Shown piece by piece: positions 1 through 64,000 of a DNA stretch of 64,000 bases. The stretch is from NCBI RefSeq assembly GCF_000203815.1, contig NW_004457695.1:558001-622000 (forward strand). Direction: 5' to 3'. Numbering within the stretch: position 1 is the stretch's first letter; every line of letters begins with the position of its first letter. Position numbers and translations under genes: made by a program. The notes under the pieces were generated by a model. It had not been told where the DNA came from, made no database searches, and saw only the letters and a list, made by a program, of their open reading frames with translations. Source of the DNA: Cavenderia fasciculata. Taxonomy: Eukaryota > Evosea > Eumycetozoa > Acytosteliales > Cavenderiaceae.

Positions 1-968
1 AGTATCGAGTCTGGACTCGTTATAGATACCTTGCTTGAATGCTCTGGCAACGACTATATTGTCTTGACTCACACCTATTCGAATGGGTACAATGTTACTC
101 GCTTTAATGCTTCGGTAAGATAGGGACAAGATACATAACATCCGATACACTATCTCACTCTTCTCTCTCCTCCTATTCCTCCTCCCTTTAGAGTGGCGAA
201 ACAACTTACATCGGTGGCTTTAGTATACCATCGAATCCAATACTTAGTTCCCAATATCAATCATCTAGTATTTCCAATGGACTTGTATTCACCACCTACT
301 GTCCCACTGTAACACCCATGTTGACAATTATTGATTTAGACAATCAAACAACGTAAGTAGTGTGATCATCAATGATACTTTTGATAATCATCATCAAACA
401 ATACCAACAACAACAAAAACAACATTAATTAACCAACATTACAAAACTCTGCAGAGAGACAATCACCTTTAAAGGAACCACTTGCGATATGTATGCCTTT
501 GGACAATATGACAACTCTACCCAAACATTCTATATGGTTGGTTGGACTGATAAAAAGGCTAGCAGCCTTACTTTCAGCACCTACTCTATGATTACCAAAG
601 AGATCACCAATGTGGAGTTTGAATATAATTTGAAATACATAGGACATGTCCAAACCATCTACCTCTTTGAATCCCAACTCTATGCTTGCATCATTCAATT
701 TACATATGCTGAAGTCCTCCTCCTCGACTTTGAAACAAAGTCGTACAAGAGCATATTCAAACTCGACATTGCGTTCCCAGGAGGCCAATTTATATTCGAT
801 CCAAGAGGATATATTGTGGGAATGATGGTTGAAGATGATCAAGCCCAATATGGTGTTTACACGATCGATCTCCGCACATTGACAACTACACAACACACCA
901 TTCCAGTCAAAGACTATCAAACCTTGTCAAACATCGAGGCGGGTGACAATGCGTTCTGCGCCAGATAG
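1..968 (+). CDS. C-terminal part of an unrecognised, propeller-like protein (5' end outside window)
   Basis: I do not recognise this family. Three exons read through in one frame: 1-114, 192-352 and 455-968, with introns 115-191 (gtaaga...ttag) and 353-454 (gtaagt...gcag). The visible part is about 263 residues and ends at a TAG. The sequence is made of short strand-turn segments of about 40-50 residues, with motifs such as FIFDPRGYI and VYTIDLRTL that recall the repeating strands of a beta-propeller. No membrane segment is visible in the part present. The start and any signal peptide lie upstream of base 1. A degenerate relative lies about 1.2 kb downstream (2127-2605), so this is one member of a local tandem family. 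The exon model is well supported; the fold is inference. Confidence 0.72.
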
Positions 969-1589
969 ATCCCATTGCCATCACCATTGTTCAATAAACA
1001 ATTCCAACACATATAAAGTTGAACCTATTTATAAAAGTTAGTTAAACAAGTATCTTCACGAGATGACAACCACTTGGCGTACGCATCAACATTTGTAAAC
1101 TTGTTTGAGTTCTGATAGTAGAGTGGGCATGAATGATCTGTACTCCTCATCCGTCAATTTATTAGTGGTCATTGCATTAATTATAGTCAGAGGTCAAATA
1201 ATCCACCAACACCTCTAGTGTTGCCATCTTTTGTTTTGATAACACTGACTTTAATATCCTTCCAACAGACTAAATTGGTTTCCTGATTGGTCTGTACCAC
1301 CCAAATAACACATATTAGTTGTCTCATTGTACGATGATTGTATATACCATCCTGTGCCTGGTAAAGATATTACTTCCCTAAATTAATAATAATGAATAAT
1401 GATAATTAATTCCTAACTGATCACTCGTTATCTGCTTCTAGCAGACAATAATATTATGCAGATACTATAGTTACTCTTTTTTTTGATTATAATCAAATTT
1501 GAGCAATACTGGATATCCTTTAAAATTAGCATTCAAATTATTATTATTTTTGGTGTTGTTGTTGTAAGATTGGCAATAATAATAATAAT
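969..1589. other. Non-coding or decayed intergenic stretch
   Basis: No convincing gene is seen. A short open stretch near 1320-1385 encodes a plausible-looking peptide ending at a stop, but lacks a start and cannot be joined to neighbours. It may be debris of the same duplicated family that flanks it. Confidence 0.4.
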
Positions 1590-2605
1590 AATACCTACCT
1601 CTACCTTTTTGGACCAAATGATTGGAATATAAGATTCACCAACACAGTAATATTACCTCCAATCAGTAGAAATTCATCGCTATTTGACGATGGTAGTATA
1701 CCACCATTCAATTCTACCAAATCCGCTCCAGGTATAGGTATGCTTTGTTGAGTGATAAGATAATATACACAAAAAATAACATTATATATAATATTGGTTA
1801 AATAATAATATTCTTATTTAATTTTCAAGAAAAATTATTTTTAATTTAGTGATCGAGGAAGCACCAAGTCAACATTAAGATACTTTTAATGAAGACTACG
1901 AAGAGGGAAACAAAAGATCTCGGGTGGTTAGATACAAAATCTCGGTAGTGCCAGCAAACAATCATTCATAGAGTGGTATCAAAGGAATAGAAGATAATGA
2001 ATCATTGTCTGTTGAAATATTGGGTGCTCTAAACCTGTACCTAGAGGTATGTATATGTGTGGTTATAACTTATAGTTTATAAAATACCTAAATTAAACTT
2101 TACATGTTTTATTGATTGATTGATAGGTCATTGGAATGAATCGGAATCAATATTAACAATTATAAATGGAGAGAAGGATGAAGAAGAAGGATCATTACCA
2201 CTAAGAGATAACTCGGTGACTGGAAATACATCATCACACATCATTACATTTGATATTCCTGATAGTTGTTACTTCTCGAGTACCATGTATCAATATAACT
2301 CCAAGTTCTATGCTGGACTCTTTGATGGCTCTGGTACTTGTCCATCATTTATATTTGAAGTGGATATTGTTGCAAACACCTCAACATTAATAGCCACCAT
2401 CCAAAAAGATGACGCTTCTCCATTCGACTCCTACATTTATTTTGTATTCGATAATGTCAATGGGTATCTAGCATTGGTTGCAACGAATGCTCTTGATTAT
2501 AAAAAGCTCGATATTTGTATGGTCAATCTTAATACCTATGAGTCGACCAATATACTATACCAGACATACCTTTCAAGTTCAATGCTGATCAAGATGATTT
2601 TTTAA
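1590..2605 (+). pseudogene. Decayed or partial paralogue of the gene at 1-968
   Basis: The best-preserved part is 2127-2605, about 159 codons ending in TAA. It matches the gene at 1-968 by pattern: FVFDNVNGYL against FIFDPRGYI, and MVNLNTYESTN against TIDLRTLTTTQ, with a similar spacing of hydrophobic strands. A good acceptor (ttgattgatag, ending at 2126) precedes it and a donor (gtatgt at 2047) lies upstream. However, the frame needed upstream of that donor is closed by a stop near 2013. An additional open segment at about 1600-1735 could be an older exon. No start codon or continuous exon chain could be built, so I call it a host-gene relic. It may still be a gene with exons I failed to join. 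Confidence 0.45.
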
Positions 2606-2748
2606 TGACTCTATCTAATTAATAATAAACCAAAAATTTATATATATTCCATAAATACTTGCTTGGACTATAACAATTTTTTAAAAAAATAGTGACTCTT
2701 ATTCTTCTTTTTGTTCTTTTGTAACATTTATCACATCTATTATTATAG

Positions 2749-3537
2749 ATGGATAACAACAACAACGATATTGTATTAAAACAAGAATTTAAAAATAGAT
2801 ACCTGTTAAAAACTATACTCAAACATGCTCATCAACTATCATTGGATCAATTGACTTTTGATGATGGTCATAGTATTCCTAAACTTTATACATACAATCA
2901 ATTGACTAGTATTGGATGGAAAGTCACACCTCGCCATACACTCCATTATGTTATTATGTAAAATATGCACAGCTGGATATGATCAAATTATTCCTTCAAA
3001 CTGCCACCAACCAAGAAATGTCAAGTGAAATGACAAACTCTGCAATTTTAACGAGTGATTTGGCTAGTCATAATAGAATAATATACCAAAAGCCATGGTA
3101 ATCGCATCGGTGTGTATTAAATATGGCAAGTTGGATATAATCAATAGAATATGTCCAAAAGATGTGATGAACAATTCAATTGATGAACTTCTTACGGTCA
3201 GCCTAAGGTCCTCCCAACTACCAATACTTTGTCTTTTACTCGAAAATATGGCTTCCCAACCTACTAGTTTCCTTCATCTTATTGGTATGGCTTGTTCCTT
3301 TGGAAGAGGTGAAATGGTAAGGTTTCTGGTTAAATGCAAGATGGCAAGGGATGGAATAGTAAACCAGCAGATGATCATTCGATATGGAATGGTATAAAGT
3401 TTATCGCTCTTGACAAACAACATATTAATATTCTTGTGGCTTTACAATCCAAACTCCCTAAAAGTCTAATTGATGCATTTAAAATATCCAAATCACCTCC
3501 TCTTTTAAGAGGGTTCATATCAAATATAACAAAATAA
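2749..3537 (+). pseudogene. Broken copy of the neighbouring ankyrin-type gene
   Basis: This is a clear duplicate of the gene at 3667-5505. The first 63 or so codons correspond closely, as does the upstream flank ending in tattattatag before ATG. After the SIGW motif the copy jumps to sequence that lies about 350 codons further on in the longer gene (SPYTPLCYYVKYAQLDM), so roughly 1.1 kb has been lost internally. The junction is out of frame. A second jump after DLASHN leads to a stop, and a third open segment (3095-3397) shares KLDIINRI with the C-terminus of the longer copy, then carries about 75 extra codons with ankyrin-like helices. The later frame changes again before the end near 3537. 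No full-length product is possible. Confidence 0.8.
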
Positions 3538-3666
3538 ACTATATTTATAATTTTTCTAGCGCGGACATATATAAAAAAAAATTAAAGAAAAAGAAATTAA
3601 AATGGATGTCTTTGCGACGCTTAATCTTTTTGTTCTTTTTTACATTTATCACATGTATTATTATAG

Positions 3667-5505
3667 ATGTATAATAACAACAACAACAACAACAACAACA
3701 ATAATATTGTTGTAATAAGACAAGTATTTAAAAATAGATACTTGTTAAAAACTATATTCAAACATGCTCATCAACTATCATTGAATCAACTAACTTTTGG
3801 TGATGGTATTCCTAAACTTTATACATACAATCAATTGACAAGTATTGGATGGATGGTTAAAAATGGATATATTTCATTATTGCGTAGTAAGATTAATCGA
3901 GGTGATTATCTTAAACTACCAAAGAATAGAGAAAAGATTAAAACAATCTTTTGTGCAATCAGTGATCAAACATTATTGGATAAAATCATAACATTGGATA
4001 AATGGTATTTTTGTTACGGTCAAATGATACCTTTTGCATGTGCAAGTGGTAACGTCGTCTTGTTAGAAAAGATACTCAAACACGAGTTATTGCCAAAAGA
4101 ATATCTTTTTCCTCTTGAACCCTATTTAGTATTGGATCATGCATTTGCTTCAGGATCATTAGATATGGTTAGATATTTGGATACATCAGTCGATAAATGT
4201 AACATTGCAAAGTTGGAATGGGGAATATTTCGTTTCTGCAAGACCACTAGTTCAGACGTGGTTAAATACTTTTTGGATAGATCTAAAGAACGTATAAAAG
4301 TAATTAGAGTAGTTGATAGTTTTCCATTACTCATTGCATCAACAAATCCACTTCATCCAATATCACCATATTTAAAAGGGAACGAAACCTTTTTAGGTCA
4401 AGACCATATACTCGCGTTTATCAATACATTTGTATTCTTTAAACAAGAATCTTGGACACAAGTTCTATCAAGTATGCTTTATCTCGACAAATTTTCAAGT
4501 CACTTTCCCAAACCACTTTTATCCATTGTAAGAGATTATGATAGAGATGAAAAGGTTAAAGAGATACTAGAGAATAATCGTCCTTTTTTCAATAGAATTG
4601 GAGATTTACTTGTAGAGATTGGAACTGCAAAATTTGGTAATCAAGTTGCCATCAAGATGAAAAATGCAACTTTGGCATTAAAATGTATTGACAGTACACA
4701 TTGTACCTACAAACCATTATCAAATGCCTTGGTTGCTATACAAATGTTTCAACAAAGAATAGTATTGGATAAAAAAGTGATAGCAGATTTTGCAATTCTA
4801 ATTGGAGTTGAAGATTTTGGTATCGCCGGAACTTTTGCATCAGCCATCAATGCACCACACTCATGTTTAATAGGAAATGTTAATGGATGGAAGGTTAAAA
4901 AGGCCCATCAAATTAGATTGCATTTAGAAGGTTACACCTCACCATACACTCCATTATGTTATTATGTAAAATATGCACAACTGGATATGATCAAATTATT
5001 CCTTCAAACTGCCACCAATCAAGAAATGTCAAGTGAAATGACCGATTCTTCTATTTTGACTAGTGATTTGGCTAGTCATAATATAGATACTGCAGAAATG
5101 GTATTTCAAGCATTTGGAAAGTCATGGGACTCTTTTTTCAAATTTAACAATGACCATCTTATTCCATTCTCCAGACCATCATCAATTGGAAATAATCTTT
5201 TCAAAGTTGTGGCTGAAAAGAGTACACTTTCAACTAACGAAATTTTGGAAATCATTGTATCAGCTGGAAACTTTAAATTATTTGATTACTTTTGTAATTT
5301 GTATCCTCCTCTTACTCCTCTTCCTCTACAAGACCAAGACCAAAAACCAAGAGGGATTCCCGCTTGTCACATTTTCATTGCAACAAATCAAGTTGAAAGA
5401 TTAGCAACATACCTATCACGATTAGAACCAAAACCTCAGATTGAAGCTTTGTGTACCAAATATAACAAGTTGGACATAATAAATAGAATTGATCTTTTAA
5501 AATAA
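3667..5505 (+). CDS. Ankyrin-type repeat protein of a slime-mould expanded family
   Basis: A single open frame of 612 codons. After an Asn tract (residues 3-13) comes the segment VFKNRYLLKTIFKHAHQL, which resembles the N-terminal helices of dictyostelid ankyrin-repeat proteins. Degenerate ankyrin-like helices follow: ASGSLDMVRYLD near residue 165 and KYAQLDMIKLFLQ near residue 440. No signal peptide or catalytic motif is visible, so it is probably a cytosolic interaction protein of unknown partner. The start is the ATG just after a tattattatag that could also act as a splice acceptor, so an upstream exon is possible. It ends with KLDIINRIDLLK, where the broken copy upstream continues for another ~80 codons, so this copy may itself be C-terminally shortened. 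Confidence 0.78.
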   Translation: MYNNNNNNNNNNNIVVIRQVFKNRYLLKTIFKHAHQLSLNQLTFGDGIPKLYTYNQLTSIGWMVKNGYISLLRSKINRGDYLKLPKNREKIKTIFCAISDQTLLDKIITLDKWYFCYGQMIPFACASGNVVLLEKILKHELLPKEYLFPLEPYLVLDHAFASGSLDMVRYLDTSVDKCNIAKLEWGIFRFCKTTSSDVVKYFLDRSKERIKVIRVVDSFPLLIASTNPLHPISPYLKGNETFLGQDHILAFINTFVFFKQESWTQVLSSMLYLDKFSSHFPKPLLSIVRDYDRDEKVKEILENNRPFFNRIGDLLVEIGTAKFGNQVAIKMKNATLALKCIDSTHCTYKPLSNALVAIQMFQQRIVLDKKVIADFAILIGVEDFGIAGTFASAINAPHSCLIGNVNGWKVKKAHQIRLHLEGYTSPYTPLCYYVKYAQLDMIKLFLQTATNQEMSSEMTDSSILTSDLASHNIDTAEMVFQAFGKSWDSFFKFNNDHLIPFSRPSSIGNNLFKVVAEKSTLSTNEILEIIVSAGNFKLFDYFCNLYPPLTPLPLQDQDQKPRGIPACHIFIATNQVERLATYLSRLEPKPQIEALCTKYNKLDIINRIDLLK

Positions 5506-5665
5506 ATTATACTATATTAATAATATTTGATGTATTTTTACTAGTTTTATTTTTAGGTGATATAGTTGGTTTTGTTATTATTATTCCAATTTATAATAGA
5601 ATTTTAGTTGTAGTTGTAGTAGTTGTGTACTGGTTTTGTTATAGTTTGTCGACAAATCAATCTTA

Positions 5666-8600
5666 TTAATCCATCATTTCTTCGTTTTCGTTTGGTCTGA
5701 CCATGCCTGGGATAGCTCTTGCACGGTTAAGGGCAGCTTCCTTTTCTGCGTTTAATTCTTCGATATAAAGTTCCTTGTTATCGACGCCTTCTCCTTGGAA
5801 TTCCTTCAAATTGATAAGGAAATCACGGACAGCAGATTTAAATTCTGTAGCGTTTACATTGGTCAATGAATATATTTTTTGGACCATTGTTGCGACCTGC
5901 TGTCTTGTAACATTGGGCGATGATGAGAGGTAGTTGGTGACAACCTCACGTATATAAATAGAGTTGGTGAGGTTTGGCATCTGAGCGGCTGCTTCTTGGT
6001 CAAAGATGGGCACCTTGACAATTCCATTCTCAATGACGATAAACATGGCACGGATAACATCACACTGCAATGAAAAACCAGACTTGTGGAAAGAGTCTGT
6101 TAAGATGTAAAGAACGTCGGTCAAAAGTGACACCACATAGGTTGAAAAGAAGACATTGGCAATCTCTGGAACCTTGGACACGTTTTCAATCAATTCCTTT
6201 AGAATGTTCAAACCAGTCTCACTAATATTTCTCTCGGTATGTTTAAATGCCCAAACAATACAATCAACTAATAATTTAAATTGTTGTGCTGATAATTTTT
6301 GGAATACTATAAAAAAAATAAATAGAAGTTAATAAATTGAAATTATTATTAATTCTTTTTTCTTTTCTTTTTTCTTTTCTTTTTTTTTTTGTTTTTTCTT
6401 TTTCTTACCAACAAAAGCATGAGAATTAATTGAACGAATAAGATTAAAGAAATTGATACGATGGTATGGGAAATCTTCAAAGTTCTTTGTAATCATACTA
6501 AGAGTACATTCGAAACAAGCTTCGAGGATCTTTGGAATGTCTGGATGAACCAATTGTTTGAGTGATGTAACAATGACAGCCATGAGTGATAATACCTCTG
6601 GTTCTCTGGTTTCTGGGGTATTGGTTTGGTAGTCACCAAGGACGGCATCTAAAAGAGGTGGAATGAAATTTTGATAAATCATAGACTTGTCTTCAGATCT
6701 TTCAATAAATGTCTCTAAAAGTTTTAATGCCTCCTTTTTCACAGACTTCATACCAAGACCCAAAGAAGTACGTGTTTGATTTGGATTCTTTGACAAGAAA
6801 CTACTATAGGTACGATAAACATTTAAAAGATCGAAATAAATCTTTGTAATTTGAATCAAATAACATGGACCCAATGATGATGCTGCCTTGTTATTGGTTT
6901 TCAACAAATTAACAAATTGTCTTGTAACATCGATATTGTATAAATTTTCAACATTTTCTGATGCTCTATTCATAATCATTTGCCACTACAAAATAAATAA
7001 ATAAATTAATTAATATTTCTATCTATTTTTTGTTTTTTTCTTTTCTTTTCCTTTTCCTTACAGATTGATTTGGTAATTCCATAAATTTGTTTACCAATTT
7101 ATCACGAAGTGGAATATCAGTTGAAGAACTAATCATACAACCAACAGCTTCATAAAAGGTGTGAACTTGGTTTGGTTCGAGATCCGAGATGGTGACGTGG
7201 AGTTGGTTGAGGAGTTCGCTGATGAATGGGGATGGTTCGTCGACTTGGACAATGACAAACTTTCTCTTGCATTGTTTGGCAATCTTGAGGAAGGTGTCAC
7301 AGGCCATATCTTGAACACCTGGATGAGATTCGTGCATAAACTCAAACAACTTGTTGACGACGGTCTTGAGGAACTTCCAGTGATCCTTGAGGAAACGTGG
7401 GTACTGCCCGACAATGTACATAATGTCACTGGCAATGACAGCCTTGTTGTCCTTTCCACTCTTGACCTGGCACAGCTCAAGCAACTCTTTGATGACGGTC
7501 ACGAGGAACCGCTTCTCCTGCTCCTTGGTCTGCGACCCGCTGATCGAGCCGATTGCCCAGCACAACGTGTTGATCTTGCTAAACGACCACTCGCGGTTCT
7601 TGACCAACATGTCCAACTTTTCCAACATGATGGACTGGGTGTTTTCAGCGTCCAAGTTGGTGAGGAAGACGAGTGTCTCACGCATGCTCTCGTACAATGT
7701 CAACGAGTCAGTGTCCTTGGTCATCTCACGCACAATGTTGCCTTCCTCGTCTTCGACGACAATGACTTCCTCGGGCTTGGCCATCTTGCTGATCAAGACG
7801 GTACGTACTCTTGCCAAGATGCTCTTGTACAAGAGGAGACGTGGTGGTGTGGTCAACAACGTGTACGAAGCATTGTCTACGTAGAGGTTCTGTGACAAAA
7901 AGTTCCAATACTCGAGACAAATCTTAAAGATCTCGACATCGTCCACGTTGGAGATGTTGATCAAGTAGTCGTGTGCCAATGTCAAGTATGGAATGTTGAG
8001 TGGTGATTCCATCACCTTGAGATGAGCTCTAAAGAATCCAGTTAAAAACATTGTCAATTGATGTACAAAATCTTGTTCATTCTTGTCTCCATCTTCGTAT
8101 GCCTCTGGAATTGATGCTAAATTTTAAAATTTAAAAATTAAATAATCTTATTCTTTTTCTTTGTCTTGTTTGTTTTAAATTACATACATGGTTTTGGAAT
8201 GATAACTTTAATTTTGTTCATAAATTGATCAATGATATGAACGAAAAATGAATCATATTCTGAAGTAAGTGATAGTGACCCAATTTCAGTTAAACATTTT
8301 AATGTTGAATTTCTAAACATTGGTTCTGGGAAAAACTATAAAGTAAAATAAAGTAAATTAATGGTGTGTCCCCATTGTTGTGGAATAAATAAATATTTGT
8401 ATATATTTAACTTACTTTAAATAATAATAATTGAACCAACATGGATGGTTCAGGTATTGCGCTATCTCTATTATAAAGATAGTGTAGAGGAATCCATGAA
8501 AGGAATTTATGTAAAGTGTCTAAAGTTGCTTTGATCAAGGATGGTCTTGTAGCATTTTCAAGAATATACTGGCACAATTGATTAATTAATGAAAATTCCT

Positions 8601-9412
8601 ATTAAAAAAATATAACAATTATTATTAGTCGTTGATGATCATATGTTTTTGTTTTTGTTTATATGTATGTTACCTTTTCAAAACTTGATTTCAATTGAGC
8701 AATTTTAGATTGAGTCATTTGTTCTTCGGAAAAGTTGAATACTTCTTCAGAGAGTAATCTTAAAATATTCATATTGTTTTCACAAAGTGATTCATTGGTC
8801 TTGCTACTGCTGACAAGTTCTGGAATAAAACTAGACCAGTGATTTGGCCATTCTTTCTTTAAAATCTATTAAATAAATAATAATTAATTAGTATTAATCC
8901 CTAGTATACTGGCCATTTCTATCTATCTATCTACTTACGTGAACAAAGATAAGATTTAATTTGTTAAGGAAACCTTTTTCACGAGCAAATGAACCAGCAT
9001 CGGAACTGATACGAATGATGACACTGACAATATAGTTTTTGATACCATCGCATTGTTCTCTTGGTAAAGCTCTCCATTTGAACTTGATGAGCGACTCGAG
9101 AATCAAAAGTGCATAAAACTTGGTCTCTTGTGATCTCGAGTGTTCAAGAATCGAATCAACCTTCATCCATGAATCTGGGTGCTCTTGGAATTGTCCCAAT
9201 ACTGTTTGTGCCATTTCTCTCTACAATGAAAATAAATAAGTACAATGTGTTTCGTTCGTTTTGCATATATCATCTGCTCAGACGCTATGTATATATTGTC
9301 GTCAATCTATCCTTTTACATACCTCTGGAGATTTAGAGTAGTACATTGCATGAACTACTTGATCCAAAAGATTGACATCAAGTGGTTCGTTAAAGTTTAA
9401 TATTCTGTCCAT
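5666..9412 (-). CDS. xpo1: Exportin-1 / CRM1 nuclear export receptor
   Basis: A karyopherin that carries leucine-rich NES cargo out of the nucleus with RanGTP. Eight exons on the minus strand: 9323-9412, 8939-9220, 8674-8865, 8416-8598, 8188-8335, 7062-8116, 6409-6985 and 5666-6306. Together they give 1055 residues, close to the human protein (1071). The N-terminus ([15 protein letters not shown]) and importin-beta N-terminal segment align with the family. The NES-binding groove is nearly identical: [32 protein letters not shown]. The cysteine equivalent to human Cys528, the leptomycin B target, is present (about residue 514, ELLELCQ). The acidic C-terminal end (ENEEMMD) and REPEVLS are also conserved. 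The start is the first ATG in phase with exon 1. Identification is certain; exact splice points are predicted. Confidence 0.97.
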
Positions 9413-10555
9413 TGTTGTTGATGTTGTCTTTTTTGTTTCTTTCTTTCTTTCTTTAGTTGTCTATATGTAGGTGATGTGGTTGGTAAGCGGTCTGTAAAGG
9501 TAGTAGGTAAGTTGACAACAAGAGAAGAAGAAGAAGAAAAGATAGGACAAAAAGAGAGAAGAGATAAATTAGCTTGATGTTCAAAAAGCAAGAGATCATC
9601 AACGAAAGCGATGATGCATGCGCCCCAAATCTTTGGAGGGAAAATTATTTTTTTTAGAATTCTGTTGCTATCTCGTGAAACAAGATCTCTTCTTGGCAGT
9701 ATGTATCAAAAAAGATATCGTACGATATCCACTATATCTATCACTTGATCAATCAAACAATACAATAATAATAAAACAAACAAGATAAATACTTTTTTTT
9801 TTTTTGTATGTTTAGTTTAGTTTCTCTCCTTCTTGTTAAGTAAAGTTTGTATGTACAGTCAAAGTTTTAGTTTTAGTTTTAGTTTTAGTTTTAGGTTAAA
9901 TTTAAAGTCAAAAGTAGTTTAGTTATGTGAAGTTCAAAGTTAAGGTAAAGTAGTTCTTTTTCTTCTTTCTTTCTTGTATAATATTTGTAGTATTATCTCT
10001 TTTGGTAAATTTTTGAATGAACTAGTTGTTCAAGTCTCTTCGACTCATTATCGACTTTTCACGAAAATTAATTTTATTTTATTTTATTTTTTATATTTTA
10101 TTTTTTATTAAATTTATATATAATTTCTTGAAACCCTTTTATTATGAAGGTGAGACCATCTTGTCTTGGTCATTTTATAATTTCTATGTATATCTTAAAA
10201 TATTATACTTGTTCATTCAAGAGATATTTATGGCAATAATAAACTAACTGATTTTATGGGCGACAAACAAATCGATTTCATTGCGAGCTCTTTGGGAATT
10301 ATTATTATCATCGGACCAACTTGGTTCTGTTCATTCTTTTAAGAGGAGATTAGATGGGCTGAAATAGACTCTCGACACAATACACAGATACAGATACTAC
10401 TTGCAAGGTTTGGGAGATCTATCGACAACCCCCCTATGTGTGGTACGTACAATGATCATGGTTGGATGGGATACCATCCACCCCTACCCACTGACCCGAC
10501 CAAATCATCGTATACTAATATTACTCTACTCTCAATGTTGTTCAGTGAATAAGTA
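9413..10555. other. Divergent intergenic region between exportin-1 and the ABC transporter
   Basis: This interval carries the 5' flanks of two divergently transcribed genes. It contains homopolymer A/T tracts, a TTTTAG repeat and AT-rich open stretches without family resemblance (for example 10026-10247). A slightly more GC-balanced stretch at 10330-10530 shows no gene or RNA that I can recognise. Confidence 0.6.
9865..9894 (+). repeat. Five tandem TTTTAG units
   Basis: Five perfect copies of the hexamer TTTTAG lie in the exportin-1/ABC transporter intergenic region. It is simple-sequence DNA with no visible function. Confidence 0.9.
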
Positions 10556-12206
10556 ATGAGTAGCAATAATAATAATAATAATCATCAAAATGGACGATAC
10601 ACTTTATTAAATAATAATAATCATGATAATGATGATGATGAACAACATATAATTGTAAACGATAATAATAATAATAATAACGAAACATATAGAGAGAGAG
10701 GTCAAAGGACATCAATCGATAATAATAATTATTATAATAATAGTTTTGGATCTCAATCACCTCCATACAGTGACGACAACATGTGCGATGATCATGAAAT
10801 TGGTGATATCGACGAGACTGAACCTTCTTTACAAGATGATCAACATGTAGTTGGTGCTAATGGCAATAATGTAAACAATTCTAATACTAGAAGGAGAAGA
10901 TGGAAAAGGAATCCATTGGCACCAATAAGACATAGATCTAAAATCAAAAGATTATTGTCAACACGTGATGATAGAGTACCAACAACGGTGGAATCACATT
11001 TAAGAAGATGGAAAGATATTTATAACCAAAAGAAAACAATCAAACAACGAAAAGAGACAAGATACGATGTTAAATTATTACGTCGGTTGGGATCGATTAT
11101 ATCACTACTCTTTTACAACCCATTGGTGCCTATTGCACTGATAGTTGTGTTGTTGGGATTGGCAGTATCGCAGACGTATACGTCCAAGTTTACGGGAGAG
11201 TTTCTCGGGTCGGTCTATGCATCACTGTTTTCAGGTGACAAGCAAGAGTTTAGAAAGTCTGCTATCAAAGGACTGATGATTCTCATCTTGTCGGCAGTGT
11301 TTGATGCCACCATTAAAATGCTCAATGATATGTTGGCGTGGAGATGGAGACACACCCTAGTATTGACAATGCAAACAAGGTATTTTTCAAGGTCACTTTA
11401 TTATCGTCTCATTCAACTTGACGACAGTGTCGATAACCCTGACCAACGTCTCACCGACGATATTGACCAATTCTGTCAGTTGCTATCGACTATTCTGTCA
11501 CAGATGATTACTGCACCTCTCACGATCGGATACTATACGTATTTGACGTGGACGGGCATCGGATGGTACGCACCGGCCATTGTAGGAGGTTACTTTATCC
11601 TCGGATACATTATCACCAAGCAAGTCATGTCTCCACTCGTATCGTACTCGTTTCAACAGGACCGGTTAGAGGGTGATTTCAGATACCTACATCTGCGAGT
11701 ACGTACTTATGCCGAGAGTATTGCTCTTCAACATTTGGCACGTCGCAGATCAACCGAACCAACAGCTGTAGAGGAAGCACAAACTCGTCACCAGTTTGCA
11801 GTACTCATGCACAACAAAGTGTTTGTCATTGGGTTCACATATCTTTTGAACCTCTTTTCAGACCTCTTTACCTATCTCTCGCCACTCATCAATTATTGTA
11901 TCATAGCTATCCCCATCTTTCTCGGTTGGCAATCCTCCATATCGTCGACCAACGTCACCGAGTTTTCCTACAACTGTATCATGTTGGCTAGTGGTTTCAG
12001 CCAGTACATCAACGTCTCCACCAACATCTCTCAAATGTCCAGTTACATTCAACGTATATCCACCATGATTGAATCATGTGATCAACTCTACATTAAACAA
12101 CTTGAACAAGACAAGGAAAAATTAAATAATATTAATCATCATGGTGGATCATCTCCATCAACACCATCACCAGAAATGATTCATTCAATTCAATTAGATA
12201 TTAATA

Positions 12207-12242
<36 letters not shown>

Positions 12243-13031
12243 TTGTTGGAAAATTAATTGTAAATTCAGATACTGAATCAATTAGTCTTGACAATTTATC
12301 TTATTATACACCAAAAGGAAAGATATTATATTCAAGTATGTAACAAAAGAAAAGATAATTAAATATCGATACTTATATTTTTTGTTTTGTTTCTTTTAGA
12401 TGTTTCATTTAAAGTTGAAAAAGGAAATAATTTATTAATAATGGGACCAAGTGGATGTGGAAAGAGTTCATTGGTTAGAGTTATTAATGGATTATGGTCA
12501 CATTATACAGGAACTATTACTCGACCATGTAACAATCGATTATTCTTTCTTTCACAACAACCTTATTTGATTTTTGGATCTTTGGAAGATCAGATTGTCT
12601 ATCCCTACACTGTGGCAACTCATAGAATACAACCTGATGAATTGAGAGAATTATTTGATCGATTGTCGATGGGATATTTAATCGATAGAGAACAAGAGAT
12701 AAAGAGACGTGGTGATCTCAACGATTTGACACACAATTGGCTTAATCAATTGTCACCTGGTGAACAACAAATCATCAGTATTCTCAGAATGTTTTATCAT
12801 CGACCAATGTTTGCAATGATGGATGAATCAACCAGTTCCATTCCACATGCAACCGAGGATCTTGTCTATCAACAATGTCAACAACTTGGAATCACCGTAT
12901 TATCAGTTGGACATCGTGAATCACTCATCAAACATCATCAACAATTATTATTATTTGATAATGATTTAAATTGGTCAATTAAACAAATTAACCCTAATAA
13001 TAACAACATACCAAGTATAACGACACAATAA
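10556..13031 (+). CDS. ABC half-transporter, ABCD4-like
   Basis: Two exons, 10556-12335 and 12400-13031, give 803 residues. An Asn-rich and basic N-terminus of about 180 residues precedes an ABCD-type transmembrane domain. Its motif NPDQRLTDDIDQFC and the following LEGDFRYLHLRVR match the D family, most closely vertebrate ABCD4 (lysosomal cobalamin export), rather than fatty-acyl peroxisomal members. The nucleotide-binding domain has Walker A GPSGCGKSS (about residues 609-617), signature LSPGEQQ in place of LSGGQ, Walker B ending MMDES and the H-loop SVGHRE. ABCD4 also has LSPGE. The linker between the domains is low-complexity (Ser, Asn). Half-transporters dimerise. Localisation (lysosome/ER or peroxisome) is not shown by sequence. 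The family call is strong, the substrate unknown. Confidence 0.92.
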
Positions 13032-13438
13032 ATAATTGAAATCTCGATTGTATTTAATTTATATATATAAAGACATAAATTGATTTAATTTATTATGATT
13101 ATAGGTAATGATTGAAAGAAAGAAAGTAGTATCTATTTGTCTGTCTATCTGTCTTTCTGTCTGTCCATTTGTTTGTTTTCCATTCTATACTCCATCACAT
13201 ACACATATTCTTATGTCTTTCGTAGTAGTACATGTAATGTATATGTTGTTGATGATTAGTTTGTTTGATTCCCATTTCCCCCCAAAAAAATTATGTGATT
13301 TTAAAATACATGTTTCAATGTAAATATGTGTTGATTATCTATCTATCTATCTCTATCTGTTATTCTATTCTTCTATTAGTGTTTGTGTATTTGTATGTTT
13401 CTTGATTGTAAATTGCCATATATATTTATAACTTTAAT
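13032..13438. other. Convergent 3' region between ABC transporter and YKT6
   Basis: Contains short (TCTG)n and (TATC)n tracts and AT-rich 3' sequence. I see no gene here. Confidence 0.6.
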
Positions 13439-14047
13439 TTAAAGGTAACCACAACATTTGTTCATTCTTTCAGCATTTTGCATGAATGCCTTTGATTGGA
13501 AAGATAAATCATCACTCTTCATGGCAATGTCTTCCAACTTTTCTCCACGCTCACCCAATTGTTGAACGGTCTTTTTGACAATGGTAATGGTTTCTTCCAA
13601 GTTCTTTTGGAGACCGAGCATTGGATCAGCCTTGTGTGGGTCTTGATAGGTGGCAATGAGTTGTGGGAGTGAAGGTAACTGTAGTTCAGTGTCGGCACTG
13701 ATCGATTTCCAACTGCTCTCTGAAAAGGTTTGGTGGAATTGCTCCAACACCAGACGAACCAACTTGTGTGCAACTACACCTGGGTATTCAGAGTCTGTCA
13801 ATACTGCACAAGCCAATCCCTTGCTGTCGGCGGTTGCATGACACACCTTCTTGCTCTGCTCGTGCTCCATGCTGACACGTTCACCAATGTTGGTACGCTC
13901 GACAGTCTCTCTCAACACAAAGAGGGCTACTTCCTTGACCGACCCTCTTTGGAAGAATCCAAATGACGATACTTCATATACAATCGTTAAGAGTACCGGT
14001 TTACTTCCTCTAACAACTTTAAATACTGATATTGAATAAACGTACAT
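13439..14047 (-). CDS. ykt6: YKT6, prenylated R-SNARE
   Basis: A 202-residue protein, essentially the family length (human 198). The longin domain begins MYVYSISVF and carries SSFGFFQRGSV. The SNARE motif holds the zero-layer arginine in GERGEKLEDI and the downstream QSKAF. There is no transmembrane anchor, as expected: the protein ends CCGYL, giving an upstream palmitoylation-type Cys and a CaaX box CGYL. The final Leu would favour geranylgeranyl transfer, whereas the human box ends in Met. Role: fusion in Golgi, endosomal and autophagic traffic. A splice acceptor (TTGTAG) ends six bases before the ATG, so a 5'UTR intron is likely, or an additional short leader exon. The start aligns exactly with human Met1. 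The call is secure. Confidence 0.96.
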   Translation of the reverse strand: MYVYSISVFKVVRGSKPVLLTIVYEVSSFGFFQRGSVKEVALFVLRETVERTNIGERVSMEHEQSKKVCHATADSKGLACAVLTDSEYPGVVAHKLVRLVLEQFHQTFSESSWKSISADTELQLPSLPQLIATYQDPHKADPMLGLQKNLEETITIVKKTVQQLGERGEKLEDIAMKSDDLSFQSKAFMQNAERMNKCCGYL

Positions 14048-14709
14048 GACTCTCTACAAAATATATATATAAATAACTACTACTATGTTCTTTATCTTCT
14101 TATCTTTTAAAAACTGGTGTTCTATGTTGTTGTTATGTTATATGTAATGTGTGAATAATAAATAATAATAATAATATATATAATAATAATAATATAAACT
14201 AATTATAAAAATGTAATAATCGCGATGCGTAGTGGTGTGGTGGTGAATATTCTTCTCCTAAAAAATAATAAATAATAATAATATTATATTGAATTTTCTA
14301 CCCTGTTTGTCCAAGACAACAACTTTTTTTCTTCTTGACTTTTTATTATTAAAAATAATAATAATTTATATCTTTGAATGAATGTTAAAAAGATAATGAA
14401 TGAATGAATGAATGTTTTCTGGGAGGTGTGATGAGTTTAGTTTAGTTTATTAATTTATTTATGAGTCATTAACACTCGATTTTTATTTACATCGTTTTCT
14501 TGGTGTGTTGATTCTCTCTTTGTGTTCCCTCATTAAAATTAATGAGAGGAGAGCAGGGTTTCCTCTTGAGCTATTTTTTTTGAATTTTTTTCAAAAAGTT
14601 TGGGTGATCCCTCTCTGAGAGGTTCATTGTTGAAGGTCAGGCGCACCCTACAAACAATCTATATCTATCTTACTATTCGATAAATAGATACCACCGACAT
14701 CACATCAAA
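14048..14709. other. Divergent intergenic region between YKT6 and CCT2
   Basis: Promoter-bearing, AT-rich DNA shared by two divergent genes, with A/T homopolymers, (TGAA)n and TAATAA tracts. A patch at 14540-14640 with AGGAGAGCAGGG and CCTCTCTGAGAGG is more GC-rich, but no motif can be assigned. Confidence 0.6.
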
Positions 14710-16835
14710 ATGACTGTATGTTTAGAGCAATACAACATGCAAAAGTAGACAATGAATGAATGATACATTTCTGCCGAGACGACAACAAACAAATCATGAT
14801 CATTCATTCGTCTATCTCAAACAAAAGAAACGAAAGATGATAACTAACATTACTTTTTCAAACTACCTACACCTATAATACATACAGAGTAATTTACAAC
14901 CAATTCCAATCATGAATCAGAATGCATCTGAAGAAAGAGGTGAAATTGCTCGTCTTGTAAGTTACAAACATAGACAAATAGATCAAACTAAAAAGAAAAG
15001 AAAACTAACATGATTACCTTACATTTACATTATACCACCACTATTACTACTACTACTCGATTATTATTACTCTACTACTATGTTATGTTATGATTGATTG
15101 ATTGATTGAATTTTCATTAACATTATACACCACCTCATACATATTATGGAACATTGAAATGATTGGTTGATGATTCGTTTATCTTTTTTGATCTTTATAT
15201 ATTCATTGTCGCACGATTCAATAGTCATCATTTGTTGGAGCAATTGCATTGACAGATTTGGTAAAGTCAACATTGGGACCAAAGGGTATGGACAAGATCT
15301 TAATGTCGATGAGCAACCCAAATGAAATCACAGTTACCAATGATGGTGCTACCATCCTCACAAAGATATATATTGATAACCCAGCTGCAAAGATTTTGGT
15401 CGATATCTCTAGAACTCAAGATGATGAAGTCGGTGATGGCACAACCAGTGTTTGCGTACTCGCCGGTGAGTTGTTGAGAGAGGGTGAGAGATTGATTGCC
15501 CAAAAGGTACATCCACAAACCATCATCGAAGGTTGGAGATTAGCTTTGGATGCTGCTCGTACAACTCTTTCACAATCTGCTCAAGATCATTCTTCAGATA
15601 AAGGTTCGTATATATATTATTACCCCAAAAAACAAACTTGTATATATATACTAACTTTAAATATTCTTTTATACTTTTTAGTAAAATTCAGAGAAGATTT
15701 AATAAATATAGCAAAGACAACATTGAGTTCAAAGATTGTTCATTCTGAAAAGGAACATTTTTCAACCATGGTAGTCGATGCCGTCCTCAGACTTGGTAAC
15801 AGTGCCAACATCAATTTGGACAATATTCACATTATCAAAAAGTCGGGAGGTTCGTTGCGCGACTCCTACTTGGACGAAGGATTCATTTTGGAGAAAAAGA
15901 TTGGTGTCGGATGCCCCAAGCGTATGGAGAACCCCAAGATCCTCATTGCCAACACGGCCATGGACACTGACAAGATCAAGATTTTCGGAGGCAAGGTTGT
16001 CGTCGACAGCATGGCCGAACTCGGCAAGTTGGAGGACGCCGAGAAGCAAAAGATGCTCGAAAAGTGCAAAAAGATTGTCGACCACGGCATCAACTGCTTT
16101 ATCAACCGTCAGCTCATCTACAACTTGCCCGAGCAGTACTTTGCCGAACACGGAGTCATGTCGATCGAACACGCCGATTTCGAGGGTGTCGAACGTCTCG
16201 CCCTCGTCACTGGCGCCGAGATTGTCTCGACCTTTGATCACCCCGAGCTCGTCAAGATCGGTACTTGCAAGCTCATCGAAGAGGTGTTGATTGGTGAAGA
16301 CAAGGTCATCAAGTTCTCTGGATGTCCACAAAGCCAAGCCTGCACCATCGTCTTGCGTGGTGCCACCACCCATATGCTCGAAGAAGCCGAGCGTTCCATT
16401 CACGACGCCCTCTGCGTTCTCTCGGTCACTGTCCAAGAGACCCGTACCGTCCTCGGTGGTGGTGCATCCGAGATGTTGATGGCCAAGGCTGTCGACGAGC
16501 TCGCTGCCAACACTGCCGGTAAAAAGGCACTCGCCATTGAAGCCTTTGCCCGTGCCCTCCGTCAAATCCCAACCATCATTGCCAACAATGCCGGTTACGA
16601 CAGTTCCGACCTCGTTGCTCAACTCAAGGCCGCCCATCACAAGGGTCAATCCCAAATGGGTCTCAACATGAAGGATGGCTGCATCGGAAACAGTCAAGAA
16701 ATGGGTATCATCGAATCGTTCAAGGTCAAACAACAAGTTTTGGTATCTGCCCACGAAGCTGCTGAAATGATTATGAGAGTTGATGACATTTTACGTGCTG
16801 CTCCAAGAAAGAGACAACCAATGCAAGGTCATTAA
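14710..16835 (+). CDS. cct2: T-complex protein 1 subunit beta (CCT2)
   Basis: One of the eight subunits of the cytosolic TRiC/CCT chaperonin that folds actin and tubulin. Four exons: 14710-14715 (only ATG ACT), 14888-14956, 15225-15603 and 15682-16835. They total 535 residues, the same as human CCT2. Equatorial ATPase motifs are intact: [17 protein letters not shown] and [10 protein letters not shown]. The beta-subunit-specific stretches [20 protein letters not shown] and [14 protein letters not shown], and the C-terminal ILRAAPRKR, distinguish it from other subunits. The six-base first coding exon is required to give the start ([12 protein letters not shown]). Codon use shifts to C/G-ending codons across 15.8-16.7 kb, fitting high expression. 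Confidence 0.97.
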
Positions 16836-17162
16836 ACATTGAAAAAATAATAATATATATTAAAAAAAAATCAAAAAAAAAATAATAAATAAATAATACA
16901 CGTATAAAATTTAAAACAAAAAAAGATATATAAGATAATATATATATATATATATATATTTATATCAATAACTATATAATATATCCATTATTATTATCTA
17001 AAATATCTTTGATTTCCTTTTTTGGTATCATCCAAAGATTTAATTAATTTTACAATTTTTTGGCATTGTTGTGTTTGTTTGATTCATTGTTGCATTATTT
17101 ATTGAAGATATACTATACTATACAATATATATATATATATAAACTATATATTAAATTGAAAG
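16836..17162. other. Short intergenic region
   Basis: AT-rich 3' sequence of CCT2 and 5' flank of the dehydrogenase, with (TA)n runs at 16938-16962 and 17126-17142. Nothing else is seen. Confidence 0.6.
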
Positions 17163-18120
17163 ATGAGTACAAATAATATATTATTTTCAGTTAAAGATAA
17201 GGTAGCATTGGTTACAGGTGGAGGATTGGGAGGTATAGGTATGTATGTTGGAGTGATCATCATAGATAGATAGAGATAGATCAACTGATATTAATATGAA
17301 TAGGATTGATTGAATGATTGATAGGATACTCAATATCACTAGCATTGGTAAAGAATGGTGCCAAAGTATACATTGCATCAAGAGATAAAAAGAAATTAGA
17401 TGAATCTGCAAAGCAACTAAATTCAATTGGTCCAGGTTCATGTATAGCTATAGCTGCTGATCTATCAAAACAAGATGAATGTAAAAAGTATGTGTGAAAC
17501 ATATAAACATATCTATCTACAGATATATGGGTTCATTTTGATGTTAATCAAGTTGATATTTTAGGGTAGCAAAAGAGATATCATTACATGATAATCATTT
17601 AGATATATTGGTAAATAATAGTGGATGTAATTGGGGAGAAGAGATAGAGACATTTCCAGATCATGCATGGGACAAGGTAATGAATTTAAATGTAAAGGCT
17701 GTATTCAATACAACGGTTGCATGTCTACCATTGCTACGTGCCAATGCCACCAAAGAGAGTCCTAGCAAGGTTGTTACGATCGGGTCAATCGACGGTATCA
17801 GAGTACCATCGTTGGAAACCTACTCGTATAGTGCTAGCAAGGCTGCAGTACACCAATTGACACGTACATTGGCCAGTCGACTAGCAGGCGACAATATCAC
17901 AGTCAACGCAATTGCCTGTGGCCCCTTTTACAGCAAGATGACCAAAGCCACCTTTGACAAGTTTGCCGAGGTCATCACCAGCGGATGTCCTCTTGGTCGT
18001 TTTGGTAATGACCGTGATCTCGAAGGTATCATCCTCTTTCTCTGTAGCAATGCTTGTAATTATATGACTGGTGCCATCTTACCACTTGAAGGTGGTATAT
18101 TAATAAGTTCAAATCTTTAA
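17163..18120 (+). CDS. Short-chain dehydrogenase/reductase (SDR, 3-oxoacyl-reductase-like)
   Basis: Three exons, 17163-17238, 17325-17487 and 17565-18120, give 264 residues, typical of classical SDRs. The NAD(P) Rossmann motif TGGGLGGIG is at residues 18-26 and NNSG at 97-100. The catalytic triad is Ser154 (GSIDG), Tyr168 and Lys172 (YSASK). The C-terminal part (NITVNAIACGPF) and the terminal GAILPLEGG resemble FabG/RhlG-type reductases. Substrate cannot be deduced. No signal peptide or peroxisomal SKL tail is present, so it is probably cytosolic. Both introns interrupt at typical dictyostelid sites and every junction keeps the frame. Confidence 0.93.
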
Positions 18121-18566
18121 AGAAAGATAGAGATAGATGTGTGAGAAAGAGAGACACATATTCATTCATTAATTGGCCAATAATAATAAATACTAATAAA
18201 ATAGTTTTTGAAATTGGAGGTTCAAGCAAGGTTTTCCCTCCAAAAAACCTGTTTTAAATTTATTTTGTGTGGGGTGGAGCTTTTCAAAAACAACGGAAAA
18301 AAAGAGGGAAGTGCACTGAGATGAAGGAGAGTTTACCAAGCCCACCTCATTTTGTTTTATAAATTATTATTATATATAAATTCACACCAACACCCAAAAG
18401 AAGAAGAAGAAGACAAGTCTTTAGAGAGAGAGAGAAGACAAGACAATACAAACAAAGAAGTAGAAAGAGACATACAACTACTTGGAATATTCAAACCATA
18501 CTCTACAATATACAACATACAATATACAATCGATTCTAGAATACAATACAGCACAATACAACAACC
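18121..18566. other. Intergenic region upstream of CKS1
   Basis: Contains a purine-rich (AGA)n tract at about 18398-18440 and repeated ATACAATA-type sequence just before the CKS1 start. Open frames across it on both strands look non-coding. Confidence 0.55.
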
Positions 18567-18937
18567 ATGCCAGCTAGTCCACACTACTCTAACAAATATT
18601 ATGACAACCAATACGAATATAGGTATGTGTCTTGGTTGTGTAGAAGAATACAGATCGAGGAACATACAGTAATACTAACGATGATTGATTGATTGATTGA
18701 CAATGCTAACCTATATATGCGATCGATCAACACATATATAGACATGTAATCTTACCAATTGAAATATCGAATCTCATTCCAAAAGGAAAGTTATTGACAG
18801 AGGATGAATGTAGAAAGGTTGGTATTCGTCAATCCGATGGTTGGGTACACTATGCCAATCACAAACCAGAACCACATATCCTTTTATTCAGACGCCCTCA
18901 TTCTGGTCCAATTCCAAGTGACGTTGATTATCTCTAA
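18567..18937 (+). CDS. cks1: Cyclin-dependent kinase regulatory subunit CKS1
   Basis: A small protein of 83 residues in two exons, 18567-18622 and 18742-18937. It is the CKS family: YSNKYYDNQYEYRHVILP, then GIRQSDGWVHY and HKPEPHILLFRRP, almost identical to human CKS1B. Residues forming the phosphate-binding pocket (Arg in EYRHV, Ser and Trp in QSDGW) and the HxPEPH hinge of beta-strand exchange are retained. It binds CDK1-type kinases and targets them to primed phosphorylated substrates. The intron splits the conserved EYR/H boundary. Too short to stand out as a long open frame, but the identity is unmistakable. Confidence 0.96.
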
Positions 18938-18992
18938 GTAAATCAAATAGTAATAATCAATAATAATAATACAAAAAAATAACGATGATAAC

Positions 18993-19056
<64 letters not shown>
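18993..19056 (+). repeat. (TAA)n microsatellite
   Basis: About 21 near-perfect AAT/TAA units in the CKS1-NIP7 intergenic region. Length is likely variable between strains. Confidence 0.95.
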
Positions 19057-19167
19057 TAGAATATAGAATACATATCAATCCAAAACTTAGAATAATTCAT
19101 ACCAACCAACCATATCCAACTTATCATTAATATTAATAATAGCAATAGCCTTGTAATTAGAAACACA

Positions 19168-19196
19168 ACAACCAACCAACCAACCAACCAACCAAC
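19168..19196 (+). repeat. (AACC)n microsatellite
   Basis: About seven AACC units, with further scattered AACCAACC copies around 19205-19230 and 19380-19395. Confidence 0.9.
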
Positions 19197-19605
19197 AAAA
19201 TCAATCAAACAACCAAACAATCAACCAAATCAACAACACCACTTAACTACAAAACAAACCAATGTTTATATAAAAAAAATAACAGTTTCTGAGTTAAGTC
19301 ATCATTAACCAAGTTACAACTTTTAGACATTTTCCATGGAACAACCCGTATTCCAGTTTTCTTTTTTTTTCCATTTCCAACAACCAACCAACCAAACAAA
19401 CATATCCTCATCCTTAATAACCACAATCAATCAATCAAACAATCAATAAATAACTAAATAGCAATTTATTAAATAAATAAGAAATAAATAAATAAATCGA
19501 TAGTGTTAACAACAAACAACATACAACAAACAACCTATTCTTTAATGATTCTTAATTAGTTTATATTTATATTTAAAAGGGATGATATTTATTTATTTCT
19601 TTTTT

Positions 19606-20364
19606 TTAGAATAAAGTATCTTCGTCTCTCAAATATTCACCAACATCACAAATATGATAAACTACCATGGCAGTTGGATCCAACTTTCTACAATCTTGAG
19701 TTGATTTTGAGGTGGTACCAAATCCAATTGGTACATCATTCATTGAAAATAAAACAACACCTTGATTGGCTGGTGTATCTTCTGTGATTCTACCCATACC
19801 TGCCTTTAATAAATTATTTCCATACAACCAAGACATTTCTGATTGTGGCTTGACCCATACCTTATACTATATTATATTATATTGAATGACGCGGAATGGA
19901 ATGATTAGTAATCTAGACTAAAGGGTATATCATATTGACCTTTAACATATATATCTATTGTATATATTTACCTTGGCATATTGAGCTAAATAATCTAAAC
20001 AAGTAATTTGTAATTTAAACTTTCCAGTCTTTGTAAACTTTCCAAAACATGTACCCAAACTTTGAAGTGAATCTCTTGGAACGCTTTGTGCCTTCTTCAT
20101 AGTCTCTTCATTTACATAGTATACTTTATTCTTTTGTACTCTAAAACAATGTGCTTCATCCTTTCTTTCAATCAACAATGATATATTTCTTCCGATACTA
20201 TATAAAGAATGCAAATAAGTAAATATGTTTCTATAATCTACTATATATCTATCTATCTATCATCTAGTCTATCTAGTCTATCTACTCGTCTCTGTGAGTC
20301 GGTCTTACAATTTAATAAGCTTCTCAAAGAAAACCTTTGTTTCTTCCTCTGTTAATTTTCTCAT
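19606..20364 (-). CDS. nip7: 60S ribosome biogenesis factor NIP7
   Basis: Three exons on the minus strand, 20309-20364, 19972-20197 and 19606-19866, give 180 residues, identical in length to human NIP7. The N-terminal domain starts MRKLTEEET and contains [15 protein letters not shown]. The C-terminal PUA domain carries [20 protein letters not shown] and [14 protein letters not shown]7 binds pre-60S particles and is needed for 27S pre-rRNA processing. It sits near RPL36 (+, 21.1 kb), another large-subunit gene, with divergent promoters in the ~0.8 kb between them; any co-regulation is inference. Confidence 0.96.
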
Positions 20365-21152
20365 TTTCTATGTGTATATGTATATGTATGTAATGTATAA
20401 TAAACCAACTCTATATATATCGTGTATATGTATAGAGACTGTTGTGAATAGAAAGAGTAAGTATAAATAAAAAGTAAATATGATAAATAGTAATAATAAT
20501 AATGCTAGCAAAAAACGACCGAGTGACACCCTCGCTCAAAATTTTTTAAACGTCCAAATTTTATTAATATCAACAAAGGTCCTCCTTTCTTTGTTGATTT
20601 GATTCTCTCTCTCTTATCACAAACCATTGTATCATTATTTATTTAAAATATAAGAACTACACTTGACCCAAATCAAATTGTACACAGCATAGAATAGATC
20701 AATCACACTCACCAACCAAATAAATAATACTTCATGAATTTGGGATTGGGTGTGACTTTGAAAAATATGAAACAATTTCGATTATTCCTATGAATTACTA
20801 TACATCTATACGTACATAGTGTATAGTAACATTGATCAATGTATATATATTAATATATTACTCTGACTGTGATCCCGGGTCAGTTGGTATTAGTCTATGC
20901 GGGCATTCATTTCTTTCGTAATTTATGAATTTTGACAAAATAATCACAATTTTTTGTTTTTTTTGAGCGAGCCTGCCTGAGCATGCCGTCCCTCTCGAGA
21001 TTATCAAATTTTGCTGGGAGACCTATCTCTGCTTATCGATAACGTTTCAGGTATGTCATAGAGAGACAGACAGGAAGAAAAGAGAATAGTAGATAGGAAC
21101 AGTTAGTTAACAGATATCTCATCATTCACACACACTTTAACTATAGATCACA
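20365..21152. other. Divergent promoter region NIP7 / RPL36
   Basis: Contains two unusual GC-containing patches in AT-rich DNA: ACCGAGTGACACCCTCGCTC near 20519 and GAGCGAGCCTGCCTGAGC near 20966. They share the GAGCGAG core in opposite orientation, about 430 bp apart. They could be ribosome-biogenesis promoter elements, but there is no direct evidence. Confidence 0.4.
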
Positions 21153-21568
21153 ATGTCCACCACTGTTAAGCAAAACTCAACTAACCCAAGACCAACCGTC
21201 AGACGTTCAAATATCGCTGTTGGTTTCAACAGAGGTCACCCAGTTGACATCAGAAAGCCAGTCGCCAAGAAGACCTCTGTCTCCAAGAGATTACCAGTCA
21301 TCCGTGACCTCATCCGTGAAGTTGCTGGTTTCGCTCCATACGAAAAGCGTATTCAAGAACTTTTGAAGTCTGGTTTGGATAAGAGAGCCCTCAAGGTCGC
21401 CAAGAAGAAGGTATGATAGATATAGATTTGAATAAGAGAAAGAAAGACATTTGAGTATTAACAAACCTTTATCCATCATCACTATTATGATACTTATAGC
21501 TCGGTTCCTTCCAAGGTGGTAAGAAGAAGAGAGAAGAAATGGCTGCTGTCAACAGAAAGTTCAAGTAA
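21153..21568 (+). CDS. rpl36: 60S ribosomal protein L36 (eL36)
   Basis: Two exons, 21153-21410 and 21500-21568, give 108 residues. The family core [17 protein letters not shown] and [11 protein letters not shown] is clear, and the lysine-rich tail [10 protein letters not shown] matches the eukaryotic eL36 end. The N-terminal extension ([13 protein letters not shown]) is longer than in animals. It is a component of the large ribosomal subunit. Codon use is strongly biased to AAG and GTC/ATC codons, as expected for a highly expressed gene. The ATG follows an A-rich leader (gatcacaATG). Confidence 0.96.
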
Positions 21569-22517
21569 ACACTTTAGCAGTACAATAAATCGATCTATAT
21601 CTCAAAAAAAAGAAGAATGGACATTGGAATATAATTCAATCTCATCTCTCCAACAACAATCAATCAATTATTATATATCGATTATTACTATCTTGGGGGT
21701 ACGACAACATGTGACCTATTCCATTTGAATGTGGAATATTGATGATCAATCCAAAAAAAAAAAGAGTCACCCTTACTCTTTATTCTGTAAATCACAAATG
21801 GGAGTTTAGTTTCTCTACTCTCTATCAATCAAATCTATCAATCTATTCTATCCTATCAACTATTTATTTACTTTAAGTTCTTATTCTTCTTTATTTTTAT
21901 TTTATTATTTTTGTAGTGTTGTACTTTCTTGATCCATTTGTTGTAGTCTGACTGTGCACTGTTCATTCCATTTCCCCACCTCTCTTCTCACTCCATATGC
22001 ACCACCATCTGTTCTATAGATCACCACCACCACGATCGTGGTGTTTTATATCCATTCATCCCATTCATTGTTTGTGTCTTTAAACATCTAAAAGTTGGTG
22101 GTTTAAAAAAAAAAACTTACAAAGTGTGTCCAGTCCCACCCCCCCATCCATTATTACATTGGGTGGGGACTCTAAAGTGGGAAAGGAAGAGAGGAGGAGC
22201 GTCACTATAGGATTGTTGTGTTGTGTAAATTCAATTCACTTTAAAATTGGATATCATCTATACATATCATCCAGTCAAGCCAGCCAGCCAGAACAAATAT
22301 ATTGTTGTTGTTATTTATGGTGGTGTTTTGTTTATACGCTCATACCCTACCCAACTTTAAATAATCCTTTCCTTTTTTATATATATTTATTATTATTTAT
22401 TTGTTTTGTTTGTTACACCAACCAATCTCTTTCCAATATATATAACACCTAAAATTATCAGAGAAAAGAATAGATTTATTATTGGTTTGATCAAAAATCA
22501 CCAAAAAAAAAAAGGAA
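21569..22517. other. Intergenic region after RPL36
   Basis: AT-rich DNA with short pyrimidine tracts. The open stretch at 22126-22452 begins in a C-rich patch and has no family resemblance, so I do not call it a gene. An ACCACGATCGTGGTG palindrome sits at about 22030. Confidence 0.55.
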
Positions 22518-23844
22518 ATGAGGAGAATATTAGTTTTATTATTTATTTTATATAGTTGTTTGATGATAAATAGGATAGCACTATCACATGAAGCTGATAC
22601 ATCGGTCAGTATTTTGTACTTGGATAGTAGCAACATCGATTCGTTTGTCACCAAGGGTATATGGATGGTTTGTTTCTACGCACCTTGGTGCAAGCATTCC
22701 AAGGCATTCGAGCCCGTCTACCACGAGTTGGCACTGCTCTTAAAGGGTCATGTCAACTTTGCCAAGATCGATTGTATTGCCGACCCAGCTCTATTACATC
22801 GTTTTAAAATTGTTGCCTATCCAACCATTAAGTTGTAAGTAAAAACAAAAACAAACATATGATTTATTTATTTTTGGAATGATGATGTTAATATATTTAT
22901 ATTTGGTTAGGTTATTCGATGGACAATTGTACGAGTATTCAGGAGACCGAAGTATACCTTCATTGTTGACATTCTTGCAAACTGGGTACAAGGAAGCTAC
23001 CCCAACACAATACCCACATCTTTCGCCACCACCAATCGAAGAGGGTGCGCAGTTTGTCGAGCGTGGGGCAGCTGCACAGTCACAGCATCAGCAACAAGAG
23101 GGTCCATCGACCCCTTTGCCAGTGCACCCATACAACCCACCCATGCCAGCATACCAACAGTACGGACAAGACGAGCAGGCAATCGAGCAAATGACCCTCC
23201 AAAAAAAACTATTGGAACAACAAAAGGAACAACAAAAATTACAAGAACAAGAGAAGATGAGACAACAATATCAAGAGCAATTCCAACAACAACAAGCTCA
23301 ACAAGCTCAACAAGCTCAAGCTAATCAACAAGCTCAACAAGCTCAAGCTAATCAACAAGCTCAACAACGTGCCCAACAAGCTCAACAAGCTCAACAACAA
23401 TCCAATCTCCAAGCTCAACAACAAGCTCAACAACAATACCAACAAAGACAACAACAAGCTCAAGCTCAACAACATGGCCAACAACAACCTCCACAACACC
23501 ATCATCATTATCCAGCTCAACCTGTGAATCCACAACACCAACACAGACAACCTCAACAACATCCACCTCAACATGCTCAACAACAAGCACGTAAACCATA
23601 CCAACCATCAGAACAAGCTCAACAAGCTCAACAACAACAATCTCAACAACAACAATCTCAACAACAACAACAATCCCAACAACAACAATCACAACAAATT
23701 AGTAATGAACCAAAGAAAATTGATATTGCTGGATGGATGGATTCCAAGATAATGTATGTTGCATTGGGAGGAGCAGCCACTGCAAGTATATTGATGATTC
23801 GAAAGAGAATTCGTCAAAGAACAAAATTTATGAAAATTGCTTAG
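22518..23844 (+). CDS. Membrane-anchored thioredoxin-like protein with Gln-rich region
   Basis: Two exons, 22518-22834 and 22911-23844, give 416 residues. A signal peptide (MRRILVLLFILYSCLMI) leads into a thioredoxin domain: WMVCFYAPWCKHSKAF with the active-site motif CKHS at residues 58-61, then FAKIDC and the cis-proline segment YPTIKL. The second active-site cysteine is Ser, so it is a CxxS type, able to form mixed disulphides but probably not to release oxidised dithiols alone. Residues ~215-385 are dominated by Gln-Ala and poly-Gln. A transmembrane helix (386-402) is followed by the basic tail RKRIRQR. The topology suggests an ER protein like TMX proteins, with a luminal Trx domain. Client specificity is unknown. 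Confidence 0.88.
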
Positions 23845-24228
23845 AAAGTAGTACTACCTTTGTTCAAGGTAGAGTACACGCCAATTTAATAATAATAATA
23901 ATAATAAATAAAACTTCTTTTAAAATAAATTTAGATGATTAATAATAAATAAATAGTTTGTTAATCCTATATATATTTTGATTTTAATAATTGTACATGT
24001 ATGAAAAAGTATAAAAATACAATCTTTTAAGGAGGAGGAGGAGGGGGGGCCAATTCAATCGAGGAATTGCAGCGTTGGTTAATAATAATAATATAAATAT
24101 GTCGTTGATCAAATTTGATCATATTTGTTCGTTCGTTTGTTCGTTTGTTTGTACAATCGTTAGGAGGGATGGAGAGGAGTAGGAGTAGGAAGATACTCTT
24201 GGGATATTAATTAAACAATCGCGGTTTT
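23845..24228. other. Convergent 3' region
   Basis: AT-rich 3' flanks of the thioredoxin-like and Arf-like genes, with a purine-rich GGAGGAGGAGGAGGGGGGG run at about 24031. No gene is seen. Confidence 0.6.
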
Positions 24229-25171
24229 TTAAGTTTGTATTGGAGTTGGAGTTATTGTATTCGTAGAGGATGAAGAAGCAGCATTATTATTATTGTTATT
24301 GTTGGATTTAGATGATTTTGAAGATTTCTTTTTACCCTTGTTGGATAATAATAATTCATCTTGTAGCCATGAGAAACCTTCTTCAACACCTTGTCCAGTG
24401 ATTGCACATGATGCAAAGATGGTCCACTTTCTATTTACAAGTTGATTCAAACCAAGTTTCTCTGATATCTCATCGACTGGCATTGCTCCAACAATATCAC
24501 ATTTGTTTGCAAATACCAATAATAATGGTTCTATTATACAATCATTTATACATTAGTAACAATGGACCAATATATATACATGTGTATAAAACAATAATAC
24601 ATACCTCTCATTTCAGGATCATTCAATACACGATATAATTGTTGTTTTGATTCTTCTAATCTTTCTCTATCGCTACTGTCAATGACATAAATCAATACTT
24701 GTGTACCAACATAATAATGTCTCCAAAGATTACGAATCTAAAAGAAGAATTAGGAATAGATAAGATAGGTTATATATATGTTAATGAATGAATGATTGAA
24801 TGAATGGTAAATGACAATGCAATGATACATACCTTATCTTGGCCTCCAACATCCTATATATATATACAGTATATTTGGTTTGGTTGTTTAAACAAACATG
24901 TTAATATAAATAATCCCGATACAAAATGAAGAGACTCTACTACTACTAAGTAGTCTATATCTATCTATCTATCTATACATACCCAAATAGTGAATGAAGT
25001 ATTATGGAATTTAATAGTTTCAACAGTGAAACCAACGGTGGGCACTGACGGCACACTCTCTTTAAGCTTGACACGATAGAGTAGCGATGTTTTGCCTGCA
25101 GCGTCCAAACCCAACATCAACACTCTAGTCTCTTTCTTTTTACTGAATAGTTTTGACAATCCTTTACCCAT
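24229..25171 (-). CDS. Arf-family small GTPase with Ser/Asn tail
   Basis: Four exons on the minus strand: 24983-25171, 24833-24853 (21 bases), 24605-24737 and 24229-24530, giving 214 residues. Motifs: MGKGLSKLF (Gly2 for myristoylation and an amphipathic helix), P-loop GLDAAGKTS, switch I PTVGFTVE, switch [18 protein letters not shown] (partly supplied by the 21-base exon), guanine-specificity NKCD and SCA near the G5 loop. Typical Arfs have NKQD. The core is close to Arf1-type proteins, but the last 35 residues (KKKSSKSS, poly-Asn, Ser/Thr) are an extension not found in Arf1. It probably acts in vesicle coat recruitment or another Arf-like role; which Arl subfamily is unclear. Confidence 0.93.
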
Positions 25172-25322
25172 ATCTTTGTTGTTCTTCTCTTGATCGGTCT
25201 GTTCTTCTTCTTGAATCTATCGATACGTAATATGTAACTTTTAACAAACTATACTCTTAGTGGTGTTTGTGCAATAAAACGTGTCTGTTGAACCCTTGAG
25301 TAATTCAGGACTACTTCTTTGC

Positions 25323-25346
25323 AAAAAAAAAAAAAAAAAAAAAAAA
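25323..25346 (+). repeat. Poly-A homopolymer run (24 A)
   Basis: An uninterrupted run of 24 A in the 5' flank of the Arf-like gene. It could be length-variable or an assembly weak spot. Confidence 0.95.
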
Positions 25347-26177
25347 GACACCTCTCTCTCTTTGTGAACAACTCTATTACCATCCATCACATCATAGTAG
25401 TAATATATAGACCCATCAACAAACACCTAAGGCAACATTGAAAGAGATAAACCAATTCGCAGAGCACTTCAAGTTGAAATAGAAGAAGAGGATAAGACGT
25501 GGAGAGAATGGTCAAGGTCTACACTACATGGAATTGTTTGTACCTTAACATTTTATTTAAAATCAGCTAATTGGTGATCTTTACATCTTCCAGTTAAATG
25601 ACGCTTTGCAGAGATAGAGAGCCAAAAAGAGCTGTATGGACAATCGCATCGGTATATACGACGAACGGAATTCTCTTTGATGTCTTTGTGGATATCAATT
25701 ATTCTAAAGAGTAATGTATTGGTGTTTAGGTTTAAACTAATCTTTTTAATACTATTTCCTCATTATACAGGTTGTCCCTCTTATTCAAATCATTATGTCA
25801 GTCCCATTACGGAGTGAGTGTGAGTTGGGTGATAGCAAGTTGCTGCTATTTTCTGCTATTTCCTCTCACCTCACACTCACTCTAGATAGATAGATAGATA
25901 GATGCATGACCACTCCTCAGTTTAGTTTAAGGTTATCAAATTAATTGTATAAAATCAAATATAATCAAAATATCATTACTATCAATATTATTCTAATCTA
26001 TCTATTTAATATAAAGAGACCAAGATTATCCAACCAAATTAACTATATTCTGGACCAGAATTCAAATCAAGATTATGGTTAAGCCCTCTGGTAACAAAGT
26101 TTTTTAAAATTTGCAACAAGGTTGTGTTTGTTGAAACAGAAAACCCAACCTATCCTATCAAACTGGGTAGTGATTAT

Positions 26178-26207
26178 CCTGTCCTGTCCTGTCCTGTCCT
26201 GTCCTGT
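26178..26207 (+). repeat. Six tandem CCTGT units
   Basis: Six perfect copies of the pentamer CCTGT about 330 bp upstream of the phospholipase B-like gene start. GC-rich for this region. Confidence 0.95.
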
Positions 26208-26539
26208 TTAGACCATTCACTAATCAGTGTTTTTGTTTTTTAATAATAAATAGAATTGACTCTGACTCGGGTCATTGTCCCATCCTTGGTGAGAGTGGGG
26301 AGGCCAGGCACCAGTGACCCTTCGTCTGTCTTTGCTGTTTTTACAAAAATTATCTCATCTGAATTCATTTATTATTGGGAGAGAAAACAGAGTAGAGCAT
26401 TCAAAATCTTACCCCCCGTCATGTTTATAAACACCCATTCCTCTTCCTCACCCCTTTTTTATCATCTTCATCATTCTTCACTTGTATATATATTTATTTA
26501 TTTGTTTATATTGAAGAGATAAAAAGATAGATAAAGAGA

Positions 26540-28423
26540 ATGAAATCAACTATATCAATATTATTATTACTATTCATTGTATCAATAGTAGTAGCAGTAG
26601 ATAATGGATGTGAATCATATATGAATTATCCGGCCGTCACTATTGACAAGTCTGTCTACACTACATCTACTACCAACAGTGTCTATGTGTTGTATGTGAA
26701 CGGTGGTTATTTGGCAATCAGCCAGCAGGCTGCAGGCTCACAAGCAACACCATCCAACACAATCATCCAAGCTAGCTTTAGCGACGACATTGCAACTACT
26801 GGTTGGGGCAGACTCAACGTCACATCGTTTGGTGTAGTCAATGATGATTGTCTACAAACATATTTGGGTGGTTACGTTGAAGGTATCATGACGGCAGAAC
26901 GTATCAATCAAATGTACACAAATTTCGCAGCCGGAGAATTCAAAAATAGTACTCCCTCTGCAACACTCTTATCATTCATGTCTGCACAATTGGCATGGGT
27001 ACGTAAAGGTGTTGCAATGTTGGAAAGTGACTCTCAACCCGATTTAACTCATCCTTTCAACTTGGATGATGACGACCAATCATTTGGTGAATACAGTTAT
27101 TCGATCAACTCTACGATCTATTGGCACTCGGTTAAACTGATCATGGCACAGTTTGATGGTATTGTAGGTGGATACCAAGCAAGTACTTTTGGCCAATCAA
27201 ATGTAATGAGCCAAATGCAGTTGTATCTGTTGACATCGGCAGGCGACTTGCAAACTTTAAACACATTGTATGGGGAACCAGCTGTCGAGAGTAAGAGTGG
27301 ACGTATGCAGAAACACTTATTTAACGGGTTCCAAGACATGGATGGGTACGATGACGACATTGATTTCCTCGATTGTTCAGCGTTGGTTCGTTTACTACCG
27401 GGTAATCAAGACGCCTATTTTGCACACACTACATGGCGTTACTATTATGGAATGATGCGTATCTACAAGTTTTACAACTTTGCATTACAACAATTCAAGC
27501 TCAGTTACCACGTGTCATTCTCGTCGTCGCCAGGTTTCCTCTCGAGCAAGGATGACTTTTACATGACTGGTGCTAATCTCGCCGTCATGGAGACCACCAA
27601 CAATATCTACAATGAAACACTCTACATGTTTGTATTGCCAGAGACACTGTTGGTCTGGCAACGTGCTGTCATCTCCAACATACTCGCTCAATCAGCTCCC
27701 TCTTGGGCACTCACCTTCCAACAATACAATTCTGGTACCTATAATAATCAATGGATGATTTTCGATTATAAATTATTCTCTCCATCTCAATCATTACCTG
27801 ATAATACTTTTTGGGTTCTTGAACAAATTCCTGGTTATTGTGAAATGTAAGAAAAGAAAAATGAAACAAAAAAAAAGAAAAAAGAAAATAATAATAATAG
27901 TTAATTATTTATTAACTTTCTTTTGTTTATTTATTTTAGGCAAGACATGTCACAAATATTAGACAAGAATCAAGTATGGCCATCATATAATATACCATAT
28001 TTTGAAGAGATTTATAATATTTCAGGGTATCCAGCCATGCAACAAAAGTATGGTGATAGTTATAGTTATCAATCTTGTCCGAGAGCTTTGATATTTGGTA
28101 GAAATGCAACCGATATTCAAACATTTGAAGGTATGCAAGAGATGATGCAATACAACTACTACAAATATGACCCACTTTCTCTTGGAAGTCCATCCAATTC
28201 TATTTCATCAAGAGCCGATCTACTACCAAACCCCGTTGCATTCGGAGGCGTCGACTCCAAGATCACATCTTCTCAATTAATCCAAACACTTTCATGTTCG
28301 GCCATTTCAGGACCTACTCATCAAGGTCTACCTTATTTCCAATATTCTTCCAATCCTATATTTAATTCTACTTCTCATATTGGTTTACCTGATATTTGGA
28401 ATTTTGATTGGGTTTCTTTTTAA
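26540..28423 (+). CDS. plb: Phospholipase B-like hydrolase (LAMA/PLBD family)
   Basis: Two exons, 26540-27846 and 27940-28423, give 596 residues, in the size range of Dictyostelium PlbA-type and mammalian PLBD proteins. A signal peptide (MKSTISILLLLFIVSIVVAV) comes first. The N-terminal part has YVEGIMTAERI, and the Ntn-hydrolase core has DIDFLDCSALVRLLPGNQD, whose Cys (about residue 279) would become the N-terminal nucleophile after autocleavage. FAHTTWRYYYGMMRIYKF and the C-terminal PISY-type strand region (GGVDSKITSSQ) also match. Several Asn-x-Ser/Thr sites fit a secreted or lysosomal enzyme that deacylates phospholipids. The last letter of the gene name cannot be assigned. Confidence 0.95.
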
Positions 28424-28594
28424 AATGAAAATAAATAATAATAATAATACAATTTGAAAAATAAATACTCTAAGAAAAGAAATACTTTTATAAACATATG
28501 TTTGATGATTGATTGATTGATTTTAGGTTGATTAAATAAATAAATAAATAATAATAATGAGTTTTATTAGAGATGGCAATTATTGTTGATTATT

Positions 28595-30286
28595 TTAGAA
28601 TAATAAACCAAACAATGCAATGATGGAAACAACAATCATGGATGAGATGGTTGGAGTGGTAATAGAGTTGGCAGCACTTCTAGCACAAATACCAAAGGAG
28701 CCATAGTCAAAGTCTGGAACAATACATGGATTGTTGATTGGCTTCCAATAGGCACATTGGCCTTGAATAGAGCAAATATGTTCACGACAATGTTTCATAA
28801 CACAGGACTTTTCTGAAACTTGAATGAATGGGAATTGACATTGATTCTCAATGATACACTTGTCGAGTTCACCTGAAAGAGTGGCACATTGGGTCCAAAT
28901 GTCGAGGTCTTTTTGGAAATGAGTTACACATTGTCCGTCGGTGGTGTTTCCAGCAACACATGTACATTGTTCAAATTCGGCCAAACAGTTGTTTCCACTG
29001 ACCGAACAATTGACGCTTGGGCCAGTGAATTCTGGTTTGGTGCAAACTTCGTTGATGCACAAAAGACCAGCTTGGCATTGAGCAGTGTATTCTCCTCTAC
29101 CTCCATAGAGTTTCTCAGAGAACTCGTTACATTGTTTACCCTCAGTAAGAGAGAATGGTTCAATACATGTTTTGTTGTAATTGGAAGGGTCACGATCGGC
29201 ACAAAGAAGGGTTTCATCACAAGCCGAATTTGCTTTGGTGCAGTCTTCTCCAACAGCGAAACGTTTTTGGCATCTATGATCAGTACCATTACACCAATAT
29301 CCAAATGCACATTGGATACTCTAATGAAATTAAATAAATAAATGGATCATTTAAACAACAATGATTTGGTTGGTTAGTAAGGGAAAAGACTTTTAATTAA
29401 ATTTAAATGTACATACATCTATACATTGATATCCTTCTGGTGGAGCATCTGGTAGACATGTGCCTGAGAATGGGTCACATGTCAAAGTGGGTAAACAGTC
29501 AGATCTGGTTTGACTATATTTAAAAAAAAAAAAAAAGAAGAAATTAACAAACCAAAAGTTTGGAATTTTTTTTTTTACATACCAATCTTCACCAAGAGCA
29601 GCAAAAAGAACGATGGTGCAAGTTCTGTTTGAAGAAGAAGGGACCAATGCTGGCTCGTTTCCACAGACTAATCCTTCTGCACATCTAGCGTATGGGGTAT
29701 CACATGGTTCTCCAAGTTCTAGATCTTTGACACATGTCTGTAAATTAAAAAAAGTTAGTTTTTTTTTTTTTGGAAAAGGATTGATTGATTGATCAAGACA
29801 ATATTAATGATTTGAACTTACTCTTGCTGGGATTGGTTCAAAAGAGTCTTCTCCAATATCAGCCAACAATGAAGGGAGAGCTGAACCACTTCCAGAAGGG
29901 CCAGCAGAAGGGCCGGCAGTAATACCTCCAGAACCACTGCCTGAACCACTTCCAGAGCCTGAACCACTTCCAGAACCACTACCTGAACCACTACCAGATC
30001 CACTACCTGAACCACTTCCTGAACCACTCTGATAATATGGGTTTGGGGCACAATGATATCCTATAATATTTAAATGACAAATTGAATTTATATTAGTTAA
30101 TCTATTTTTAATCATCATTCCTTTTGTTTTTTATCATTATTTACCATATTGACATCTTGTCCATTCGTTGCATGGGGCACCTTCTACTTGACATAATTTA
30201 GCTCCGTTAGTTTGCTCACATCTTTGAGCAGCTGACAAAGCTACACAAGCAACTAAAAGAACAAGTAATAGAATAAATTTAGACAT
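28595..30286 (-). CDS. Cysteine-rich secreted, putatively GPI-anchored protein, copy A
   Basis: I do not recognise a named family. Five exons on the minus strand (30145-30286, 29822-30060, 29583-29737, 29417-29513, 28595-29320) give 452 residues. Signal peptide MSKFILLLVLLVACVALSAA, then a Cys-rich start (RCEQTNGAKLC, CNEWTRCQYGYHCAPNP), a Ser-Gly repeat of about 40 residues, and five or more small Cys modules with the recurrent pattern C-x5-C...LxC...C-x3-F. The C-terminal hydrophobic tail (SMIVVSIIALFGLLF) after a Ser/Thr patch looks like a GPI signal. N-glycosylation sites are frequent. First of three adjacent minus-strand paralogues. Role is unknown; surface or extracellular matrix is inference. 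Confidence 0.85.
29927..30032 (-). repeat. Ser-Gly coding repeat in copy A
   Basis: Tandem TCAGGT/GGAAGT-type codons encode an unbroken run of Ser-Gly dipeptides, acting as a flexible linker and a potential glycosaminoglycan- or phosphoglycan-type attachment tract. Confidence 0.85.
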
Positions 30287-30578
30287 TATTTGTTTCTATT
30301 GAAATTTATTTGTTAACAACAAAGTGATAAACAACACTGACCGGTCTGAAATGGTCATCAAACTTCAACCGCGAGAGTGATCGAAAAATATCCTAAAAAA
30401 CCTTGTTTTTTTTTTGCGGATCGGGATGAGATTTTCCATGAACTTGTTCAATTTGATGAATGGTGCATCGTTGGCAAGCCAGAGATCCGATCCTCGCACA
30501 CAAAACTAGATTTATATCTCTTGTCTAAATTTATACAAAGAAAAGAGGTTTTTATTTGAATATCGACGGTTTTTTAAA

Positions 30579-32398
30579 TTAAATTAGTAATCCGATTGCA
30601 AAGGTTAATACAATCATAAACAACATGGTTGTTGGGGTGATGGTGTTGGCAAATGAGGTGTTTCCACAAATTCCATAGTCTTCATAGTCAAAGTCTGGTA
30701 CCGTGCATCTAACATAGATCTCTGGGTCATAAATACACTAAAATAAATAAATAAAATTGAATTGAATAAATAAATAATTTGATATTAATATAGATGGTAT
30801 ATGTACCTTGCTTTGAATTTCACAGGTAATGGAACCACAGTGACGCATCTGGCAAGATTTGGGAGATGGACCATTGACATTTAATTCTGGGAATTGACAT
30901 TCATTCTCAACGATACATTCATTGAATTCCTTGGCGAGACTGGCACACTCTTGGGCGATAGTCAAATCTGGTTGAACTTCAGCAACGCATTGACCAGTAG
31001 TGCTATTTCCACCGACACATTTACATTCTTCATAATAGCCACATGATTTGGCTTCAGTTGAGCAATTGTAAGTTGGTTCTGTCCAATTTGGTTTAGCACA
31101 AATACTTTCAATACATAAAAGACCTGGTTCACATGCTGAAACATATAATCCATGGAATCCTACAAGATATTCATTCTCATTATCACAAGTATTACCTTTA
31201 AATTAAAAATAAATAAATTAATAATTATTTAAAATAATAAATGGAGACACTAACCTTCAGTTAATGTAAATGGAGCAACACATGTCTTTTTGTAGTCAAT
31301 ACTGTTTGTCATGACACATTTAAGTGTTTCTTGACAAATGTCATCATTATCAGTACAATCAGATCCAACTGGAACACGAGCTTGGCATCTGTTTTCAGTT
31401 CCATTACAAAAATATCCAAATTTACATTGTAAATCCTTGAATTAATAAAAAAGGGGATACATTAATATATGTTTAGATAGATATCAGATGATCAGCTGAT
31501 ATAAATAGTAGAAGGGTACTTACGCCAGTACATTGGTATCCTTCTCTAATGTCGTCATCATTTAATTTGGGTACGCAAGTGTCACTGGCTGGGTCACATT
31601 CAAGTCCTGGTGCACAATCCATCATATATTTACTACATTTATATTAAAATGAGAGGAAGGGAAAAAGGTTAGAAATAAAGTAAAAACAGAGAATGGTCAA
31701 TGTTTACATACCAAGTTTCACCAAGTCTAGCCCAAAAAATGGCGGTACAAGTTGGAACCGTTCCAGGCCTGGTATAACAAATAGCTCCTTCTTCACAGTC
31801 ACCACCATAACATATTTCACCAATTGCATACTTCTTTTGGCAAATCTTTAAAAAAAACAAAAAAAAAAAAGAATAATTAATTTAATTGATGTTAAAATTG
31901 TTTAAAATATTGATAGATAAGATAGATAGAATCATACTCTTTCTGGAATTGGTTCAAATGATGAACCTCCAATGTCATCTAATACAGCAGTTTCTTCCTT
32001 AAAGGGTGAACCTGAACCTGAACCAGATCCAGATCCACTTCCCGAACCACTTCCAGATCCTGAACCACTTCCAGATCCCGAACCACTTCCAGATCCACTT
32101 CCACTACCCGATGAGACATATGGATTACGAACACAATTGTATCCTTTAATTATCAAAAAAAAAAAGTAAAATAAAATAAAAAATAATTAAAAGGTTAGAT
32201 TCTATTTAATCACTTTTGGATTGTTATATCTTTTTTTTTAAATCTATTCATACCTAGTTGACAAATTGAGTATTCATCACACTCTTGCCCTTCTGATGCA
32301 CACACCTTGTCAGCATTTGTATTTTGGCATGCTTTGGCTGAAAATGAAACAGCAACTAGTGAAATTAAAACTAGAGAAAATAAAATTAATTTATACAT
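30579..32398 (-). CDS. Cysteine-rich secreted, putatively GPI-anchored protein, copy B
   Basis: Seven exons on the minus strand: 32254-32398, 31938-32143, 31712-31845, 31524-31632, 31255-31435, 30807-31195 and 30579-30737, giving 440 residues. Signal peptide MYKLILFSLVLISLVAVSFS. The module order matches copies A and C: CQLGYNCVRNPY, Ser-Gly tract, EPIPERICQKK, then Cys modules such as CAPGLECDP, GYFCNGTENRCQ, ACEPGLLCIES and GNSTTGQCV, and a C-terminal FDYEDYGICGN before a hydrophobic tail. It has two introns more than the other copies, splitting the large last exon at 31196-31254 and 30738-30806. All seven exons close in frame. Function unknown. Confidence 0.84.
32009..32108 (-). repeat. 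Ser-Gly coding repeat in copy B
   Basis: About 16 consecutive Ser-Gly dipeptides at the same place as in copy A. The repeat is absent from copy C. Confidence 0.85.
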
Positions 32399-32778
32399 TA
32401 TTATTATTATTATTATTATTTGTTAATAATAAGAGTAAATAAGAAATTGTATTGATCAACTAAAAGTCGTAAAGAGAGAGACGGCTTCGATGGGCAGCTG
32501 ATCAACCAACCAACAATGAGCCCGAAAATCGAAAAAATTAAAAATAGAAGAAAGAAAATGTTTCATAGCCAATTTATTCTAAATTAGGCAACCAAAGCAC
32601 TGATATTCGACGAAAACAGATTTTTCACACAAATCGGTGATCTGAACCGTTTGATGAAACTTCGCCTTTTGTGTGAAATAAATACGATGTGATGAACTTG
32701 GTACCCATCGTTTATCTACCCATTTAATAAAAGAAAAACTGTTACCAGTTGAATATTTAAATATTTCATTTTATTTTT
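32399..32778. other. Intergenic region between copies B and C
   Basis: Promoter of copy B and 3' end of copy C. A patch of more mixed composition (32460-32700) contains TTTTGTGTGAAATAAA and two TGATGA boxes, but no matching D box was found, so no snoRNA is called. Confidence 0.45.
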
Positions 32779-34291
32779 TTAAAGTACAAGTGAGGAGATG
32801 ATCATCAAGATGGAAATAAAGATAAAAGTTGGTAGAATGGTGTTGGATGAACTACTACAAGTACCATAGGATTCATAGTCAAAATCGGCATCAAAACAAT
32901 TATATGGGAGGTCAAATTCAGGTACTGAACATTTACCTTGGATCTCACATGCCGATGCACAATTCTTGATCATACACGATTGAGAATACACTTGGTTGAA
33001 TTCAAGGAATGGAGATTGACATTTGTTGTCAATGATACATTGATTTAATTCTGCGGTGAGACTGGCACATTCTTGAATGATCGATACGTCTGTTATGTAT
33101 TTTGGTACACATTGTCCCGTTGTGCTATTTGCTCCTCCTTGACAGATACACGATTCGTACTTGTTACAGAATGAATCGGATGTACAGTTGATTGATGGCT
33201 CTGTCCAAGTTGGTTTGACACATGTGTTGTCTGGACAGAGAAGGCCTGCTTGACATGGGCCTGTGTATAGACCAGACTGGCCATCGAATATCTCGAAACG
33301 GTCGTCACACGTATTACCCTCGGTCAATGAGAATGGTTTAATACATGTCTTTTTGTTATCAATGTCATTGGTAGTGACACATAAAAGAGTTTCTTCACAT
33401 GCCGACTCTGACAATGTACATTCCTCTCCTTCTTTTAATCTTTTCTCACATAAATTAGTTGATGTATTACAACGTAATCCAAATTGACATTGAGAATCCT
33501 AAAAAAAAAAAAAGAAAAGTAATTTAATATTAAATAAATAAATAAGTGTGATCAATCAATCAATCAATATAACTTACCATTTCACATTGAATATCTCCAG
33601 CTAATCCAGTTGGTTCACATTTTTTATCTGGAGAACATTCTAATCCTGGTTGACAATCAGTATTTGTTTGACTATAGTATAGTATATGTTGATGGAAAAA
33701 AAAAAGGTATAAAGTCAATATTGATCAACGGTTGTTGTTGAAGATTAATTAATAAATTAAATAACATACCAATCTTGAGAGAGAGATGCCCAGTAGATGG
33801 GTTGACAAGTAGGGGTTGGGTTATTATTCATTGTATTTTGGTATGTTCCAGGTTCACATTCGTCACCTGGATACCATCTGTCTCCTTGTTTGAGATTTTT
33901 GATACAAATCTAAAATATTTCAAAATATTAAATATTAATATTAGTTTCAGAGTCTGAAATTGATTTACTCACAGTTTTTGGAATTGGTTCAAATGATCCT
34001 TGACCATCAGCCATCACAGATTGGTCACCACCTGATGGAGACGTGGGATTTGCACCACAAAAGTAACCTTTGGTACAAATATTAAATATTAATATTTTAT
34101 GTTTGTTGTTGTATCTAATATCTATCTATCTTTATCTATATTCACATACCTATTTGACATACAGAGTCAAGATTATCACAAAATTGACCTTCAGCAGCGC
34201 AGATCTTTGAGTTTGGACTAACAAAACATTGTGCTAAACTAGTACGAGCTACACACACAATGAAAACTAAAAGTACGATTTTAATCATCAT
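32779..34291 (-). CDS. Cysteine-rich secreted, putatively GPI-anchored protein, copy C
   Basis: Five exons on the minus strand (34150-34291, 33973-34067, 33770-33909, 33578-33671, 32779-33498) give 396 residues. Signal peptide MMIKIVLLVFIVCVARTSLA. Modules follow the A/B order: CDNLDSVCQIGYFCGANP, then directly FEPIPKT without a Ser-Gly tract, CQPGLECSPDKKC, FGLRCNTSTNLC, ACEETLLCV, GPCQAGLLCPDN and ANSTTGQCV, ending FDYESYGTCSSSS and a hydrophobic GPI-like tail (FIFISILMIISSLVL). Intron positions equal those of copy A, so A and C keep the ancestral layout. The second ATG (three bases on) could also serve as start. Function unknown. Confidence 0.84.
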
Positions 34292-35480
34292 CGTCGTTGA
34301 AAACTATCTATCTATAAATAAATATAAATAAATATAATATAAAAATATAAATATAAATAATGAGTAAAGGAGAGAAGAGAACTATCGTTGTAGAGCGATG
34401 GTCCATTGAATCGATAGACAGACGTTTTTTTAAAGTGAGACTTTTTGCAAAAATCTGGTGGGGCTGGGATCACTTTTCAAATTTGACAACGTTGATAAAT
34501 AATATTAAAGTAATAATATTATTTAAAATAATAAACAATGAATGAGATGGAGTAATACAATCTGTCTGCCACATTTCCTTCATCACGTGTATAAGTTTTT
34601 TGAACACAGGATCTGGTTGGAATTTCACGGAGAGCAATGCAATCATTCTTAAGACCATGTCGGGTTGCCACCAACATGTTGCAACTTTTCATAATTATTA
34701 TTATTCACTGTAACTCTCTTTCTCTCTGGTTCTATGCAGACACTTGAAAAGAATTACTTAAAGGCTCCATCCCAAGCGGATTTGGAACAACTAATTCTAT
34801 CTCTGTCTATCTAAATGAATGTCATGTAAACTAAACATTCATAATACCACCAACACCCACTACTCATATGTTTTGCTATGCTGTTAGATTGATAGATTGA
34901 TATATATATTAGTTAGTTGGTTGATTGATTGTAAGGAGGAGGGGGAGGAGTTTCAGTTCTAGAACACATAAATTATTTATTTATATTTATAATACAGAAG
35001 AACACAAGGATGCTCACCCAAACTCTAGTTGGGTACAGTAAACTTTAAAAAAAATTTAATTTTTTTTTTTTTTTTTTGTCTTTTCGAACCTCATGAGACT
35101 AGAGAGAGTGAGACTTGGTCAATCTATCTTGAACAACAACAACAAGTCAGCCAGTAGTAACATAATACATCCAACCTCATAAAATAACAAAGAGAGAGAA
35201 ATAGAGAAGAGAAAGAGTTAATAATACACATTCTTTAAAAAAGACACTTTTGAGTATTTTTAAAAGAAAAAGATTAACCAAGTTCTAGAACCCAACAACA
35301 TCAGATCATTTTATATTGGATAGTCTATACTTGTATTTACTTGTCTAAACTACTACTATCATAACAACAACTACTACGTGTATCTGTCTATCACTTTAAA
35401 GAGGAAGAAGAAGAAAAGATACAAACCTTACCAACCACGATAACAAAAAGAGTAGAGAAGAAGAAAGAAGGAGGTAGAGA
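34292..35480. other. Divergent intergenic region, copy C / CNOT4
   Basis: AT-rich with TATC and GA-rich tracts and a T-run at 35060-35078. A 57-codon open frame on the minus strand (34519-34692) has uncommonly balanced codons (contains CIALREIPTRSC) but matches no family I know. It is not called as a gene. Confidence 0.45.
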
Positions 35481-38400
35481 ATGGCAGACGACGATGATGA
35501 TTTATGCCCTCTCTGTTGTAATGTACTTTCAAAGGATGATAGAAGATTCAGACCTTGTCCTTGTGGATATCAAGTAAGTAATAAATATATAAATTGAATT
35601 GTTGTCGACTATTCCTATCTATCTATCTATTTTTAAGATCAACAAAAAAGAGATAGTAGTAGTAGTAGTAGTAGAGGGAGAAAGAGGAAAGAAAGAAAGA
35701 AAGAAAGAAAGAAAATGATTCGATCGAATTGTCTAGAGTTATCTAATTGATACCATCTTCTCCTTTTCTCTCTTTCTTTCTATCAATCTATCAATCAAAT
35801 TAGATATGCATTTTTTGTTTAGAGAAAATTAGAGAAACAGAACACAATAGATGTCCTGCATGTCGTCAGACCTATGATCAAGACAACTTTGCATATCTTT
35901 CATCCGATGAAGAAGATGAAGAGGATAGCGAAGACGAGAGACGGTCGAGACGTAGAACATCGACATCATCAACGAGCAACAACAACAACAACAGCAGCAG
36001 CAGTAGTAGCAGCCACACCATTTCATCTTTAACAACATCAGGCTCATCTATACCGTCAGACACTATAAAGAAGGCTTTGAGTACTGTAAGAGTTATTCAA
36101 AGAAATTTGGTCTATGTTACAAATCTTGCAATGGGTGTTGCAAAACCAGAGGTATGTGATCACAATATACAGAGAGAAACGAGGAGTAGGATGGGATAAG
36201 AGAGGTAGAGAGATACACTTTCCCCTTTATCATCACAACGAGAGAGAAAAAAAAAAAGATATACTATATCTAATCATTCAATCATTCTCTCATTTAGACA
36301 TTAAAAAAGAATGAATATTTTGGTCAATATGGAAAGATACTAAAGGTTGTAATCAATAAGAATCATATTTACAATGCCAATTCACCCCATGGTGCATGTG
36401 TAAGTGCCTATATCACTTATCAAAGAAAGGAAGATGCCTTATCTGCCATTCAATCAATTGATGGTGCTACCGTTGAAGGTAGAACATTAAGGTATGCAAT
36501 TTAGTTCACAAGATCAAAGTTGATTGGTTACTTATTATTCTTTTTTTTTGTTTTTTTTTGTTTTTTTTCTATTTTCAAAGAGCATCATTTGGAACAACCA
36601 AATATTGTTCCTATTTCCTTAGAAAACTTCAATGTAATAATCCAGATTGTATGTATCTCCATGAATGGGGTCAAGAAGATGATAGCTTTACAAAGGAAGA
36701 TATGACAAATATAAAGTATGTAAACAAAAAAGACAGATATTTTTTTCTTTTTTTTTTCAAATTACTAATTATAATTACGTATCTATTAGTCGACTTTATA
36801 TTGGTCACAATGAACCAGCTGTTGTGATTTCACCAACAGCAGCAGTTGCAGGTGGTCAACCACCCTTGTCATCCAGCACTCCAGGTACTACATCAACATC
36901 ATCATCTTATAAAAAACCAATTTCCTTGTCAACATCTAATTCATCGACACCAACCAATCAATCATTATCATCTTCAGGTGTAAGTAGTAGACACAAAGTA
37001 GTAGTAGATCAATAATAATAATAATAATGGTTAGTTAATATTAATAATTTAATATTCTTCTATTCTTTTTATAGAAAACATGGAATATTACAAATACACA
37101 TTTATCATCATCATTAAATCCATTGGAATGGCCATCGGCATCGGATGCATTGACCATGAACTCATCCACTTCACCACCACTTACTAAATCTCAAGAGAGA
37201 CCATTACCATCCAATTCATCGTGGGGATCAGGAATGAGAATGTCATCATCTACAGTCAAGAATTCGCAAGACGACATGATGGAAGGAAACCCTATGGGAC
37301 CATCATCGGCATCATTGTTGGCAAGTTCTGGTAACAACATACCAACATCATCACCATCTGTTATTGCCACCACACCTGCACCTGTCCCTGTTGTTGTAGT
37401 ACCCGTTCCATTACCCGTTGTTGTTCCCATCCCAGTCCCAACTCCACCACCTATCACTGTTATCACTACTCCACCAACTCCAACTACCAATGTTATTAAT
37501 ACAACCAGTAGTAGTAGTAGTAGCAGCAGTAATATTACCAGTACAAGTACAACTACTAGTAATACAGTTACTACTGAAACCAAACTTATGGTTAATAATG
37601 CACCACCACCATCTTCATTCCCACCACTTTCATCTTTGGGTGGTAAAAACAAGAGAGATAAATCATCAAAGGATCCTTCATCACCATCTACTGTTTTATC
37701 TCCAGGTACTCAATTGAAAAAAGAGGAAAAGGAAAGAATAGAAAGAGAAAAACTAGAAAAATTGGAGAGGGAAAAGGAGAAGCAATTGGAAAAGGAGAGA
37801 CAAATGGAAAAGGAAAGACTATTGTCATTGGAAAGGGAAAGACAAGCAGAAAAAGAAAAAATGTTGGAAAAGGAAAGATTGGAAAAGGAAAAACAATTGG
37901 AAAAGGAAAAAGAGAAACAAGAAAAGGAGAGATTGGAGAGATTGGAAAAGGCAAGATTAGAGATTTTGGAGAAAGAGGCTGCCGATCTGGCCATCCTTCA
38001 ATCCATACAACCAACCCTTTCATCATTGCCAATGTCAATTGGCGGCCAAAAGAATATGGTCAACAAGAGTCACACCAACGACATTGTTGAGCCCATTGCC
38101 AACTGGGAGGGGTTGATTCCAGATGACCAGCCCACCGACATTAACTTTGACTGGTTACCAATCAAGGGCAACAGTCCTCAGTCGTCGACCATGATTGACT
38201 TGCTCCTCAACACTGAAACCCAAAAACCATCCGAAGGTAGAAGAAAGACATCACGTTTTGAATTTGCCAAGGAAAAGGATTCATCCAATCAACAACAGCA
38301 ACAACAATCATCATTCCTTCAAACATCACCACTTATTGTACCTGAGAGTTTCCTTTCTGGATTCAAGTCCAATGCATCATCTTCATCTTCATCTCTCAAC

Positions 38401-39870
38401 AATAGCAATAGTAATATATTATTAAACAATAGCAACAACAATAATAATATTTTGAATCCAACATCGTCATTGATGGAAAACCTTAGTCTGTCTATGGAAA
38501 ATTCATTTTTATCAAACCAGACACCCAACTCGCCCACTACTACCACCACCACTACTACAACCACCACCAACATCCTCGACAATACCACTACCACGACTAC
38601 CACGACCACCTCTACTTCGTCACCACCAGGTGCCACGTTGGAAGATTCACAACAATTGTTTAGATCATTGTTCCCATCGATCAACATTCGTTTCTCCAAC
38701 TCGAGATTGTCAGAGACTAAAATGGACTCACCCTCCTATGTGGACAGCTCCAAGCAAATGCATCAATTCCAAGACCCAGCCATCATTGGCGGTGGAAACG
38801 GTGACTGGAGAGGACCAAGTCTCCACAAGTCTGGCAATAGCATTGTATCACCACCACCTGGCTTTATGATCAATACCCCACCACCAGGTTTTGGAGGTGC
38901 CAGTGTAGCATCTCCACCACCAGGTCTACCACCCGGTTTTGGAGGTGTCGTCAGTCAACCACCAGGATTACCACCAGGTTTTGGAGGCGTTGTCAGTCAA
39001 CCACCACCAGGATTACCACCTGGTTTTGGTCAACCACCAAGCCAACCACCAGGTTTCAATGTCGTTCCCAAACAACAACAAGAAAATGGAATGGATGAAT
39101 ATTTGGAATTGGAAAAAACTAAAAATAAGGAATCTAGGAACAAAACTAAAAAATTAAATGAAATCAATAACAATAATAACAATAATAATAATAATGGTAA
39201 TAATGGTTATATGAATGGTGGTGGATCATCATCACCACCAATAATGAATGAAGATCAATTACAACAACAACAATATATCCAACAACTTTTACAACAACAA
39301 GCTCAACAACAACAACAGCAACAACAACAAGCTCAACAACAACAAAATATAACTCAACTTTTACAATTACAACAACAGCAACAACAACAATCAAAAAGAG
39401 TTGATGATTTGTTTTCAAATATTCCATCCCCATCCAATTTTTCACAACCAAATCAAGTTCCTCTTTTCCCAATGAATCCACCCTATCCATATCCAAACAT
39501 GATGAAACAACCTCCACAAATGAACCAACAACCTTTTCCATACTCTTTTTCAAACTTTTCATCACCACAAAGACCACAACAACCACAACAACAACAACAA
39601 CAACAACAATTAAATAATAACACTAATAACAAAAATTTTACAGAATTTATTGGTCAGTTTGATCAACAAAGGGTCAATGGGATATCAAGCGCAGACGAAC
39701 TTTTAAAACAACATTTTAATCAACAATTACAACAACAACAACAACAACAAAACATGGGTAATTTTGAATCTCTTGATCAACAAGTGATGAATGCAAGTAA
39801 GGAAGTTAAAGATTTGGAAAGTAAATGGCAACAAACAAAATTAAGAAATAACCAAGCCTATTATCGATAA
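35481..39870 (+). CDS. cnot4: CNOT4/NOT4 E3 ubiquitin ligase, expanded form
   Basis: Six exons: 35481-35573, 35804-36151, 36298-36491, 36581-36715, 36790-36979 and 37075-39870, giving 1251 residues, about twice the animal length. The C4C4 RING (LCPLCCNVL, PCPCGYQIC, CPACRQTYD) occupies residues 8-55. A Ser/Asp linker leads to an RRM (VRVIQRNLVYV, EYFGQYGKI, VVIN, AYITYQRKEDA) and the CCCH-like segment TTKYCSYFLRKLQCNNPDCMYLHEWG. The long C-terminal exon is low-complexity: a charged coiled coil (EKLEREKEKQLEKER, about residues 535-605), Thr and Asn tracts, PPGF repeats and several poly-Gln blocks. NOT4 works with the CCR4-NOT deadenylase in mRNA decay and co-translational quality control. Confidence 0.95.
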
Positions 39871-39996
39871 AATAACAATAATTAATAATAATAACAATAA
39901 CAAATTAAAAATGATACATACACACATATAAAATAAAAATTATAAATATTTAAAAAAAAAAAAACTAATAGTAGTTGTACTAATAATAATTTAATT

Positions 39997-42900
39997 TTAT
40001 TTATTTAGTCTAGCAATTAATTCACCTTCAATAGTTGCAAGAAGTAATTTGATAGGTAAACCAGTTGGTCGGATGATTGAAGTATATTCAACGATTTGTT
40101 CTTCATCTCCACCAAAGTCGGTATTGTTTTGAATAAAGGTAGATTGTTTAACATTCAAACCAACACGTACCAGTGATTGAGCCAATTGATCTTGGTTTGG
40201 TGATTGAGATATTTCATAGGCCTCTTGGAATGAGAAATCCTTTTCAGTGGATTCTAAAATCTTGTAGAGCAAGTGTGCCAAATTAATGTTTCTTCTAAAC
40301 AATGATTGGATTTCTTGTTTGTAGAGATTGAAATCCTTTTTCCAAACTTTCATTCCTTGGGTGGTGGATGAATCAACTAATACCTTTTTAGCCTCTTGTC
40401 TTGCTTGACGGGATTGAGCCTTGTTGACAATATCCTTTAATAGAGTACCAGACTTTTCAATCACTTGATCCTTTCTTCTATTTTCAATCTCTTGTTGAGT
40501 ATCAATATGTCTTAATCTTATTCTTCCAGATCCAACCTTGCTTTTAATTTCTTCCATCAATGATGCAAATCCTTGAGTTGATTGTCTATAACTCTTTCTT
40601 GCATTACTATTGTTGTTACTTTGGTGGTGTTGGTTTGTATTAACTGGTCTAAGTGCTTGTGGTTGCTTTAATGCAGCATTCAAGTTTGGTGGATTTTGCT
40701 TAAATGTTGGAGCAGGTGGAGGAGGTGGTGAAGACACATTGTTGTTTTGGTGAGAGTTACCATTATGATATGATGCTCCATTATTTATAGTACGTTGGTT
40801 TGGTGACATTTCATATGGAGATTGTTGAGGTGTAGAGTTTATAGAATTGGATGATGCTGTTGGGAATGGTAAAGTGTTACCAGTCAATACACCTTTGATC
40901 GATACCGGTAAAACCTCTGATATTGTAGGATTTGCCTTTATCATTTCAACAATCACAGATCTCAATTGATTACTATCCAATTTAACCAACACTGATTCAA
41001 TCTTTTTAAAATCTGGTGGTTTATATGATTGCTGTTGCGATGCTTGATTATAGTGATTTGCTCCATTGAGTTGTTGTGGTAATGGAGATGATGAATGACC
41101 AAAATGATTTGGTGAATTTAATGGTGAATATTGTACTGGTGATCTTGGTGAATAATTATTACCACCATAACTTTGTTTACTACCATTCATTCCTCCTATA
41201 GAAATAAATAAATTTAAAAAAGTTAATTATATAATTCATTCATTTTTTTTTGTTAAACATACTATCAATTGGAGGTGAAGATTCAGATGGAGATGGAGTT
41301 GATAATTTCAAAGATCTAACTGTTACCAATAAAGTTTTTAATGGTTGAAGAAGGATTGATGAAGGTCTAGTAACATTTTCATGTGAAGTTAATTTTTTTA
41401 ATCTATCAATTAATCCTTCACTAATTATATAATCTTGTGCTTCAGCTAAAAGTTAAAATAATATTAATAACCATACATATTATATTTTCCTATTTTTTTT
41501 GTTTAAACATACGATTTTGAATAATTCTATTTAAAAATTCTAAAACACAAAATTGTAAATTTTCATTGTTTGAATATAATGAATTTAAAACAGATTGTAT
41601 TCCACCCTTTGCAATAAATCTTTGAAGATAATCTTCATCCAAAGTTAGATTTGATAATGTTTTCATTGCATGAATCTGTGTTTGTGAATCATTACTAAAT
41701 AATAATCCATTAATACTATTTGGTGTCAAACCATTATTTTCATTTAATAAAAACATTAATCCTTCATCTAAATAAAACACAAATTAAGGAATTAATTAAA
41801 TCTATATATAGAACTTTCTGATTATTATTCTTTGGGATACAAACCATCAAGTGAAATATGATAAAGTACATGAATTGAACATTTTTGAATAGGTTGACTA
41901 ATATTACTATTAACATTTTGAATTAAAATTGGTATACTATCTAATAATCTTAAAACTTTACGAATAAATTCTAAATTTTAACAAAATAAAACAAAATAAT
42001 TAATATTAATATTTCCTTATTTTTCCTTTCTTTTTTTTTCATTTTATACTTTACTGTTATTTGATAAAATAGCCAAAGTTTCAGTAGCTGAAGCAACTAC
42101 TTCAATGTCGGAACTACATAGGAGATGGTGAAGTAATTGAATACCACCTTCTGAAAATATAGTTTGTTTGTTTTCATCCCTAGTGCCAAGATGAATAAAC
42201 ACTTTGCACATTAAAAGTTGTAACCCTTTTTCCTCTGGATACGATTTAAATAGCTTCATGAGAGATGGTACAATATCGCCTCCCATTACCTTTTCAACCG
42301 AGAAAAAGATTTTGCTACTCTCTGTTTTCTTTGGTGTAACGATTTGTCCAAGTATCTGTGCACATGACAATACAATCACAGATGGGAAAAAATCTTTTGA
42401 TATCATTGAAACTATAATACTACATCCACTTTTATCCATAAATACTTGTTTTACATTATCTAAAAAATAAAAATAAAAAGAATATTAATATCATTATCCT
42501 TTTTAAATTTTGTTTTTTTAAAATTTCTTACCATTATTTAATAATTGAACAGTTAATTTTAAAATTCTTTCAAGTATAGTAGTATTCCATCTGAATACAT
42601 CAAATGGAATATTATGCATTGGTTTTAAGAATGAAAGGACTGTATAAATGGCAGCAATGCCAATTTTTGTTCTATTGTTATCGTGGTATGACAATTTCTC
42701 CAAACAAGACAATACCTTTGATTGTAAGAGTGTTTGGTTACCTGTTGGATCGGTTTTGGAGGTATTTGTAGTTCTAAAATAATTTCCCTTGTTTAATTCC
42801 GCAGGATAGATTTCAGTTACTCTTAACAATTCAACCAACCTTTCAATACCACATTCATAGGCAATAGCTTTTGTTTTGGCACAATCTGAAACTTGATACA

Positions 42901-44187
42901 ATAAATCCAAATATTTAATACATATAGATTCCATTGGATTATCACCAGGTTGAATATTTGAATTGGTATAAATTTGTTTTATAATCGTAGTCAATGAATT
43001 TGAATTATCAATTATTATTTCACTTATCTTTGGGTCTAAAAAGTAAAAGAAATAAATATTAATATGTAATAAATAAATAAATATTATATATATTTTGTTT
43101 AATAATTACCAGAATAACTTGCAAAAATAATTAAAGTATTTGTACTAATGATACGTAAATCTTTTGGGATGGCGTCATTGGTTGAGATACCAAAGATGGG
43201 AGGGATGGCACCGGATCTTTTTAGAACATAGGCACAAGATTCTTGAGTGGCTAGATTAGAGGTAAGTGTCAAAAGTGGGAAAATGAGTGACATGGATCGA
43301 CTCTTTTGAGCCCAATTGAGAACGGATACGATGGTCGAAATGTCTCCAGTTTGTTTGATAAATAATTTAATGGCATCGTTTTCAGTGAGTGCTGCCAATA
43401 GATAGAGTGATTCTAATTGTACAATGTATTCGAAACAGTCGGTTGAAGGAGGTTCTTGTAGTGTCAGGAATGACAATAAAGTTCTTAAACAGCTACCTTG
43501 TACCACCTCATTGATAAACTTGCTCTTGTACGATTCAACTTGTTTGGATTGTTGATAGAGTACAAGTATTTGTTTAATGGCTCGGATATGAATAGATCCT
43601 TCTCTTCTTCGATTCAATAATGTTGATAATTCTTTTAATCCAATTTTTGATACATCAATTGACAATGTTGATTCTGTATCTTTTTTTTTTTGTATTGGTT
43701 TAACTTGTTGTTGTTGTTGTTGATTATTTGGTTGATATGGAGTTGAATTGGAAGATACTGATCTATATAATCCAATATTATGTCCATTTCCAGTTCCATT
43801 GACTTGTTGTCTGGATGGTTGTTGTTGTTGTTGTTGTTGTTGTGATTGTGATTGTTGTTGAGTATTGTTGTTGGGTAAAGGTAATTGAGGTTGTGATTGA
43901 AATCTTGATGATATTTTAAGTGGAGTTTGTCCAAATGAATTGGCTCTTTGAACATTATTATTATTTTGAATATTATTAATAGTTTGATTGGATTGCGGTT
44001 GTTGTGGTTGAGATGGAGAAATAGGAGATTTCTTAACAGTACTATTATTATTATTGTTAAAATATTGATCGATTACACCTCTAACCTCATCCAATAGATC
44101 ATTTATATTTTGTGATGAGTCACCTCCATACGACTCAATCTCGTGATCCTGTAATAATCTGTTGTTATTATTGATAAATGAGCTCAT
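39997..44187 (-). CDS. Large armadillo-like protein with low-complexity ends
   Basis: Not recognised as a named protein. Seven exons on the minus strand: 43110-44187, 42532-43035, 42055-42459, 41845-41970, 41513-41767, 41263-41445 and 39997-41195, giving 1249 residues. After an Asn/Gln-rich N-terminus, residues ~185-830 form a series of leucine-rich helix pairs with armadillo character (GGIQLLHHLLCSSDIEVVASATETLAILSNN, shown here only in part as ATETLAILSN; GGIQSVLNSLYSN; IHAMKTLSNLTLD). The C-terminal third has a WH2-like stretch (FASLMEEIKSKVG followed by RIRLRHI) and a helical region to the end. The protein could be an actin-linked or scaffold protein, but that rests on the weak WH2 likeness alone. 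All junctions preserve frame. Confidence 0.8.
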
Positions 44188-45342
44188 TCTTTATATAAAT
44201 AAAATAAATAAATAAATAAATAAATAAATAAATAGATTGTAATAAATAGAATAGATTGATTATAATAAATAAATAAATAAATAAATAAATATGATTGGGG
44301 ATAATAATGGATAGATTGATAAGACAGACACAGATACAACTATATGTATATATAAATATACTGTCCGAACAATCAAACAATAAATAACTAGTCTGACTGC
44401 ACTCTTATTCTATTCTATTGTTTGGTTTGGTTTGGTTTGGTCTGGATGGTTGTTGTTGTGATTTTAAATATTTAAACAAAAACCAAACCCAATAAGTTGT
44501 AGTTGTTTTTTTTGATTGGATGGCAGATGGATCGACACACCCCCTGTCTTCTAATACTAGACGATGTTGTAGTAGTATTAATAGTGGTTGGTAGGATGAG
44601 TAAATGAGAGATGCTTATCTTTCTTACTTTGTCTTTTACACGCGTTTTACAATTACCTATAATGTGTTTTTAAAGTATTGTTTGTAAAATGTTTGTAAAG
44701 GATGGGTAATAAATTATTAATATTATTATTATTATTAATTCTATTACTATTGGCTAGTATAATGAATGATGATGATGTTGTAGTTAATAATACATTAGTG
44801 TGAAATAAAATGATGAAATAAAAAATACCAAGTAGTGTACACTAGTGGTGGGGAGGAACAACACCCTACCTATCTATCACTACTTGTTGTTGTTTGCAGA
44901 TAATATTATCTGACCACTGTAATAATAATAACAAAGAATAATAAAAGAAGATATTGATAGATTGATAGATGTATGTATTGATAATGATATGATATGATAT
45001 CTAATAAATAAATATAGAGATAAAGATGCTATAATATTATGTAAACAACAAAAACAACAAAACAAACTAAAGTTTGTAATCAATCTGATATCCTTCTTCC
45101 TTCTTCATTTTCAACATCCTTCTTCCAAATGTAGTAGTAGTGTAATTTAATATCTTAATATGATCATCATTCATCGCACCCACCCGTTCATCATTCAATT
45201 AAAACAAAAATATCAATCGATCTGTTTCATACCCTTTGACCTCGAGCAAATTAATTTCCGAGGTTTACTTTACTTGAACCATCGAATCGAATCGATTAAT
45301 CAGATGACAATGACATATTAAATATCTTTTTATTTTAATATT
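44188..45342. other. Intergenic region between the armadillo-like and dioxygenase genes
   Basis: AT-rich, with (AAAT)n at about 44195-44232 and 44262-44290 and GATATG repeats near 44978. No gene is seen. Confidence 0.6.
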
Positions 45343-46464
45343 CTAATATTTTCCAACTAAACCAAATAATTGATTTGAAAGAGGAGTACTAGGGAAATCA
45401 TCTATAGAATTGATGATTTTTGAAAGGACAATGGCTCTAGATTTATATCGGTCTTGAGAGACGGTTGTGGTTGGGAACATTTTGATAAATTGGGCACTTC
45501 TTGGATTGGAGCTATGGTTGGAGAGGGATCCGTGTGGCATACGTTGGTCCCATACTACAACCGATCCTTTACGCATTGGAATACGACGAGCATACTTGAA
45601 TACTGGATCCTTGCTTGAAAAGTTGGTCGATGGTTGTGTGTAATTTGGTGTCTTTGTTTTGAAATATTCTTCAAAGCAATGTAGGAACCCTGGTACTACA
45701 CAATACCCACCGTCTTCTAGATGGTTATCAAGTAGGTTGATTACACCTTGTAACTGCGTACCATCCAAATGGGATGGTTGATTATTCTCTACTATAAACT
45801 CTGATATCTTGTCATAACGCAGACGATCCAATTCAGCTCTAACAACTGATCCATCAGTCATCATCCAATTAAATGGATTCATATCTAAATGTACATTATC
45901 TTTGGTTGACCATTCCTTTTTTCCTATCTTGTCCGCACTAGTACTGTCAGTTTCAGTAGGTCTAAAGAAACAACAACGATCATGATTGGTCATAAGATCT
46001 TGATTACCAAGTACAGTTGCAAAGACATTGAATATGTTTGGGTTACATCGATTGAGTAAAAACTGACGTGTAAAGATTGGTGGCCTTGAAGGACTACCAT
46101 ACTGAACGATACTATCAGTCTCTGGGAAATCATTCCAAGTCGATCGATCATCTCTCTTGAATGTACTCTTACTCTCCATGATCCCAAATATCTCTCCAAG
46201 TGTTCTATCACATTCATCAGATGTCAATGCATTCTCTATCACCAAGAATCCAAAATGATTAAAGAATGCTAATGGGTTGGTCTCTACATTATTATTATTA
46301 TCACTAGTTTTACTATTATTTAATTGATCCAATGAAAATGCTAAACAATATCCTTCTTGATCATAAATTAATTCATATTTTTTTAATATTGATAAATCAT
46401 ATGATGATTGTTCAGTTGCATTAGAAGTTGTTGATTTCTTTTTATTATTATTATTCTTATCCAT
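45343..46464 (-). CDS. Phytanoyl-CoA dioxygenase (PhyH)-family Fe(II)/2-oxoglutarate oxygenase
   Basis: A single exon of 373 residues. The double-stranded beta-helix core carries the metal-binding set His192-x-Asp194 (NVHLDMNP) and His311 (RMPHGSLSN), and the 2-oxoglutarate-binding Arg322 (NPRSAQF). The N-terminal FGFLVIENAL with ALTSDECDRTLGEIFG is typical of PhyH members, where the strand precedes a helix. It would hydroxylate an aliphatic C-H bond using oxygen and 2-oxoglutarate. The actual substrate is not indicated and need not be phytanoyl-CoA. No PTS1 or PTS2 is obvious. The Asn/Lys-rich start is ordinary for this genome. Confidence 0.9.
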   Translation of the reverse strand: MDKNNNNKKKSTTSNATEQSSYDLSILKKYELIYDQEGYCLAFSLDQLNNSKTSDNNNNVETNPLAFFNHFGFLVIENALTSDECDRTLGEIFGIMESKSTFKRDDRSTWNDFPETDSIVQYGSPSRPPIFTRQFLLNRCNPNIFNVFATVLGNQDLMTNHDRCCFFRPTETDSTSADKIGKKEWSTKDNVHLDMNPFNWMMTDGSVVRAELDRLRYDKISEFIVENNQPSHLDGTQLQGVINLLDNHLEDGGYCVVPGFLHCFEEYFKTKTPNYTQPSTNFSSKDPVFKYARRIPMRKGSVVVWDQRMPHGSLSNHSSNPRSAQFIKMFPTTTVSQDRYKSRAIVLSKIINSIDDFPSTPLSNQLFGLVGKY

Positions 46465-46628
46465 TTTTGTTATTTACACTATATACATATATCTAAATAT
46501 TATTGATTGAAATGAACATTTAAATCCTCATCTTTTGTTCAAAAGGCAATTGAGAAAATTAGATTTTTTTTTGTTAAATTTAAAAGAATGGGCAAAATTA
46601 AAAGAAGAAGTTCCTGTTTACTATTTAT

Positions 46629-48935
46629 TTATTTATTTGATTTGATTTTATTTGATAAATAAATTAAAAGAGGAAGATTACCAGTTTGAATTGAAGTTTG
46701 ATAAAATTGATTCCAAAGTGATTGATTGATTGATTGTTTTTGATCAAAAAAATCAAATAGTATGATTGCAAGATCAGATCTATTTTCTTTTAATGTTTCA
46801 TTGATTGTATTGATCATTGATTGGTTGATAGTATCCAATTCTAAAGATGACCCATGAATTTTGTTGAAATGAGATATTACAAATTGTAAAAGATCAATTG
46901 AACCATTGATTTGTACGATTCTTTGTATTAATCCAATAGCAGTCACTTGACTAAATCGAATTAATTGATTACCAATTAAATATTTAACGGTTGCTAATGA
47001 TATTTTTTTGTATGATTTAAATCTTGTAATGTCACAGTTGATAGTTTCTCTGTGTTGTTTATCTAGATATTTAATCATTTCCAATTGATTATATTTAAAT
47101 GCTGCCTTCATTAATCTTCCATTATTATTTTTGTCAGAATGATTTCTTAATATAAAGTCTAATTGACTTGGTGTTGAAACATCTATTTGTTGTTGACCAT
47201 CAGAGTTGTGAGTCAATTGAATTAATCTATTTGCATTTGTCATTAACCATTTAATCATTTCGATTTGACCGGTTTGACAGACCAATCTAACTGCATTATA
47301 ACATCCAATTTTGACATGGTCCATTAAAAAGTTGATGATTGGAAAACAAGCAGTTTTGATTGCATTGTCCAATGATCTGATAGAAACTTGAGTACCCTTT
47401 ATAGAATATAATAATTGAACAATCTCGAGATTATTGGATAGACAAGCATTGGCAAATATTTGTTTAGAGACTGAAGCAATTCGATTGTATTGAACGAGTA
47501 TAGTTATAGTTGAAAAGAATTCATTCTTTATCAATTTGCCCAACGTGTCATCTTCGATTGTATCAGTGTAACTGAAACTAATTTCACTCGATGCCAATAC
47601 TCGAACCATTTCCTCGGGCAACTCGGTCGGTCCATCAATAAAGATGTATTGACAATCAAACCCATTTTGATGTGGATGAAGGGTGACGATGGACTGGACC
47701 ATTTGTAAATCACGTGCCATGATTGCAAGTTGAAGTGCCGATTCAAAACAGATATTGTCAAAGTCTTGTAATTTGGCGTCCAAGTGTGAAACAATGTCAA
47801 AACGACCCAACTCTACTGCCAGCGTATACACATTGGCAAATGTACATTCGACCTTTTCATCGTTTTGTAATAGTGTATCCAATATTTCAATCTCTAACAG
47901 ATCCTTGTGAATATCATCCACTGGATATGGTTGGGCACTAGGAACATTTTCTAAAATGTACTTTGCCAATTCCCAATGTCCACTATCCAATGCTTGATTT
48001 AGAATCATTTCACTTGGTGTTATATCTGGGAATTGAGACATGAGAAATTGGAATACTGGCAAACTACCACTTTCACATGCACAAAGATGAGCATCCAAGA
48101 TTGGCTCGTTTGGAACGATACGTAGAATCGTTTGTATCATCTCCAAATTTCCTTTTTTTGCAGCTTCATCGATGACATATAGTACTGTATCATCGTCGAC
48201 GACCGGCATTTTTGGTAATAGATATTCAACAATATCATATCGACCAATTATAATTGCCATTCTAACAATCTCTTTCCAACAACTACCACCAAACATGTTT
48301 GCAATCGAAAAAAGTAATCTTACCAATTCGATTGATGTATCTTGATTTAAATACATTTTATCTAAATCAATGGGTAGTTGTACCAAGTTTACTTTTACTT
48401 TTACTTTTTCTTTGATATGTTGGCAACGATCTAATAGTATGATTCTTGCAAATTCTAGATTGTTGGTTTGCCAAGCAGACTCTATTGCCTTGCCAATAAT
48501 TGTTTTTAAAAAGGTCATGTCGCCATCACCATGATGGCCATTTGATCTTGCTTGAATGTTGATCATCATATCCAACTTTTCAACGGTATCTACATGTGTA
48601 CTGTAAATTGGTGTTGATTTATCTATCAATATTGTTGTTGTTGTTGTCATTAAATACTGATAGACGTGTCTTGCAAACTCCATATTCCTATATTTGATAG
48701 CTGCATGCAAGATGGGCCATTGATTGGTACCCATCACATCTTTGACAGTGTCGTACATTTGAACGAGCACTGTCAAGTCACCATAGCCATAGGCAAGGTA
48801 TTCTTTTATTGAACACGACGATTCAATCTCTATCGCAGTCTTTACATTGCCATAAAACAGCTGATCTGTAATCTCTCTAACTTTTTTAAATATTAATATT
48901 CTTATTACTTGATTATTTAATATTGATTTAAACAT
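46629..48935 (-). CDS. Ankyrin-type repeat protein, slime-mould family
   Basis: A single exon of 768 residues. The N-terminus (MFKSILNNQVIRILIFKKVREI) recalls the start helix of dictyostelid ankyrin proteins, followed by about a dozen degenerate ankyrin-like pairs, for example GNLEMIQTILRIVP, SGHWELAKYILENVP, GRFDIVSHLD, TGQIEMIKWLM and NQLEMIKYLDK. It is a distant relative of the gene at 3667-5505, which uses the same LDMIK-type helices, but is much longer and lacks the Asn tract. No enzymatic domain or membrane segment is seen. Its role is unknown; protein binding is inferred from the repeats. Confidence 0.82.
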   Translation of the reverse strand: MFKSILNNQVIRILIFKKVREITDQLFYGNVKTAIEIESSCSIKEYLAYGYGDLTVLVQMYDTVKDVMGTNQWPILHAAIKYRNMEFARHVYQYLMTTTTTILIDKSTPIYSTHVDTVEKLDMMINIQARSNGHHGDGDMTFLKTIIGKAIESAWQTNNLEFARIILLDRCQHIKEKVKVKVNLVQLPIDLDKMYLNQDTSIELVRLLFSIANMFGGSCWKEIVRMAIIIGRYDIVEYLLPKMPVVDDDTVLYVIDEAAKKGNLEMIQTILRIVPNEPILDAHLCACESGSLPVFQFLMSQFPDITPSEMILNQALDSGHWELAKYILENVPSAQPYPVDDIHKDLLEIEILDTLLQNDEKVECTFANVYTLAVELGRFDIVSHLDAKLQDFDNICFESALQLAIMARDLQMVQSIVTLHPHQNGFDCQYIFIDGPTELPEEMVRVLASSEISFSYTDTIEDDTLGKLIKNEFFSTITILVQYNRIASVSKQIFANACLSNNLEIVQLLYSIKGTQVSIRSLDNAIKTACFPIINFLMDHVKIGCYNAVRLVCQTGQIEMIKWLMTNANRLIQLTHNSDGQQQIDVSTPSQLDFILRNHSDKNNNGRLMKAAFKYNQLEMIKYLDKQHRETINCDITRFKSYKKISLATVKYLIGNQLIRFSQVTAIGLIQRIVQINGSIDLLQFVISHFNKIHGSSLELDTINQSMINTINETLKENRSDLAIILFDFFDQKQSINQSLWNQFYQTSIQTGNLPLLIYLSNKIKSNK

Positions 48936-49496
48936 TTAAAAATATTTCAAATGAAACAAGAGAGAGATGACGAAGTACTTGGTTTGTCTTTGAAGATCGA
49001 GATCGACAGCCAAACAAATAATTTTATTTTCTTTTTCTTTTTTTTTTTTTAGTTTCTCTCTCACAAGATGCGCACAGTTCGATCTGCGATCATCAGAGTA
49101 ATATCAGTGTCTGTCGAGTGTACACAATCAATGAAACAAAATAGATGTACTATTATAATCTCTAGAGTCATCATAATGATGTGCGCAGCGAAAAGTGAAA
49201 ATGCGTAATCCGACGTAATCAACACATCATGGTGTCAGAGTATTATTCTCTATTTTCTACTATTCATCAATCGTACAATGTAAACATCCAAAGAAACTTT
49301 CTTGCTAGTGCAAGAGAGTGCATGATAATAATAATAACATTTAAATACCACCATTTGTACAGAAACCAAAATCATTCCATTCATTCATTCGACTACAATA
49401 AATAACAGTTAAATAATAAATAACAAATAACAAATAACAAATAATATAAATAACAAATCATTTCATCATCAATAATAATAATAATAACAAACAACA
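48936..49496. other. Divergent intergenic region, ankyrin / His-rich genes
   Basis: Contains an imperfect inverted pair GATGCGCAC (49066) and GTGCGCAGC (49182), a T-run and (AATAAC)n just before the downstream gene. Nothing more can be assigned. Confidence 0.5.
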
Positions 49497-50609
49497 ATGG
49501 GTTTTGAAGAAGAATCACAACAACAACAACAATTATCACAACCGTCATCTGATAACAATAATGAACAACAACAACAACAACAAGGTGGAGATGTATTATT
49601 ATTAGCAAGAATTAAACAATTGGAAGGTCAATTACAAGTAATGCAATCGACTATTCAAAATTTGGTTCAATCTGCTCAACCCCAAATTCCAAATCTTGTT
49701 CAACAAATGGAAAAGATTGGTTTGGATGGTAGTTTACCCAGTGCTCCTGCTCCTGCTCCTGCTCCTGCTACTGGTGGTGCCATTCCTGTTCATGTTTCTG
49801 TTGATCCAAACAACAATAACAACAACATCAACAACTTTCCTCCTCATCCTCCTCAATCAGCTGAACCACCACGTGAATACTTTACTTTAAGCAAGGCTGA
49901 TCGAAAGAGATTGTATTCAAAGGACCAAAGAAGACATTACAAAAAGATGGCCAAGAGAGATAAAAAGATCTTCAAGGTTGACAAGAAGCTGGAAAAGGGA
50001 TTTGGCAAGATCCACAAAAAGGAGGAAAAGATCAAGCACATTTACAACCGTTATGTTGAAAAGATCAACAAGAAGCAAAGAAAGTATGGTGGTGTTTCTG
50101 ATTTACATCCAGTCATGACTTTTGAAGAGTTTCAATTAAAGATGCAACATCGTCATGGTCATGGTCAACACGGAGGTCATCACGGTCATGGTCACGGTCC
50201 ACATGGAGGTCATCACGGTCACGGCGGTCATCATGGACACGGCCCACACGGAGGTCACGGTCCACATGGACATCACGAACACCACAGCGGTCATCATGGA
50301 CATGGCCCACATGGAGGTCATCACGGTCACGGTCCACATGGACACCACGAACATGGCCCACACGGAGGTCATCATGGACACGGTCCACATGGAGGTCACC
50401 ATGAACATGGTCCACATGGTCATCCAGGTCATCACCATGGTCACCATGAACATGGTCAACATGGTCATCATGGTCATCATCATCATGAGCAACAACCAGC
50501 TGGTGGATACCACTTCCAACAACACACAGCTGCTCCCTTTAGACACGTTGAAGTACCTGTTGCAACAACTGCCATCCCAACAACCTCTTGTGCTGGCCAG
50601 CAACAGTAG
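49497..50609 (+). CDS. Histidine-glycine repeat protein
   Basis: A single exon of 370 residues. It starts with Gln/Asn tracts and a short coiled coil (LLLARIKQLEGQLQVMQ, residues 35-60), then an Ala-Pro stretch, then a highly basic segment (residues ~128-200: SKADRKRLYSKDQRRHYKK, KKLEKGFGKIHKKEEK). Residues ~215-340 are made of repeats of His-Gly-Pro-His-Gly-Gly-His-His-Gly-His type, with about 75 histidines. The repeat suggests divalent metal (zinc, copper, nickel) or pH-dependent binding; histidine-rich actin-binding proteins exist in Dictyostelium, but no hisactophilin trefoil motif is present. No signal peptide. Function unknown; repeat length may vary between strains. Confidence 0.85.
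   Translation: MGFEEESQQQQQLSQPSSDNNNEQQQQQQGGDVLLLARIKQLEGQLQVMQSTIQNLVQSAQPQIPNLVQQMEKIGLDGSLPSAPAPAPAPATGGAIPVHVSVDPNNNNNNINNFPPHPPQSAEPPREYFTLSKADRKRLYSKDQRRHYKKMAKRDKKIFKVDKKLEKGFGKIHKKEEKIKHIYNRYVEKINKKQRKYGGVSDLHPVMTFEEFQLKMQHRHGHGQHGGHHGHGHGPHGGHHGHGGHHGHGPHGGHGPHGHHEHHSGHHGHGPHGGHHGHGPHGHHEHGPHGGHHGHGPHGGHHEHGPHGHPGHHHGHHEHGQHGHHGHHHHEQQPAGGYHFQQHTAAPFRHVEVPVATTAIPTTSCAGQQQ
50140..50490 (+). repeat. His-Gly coding minisatellite
   Basis: Tandem copies of a 24-36 base unit of GGTCATCACGGTCACGG type encode the His-Gly repeats. The units are GC-rich relative to flanking DNA and imperfect. Confidence 0.85.
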
Positions 50610-51348
50610 TCTGTTTTTTTTCAATTGCCAACCTTGTGGCTACATTTTTTTTTTAGTACTACTCTAGTACTTTTTTTTTTTTAATACTTTTTTCCAAAAC
50701 TCCAACAATAATCTTTTTCTTTTTTTTTCAATCAAATTAATAATTAATCAATCTAATCAAATATACATATCATATATAAAATACAAAATATCAAAAAATA
50801 AATATAAATTAAAATATCAAAAAAACAAAAACAAAACTATATGACTCCCTCCCTGGGAGCCATCGCTATTCCAGTTACCTTTCCATTTATCAATATCCTA
50901 TGATGTCCCAAAATGAAATAACTGATACAGAGTATACTCTGATGTTGCATGATTGATTGTAGATTGTTTGTTATTCTTTAAATTTGATTTCTGTAAGAGT
51001 ACTATAGAAACAAGATTGTAGACTGACCAGAGTTGATTTGCTCATAAAAACAGTCCCTGTGTTTAGTACTAAAAAAGTTCAGTTGAGGGTCAATTCTGCC
51101 ATCGAATGGGTTCGACTAATTCCATGACGTCGTATTAAAGTCTTGCTGAGGATATTATTTTATTCCATTCGTTCGTCGTTTTTACCAGTGACATGAATAT
51201 TTCTGTAAAATTTATTCATTTCTTGACTCACTCGGGTATAAATATAGATACCTTTTTTTTAATTGTACATATAATACATCATTTAATATAATATATACAC
51301 ATATAATATAATCATATATATTTTATATTAACATTATAAAAAAAAAAA
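50610..51348. other. Intergenic region
   Basis: T-rich 3' flank of the His-rich gene and the promoter of the secreted protein. A small hairpin ACTCCCTCCCTGGGAG sits at about 50842. No gene is seen. Confidence 0.55.
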
Positions 51349-53124
51349 ATGATAAAACAAATTTTAATATTAATTTCAATTTTACTGTCTATTTCTTATG
51401 GACAAAAAGTGATTCATTTCAATACTGCATCTGATTGTTTCCAAGGATGTGATTTCAATGATGGATCAGTATGGATTGGAGGAGTTTCGCCAAACAACAA
51501 CTATCAATACATTGCATCGATCGATTACTCCAACTCAAAGAACAAGTATTCACAAAAGATTGATTCATTTATCAATTTGAAGCTTGCCGGTTTGACCATT
51601 ATTGGTAGTCCCGCCACCTCTGTCTATTTCACATTGTTTGCTCAAAGCGATATAGGACCTGCCCCCACTGTGATTGGTGGTAATGTCACCTTTACCATTG
51701 CCAGTGGTGGAGCGTTTGGCGCCGACAACTTGACACTCGCCAACCAAGCCAGTCTCATTCTCAATTCAAACTGCAATGCCTTGATCAACACTGGTGTCTT
51801 TGAAGCTGGATCACTCTACACTCAGGATAGTTTGGGTAGTTTTGACTCTCAATATGGATCTACTTTTGAAGGAACCTTTCATGTAGCCAACCAAACCACA
51901 GTCTATCTGTATGGCAAAAACTACATTGCTGGTAGTTTTAGCATTCTCGGGGAGACCAAGATTGAAGTCGCCGACATTTACACACAGGCCTATTTCTATG
52001 ACCTCCGAGTCACCAGTCTTGTCCAAGTCACCCCCCACAGTGGCCTATTTGTCACCTATGACTTGACCGCTCCAAACATCTATGTCTCCAACCAAGGTCG
52101 CCTCGCCACCAACCAATACCAAACCCTCCCAGAAGACGGTTCACCCATTATCGTCAATATCGGCTTTATCTGGAACGATCAAGGTAGTACCGTCAGTTTT
52201 GGTCCAGCCGATACCATTACCATCGGCCAAGTCAACTCTCTCGGATCGGTTCAATTCCGCGGTGACTCTCTTGTCACTGTACAGTCTAGTCCATTGCAAT
52301 TGCAATCAAACTTTACACTCTTTTACTTGAATACCGTCAACAATGCTGATGGATCCACTGCCACATTCAACCTCAACAACACCTCTATCGAAACCATCAT
52401 TCCATACACTTCAACCTCTGCCGAAACACTTGTCCTCATTAATTACACTGGAAAAAACAATCAATTGGGTTCATCTGGTATAAACTCTTTAGTCAACACC
52501 ACTGTCATTGTCAACGTTGACTCTACACTGTCTCTCTACAACTCTCAAATATCGTTTGTAAAAAATTCTACCATCTCTCTCTTGCCAGTTTCCAATGTCA
52601 TCATTGCAGGTGGTTCTCAAGTCACCATTCCAAACATTACCGTCCAACAAGCTACTCTGAGCATTGCTAATTCAAACTTGGATGGTACCGTTTCCCTTTT
52701 CGACGGAGGTCGTCTCTTTTTCAATGTATCTACTACCACCTCTTCAATCTATCTCTCTGGTGAATCCAATGCCTTTTTATCTGCTCCACTTTACATTTCG
52801 GGTGGTCTCTACCTCACTGACTCTTCCTCTGTCGATATTACCGTTGATCAATTGGCCACTACCACCGGTTCGGTTTCCGTTGCAATCCAAGGCGCCATCA
52901 ATCTCGACTCATACTCTCAATTGACCATTACCGTTCCCAATGCTCATAATCTCATCATTGGAAAGACTTTTTACCTTGTAGCTAGTCATGCTCCAATCAA
53001 CATCGACACCAACAATCAAGTCACCCTCAACAACTATTTACCAAGTCATTTGGTTCCACAATTTGCTACCACAACTATCAACTATGTTAATTATTTAACT
53101 CTTACAGTCATTTATGTTCGTTAA
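51349..53124 (+). CDS. Secreted beta-solenoid-like protein
   Basis: A single exon of 591 residues. A signal peptide (MIKQILILISILLSISYG) is followed by a conserved-looking Cys pair (DCFQGCDF) and GSVWIGGVSP. The rest is a long succession of short beta segments with regular hydrophobic spacing (GSFSILGETKIEV, TLSLYNSQISFV, TVSLFDGGRLFF), typical of a right-handed beta-helix/solenoid of roughly 20-25 residue turns. About 12 Asn-x-Ser/Thr sites fit a glycosylated secreted protein. No transmembrane tail and no catalytic motif. It may be an extracellular matrix, adhesion or slug-sheath protein; this is inference from topology. The start follows an A-rich stretch typical of dictyostelid ATGs. Confidence 0.85.
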   Translation: MIKQILILISILLSISYGQKVIHFNTASDCFQGCDFNDGSVWIGGVSPNNNYQYIASIDYSNSKNKYSQKIDSFINLKLAGLTIIGSPATSVYFTLFAQSDIGPAPTVIGGNVTFTIASGGAFGADNLTLANQASLILNSNCNALINTGVFEAGSLYTQDSLGSFDSQYGSTFEGTFHVANQTTVYLYGKNYIAGSFSILGETKIEVADIYTQAYFYDLRVTSLVQVTPHSGLFVTYDLTAPNIYVSNQGRLATNQYQTLPEDGSPIIVNIGFIWNDQGSTVSFGPADTITIGQVNSLGSVQFRGDSLVTVQSSPLQLQSNFTLFYLNTVNNADGSTATFNLNNTSIETIIPYTSTSAETLVLINYTGKNNQLGSSGINSLVNTTVIVNVDSTLSLYNSQISFVKNSTISLLPVSNVIIAGGSQVTIPNITVQQATLSIANSNLDGTVSLFDGGRLFFNVSTTTSSIYLSGESNAFLSAPLYISGGLYLTDSSSVDITVDQLATTTGSVSVAIQGAINLDSYSQLTITVPNAHNLIIGKTFYLVASHAPINIDTNNQVTLNNYLPSHLVPQFATTTINYVNYLTLTVIYVR

Positions 53125-54050
53125 AAAAAAGAATTAAACATAAATAAATAAATAAAATAAAATTATTTATAATATACATATATATTAAAAAGACAACCAC
53201 ACCTAAACGGATGGAGCTGGTGGAAACCAAAAGAAGGAGAAAAGATTTAAAAGAGATTTTTAATATATATAATTCTTTTAGTTTTGGTTTAAATTTATAA
53301 ATTATACAAACTATTTTTGAGAGAGTAGCAGGCTTGCTAGTAAACCACTAGTCATTGTGAACTTGCCTACATATCAGGCTTTTAAATAGATACCTGATAC
53401 TATGTATAGATAAGTTCACAATGACCTGGGAAACAACAATTGTGATGGTTAACTATTCCATTCTCCATTTCATTAGTCACACGTCAAAAGGGGTAGATGA
53501 CCGCTACTGAGACTTGTTGCTACTATTTTAATTTATTTTAATTATTATTATTGTGTCTCTTGTGTTGCTCTCTTCTCTTTGGTTATAATCATTATAATAA
53601 ACTATTAAATGAACATATAATATGAACGCACCGAGGAGAGGAAGGGTGGGTGCAAATACCTCAGTAGCGCTGCACGTCCCAGCAATAGTCCAGACTGACA
53701 ATACTTTTTTGCACAGATAAGACTTTTAAAGTTGAATATTAAAGAGACTAAAACTTGTATAAAAAAAAGAAATAATAATTTTATATTTATCAACTGGTGA
53801 TCAGCTTCACCTACGAAATGAAAGAGATTTGAAAAAAGAGAATGAACATAAATTTAATGTTGGTGAAGTATTTCTAGTGATGGTGGGTTTAAACCCAAAT
53901 TACAACCATTTTAATAATTCCACTCAATCAAAAAATATATATATCAATTAAAAACAAAACTATTATTATTATTATACATTTAAAAAATATATTTAATTTA
54001 TTTATGTTTAAACAAACTCTCTTCTACTGTTTGATGACTTTTACCACAAA
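53125..54050. other. Intergenic region with an isolated hairpin
   Basis: AT-rich, with the inverted repeat at 53351-53425. A mixed-composition patch at 53630-53710 lacks any recognised gene or RNA. Confidence 0.55.
53351..53425. repeat. 75-nt imperfect hairpin with 14-bp perfect outer stem
   Basis: GTCATTGTGAACTT at 53351-53364 is repeated in perfect inverse at 53412-53425 (AAGTTCACAATGAC). Inside, TATCAGG at 53372-53378 pairs with CCTGATA at 53393-53399. The two stems together form a hairpin with an internal asymmetric loop and a 14-nt end loop. It is unrelated to neighbouring coding sequence. Candidate small-RNA precursor or foldback element. Confidence 0.75.
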
Positions 54051-55230
54051 TTATTCATCATCTTGATAATAGGACATTGAATTAATGTTTTTAATGACCA
54101 ATCTGATAGCTTGATTCAATGTGAGACGACCAACTCTGATGTGTTCCAAGAGTACTCTGGCATAATTTACAAACTTGATACGGTTTGCCTCTTCTTGGAT
54201 AACTTGGGCTTCCAACTCTTGGTTGTCATTGAGCCAATCTTCATAAAACATTGGGATGGTTGGTGGACTTGATTTTGCACAACGTTGGCAATAGATGACA
54301 TAATGAAATTTGAGCTTGGACCAATTGCCGTCACCACAAGTGTAGTCCTCTGGATCACTGTAATTGGCCGCGGCAATTGGTCGATTGACAACGACTGTCG
54401 ATCAAGACGGTATTGTCGAGCGTATAGTTGTGGAGTACATTGAGTCTCTCTGGTGATACTGCCGATGGTTGGGTGTAGACGTCTGCTGGACCATCCAAGA
54501 TTTGATTTGGTCCAAGAATGGCACGAGTGTACAAACTACGACCACGTTGAAAGTAAAACAGGAGTACAAAAAAGTTGTAACTGACCTCGTGGTCTCCGAG
54601 CAATACTCTGTCGGCACTCTTTCTCTCCTTGACTGTCGTGGTAGACTTGTAGATCCTATCCAATTGAAATTGCATTCCATTAAGATAAAAGAGAGATTCG
54701 AGTTGGTTTGTTGGATGGTCTGGTTCGTGAAACTCTACAATCAAGCGGCCAATGTCGGATGGATCCCATTTGGCGGCAGTGTTCACTTCCAAGCAAACCA
54801 CACGAGTGTTGTTCTTTTCATAGTCGACAGAGTCGGCTCTTCTGTCGGCACTACTCTTAAAGTTGGTCATGGCTTCAAAACGTAGTCTGACACCGACTAT
54901 TGGACACAATTCATTTTGGTCTCGAGTGGTTGCAACCAAAAAGTCAATGTCTAATTCATTGACTCCAGTCTTTTTTGCAAAGCCTTTCCTTAATGATCGT
55001 TTGGTTGTAGAATGGAGTAGGCTGTTCAAATGTCGATGTTGTGGACTTAGAGCTACACGAGGACGAAGAGATGGTGGAGGTGATGGAGATGGCGATGGTG
55101 ATGGTGATGGGGGTAGAGGTGGAGGGGGAGGTAGAGATGGAGGGGGAGGTAGAGATGGAGGGGGAAGAGCTAGAGACGAAGGAACTGTCCCTTTTTTTTT
55201 TCTATAGCTAACAAAGTATGGTCTCACCAT
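54051..55230 (-). CDS. Unknown protein with Pro-rich N-terminus, one apparent frameshift
   Basis: Reading from an ATG at 55230, the frame gives about 291 codons to a stop at 54355: MVRPYF, a Pro/Ser tract (residues ~20-55), then a globular region (CPIVGVRLRFEAM, DPSDIGRLIVEFHEPDHP). A second frame, open from about 54398 to a TAA at 54051, continues naturally with CGDGNWSKLKFHYVIYCQRCAKS and ends FVNYARVLLEHIRVGRL...SYYQDDE. The two frames overlap across GACAGTCGTTG, so a single one-base change (or sequencing error) explains the break. No plausible intron joins them. Codon use is similar on both sides. A cysteine pair (YCQRC) recalls a small zinc site. Family unknown. Confidence 0.6.
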
Positions 55231-56460
55231 TGAATGTAGAATGGGATTATTAATTATATATTAAAGTAGATGGAGAGATAATATAATAAATATGTAGTTA
55301 TCTTTGGTTGGTATTATTGAAGTAGATGGAGAGATAATATTATTAATGATAAATAATGATCTCATCCTCTAGAGTATTTTGTGGTAAATAAGAGAAGAGG
55401 AAGATGGGAGTTGATTGAGAATGATGACCAGTTAGATTTTAACGGTTCAACCGCGGGTGACTAATCATGGTGAGAGACCTTGATGGATAGAGCAAATGAC
55501 TTGTTTTAAACCATGTCTAATAAAGGAGAGTAGTGATATTATAATTGAATGACCAATCAGATAATTGTCATTTCAAATATGTGTCATCAACTCTTACCAC
55601 CAAAATCTCTCTCTTCACCCAAAAATAAATTTAAAAAAAAAAATTGAACCACGAAAATTTTAGCTAGTGTTTCGTTAAAAAACAAAAGTGTTGTTATTTT
55701 ATTTGTGTTATACTATTTTATTTATATTATCAATTATTTATTAGAGATAGAGAACAGACTATGTAAGACTTTGTGTTTCATCAAGGTAATAAATTAAAAA
55801 TATAATTAGATCTTTAGACGACAACGATGTAGAGACAGTTTATTCTGTTTTAAATGATACTCCTCCAAGACAACACAATATATATATATTTTTTTTCTAT
55901 ACAATTTTTGAGTGTTTTCTATTTCTTTTTTTTTTTCTATTCAAATATATAATTCAATAGTTAATAATAATTTACCATACAAAGATATAGGAGGGCATTT
56001 ACTTTATGTATATATATATTCATGGGGTTTTGAGGGACTAAATAACCAATTGATTGACTAAATTAGGGAAAATTTTTTTTTAAAGTAATTCTTTTCCTGT
56101 TCTCTCCTATCGGGAAGAGTAGTACTCAGAAGTTACAAAGTTTTATTAATTATACATTTTAATTGACCAGCAAGAAATAAAGATTATCTCGAGAAGAATT
56201 AAAGTTAATTTGTTCTGGGGGTTGTCCATGTCTATGATACATGTTATATGGACGTTGATCATGTATCTTATTGTATAGTGTCAAGCATGTTGGATTGTTT
56301 TGGGTTGTTGCTTGTTCTAAAAATAAATTGGTTAAAGATATCGCTTTTTTTTTTTTTTTTTTTTCTCAGCACTATAGGCTGTAATATTGTGTTATATAAT
56401 TATTCTATGTTATTATTATTTAGTAAATTATTATATTATTAATATTATTATTGATAGATG
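55231..56460. other. Long AT-rich intergenic region
   Basis: Upstream of the previous gene. A 21-nt direct repeat (AAGTAGATGGAGAGATAATAT) occurs at 55264-55284 and 55320-55340, and CGGTTCAACCG is a small palindrome at 55443-55453. Long T-runs follow. No gene can be supported. Confidence 0.55.
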
Positions 56461-56930
56461 AAGAGAGAATAGAAGAAGATGAAGGTGTTGACGCAAATAT
56501 GGCACCCATCTTCTTCTAATTTTAGTACCATACTTGCGGTGAAACCTTAAGCCTTGGGTGCGTCCAAGACCGACTGCCGCTCTCAACTCTCACGCCGATT
56601 TACTCCCCATTGTGGACACTCGTCTTTACGTGTTGCATATTGTATTTGAGATGTCAGATGGCTTTCTATCGCGACGGCCCAGTAGGTCCTCCACTACCTT
56701 CCCGTTACTTGTTGCAGTCTGGCTACCCAATCTCCTACTGAGAAGGGGAAACTAACCCGGTCATCCTTCCGTGGGGGTGTCCTGTCTCTAGATCCCTAGA
56801 GTCGGATGGTTTTTCTCCTCAATCCCCCCAATTGTGGTCAAGTTAAACGTTGGCGCCAAAAGTAAAGTTCGAGGGCAGGATTCGAACCTATGACCTTTTC
56901 GTTCCCGGGGTAGCACACTCCCGATAAAAA
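56461..56930. other. GC-rich island of unknown origin upstream of tRNA-Tyr
   Basis: About 450 bp of roughly half G+C, against about a quarter on both sides. It begins with a perfect 10-bp inverted repeat, AGAAGAAGAT (56471-56480) and ATCTTCTTCT (56508-56517), extended by GGTG/CACC. It includes CTCTAGATCCCTAGAG at about 56795 and ends in a tRNA-like sequence. Open frames are short and have no family resemblance. It could be a structured RNA gene, a relic of a tRNA-targeted retroelement or SINE, or transferred DNA. None is proven. Confidence 0.5.
56867..56924 (-). pseudogene. Degenerate tRNA-like sequence
   Basis: On the minus strand, CATAGGTTCGAATCCTGC contains a consensus B-box and T-arm (loop TTCGAAT, four of five stem pairs). 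The preceding variable-loop-like GGTC and a poorly paired anticodon-arm-like stretch suggest a tRNA, but the 5' acceptor strand and D arm are missing. Best read as a 5'-truncated tRNA relic or the tRNA-derived part of a SINE. Confidence 0.45.
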
Positions 56931-56994
56931 AAAAATAAATTAGGGAAAAAAATTTTTCGTATAAAAGGGGAAAACCGAAAAAAGGGGAACATGG

Positions 56995-57079
56995 CCGGTT
57001 TTAGCTCAGTGGTAGAGCAGCTGACTGTAGTATTAACAAAGTCATCAGCTGGTCGCTAGTTCAATCCTGGCAAACCGGA
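56995..57079 (+). tRNA. tRNA-Tyr (GTA) with a 13-nt intron
   Basis: Cloverleaf parts read directly: acceptor CCGGTTT/AAACCGG (56995-57001, 57072-57078), discriminator A57079, D arm GCTC-AGTGGTA-GAGC, anticodon stem GCTGA/TCAGC with loop CTGTAG...A, and T arm GCTAG-TTCAATC-CTGGC. The anticodon GTA (57027-57029) is tyrosine. The stem closes only if 57031-57043 is removed, one base after the anticodon at the canonical intron site; eukaryotic tRNA-Tyr genes normally carry such an intron. A-box and B-box promoters are internal. Of interest, the dictyostelid tRNA m1A58 methyltransferase subunit TRMT6 lies just downstream. Confidence 0.93.
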
Positions 57080-57091
57080 TATCTTTTGATG

Positions 57092-57099
57092 TTTTTTTT
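57092..57099 (+). terminator. RNA polymerase III terminator (T8)
   Basis: A run of eight T 13 bases after the tRNA-Tyr 3' end, following a weaker T4 at 57084-57087. Standard Pol III stop signal. Confidence 0.75.
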
Positions 57100-57114
57100 G
57101 CTGAGGGCAAAAAA

Positions 57115-57295
57115 ATACTTTTTATGCTTGCGATTTGATTCTCCTACTCATTTCCTATAGTTTTATCTATATATCATGAAAAATAATCAAAACCACACAA
57201 AGATTGTTTTTTTTTTTTGTCATTACGTCGTTTTGATTGTTTTTCTTGATACATAGATAAAACAATGGGAATCAAATGGCAAGCATAAAAAGTAT
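57115..57295. mobile_element. 181-bp foldback (MITE-like) element
   Basis: Nearly the whole element is an inverted repeat. The outer arms at 57115-57143 and 57267-57295 match with two differences in 29. The inner arms at 57161-57193 and 57230-57262 match with three in 33. The left arm has an extra ~12 nt between them, and the loop is T-rich. No coding capacity. It lies 35 bp past tRNA-Tyr and 80 bp from the end of TRMT6. No clear target-site duplication could be identified, so transposition is inferred. Confidence 0.65.
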
Positions 57296-57376
57296 AGAAA
57301 AACACCTCTGGCTTGTAGTAAAAAAAAAAAACCAAAAGACTATAATGTATATTTGAAAATAATTTTATTTATTTAT

Positions 57377-59036
57377 TTATTGTTTATCATCATCACCATC
57401 AACATCTTCACGTTTTCTTTTTAAAGGTTGTTCTTCACCCTTTTCATTTTCCTTTTCATCTTTTTCCTCTTCTTCAATTTCGGCTTGATCAATTTTCATT
57501 GCACTTGGTTTTTGTTGTTCTTGTTGTTTGTTTAATTTTTCATCGTGAGTCAATGATTTAACCTTGATACCAGATAAAAGGAAACCACTTGCACCATCCA
57601 TAGACATCATTGGATGAGTTCTCTTTGGAAGTACTTGTTGTTCACGCATCCAAATCTCATTGATTGTCAAATTGACAGCCAATTTGTTTGTTGAAAGGTG
57701 TTGATTACATTCCAAAAGTTGTTGTTTGTAAAGTGAAAAGATAACAAATGATCCAGATGGTTTTAAATATGGTAAACATGATAATATTAATGATAATGGT
57801 GAATATTTTGAAACTATAATTAAACTATAAAAATAAAATATTAGAATCATTTCTTTTCTTTTTAAATATTTTCATTTACATACCTATCAACACCTTGTTT
57901 TAAATAATTAATAGCTTTTAAATCTTTTGAAGATTCAGGTTCTTTTAAATTTAATTTGTTGATTGAAGAGAAATCAAATGGAATGATGCATTGTTCAACC
58001 TCGGGAGAGAAACCAAAGTTTTGAACGATTGACAAGGATGGACCCTTTCCCAAATAGGCCGACAATACAACACCATCACCATTCATACGTTCATTGACCG
58101 ATCCAGTAACCAAACCCATACTCGAATCAACAACCAAAATATTTGATCCAGCCTTTACATTACCAAGTGTTAATAATTGTCCCAATGTATCAAATCTAAT
58201 ATTACTATAAAAATAGAAAAATAAAAGTATTAATATATATATATATATTATTATTTGTTTCTTCTTCTTCTTCTTCTTCTTCTTGTTTGTTTACCAAATT
58301 TTCTTTGGATCTTTTGTATAATAAGATTCAATAAGATTCTTTGAAGTTGGTTTGAGAATCTTGACAACTGTGGAATGACGACCCATCTTTTTCTTGAGAT
58401 ACTTCATTTGTGAATACTCTGTCTTTGTATGAAAGGAATCAGAGTTTTCAATCAATGCCTTGATAATCTCTGATGCACTTGACCCCTTTTGTTTCATCTT
58501 TGCAATATCATCTTCTGTCAACTTTTGTGTTGTATTTAAATTGGTTAATTTACTATTATCTGCATCAATCGTTGTTTCTACAAAATAAAAACAAAAAAAA
58601 GATAAAAGTTATAATAGATTGATCTATATATATGAATGTTTGTTTGTATTTAAACTTTACATACGAATAAGATTAGTCAATTCTTTTTCGATATCCTTTT
58701 GATTGGTTCTTTCCATTGTACCATTTGGTAGTACTTGATAGGTAGAGTAAAATGGTTTACCGATTAATTGAAGTAAATCTACCTTTTTACATTTACCTAC
58801 AACGTGTGATTGTCTAGACAGATAAAAGTAAGTGATACTGATGATCATTCTATTGATTGATTGATTTATAAAACATACAATCCTTGTACAAGTTTAACAA
58901 CTTTATAATTATCACCATTATTTATATTCAAGATGATAGTATCACCCATTTTGATTCTATTTAAACCATTTTGTTGTTCTGTAGTAGAAGTAGTTGTAGT
59001 AGTAGTTGTAGTTGATGATGAATCCACTTCTGCCAT
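57377..59036 (-). CDS. trmt6: tRNA m1A58 methyltransferase non-catalytic subunit TRMT6/GCD10
   Basis: Five exons on the minus strand, 58879-59036, 58665-58813, 58295-58577, 57884-58204 and 57377-57824, give 452 residues. It pairs with TRMT61A to methylate adenosine 58 in the tRNA T-loop; TRM6 binds tRNA but lacks the SAM site. Family landmarks: SHVVGKCKKVDLLQLIGKP, LTEDDIAKMKQKG, KTEYSQMKYLKKK, YSPLSLILSCLPYLKPSGSFVIFS, and the highly conserved EIWMREQQVLPKRTHPMMSM-type segment with GFLLSGIKV. The acidic/basic tail (KRKREDVDGDDD) is a likely nuclear-targeting end. The start at MAEVDSS was chosen over an upstream in-frame ATG because that extension lacks any conservation. Confidence 0.95.
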
Positions 59037-59629
<593 letters not shown>

Positions 59630-60020
59630 ATGAACAAGTTTTTAATAGTTTTAATAGTTGCCATCATTGCATTCTTTGCAATCTCATCGGTTTCAGGTCA
59701 AGACCCTGAACCACTCAAAAAGGAAATCTGTCAAGTTTGCAGAGGTAGCCATCTTTTAAATGTCATTATATTACACAATATTAACTAAACACGCGTATAT
59801 TTAATTAGGTGATTGGGAAGTTGTTCACAAATTTACAAAGAAACATTTCAGTGAAAAGAATATGGAACAAACTATTTCGGGAATGTGTCAACTTGAACGT
59901 CCAGATGTCCAACCAAGTTGCCATCAAATGGCAACTCAAGTCAGTTCATTTGTCAACTGTGTCAACAAAGGTATCCTTGCTGAACCATGTTGTGTATCAA
60001 TGGGTCATTGCCATGCTTAA
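59630..60020 (+). CDS. Small secreted saposin-like protein
   Basis: Two exons, 59630-59744 and 59809-60020, give 108 residues. A signal peptide (MNKFLIVLIVAIIAFFAISSVSG) precedes a mature peptide of about 85 residues whose cysteines fall as CQVC...C...C...C...CC...C. The spacing and amphipathic helices (WEVVHKFTKKHF) resemble a saposin-B fold, which binds lipids in lysosomes or lyses membranes (amoebapore type). Dictyostelids have many such small proteins (countin-like and amoebapore-like). The class assignment is moderate. The donor GTAGCC is weak, but the acceptor and frame agree. Confidence 0.75.
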
Positions 60021-60154
60021 ATCATATGATTCAATAAAATAGCCAAACCAAACACATGTTTTCAAATAATTTTTGATCACTCTTATTATACACACTCTGA
60101 GAGTTTCAATTATTGTATTGTATTATATTATATTATTGTAGATAGATAGAGAGA

Positions 60155-61194
60155 ATGTTAGAGAAATATGATTATGAATTATTAAGATCAGTTGGAAGTA
60201 ATGATATTAAAAAGTTAAGAGAGATGATTGATTGTGGTGTAGATATCAATATGAGAGAGTATGATAAAGGTACAACTCCATTACATATTGCTGCTGCAAG
60301 AGGTCATAAACAAGCTTTAGAATTATTGGTTTCAAGGTAAGGAGAATAAAGGATAGATAGATAGATAGATAAAGATTATTAGAGTCGTATGTCTAAACTT
60401 TATATATTTTTAATTCTTTTAGAGGAGCAGATGTAAATGCACAAGATAATAGAGGAATAGCACCATTACATTCACTTGTAACAAATAGATATGATGTTTT
60501 GGCGTTATGGATGATTAGACATGGTGCCAATATCCATCTACAAGACATTAATAAATACTCTCCCTTTGATTTGGCACAAGGATGGTTCCAAAAGGAAATG
60601 GTTGCTGCTTCTGAAGGTAAACCAACCGTATCAGATGAAGCTGCTCCAACAACCGACATTATTAAAATAACTCAATCCTCTTCAACTTCTTCATCAAGTC
60701 TAAGTCTCCCTACTCCTTCTGGTCCTTCTTCTGTAAGAAAGATAATTAATATCAAATTCTAATCAACAATATTAATATTAATCTATTAATTTTAATCCAA
60801 TTTGTAGGAAGTATTAAAAGTTTATTATAGAGGTGAATCATATAAATCTGTTAAAGTATTGAGTACTGAAACAGCAAGAGATGTATGCAAGAGAATGTGC
60901 GAAAAGTTTAATATGAATGCCTATGATAAATGTTTTGATATCATTGAAATTATTAAAGGAGAGGGTAAGCCAAAAAAAATTAATATTAATATTAATCATT
61001 TGAATTATTCTAATATTTCTATCTGTGTAGTGAGATATTTACAAGGAAATGAATATTTATTGACAAATAAATCAAAATGGCCAATTATTGTTGGAAATAC
61101 TGGTAATGAGACACATTTACATTGTCACTTTTCAATTACCATTAGAAAATCTGCACCTACTGAAGCTCAAGAATTATTCTCTAGAATATTTTAA
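60155..61194 (+). CDS. Ankyrin-repeat protein with C-terminal Ras-association-like domain
   Basis: Four exons, 60155-60336, 60423-60732, 60808-60964 and 61031-61194, give 270 residues. Ankyrin repeats are clear: GTTPLHIAAARGHKQALELLVSRGADVN and GIAPLHSLVTNRYDVLALWMIRHGANI (consensus TPLHxAA...LL..GADVN). A Ser/Thr-rich linker (about 140-163) follows. The C-terminal part begins EVLKVYYRGESYKSVKV and has TARDVCKRMCEKFNM and EYLLTNKSKWPI, the layout of a ubiquitin-like Ras-association domain as in RA or Grb7-type proteins. It may couple a small GTPase to an ankyrin-bound partner. The Ras-binding role is inferred; the domain call is fairly good. Confidence 0.85.
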
Positions 61195-61663
61195 AATATC
61201 ACATTGATTGTAGTATATATATTTTGTATATTTTAAATATTATTTATTTATTTATTTATTCATTTATTTAAAAATAATAAACAAACACTTTGTTTAATTG
61301 TAATATATATATACCATTAATTATTATTATTATTGAGGAAGAAGAGGAGGAGGATTTAGGATGAGTTGGATTTTAAGGGAGGAATTTTTAATGTTATATT
61401 TATTATTATTATTATTATTATTACTACTATTATTATTACTATATTCTTATAATGGTTATTTGATTGGGGGGGGTTTTGATTAATTTAACGAATGGGAGGT
61501 GAAGTTGTTGTGTGTGTTGTTAACAAATATAGGAATTACAATCATAATGTATGATTATTGATACATGGAATATTCTCCATTCAAAAATATCCTATATCAT
61601 TATATTCTTTTTGTTAATTTTTTATACTATACTATACTATTATCAGTTATTATATATTATTAA
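61195..61663. other. Convergent 3' region
   Basis: AT-rich, with TTA tracts at 61397-61440 and a G8-containing patch at about 61467. No gene is seen. Confidence 0.55.
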
Positions 61664-63496
61664 TTAATTAAAATTCATTGGTGGAGAATTTGAATTGGGA
61701 GGTGATAATGTTGAAAGTGGTGGAAATAGAGGTGATGTCGGTGTTGATGATGGTAATAAAGTTAAACTGATTGGTGACAGTTGTGATGGTGTCGGTGTCG
61801 ACGATGATGATGAAGAAGATGATGAAGAGGAAGAAGAAGATGAAGCAGTAAAATAAAATGAAGGTAATAATTGTGATTGAGATTGTGACAATTGTGGATT
61901 AGAAGGTGGTGGTAACGGATGCATTGAAAATTGTTTTTGTTGTTGTTGTTGTTGTATATGATTTAATTGTTGATTCACTTGATTCGTTTGACTCGCTTGA
62001 TTAACTTGTTGTTGTTGTTGTTGTTTTAATTGATAAAGTTGTTGATGTTGATATTGTTGTTGATGATAGAGACTATAATTTTGTTGTAATTGTTGTTTTT
62101 GAATTTGAAGTTGTTGTTGTTGATATTGATTGACCATTGTGTGTTTGGCCATTGATCTCTTTTTACTATAGAATTGACATATATTACAATCATCGGGATT
62201 GACACACGGATGATATTTCTTTTCGTGGTGTGATAGATTCGATTTTGAGGTGACCTTGGTGCACCCCGGATGTCTGCATTGCGCAAGTTGCTCCTCTTTG
62301 GCAGGGTCCTTGATGGGAATGTCGTTTCGTCGGCACACCTGACACGTCTCGTCACATTCGTTGTGCGGTTTTCTTTCGTGTATCGATAGTGACTGCTTCT
62401 TTGTAAAGGTATATATGTTTCCGAGCGTGAGGCAGTATTGATGTCGGCATTTCAACTTGCCATCACTGGAAAGCAGCGTTGAAAGTTTAGGGCGTCTTAA
62501 TTGGTTAAGTGGTAAAGAAAATAATGCTTCGTAATTAATCTCCATTCCAACTGGTGGTGATGTAGGTATTGCATTTCTTCTTTTTCTTTTTGGTTTTGTT
62601 TTATCATCTTCTTCATCTGATATTATATTTTGTTGATTATTTTGTTGATTATTATATCCATTTGAATTTGATTCCATTAGTAATTGTTGTTGATGTTCTT
62701 TTGTTGGTCTAAATATTGATAAATGTTGTTGAGATTGTGATATTGGTTGAACTATATATTGACCATTTTGTTGTTGATTGTGACCATTTTGTTGATGATG
62801 GTGATTATTATTATTATTATTATGAGGTTGTTGTAAATGATGATGATGGTGATGATGTTGTTGTTGTTGTGGATGTTGATGAAATATATCATTACTTAAA
62901 AATGGAGGTGATGAAGATGATGAAGATGGTGAATAATTATTTCCATTTCCATTATTAATATTATTATTATTATATTGTTGTTGTTGAATTAAATTTGATG
63001 TTGGTAATTGTTGTGATTGTTGTGGATGTCTTTGTTTATTATCATTATCAATATTATTATTATTTTGATTATTATTTTGATTATTTTGATTATTTTGATT
63101 TTGATTTTCACCTTTATCATTTTCTGAATCATTAATCAACATATTGATTTTCATACTTGATCTAATCTTATTCTTTTCATCATCTACTTGTTGTTCTAAA
63201 TATTCTTTTTCATTGCCACCAATAATGTTGAAATGGTAGTGTCCATTGATACTCTTTTTGAGTAGAGATGATGATGATGATGAATCTAAAAGATCCAAAT
63301 GGATTCCATTCATATTGCCATGACCATTACTACTACTACTGCCACCACTGCTATGTTTAATGTCTATATCATCTTGTGTGGTACTTGTATCCCAAAACTC
63401 CAATATCGATCTTGCAACCAATAATTCCTTGTTTTTAATGTCTTCTTCTTCTTGCTCTGTTGTCATCATCATATGATTACTACTACTACTATTCAT
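61664..63496 (-). CDS. His/Cys-finger protein with Gln/Asn-rich flanks, likely nuclear
   Basis: A single exon of 610 residues. Asn, Gln and His tracts fill the N-terminal half and Gln/Ser/Pro tracts the C-terminal third. Residues ~320-330 carry a basic nuclear localisation-like stretch (KPKRKRRN). Residues ~355-450 hold a compact repeated finger: CRHQYC...HERKPHNECDETCQVC, then CRHPGC...HHEKKYHPCVNPDDCNIC. The spacing Cys-x4-Cys-x~16-His-x4-His plus additional Cys pairs does not equal the classical C2H2 finger, so it is an atypical zinc-binding module in two copies. A transcription factor or RNA-binding protein is likely but unproven. Confidence 0.82.
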   Translation of the reverse strand: MNSSSSNHMMMTTEQEEEDIKNKELLVARSILEFWDTSTTQDDIDIKHSSGGSSSSNGHGNMNGIHLDLLDSSSSSSLLKKSINGHYHFNIIGGNEKEYLEQQVDDEKNKIRSSMKINMLINDSENDKGENQNQNNQNNQNNNQNNNNIDNDNKQRHPQQSQQLPTSNLIQQQQYNNNNINNGNGNNYSPSSSSSSPPFLSNDIFHQHPQQQQHHHHHHHLQQPHNNNNNNHHHQQNGHNQQQNGQYIVQPISQSQQHLSIFRPTKEHQQQLLMESNSNGYNNQQNNQQNIISDEEDDKTKPKRKRRNAIPTSPPVGMEINYEALFSLPLNQLRRPKLSTLLSSDGKLKCRHQYCLTLGNIYTFTKKQSLSIHERKPHNECDETCQVCRRNDIPIKDPAKEEQLAQCRHPGCTKVTSKSNLSHHEKKYHPCVNPDDCNICQFYSKKRSMAKHTMVNQYQQQQLQIQKQQLQQNYSLYHQQQYQHQQLYQLKQQQQQQVNQASQTNQVNQQLNHIQQQQQQKQFSMHPLPPPSNPQLSQSQSQLLPSFYFTASSSSSSSSSSSSSSSTPTPSQLSPISLTLLPSSTPTSPLFPPLSTLSPPNSNSPPMNFN

Positions 63497-64000
63497 TGTG
63501 TGTGTTGAGAGTCAAAAGTAGATTAAAAAGTAAATCTTTTCTCTTTAGCAATAGGTAGTCTAAAGATAAGAAGAAGAAGAAGAAGTAATATATAGTTGTA
63601 GTTGTAGTTGTAAGAGGTAGGTTGGAACTAAAAGGTAGAGTAGACTAGATAGAGTGTTTGTTTCTGTCTCTCTGTCTGTCTGATTGATGATACTTGTTGC
63701 GTTGTCTGTTCTCTCTGTGTGTATGTGTGTGTGTTCTGCTGTCTGTGAAGAATGTGATTAAATTTAAAACCCCCCTTCTTCCAGAGTCTCTCTACTACAA
63801 TGGATGATCAGAGTGAGTTAGGTGAATGAATGATCAATTATATGAAGCGTGTGTATTTGTGGTTGTGACAGTGAAACTTTGTTGTTGAGATGTGGTGATG
63901 GTGGTGGTGGGGAGGATAGTGATGATGACAGACCAGCAGCCAAACCAACCAACAACTAAACAAACTAGTCTAGACTTTTGTATGTGATGACGCAATATTC
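63497..64000. other. 5' flank of the finger-protein gene
   Basis: Contains GAAGAAGAAG, GTTGTA and TCTGTC tracts, and a (GT)n patch near 63718. No gene is seen to the end of the window. Confidence 0.55.

What the first reader, a model, noticed from the sequence alone, without database searches (positions are those of the whole stretch)
28595..34291. Three tandem paralogues of an unnamed Cys-rich, GPI-like surface protein family
Three adjacent minus-strand genes share signal peptide, module order (C...LxC modules, FEPIP linker, GPI-like tail) and most intron positions. Copies A and B carry a Ser-Gly run absent from C. I do not know a described family with this composition. It may be a slime-mould cell-surface or matrix family evolving by tandem duplication.
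Basis: partly seen in the sequence, partly recalled or inferred. Interest (0 to 1): 0.75.

Follow-up and report, generated by a model that had tools for sequence, protein, structure and literature searches.

The report
Tandem amoeba cysteine-rich GPI-like surface proteins
Three neighbouring genes of the social amoeba Cavenderia fasciculata encode related disulfide-rich proteins that look tethered to the cell surface, and they are a small part of a family of about fifty gene copies in that genome whose role has not been tested.

Summary
Genes A (28595-30286), B (30579-32398) and C (32779-34291), all on the minus strand, give clean spliced proteins of 452, 440 and 396 aa with 41, 40 and 39 Cys, a signal-peptide-like start, a SFEPIP linker and a charge-free hydrophobic tail. 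All four introns of A and C match in position and phase; B has these plus two of its own. A and B carry Ser-Gly runs; C does not. The host is Cavenderia fasciculata; C is DFA_07809, probably annotated with a spurious N-terminal extension. The trio is a 100/100 clade inside a family of about 53 loci (118 matches merged), with arrays of 6, 6 and 7 genes. A, B and C match no Pfam family above cut-off. Weak signals point to Dickkopf/colipase/prokineticin-like modules; a C-terminal CxC domain follows. A metagenomic protein matches most of the profile but ends in a transmembrane tail. Best reading: GPI-anchored, glycosylated surface proteins with a disulfide-rich rod, probably for adhesion or recognition, expanded by tandem duplication under purifying selection. 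The anatomy is shown or predicted; the function is inferred. Membership of recalled families (P. pallidum gp64, PANTHER DD-GDCA) could not be tested.

The parts
28595..30286 (-). Gene A, five exons (30286-30145, 30060-29822, 29737-29583, 29513-29417, 29320-28595); 452 aa, 41 Cys, 5 N-glycosylation sequons
30579..32398 (-). Gene B, seven exons (32398-32254, 32143-31938, 31845-31712, 31632-31524, 31435-31255, 31195-30807, 30737-30579); 440 aa, 40 Cys, 5 sequons; last two introns B-specific
32779..34291 (-). Gene C, five exons (34291-34150, 34067-33973, 33909-33770, 33671-33578, 33498-32779); 396 aa, 39 Cys, 3 sequons; public model DFA_07809 (P0001) adds 56 residues before the signal peptide
29924..30028 (-). 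Ser-Gly run of A (residues 59-93), between the first Cys module and the SFEPIP linker
32007..32114 (-). Ser-Gly run of B (residues 59-94)
31196..31254 (-). B-specific intron, 59 nt, phase 1; reading through meets TAG at once
30738..30806 (-). B-specific intron, 69 nt, phase 0; holds an in-frame TAG

Best explanation
Each gene encodes a secreted, N-glycosylated, GPI-anchored cell-surface protein. After signal-peptide removal the mature chain is an N-terminal 4-Cys module; a hinge (Ser-Gly in A and B, short in C) ending in SFEPIP; about five further small disulfide-rich modules with a recurring C-x(4-8)-C-x2-G-[LYF]-x-C core, forming a rod; a C-terminal disulfide domain with a C-x-C pair; and a Ser/Asn-rich site before a hydrophobic tail that is replaced by GPI. 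I propose that the rods act in trans as adhesion or recognition molecules on the amoeba surface (cell to cell, or cell to bacterial prey), and that tandem duplication plus hinge changes varied reach and binding surface. Shown: gene structure by sequence, homology, tandem origin, family size, purifying selection on average. Predicted: secretion, GPI anchoring, glycosylation, module fold. Inferred only: adhesion or recognition.
Confidence: 0.55

Rival explanations
1. They are structural proteins of an extracellular layer (slime sheath, spore or cyst wall), the GPI anchor being at most a delivery step.
For: Disulfide-rich repeats, low-complexity Ser-Gly hinge and large copy number suit a matrix protein.
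Against: No match to Dicty_CTDC, a Cys-rich repeat with 75 matches in this genome; the family profile hits none of the eight fetched CTDC loci L001-L008 at E<=1e-3; GPI-like tail in 33 of 35 models. None of this excludes a matrix role.
Confidence: 0.2
2. They are gamete or kin recognition proteins, with arrays supplying allelic or mating-type versions.
For: Multi-copy divergent family with arrays that largely form their own branches.
Against: Purifying selection on average; nothing found links the loci to mating.
Confidence: 0.12
3. They are endolysosomal or secreted factors (for example inhibitors or binding proteins) rather than surface adhesion proteins.
For: Weak resemblance of the modules to small secreted ligands; the neighbouring plus-strand gene is a phospholipase B, though adjacency shows nothing by itself.
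Against: C-terminal GPI-like tail.
Confidence: 0.1
4. The genes are decayed or mis-joined copies.
For: The family has a degenerate copy elsewhere, L032:2302-3195.
Against: Open frames, GT-AG splice sites, conserved Cys pattern, dN well below dS.
Confidence: 0.03

Closest known systems
Dickkopf_N (PF04706), EB module (PF01683), DUF7107 (PF23416): small Cys modules
   Same: Short Cys modules; sub-threshold matches in some members, and DUF7107 above cut-off in one member, C5_1.
   Different: A, B and C match none of them above cut-off; the C-terminal CxC domain and GPI-like tail lie outside the matched stretches.
Colipase-type ligands (Dkk1, Draxin, MIT1/prokineticin)
   Same: Best but weak neighbours: by sequence at E 0.4-0.9 and by fold over the first 55 residues of A's last exon.
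Polysphondylium pallidum gp64 (recalled; no sequence held)
   Same: As I recall it, a GPI-anchored, Cys-rich dictyostelid cell adhesion glycoprotein of similar size.
   Different: Could not be compared. None of the 20 papers listed of 35 held both gp64 and Polysphondylium; 0 papers held two of Dictyostelium, gdcA, gp64.
PANTHER DD-GDCA protein family (recalled)
   Same: As I recall, it groups dictyostelid Cys-rich secreted proteins.
   Different: Not held by any tool used; 0 papers with DD-GDCA, PTHR33459 or 'gdcA protein'.
Ciliate surface antigens (Paramecium surface antigen, Tetrahymena Ser proteins)
   Same: Cys-rich GPI-linked surface proteins from a gene family (Tetrahymena: abstract start in the listing, PMC4136848); UniRef calls member DFA_10637 'Paramecium surface antigen repea...'.
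   Different: No Pfam match to such a family in the members scanned; mutually exclusive expression unknown.

Membership tests
Dicty_CTDC (PF00526) | 24-residue repeat matched above Pfam cut-off | tested here: not met
   No CTDC row for A, B, C or the 11 members of A1 at E<=1, while the genome has 75 matches to the model.
Dickkopf_N (PF04706) | Model matched above gathering score | tested here: not met
   No row for A, B, C; 4 of 11 members match, best E 0.0027; C5_3 E 0.0011, 19.7 bits against cut-off 25.
DUF7107 (PF23416) | Model matched above gathering score | tested here: not met
   Not in A, B or C; 2 of 11 members match, one of them, C5_1, above cut-off: 36.2 bits against 24.6.
Paramecium surface antigen | Pfam model match | tested here: not met
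   No such row in the Pfam scans of family members at E<=1.
Colipase/Dickkopf-type fold | Same fold in the modules | tested here: inconclusive
GPI-anchored proteins | N-terminal signal and charge-free hydrophobic C-terminal tail | tested here: met
   A, B and C by hydropathy and charge count; no trained predictor.
GPI-anchored proteins | Lipid anchor attached in cells | not testable with these tools
   Needs PI-PLC release or mass spectrometry.
P. pallidum gp64 family | Alignable sequence and Cys pattern | not testable with these tools
   No gp64 sequence held; literature searches gave no description.

The most novel reading that the evidence does not exclude
Cavenderia fasciculata carries a large, undescribed repertoire of GPI-anchored surface proteins in at least four tandem arrays, expressed selectively or exclusively (as ciliates do with surface antigens) to mark self or to match prey and predators.
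Probability: 0.08. Interest if true: 0.75.

Novelty: new member of a known kind. Interest (0 to 1): 0.42.

Why it matters
Adhesion and recognition proteins are central to how amoebae become multicellular. A family of about fifty GPI-like surface protein loci, with no curated model covering A, B or C in the Pfam and NCBIfam scans made here, is a sizeable annotation gap in a dictyostelid, and the tandem arrays make gene-deletion tests practical.

Tried and rejected
Protein search with full-length B: 7987 candidates scored, none significant; the Ser-Gly run probably swamped the word filter. Search with A1: 6 proteins, only 2 of them from C. fasciculata although its genome holds about 53 loci, so this search is insensitive or its holdings are partial. 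Search with the trimmed block A2: 571 candidates, none significant; it missed P0002 too, although P0002 is within the length limit, and A, B and P0001 exceed the limit of about 439 aa. Absence from other dictyostelids is therefore not shown. Pfam CFAP143, TrAA12, serglycin and similar rows are below cut-off and fall mostly on the Ser-Gly run. First structure job too poor to search; only the second model was searched. The alignment with many tiny exons (A3) was misplaced and dropped. Spider-toxin rows I read as shared knottin shape, not kinship. A viral contig scan with P0006 and a genome pattern scan found nothing and were not informative. Paper searches gave no description of the family, but several listings were cut: 20 of 35 listed; 20 of 183; 20 of 35; 20 of 476; 8 of 2343; searches found 0 papers; one search listed 3 of 3 and 10 of 10. 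Most subscription journals are not held. PMC3188802, PMC4920372 and PMC11795075 were seen as passages only; PMC4136848 as the start of its abstract in a listing.

Rows dropped: the tree uses 35 modelled members of about 53 loci; the rest were partial, degenerate or their DNA was not cut out. In one search, 9 of 35 models fail the start rule and 2 of 35 the tail rule; several of these automatic models are visibly incomplete, e.g. C21_366, whose model has a longer start, but I did not rerun the rule on every repaired model.

Full report
What is there. Gene models built by hand and compared with a small splice-aware predictor give three genes on the minus strand exactly filling 28595-34291. A: 452 aa, 41 Cys, five exons. 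B: 440 aa, 40 Cys, seven exons. C: 396 aa, 39 Cys, five exons. In one search the predictor reproduced C completely and the internal exons of A and B, but added a different first exon to B and altered the end of A; the start of B and the end of A are my choices.

Shared design. Each protein starts with a hydrophobic stretch, has no charge in its last 20 residues, and has N-glycosylation sequons (5, 5, 3). A, B and C share four introns in position and phase; B has two more, not seen in the other 19 models compared, so gain in B is the simpler reading. Pairwise similarity is far above a control that keeps the cysteines in place. The motif C-x(4-8)-C-x2-[GT]-[LYF]-x-C occurs 5, 4 and 4 times in A, B and C; 2000 shuffles of each gave means of 0.03-0.04 and maxima of 3, 3 and 4.

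The Ser-Gly run. Residues 59-93 in A (window 29924-30028) and 59-94 in B (32007-32114), each spelled with six codons, with copies spaced 12 and 18 nt apart in the DNA. It sits between the first Cys module and the SFEPIP linker, where C and the other aligned members have shorter, different stretches (the runs were cut from A and B there). In D. [quoted passage not shown] That A and B carry a similar modification is a guess.

Which organism. A profile search returned gene C as DFA_07809 of Cavenderia fasciculata and another member as DFA_10637, on contigs of 3468650 and 542435 bases, the lengths of contigs C14 (the window's) and C19. The public model of C has 56 residues before the signal peptide. 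My models of A and B have no such part, so I regard it as a probable annotation error; only RNA would settle it.

The family. Own-genome searches with B, DFA_10637, the C21 member and a C5 member gave 118 match rows at E<=0.01. Merged within 800 bases they make 48 clusters, and 53 loci once tandem neighbours are separated by hand (merging at 500 bases also gives 53, at 300 bases 55). Some are partial or weak, and two look degenerate (C3:1052711, C1:2102249). The tool calls such counts lower bounds. Arrays lie on C2 (6 genes), C7 (6) and C5 (7), besides the window trio. In a tree of 35 modelled members the trio is one branch (100/100). Five of six C2 genes and a C14 gene form a branch (99/96); the sixth, C2_1, lies next to the trio (80/66). 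The C5 array is one branch with C5_1957 inside it (99/98), the C7 array one branch with weaker support (92/65); 12 of 32 inner branches are open. The profile hits none of the eight fetched Dicty_CTDC loci, which argues that it does not simply collect Cys-rich proteins. Against that, Dickkopf_N-type proteins P0003-P0005 do score over the module part, so matches confined to the modules should be read with care.

Beyond this genome. P0006, 386 aa, from a metagenome contig, matches the 11-member profile at E 4.8e-4 and positions 12-331 of 360 of the 35-member profile at E 2.8e-16 for 5.8 billion sequences, including the C-terminal CxC domain, but ends in a transmembrane helix and basic tail. The composition bias is large (82 bits against a score of 77), so I call it a probable relative. 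No other dictyostelid was returned, but the searches missed known members too, so absence is not shown.

Selection. A Nei-Gojobori comparison gives dN/dS 0.37-0.58 among four C2 copies, and dN 0.46-0.54 with dS 1.47-1.66 for the trio, near saturation. The genes look old and constrained. Averaged ratios cannot exclude a few diversifying sites.

Verdict. A real tandem trio of a large family of GPI-like, disulfide-rich surface proteins. Adhesion or recognition is the likeliest role but is inferred from architecture. Recalled relatives (gp64, DD-GDCA) are leads, not tests.

Noticed in passing
window 30738-30806 and 31196-31254: Two introns found only in gene B among the 22 models compared; probably gained after the duplication.
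   Followed up: partly
L032:2302-3195 (G000:C3): Degenerate copy close to the window trio, with frame breaks.
   Followed up: partly
window, upstream of 34291: Public model DFA_07809 extends gene C upstream by 56 residues, hiding the signal peptide.
   Followed up: partly
window 26540-27850, + strand: Phospholipase B gene part (PF04916, E 6.6e-104) next to gene A; a second open frame at 27905-28423 may be its next exon (not tested).
   Followed up: no
P0003, P0004, P0005 (metagenome): Proteins with many Cys modules (P0003: Dickkopf_N in 6 stretches) and, by eye, lipoprotein-like starts; they score against the amoeba profile over the module part.
   Followed up: no
window 29811-30032 and 31930-32169, + strand: Open frames rich in Pro, Glu and Leu opposite the Ser-Gly runs; probably a by-product of the repeat.
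   Followed up: no
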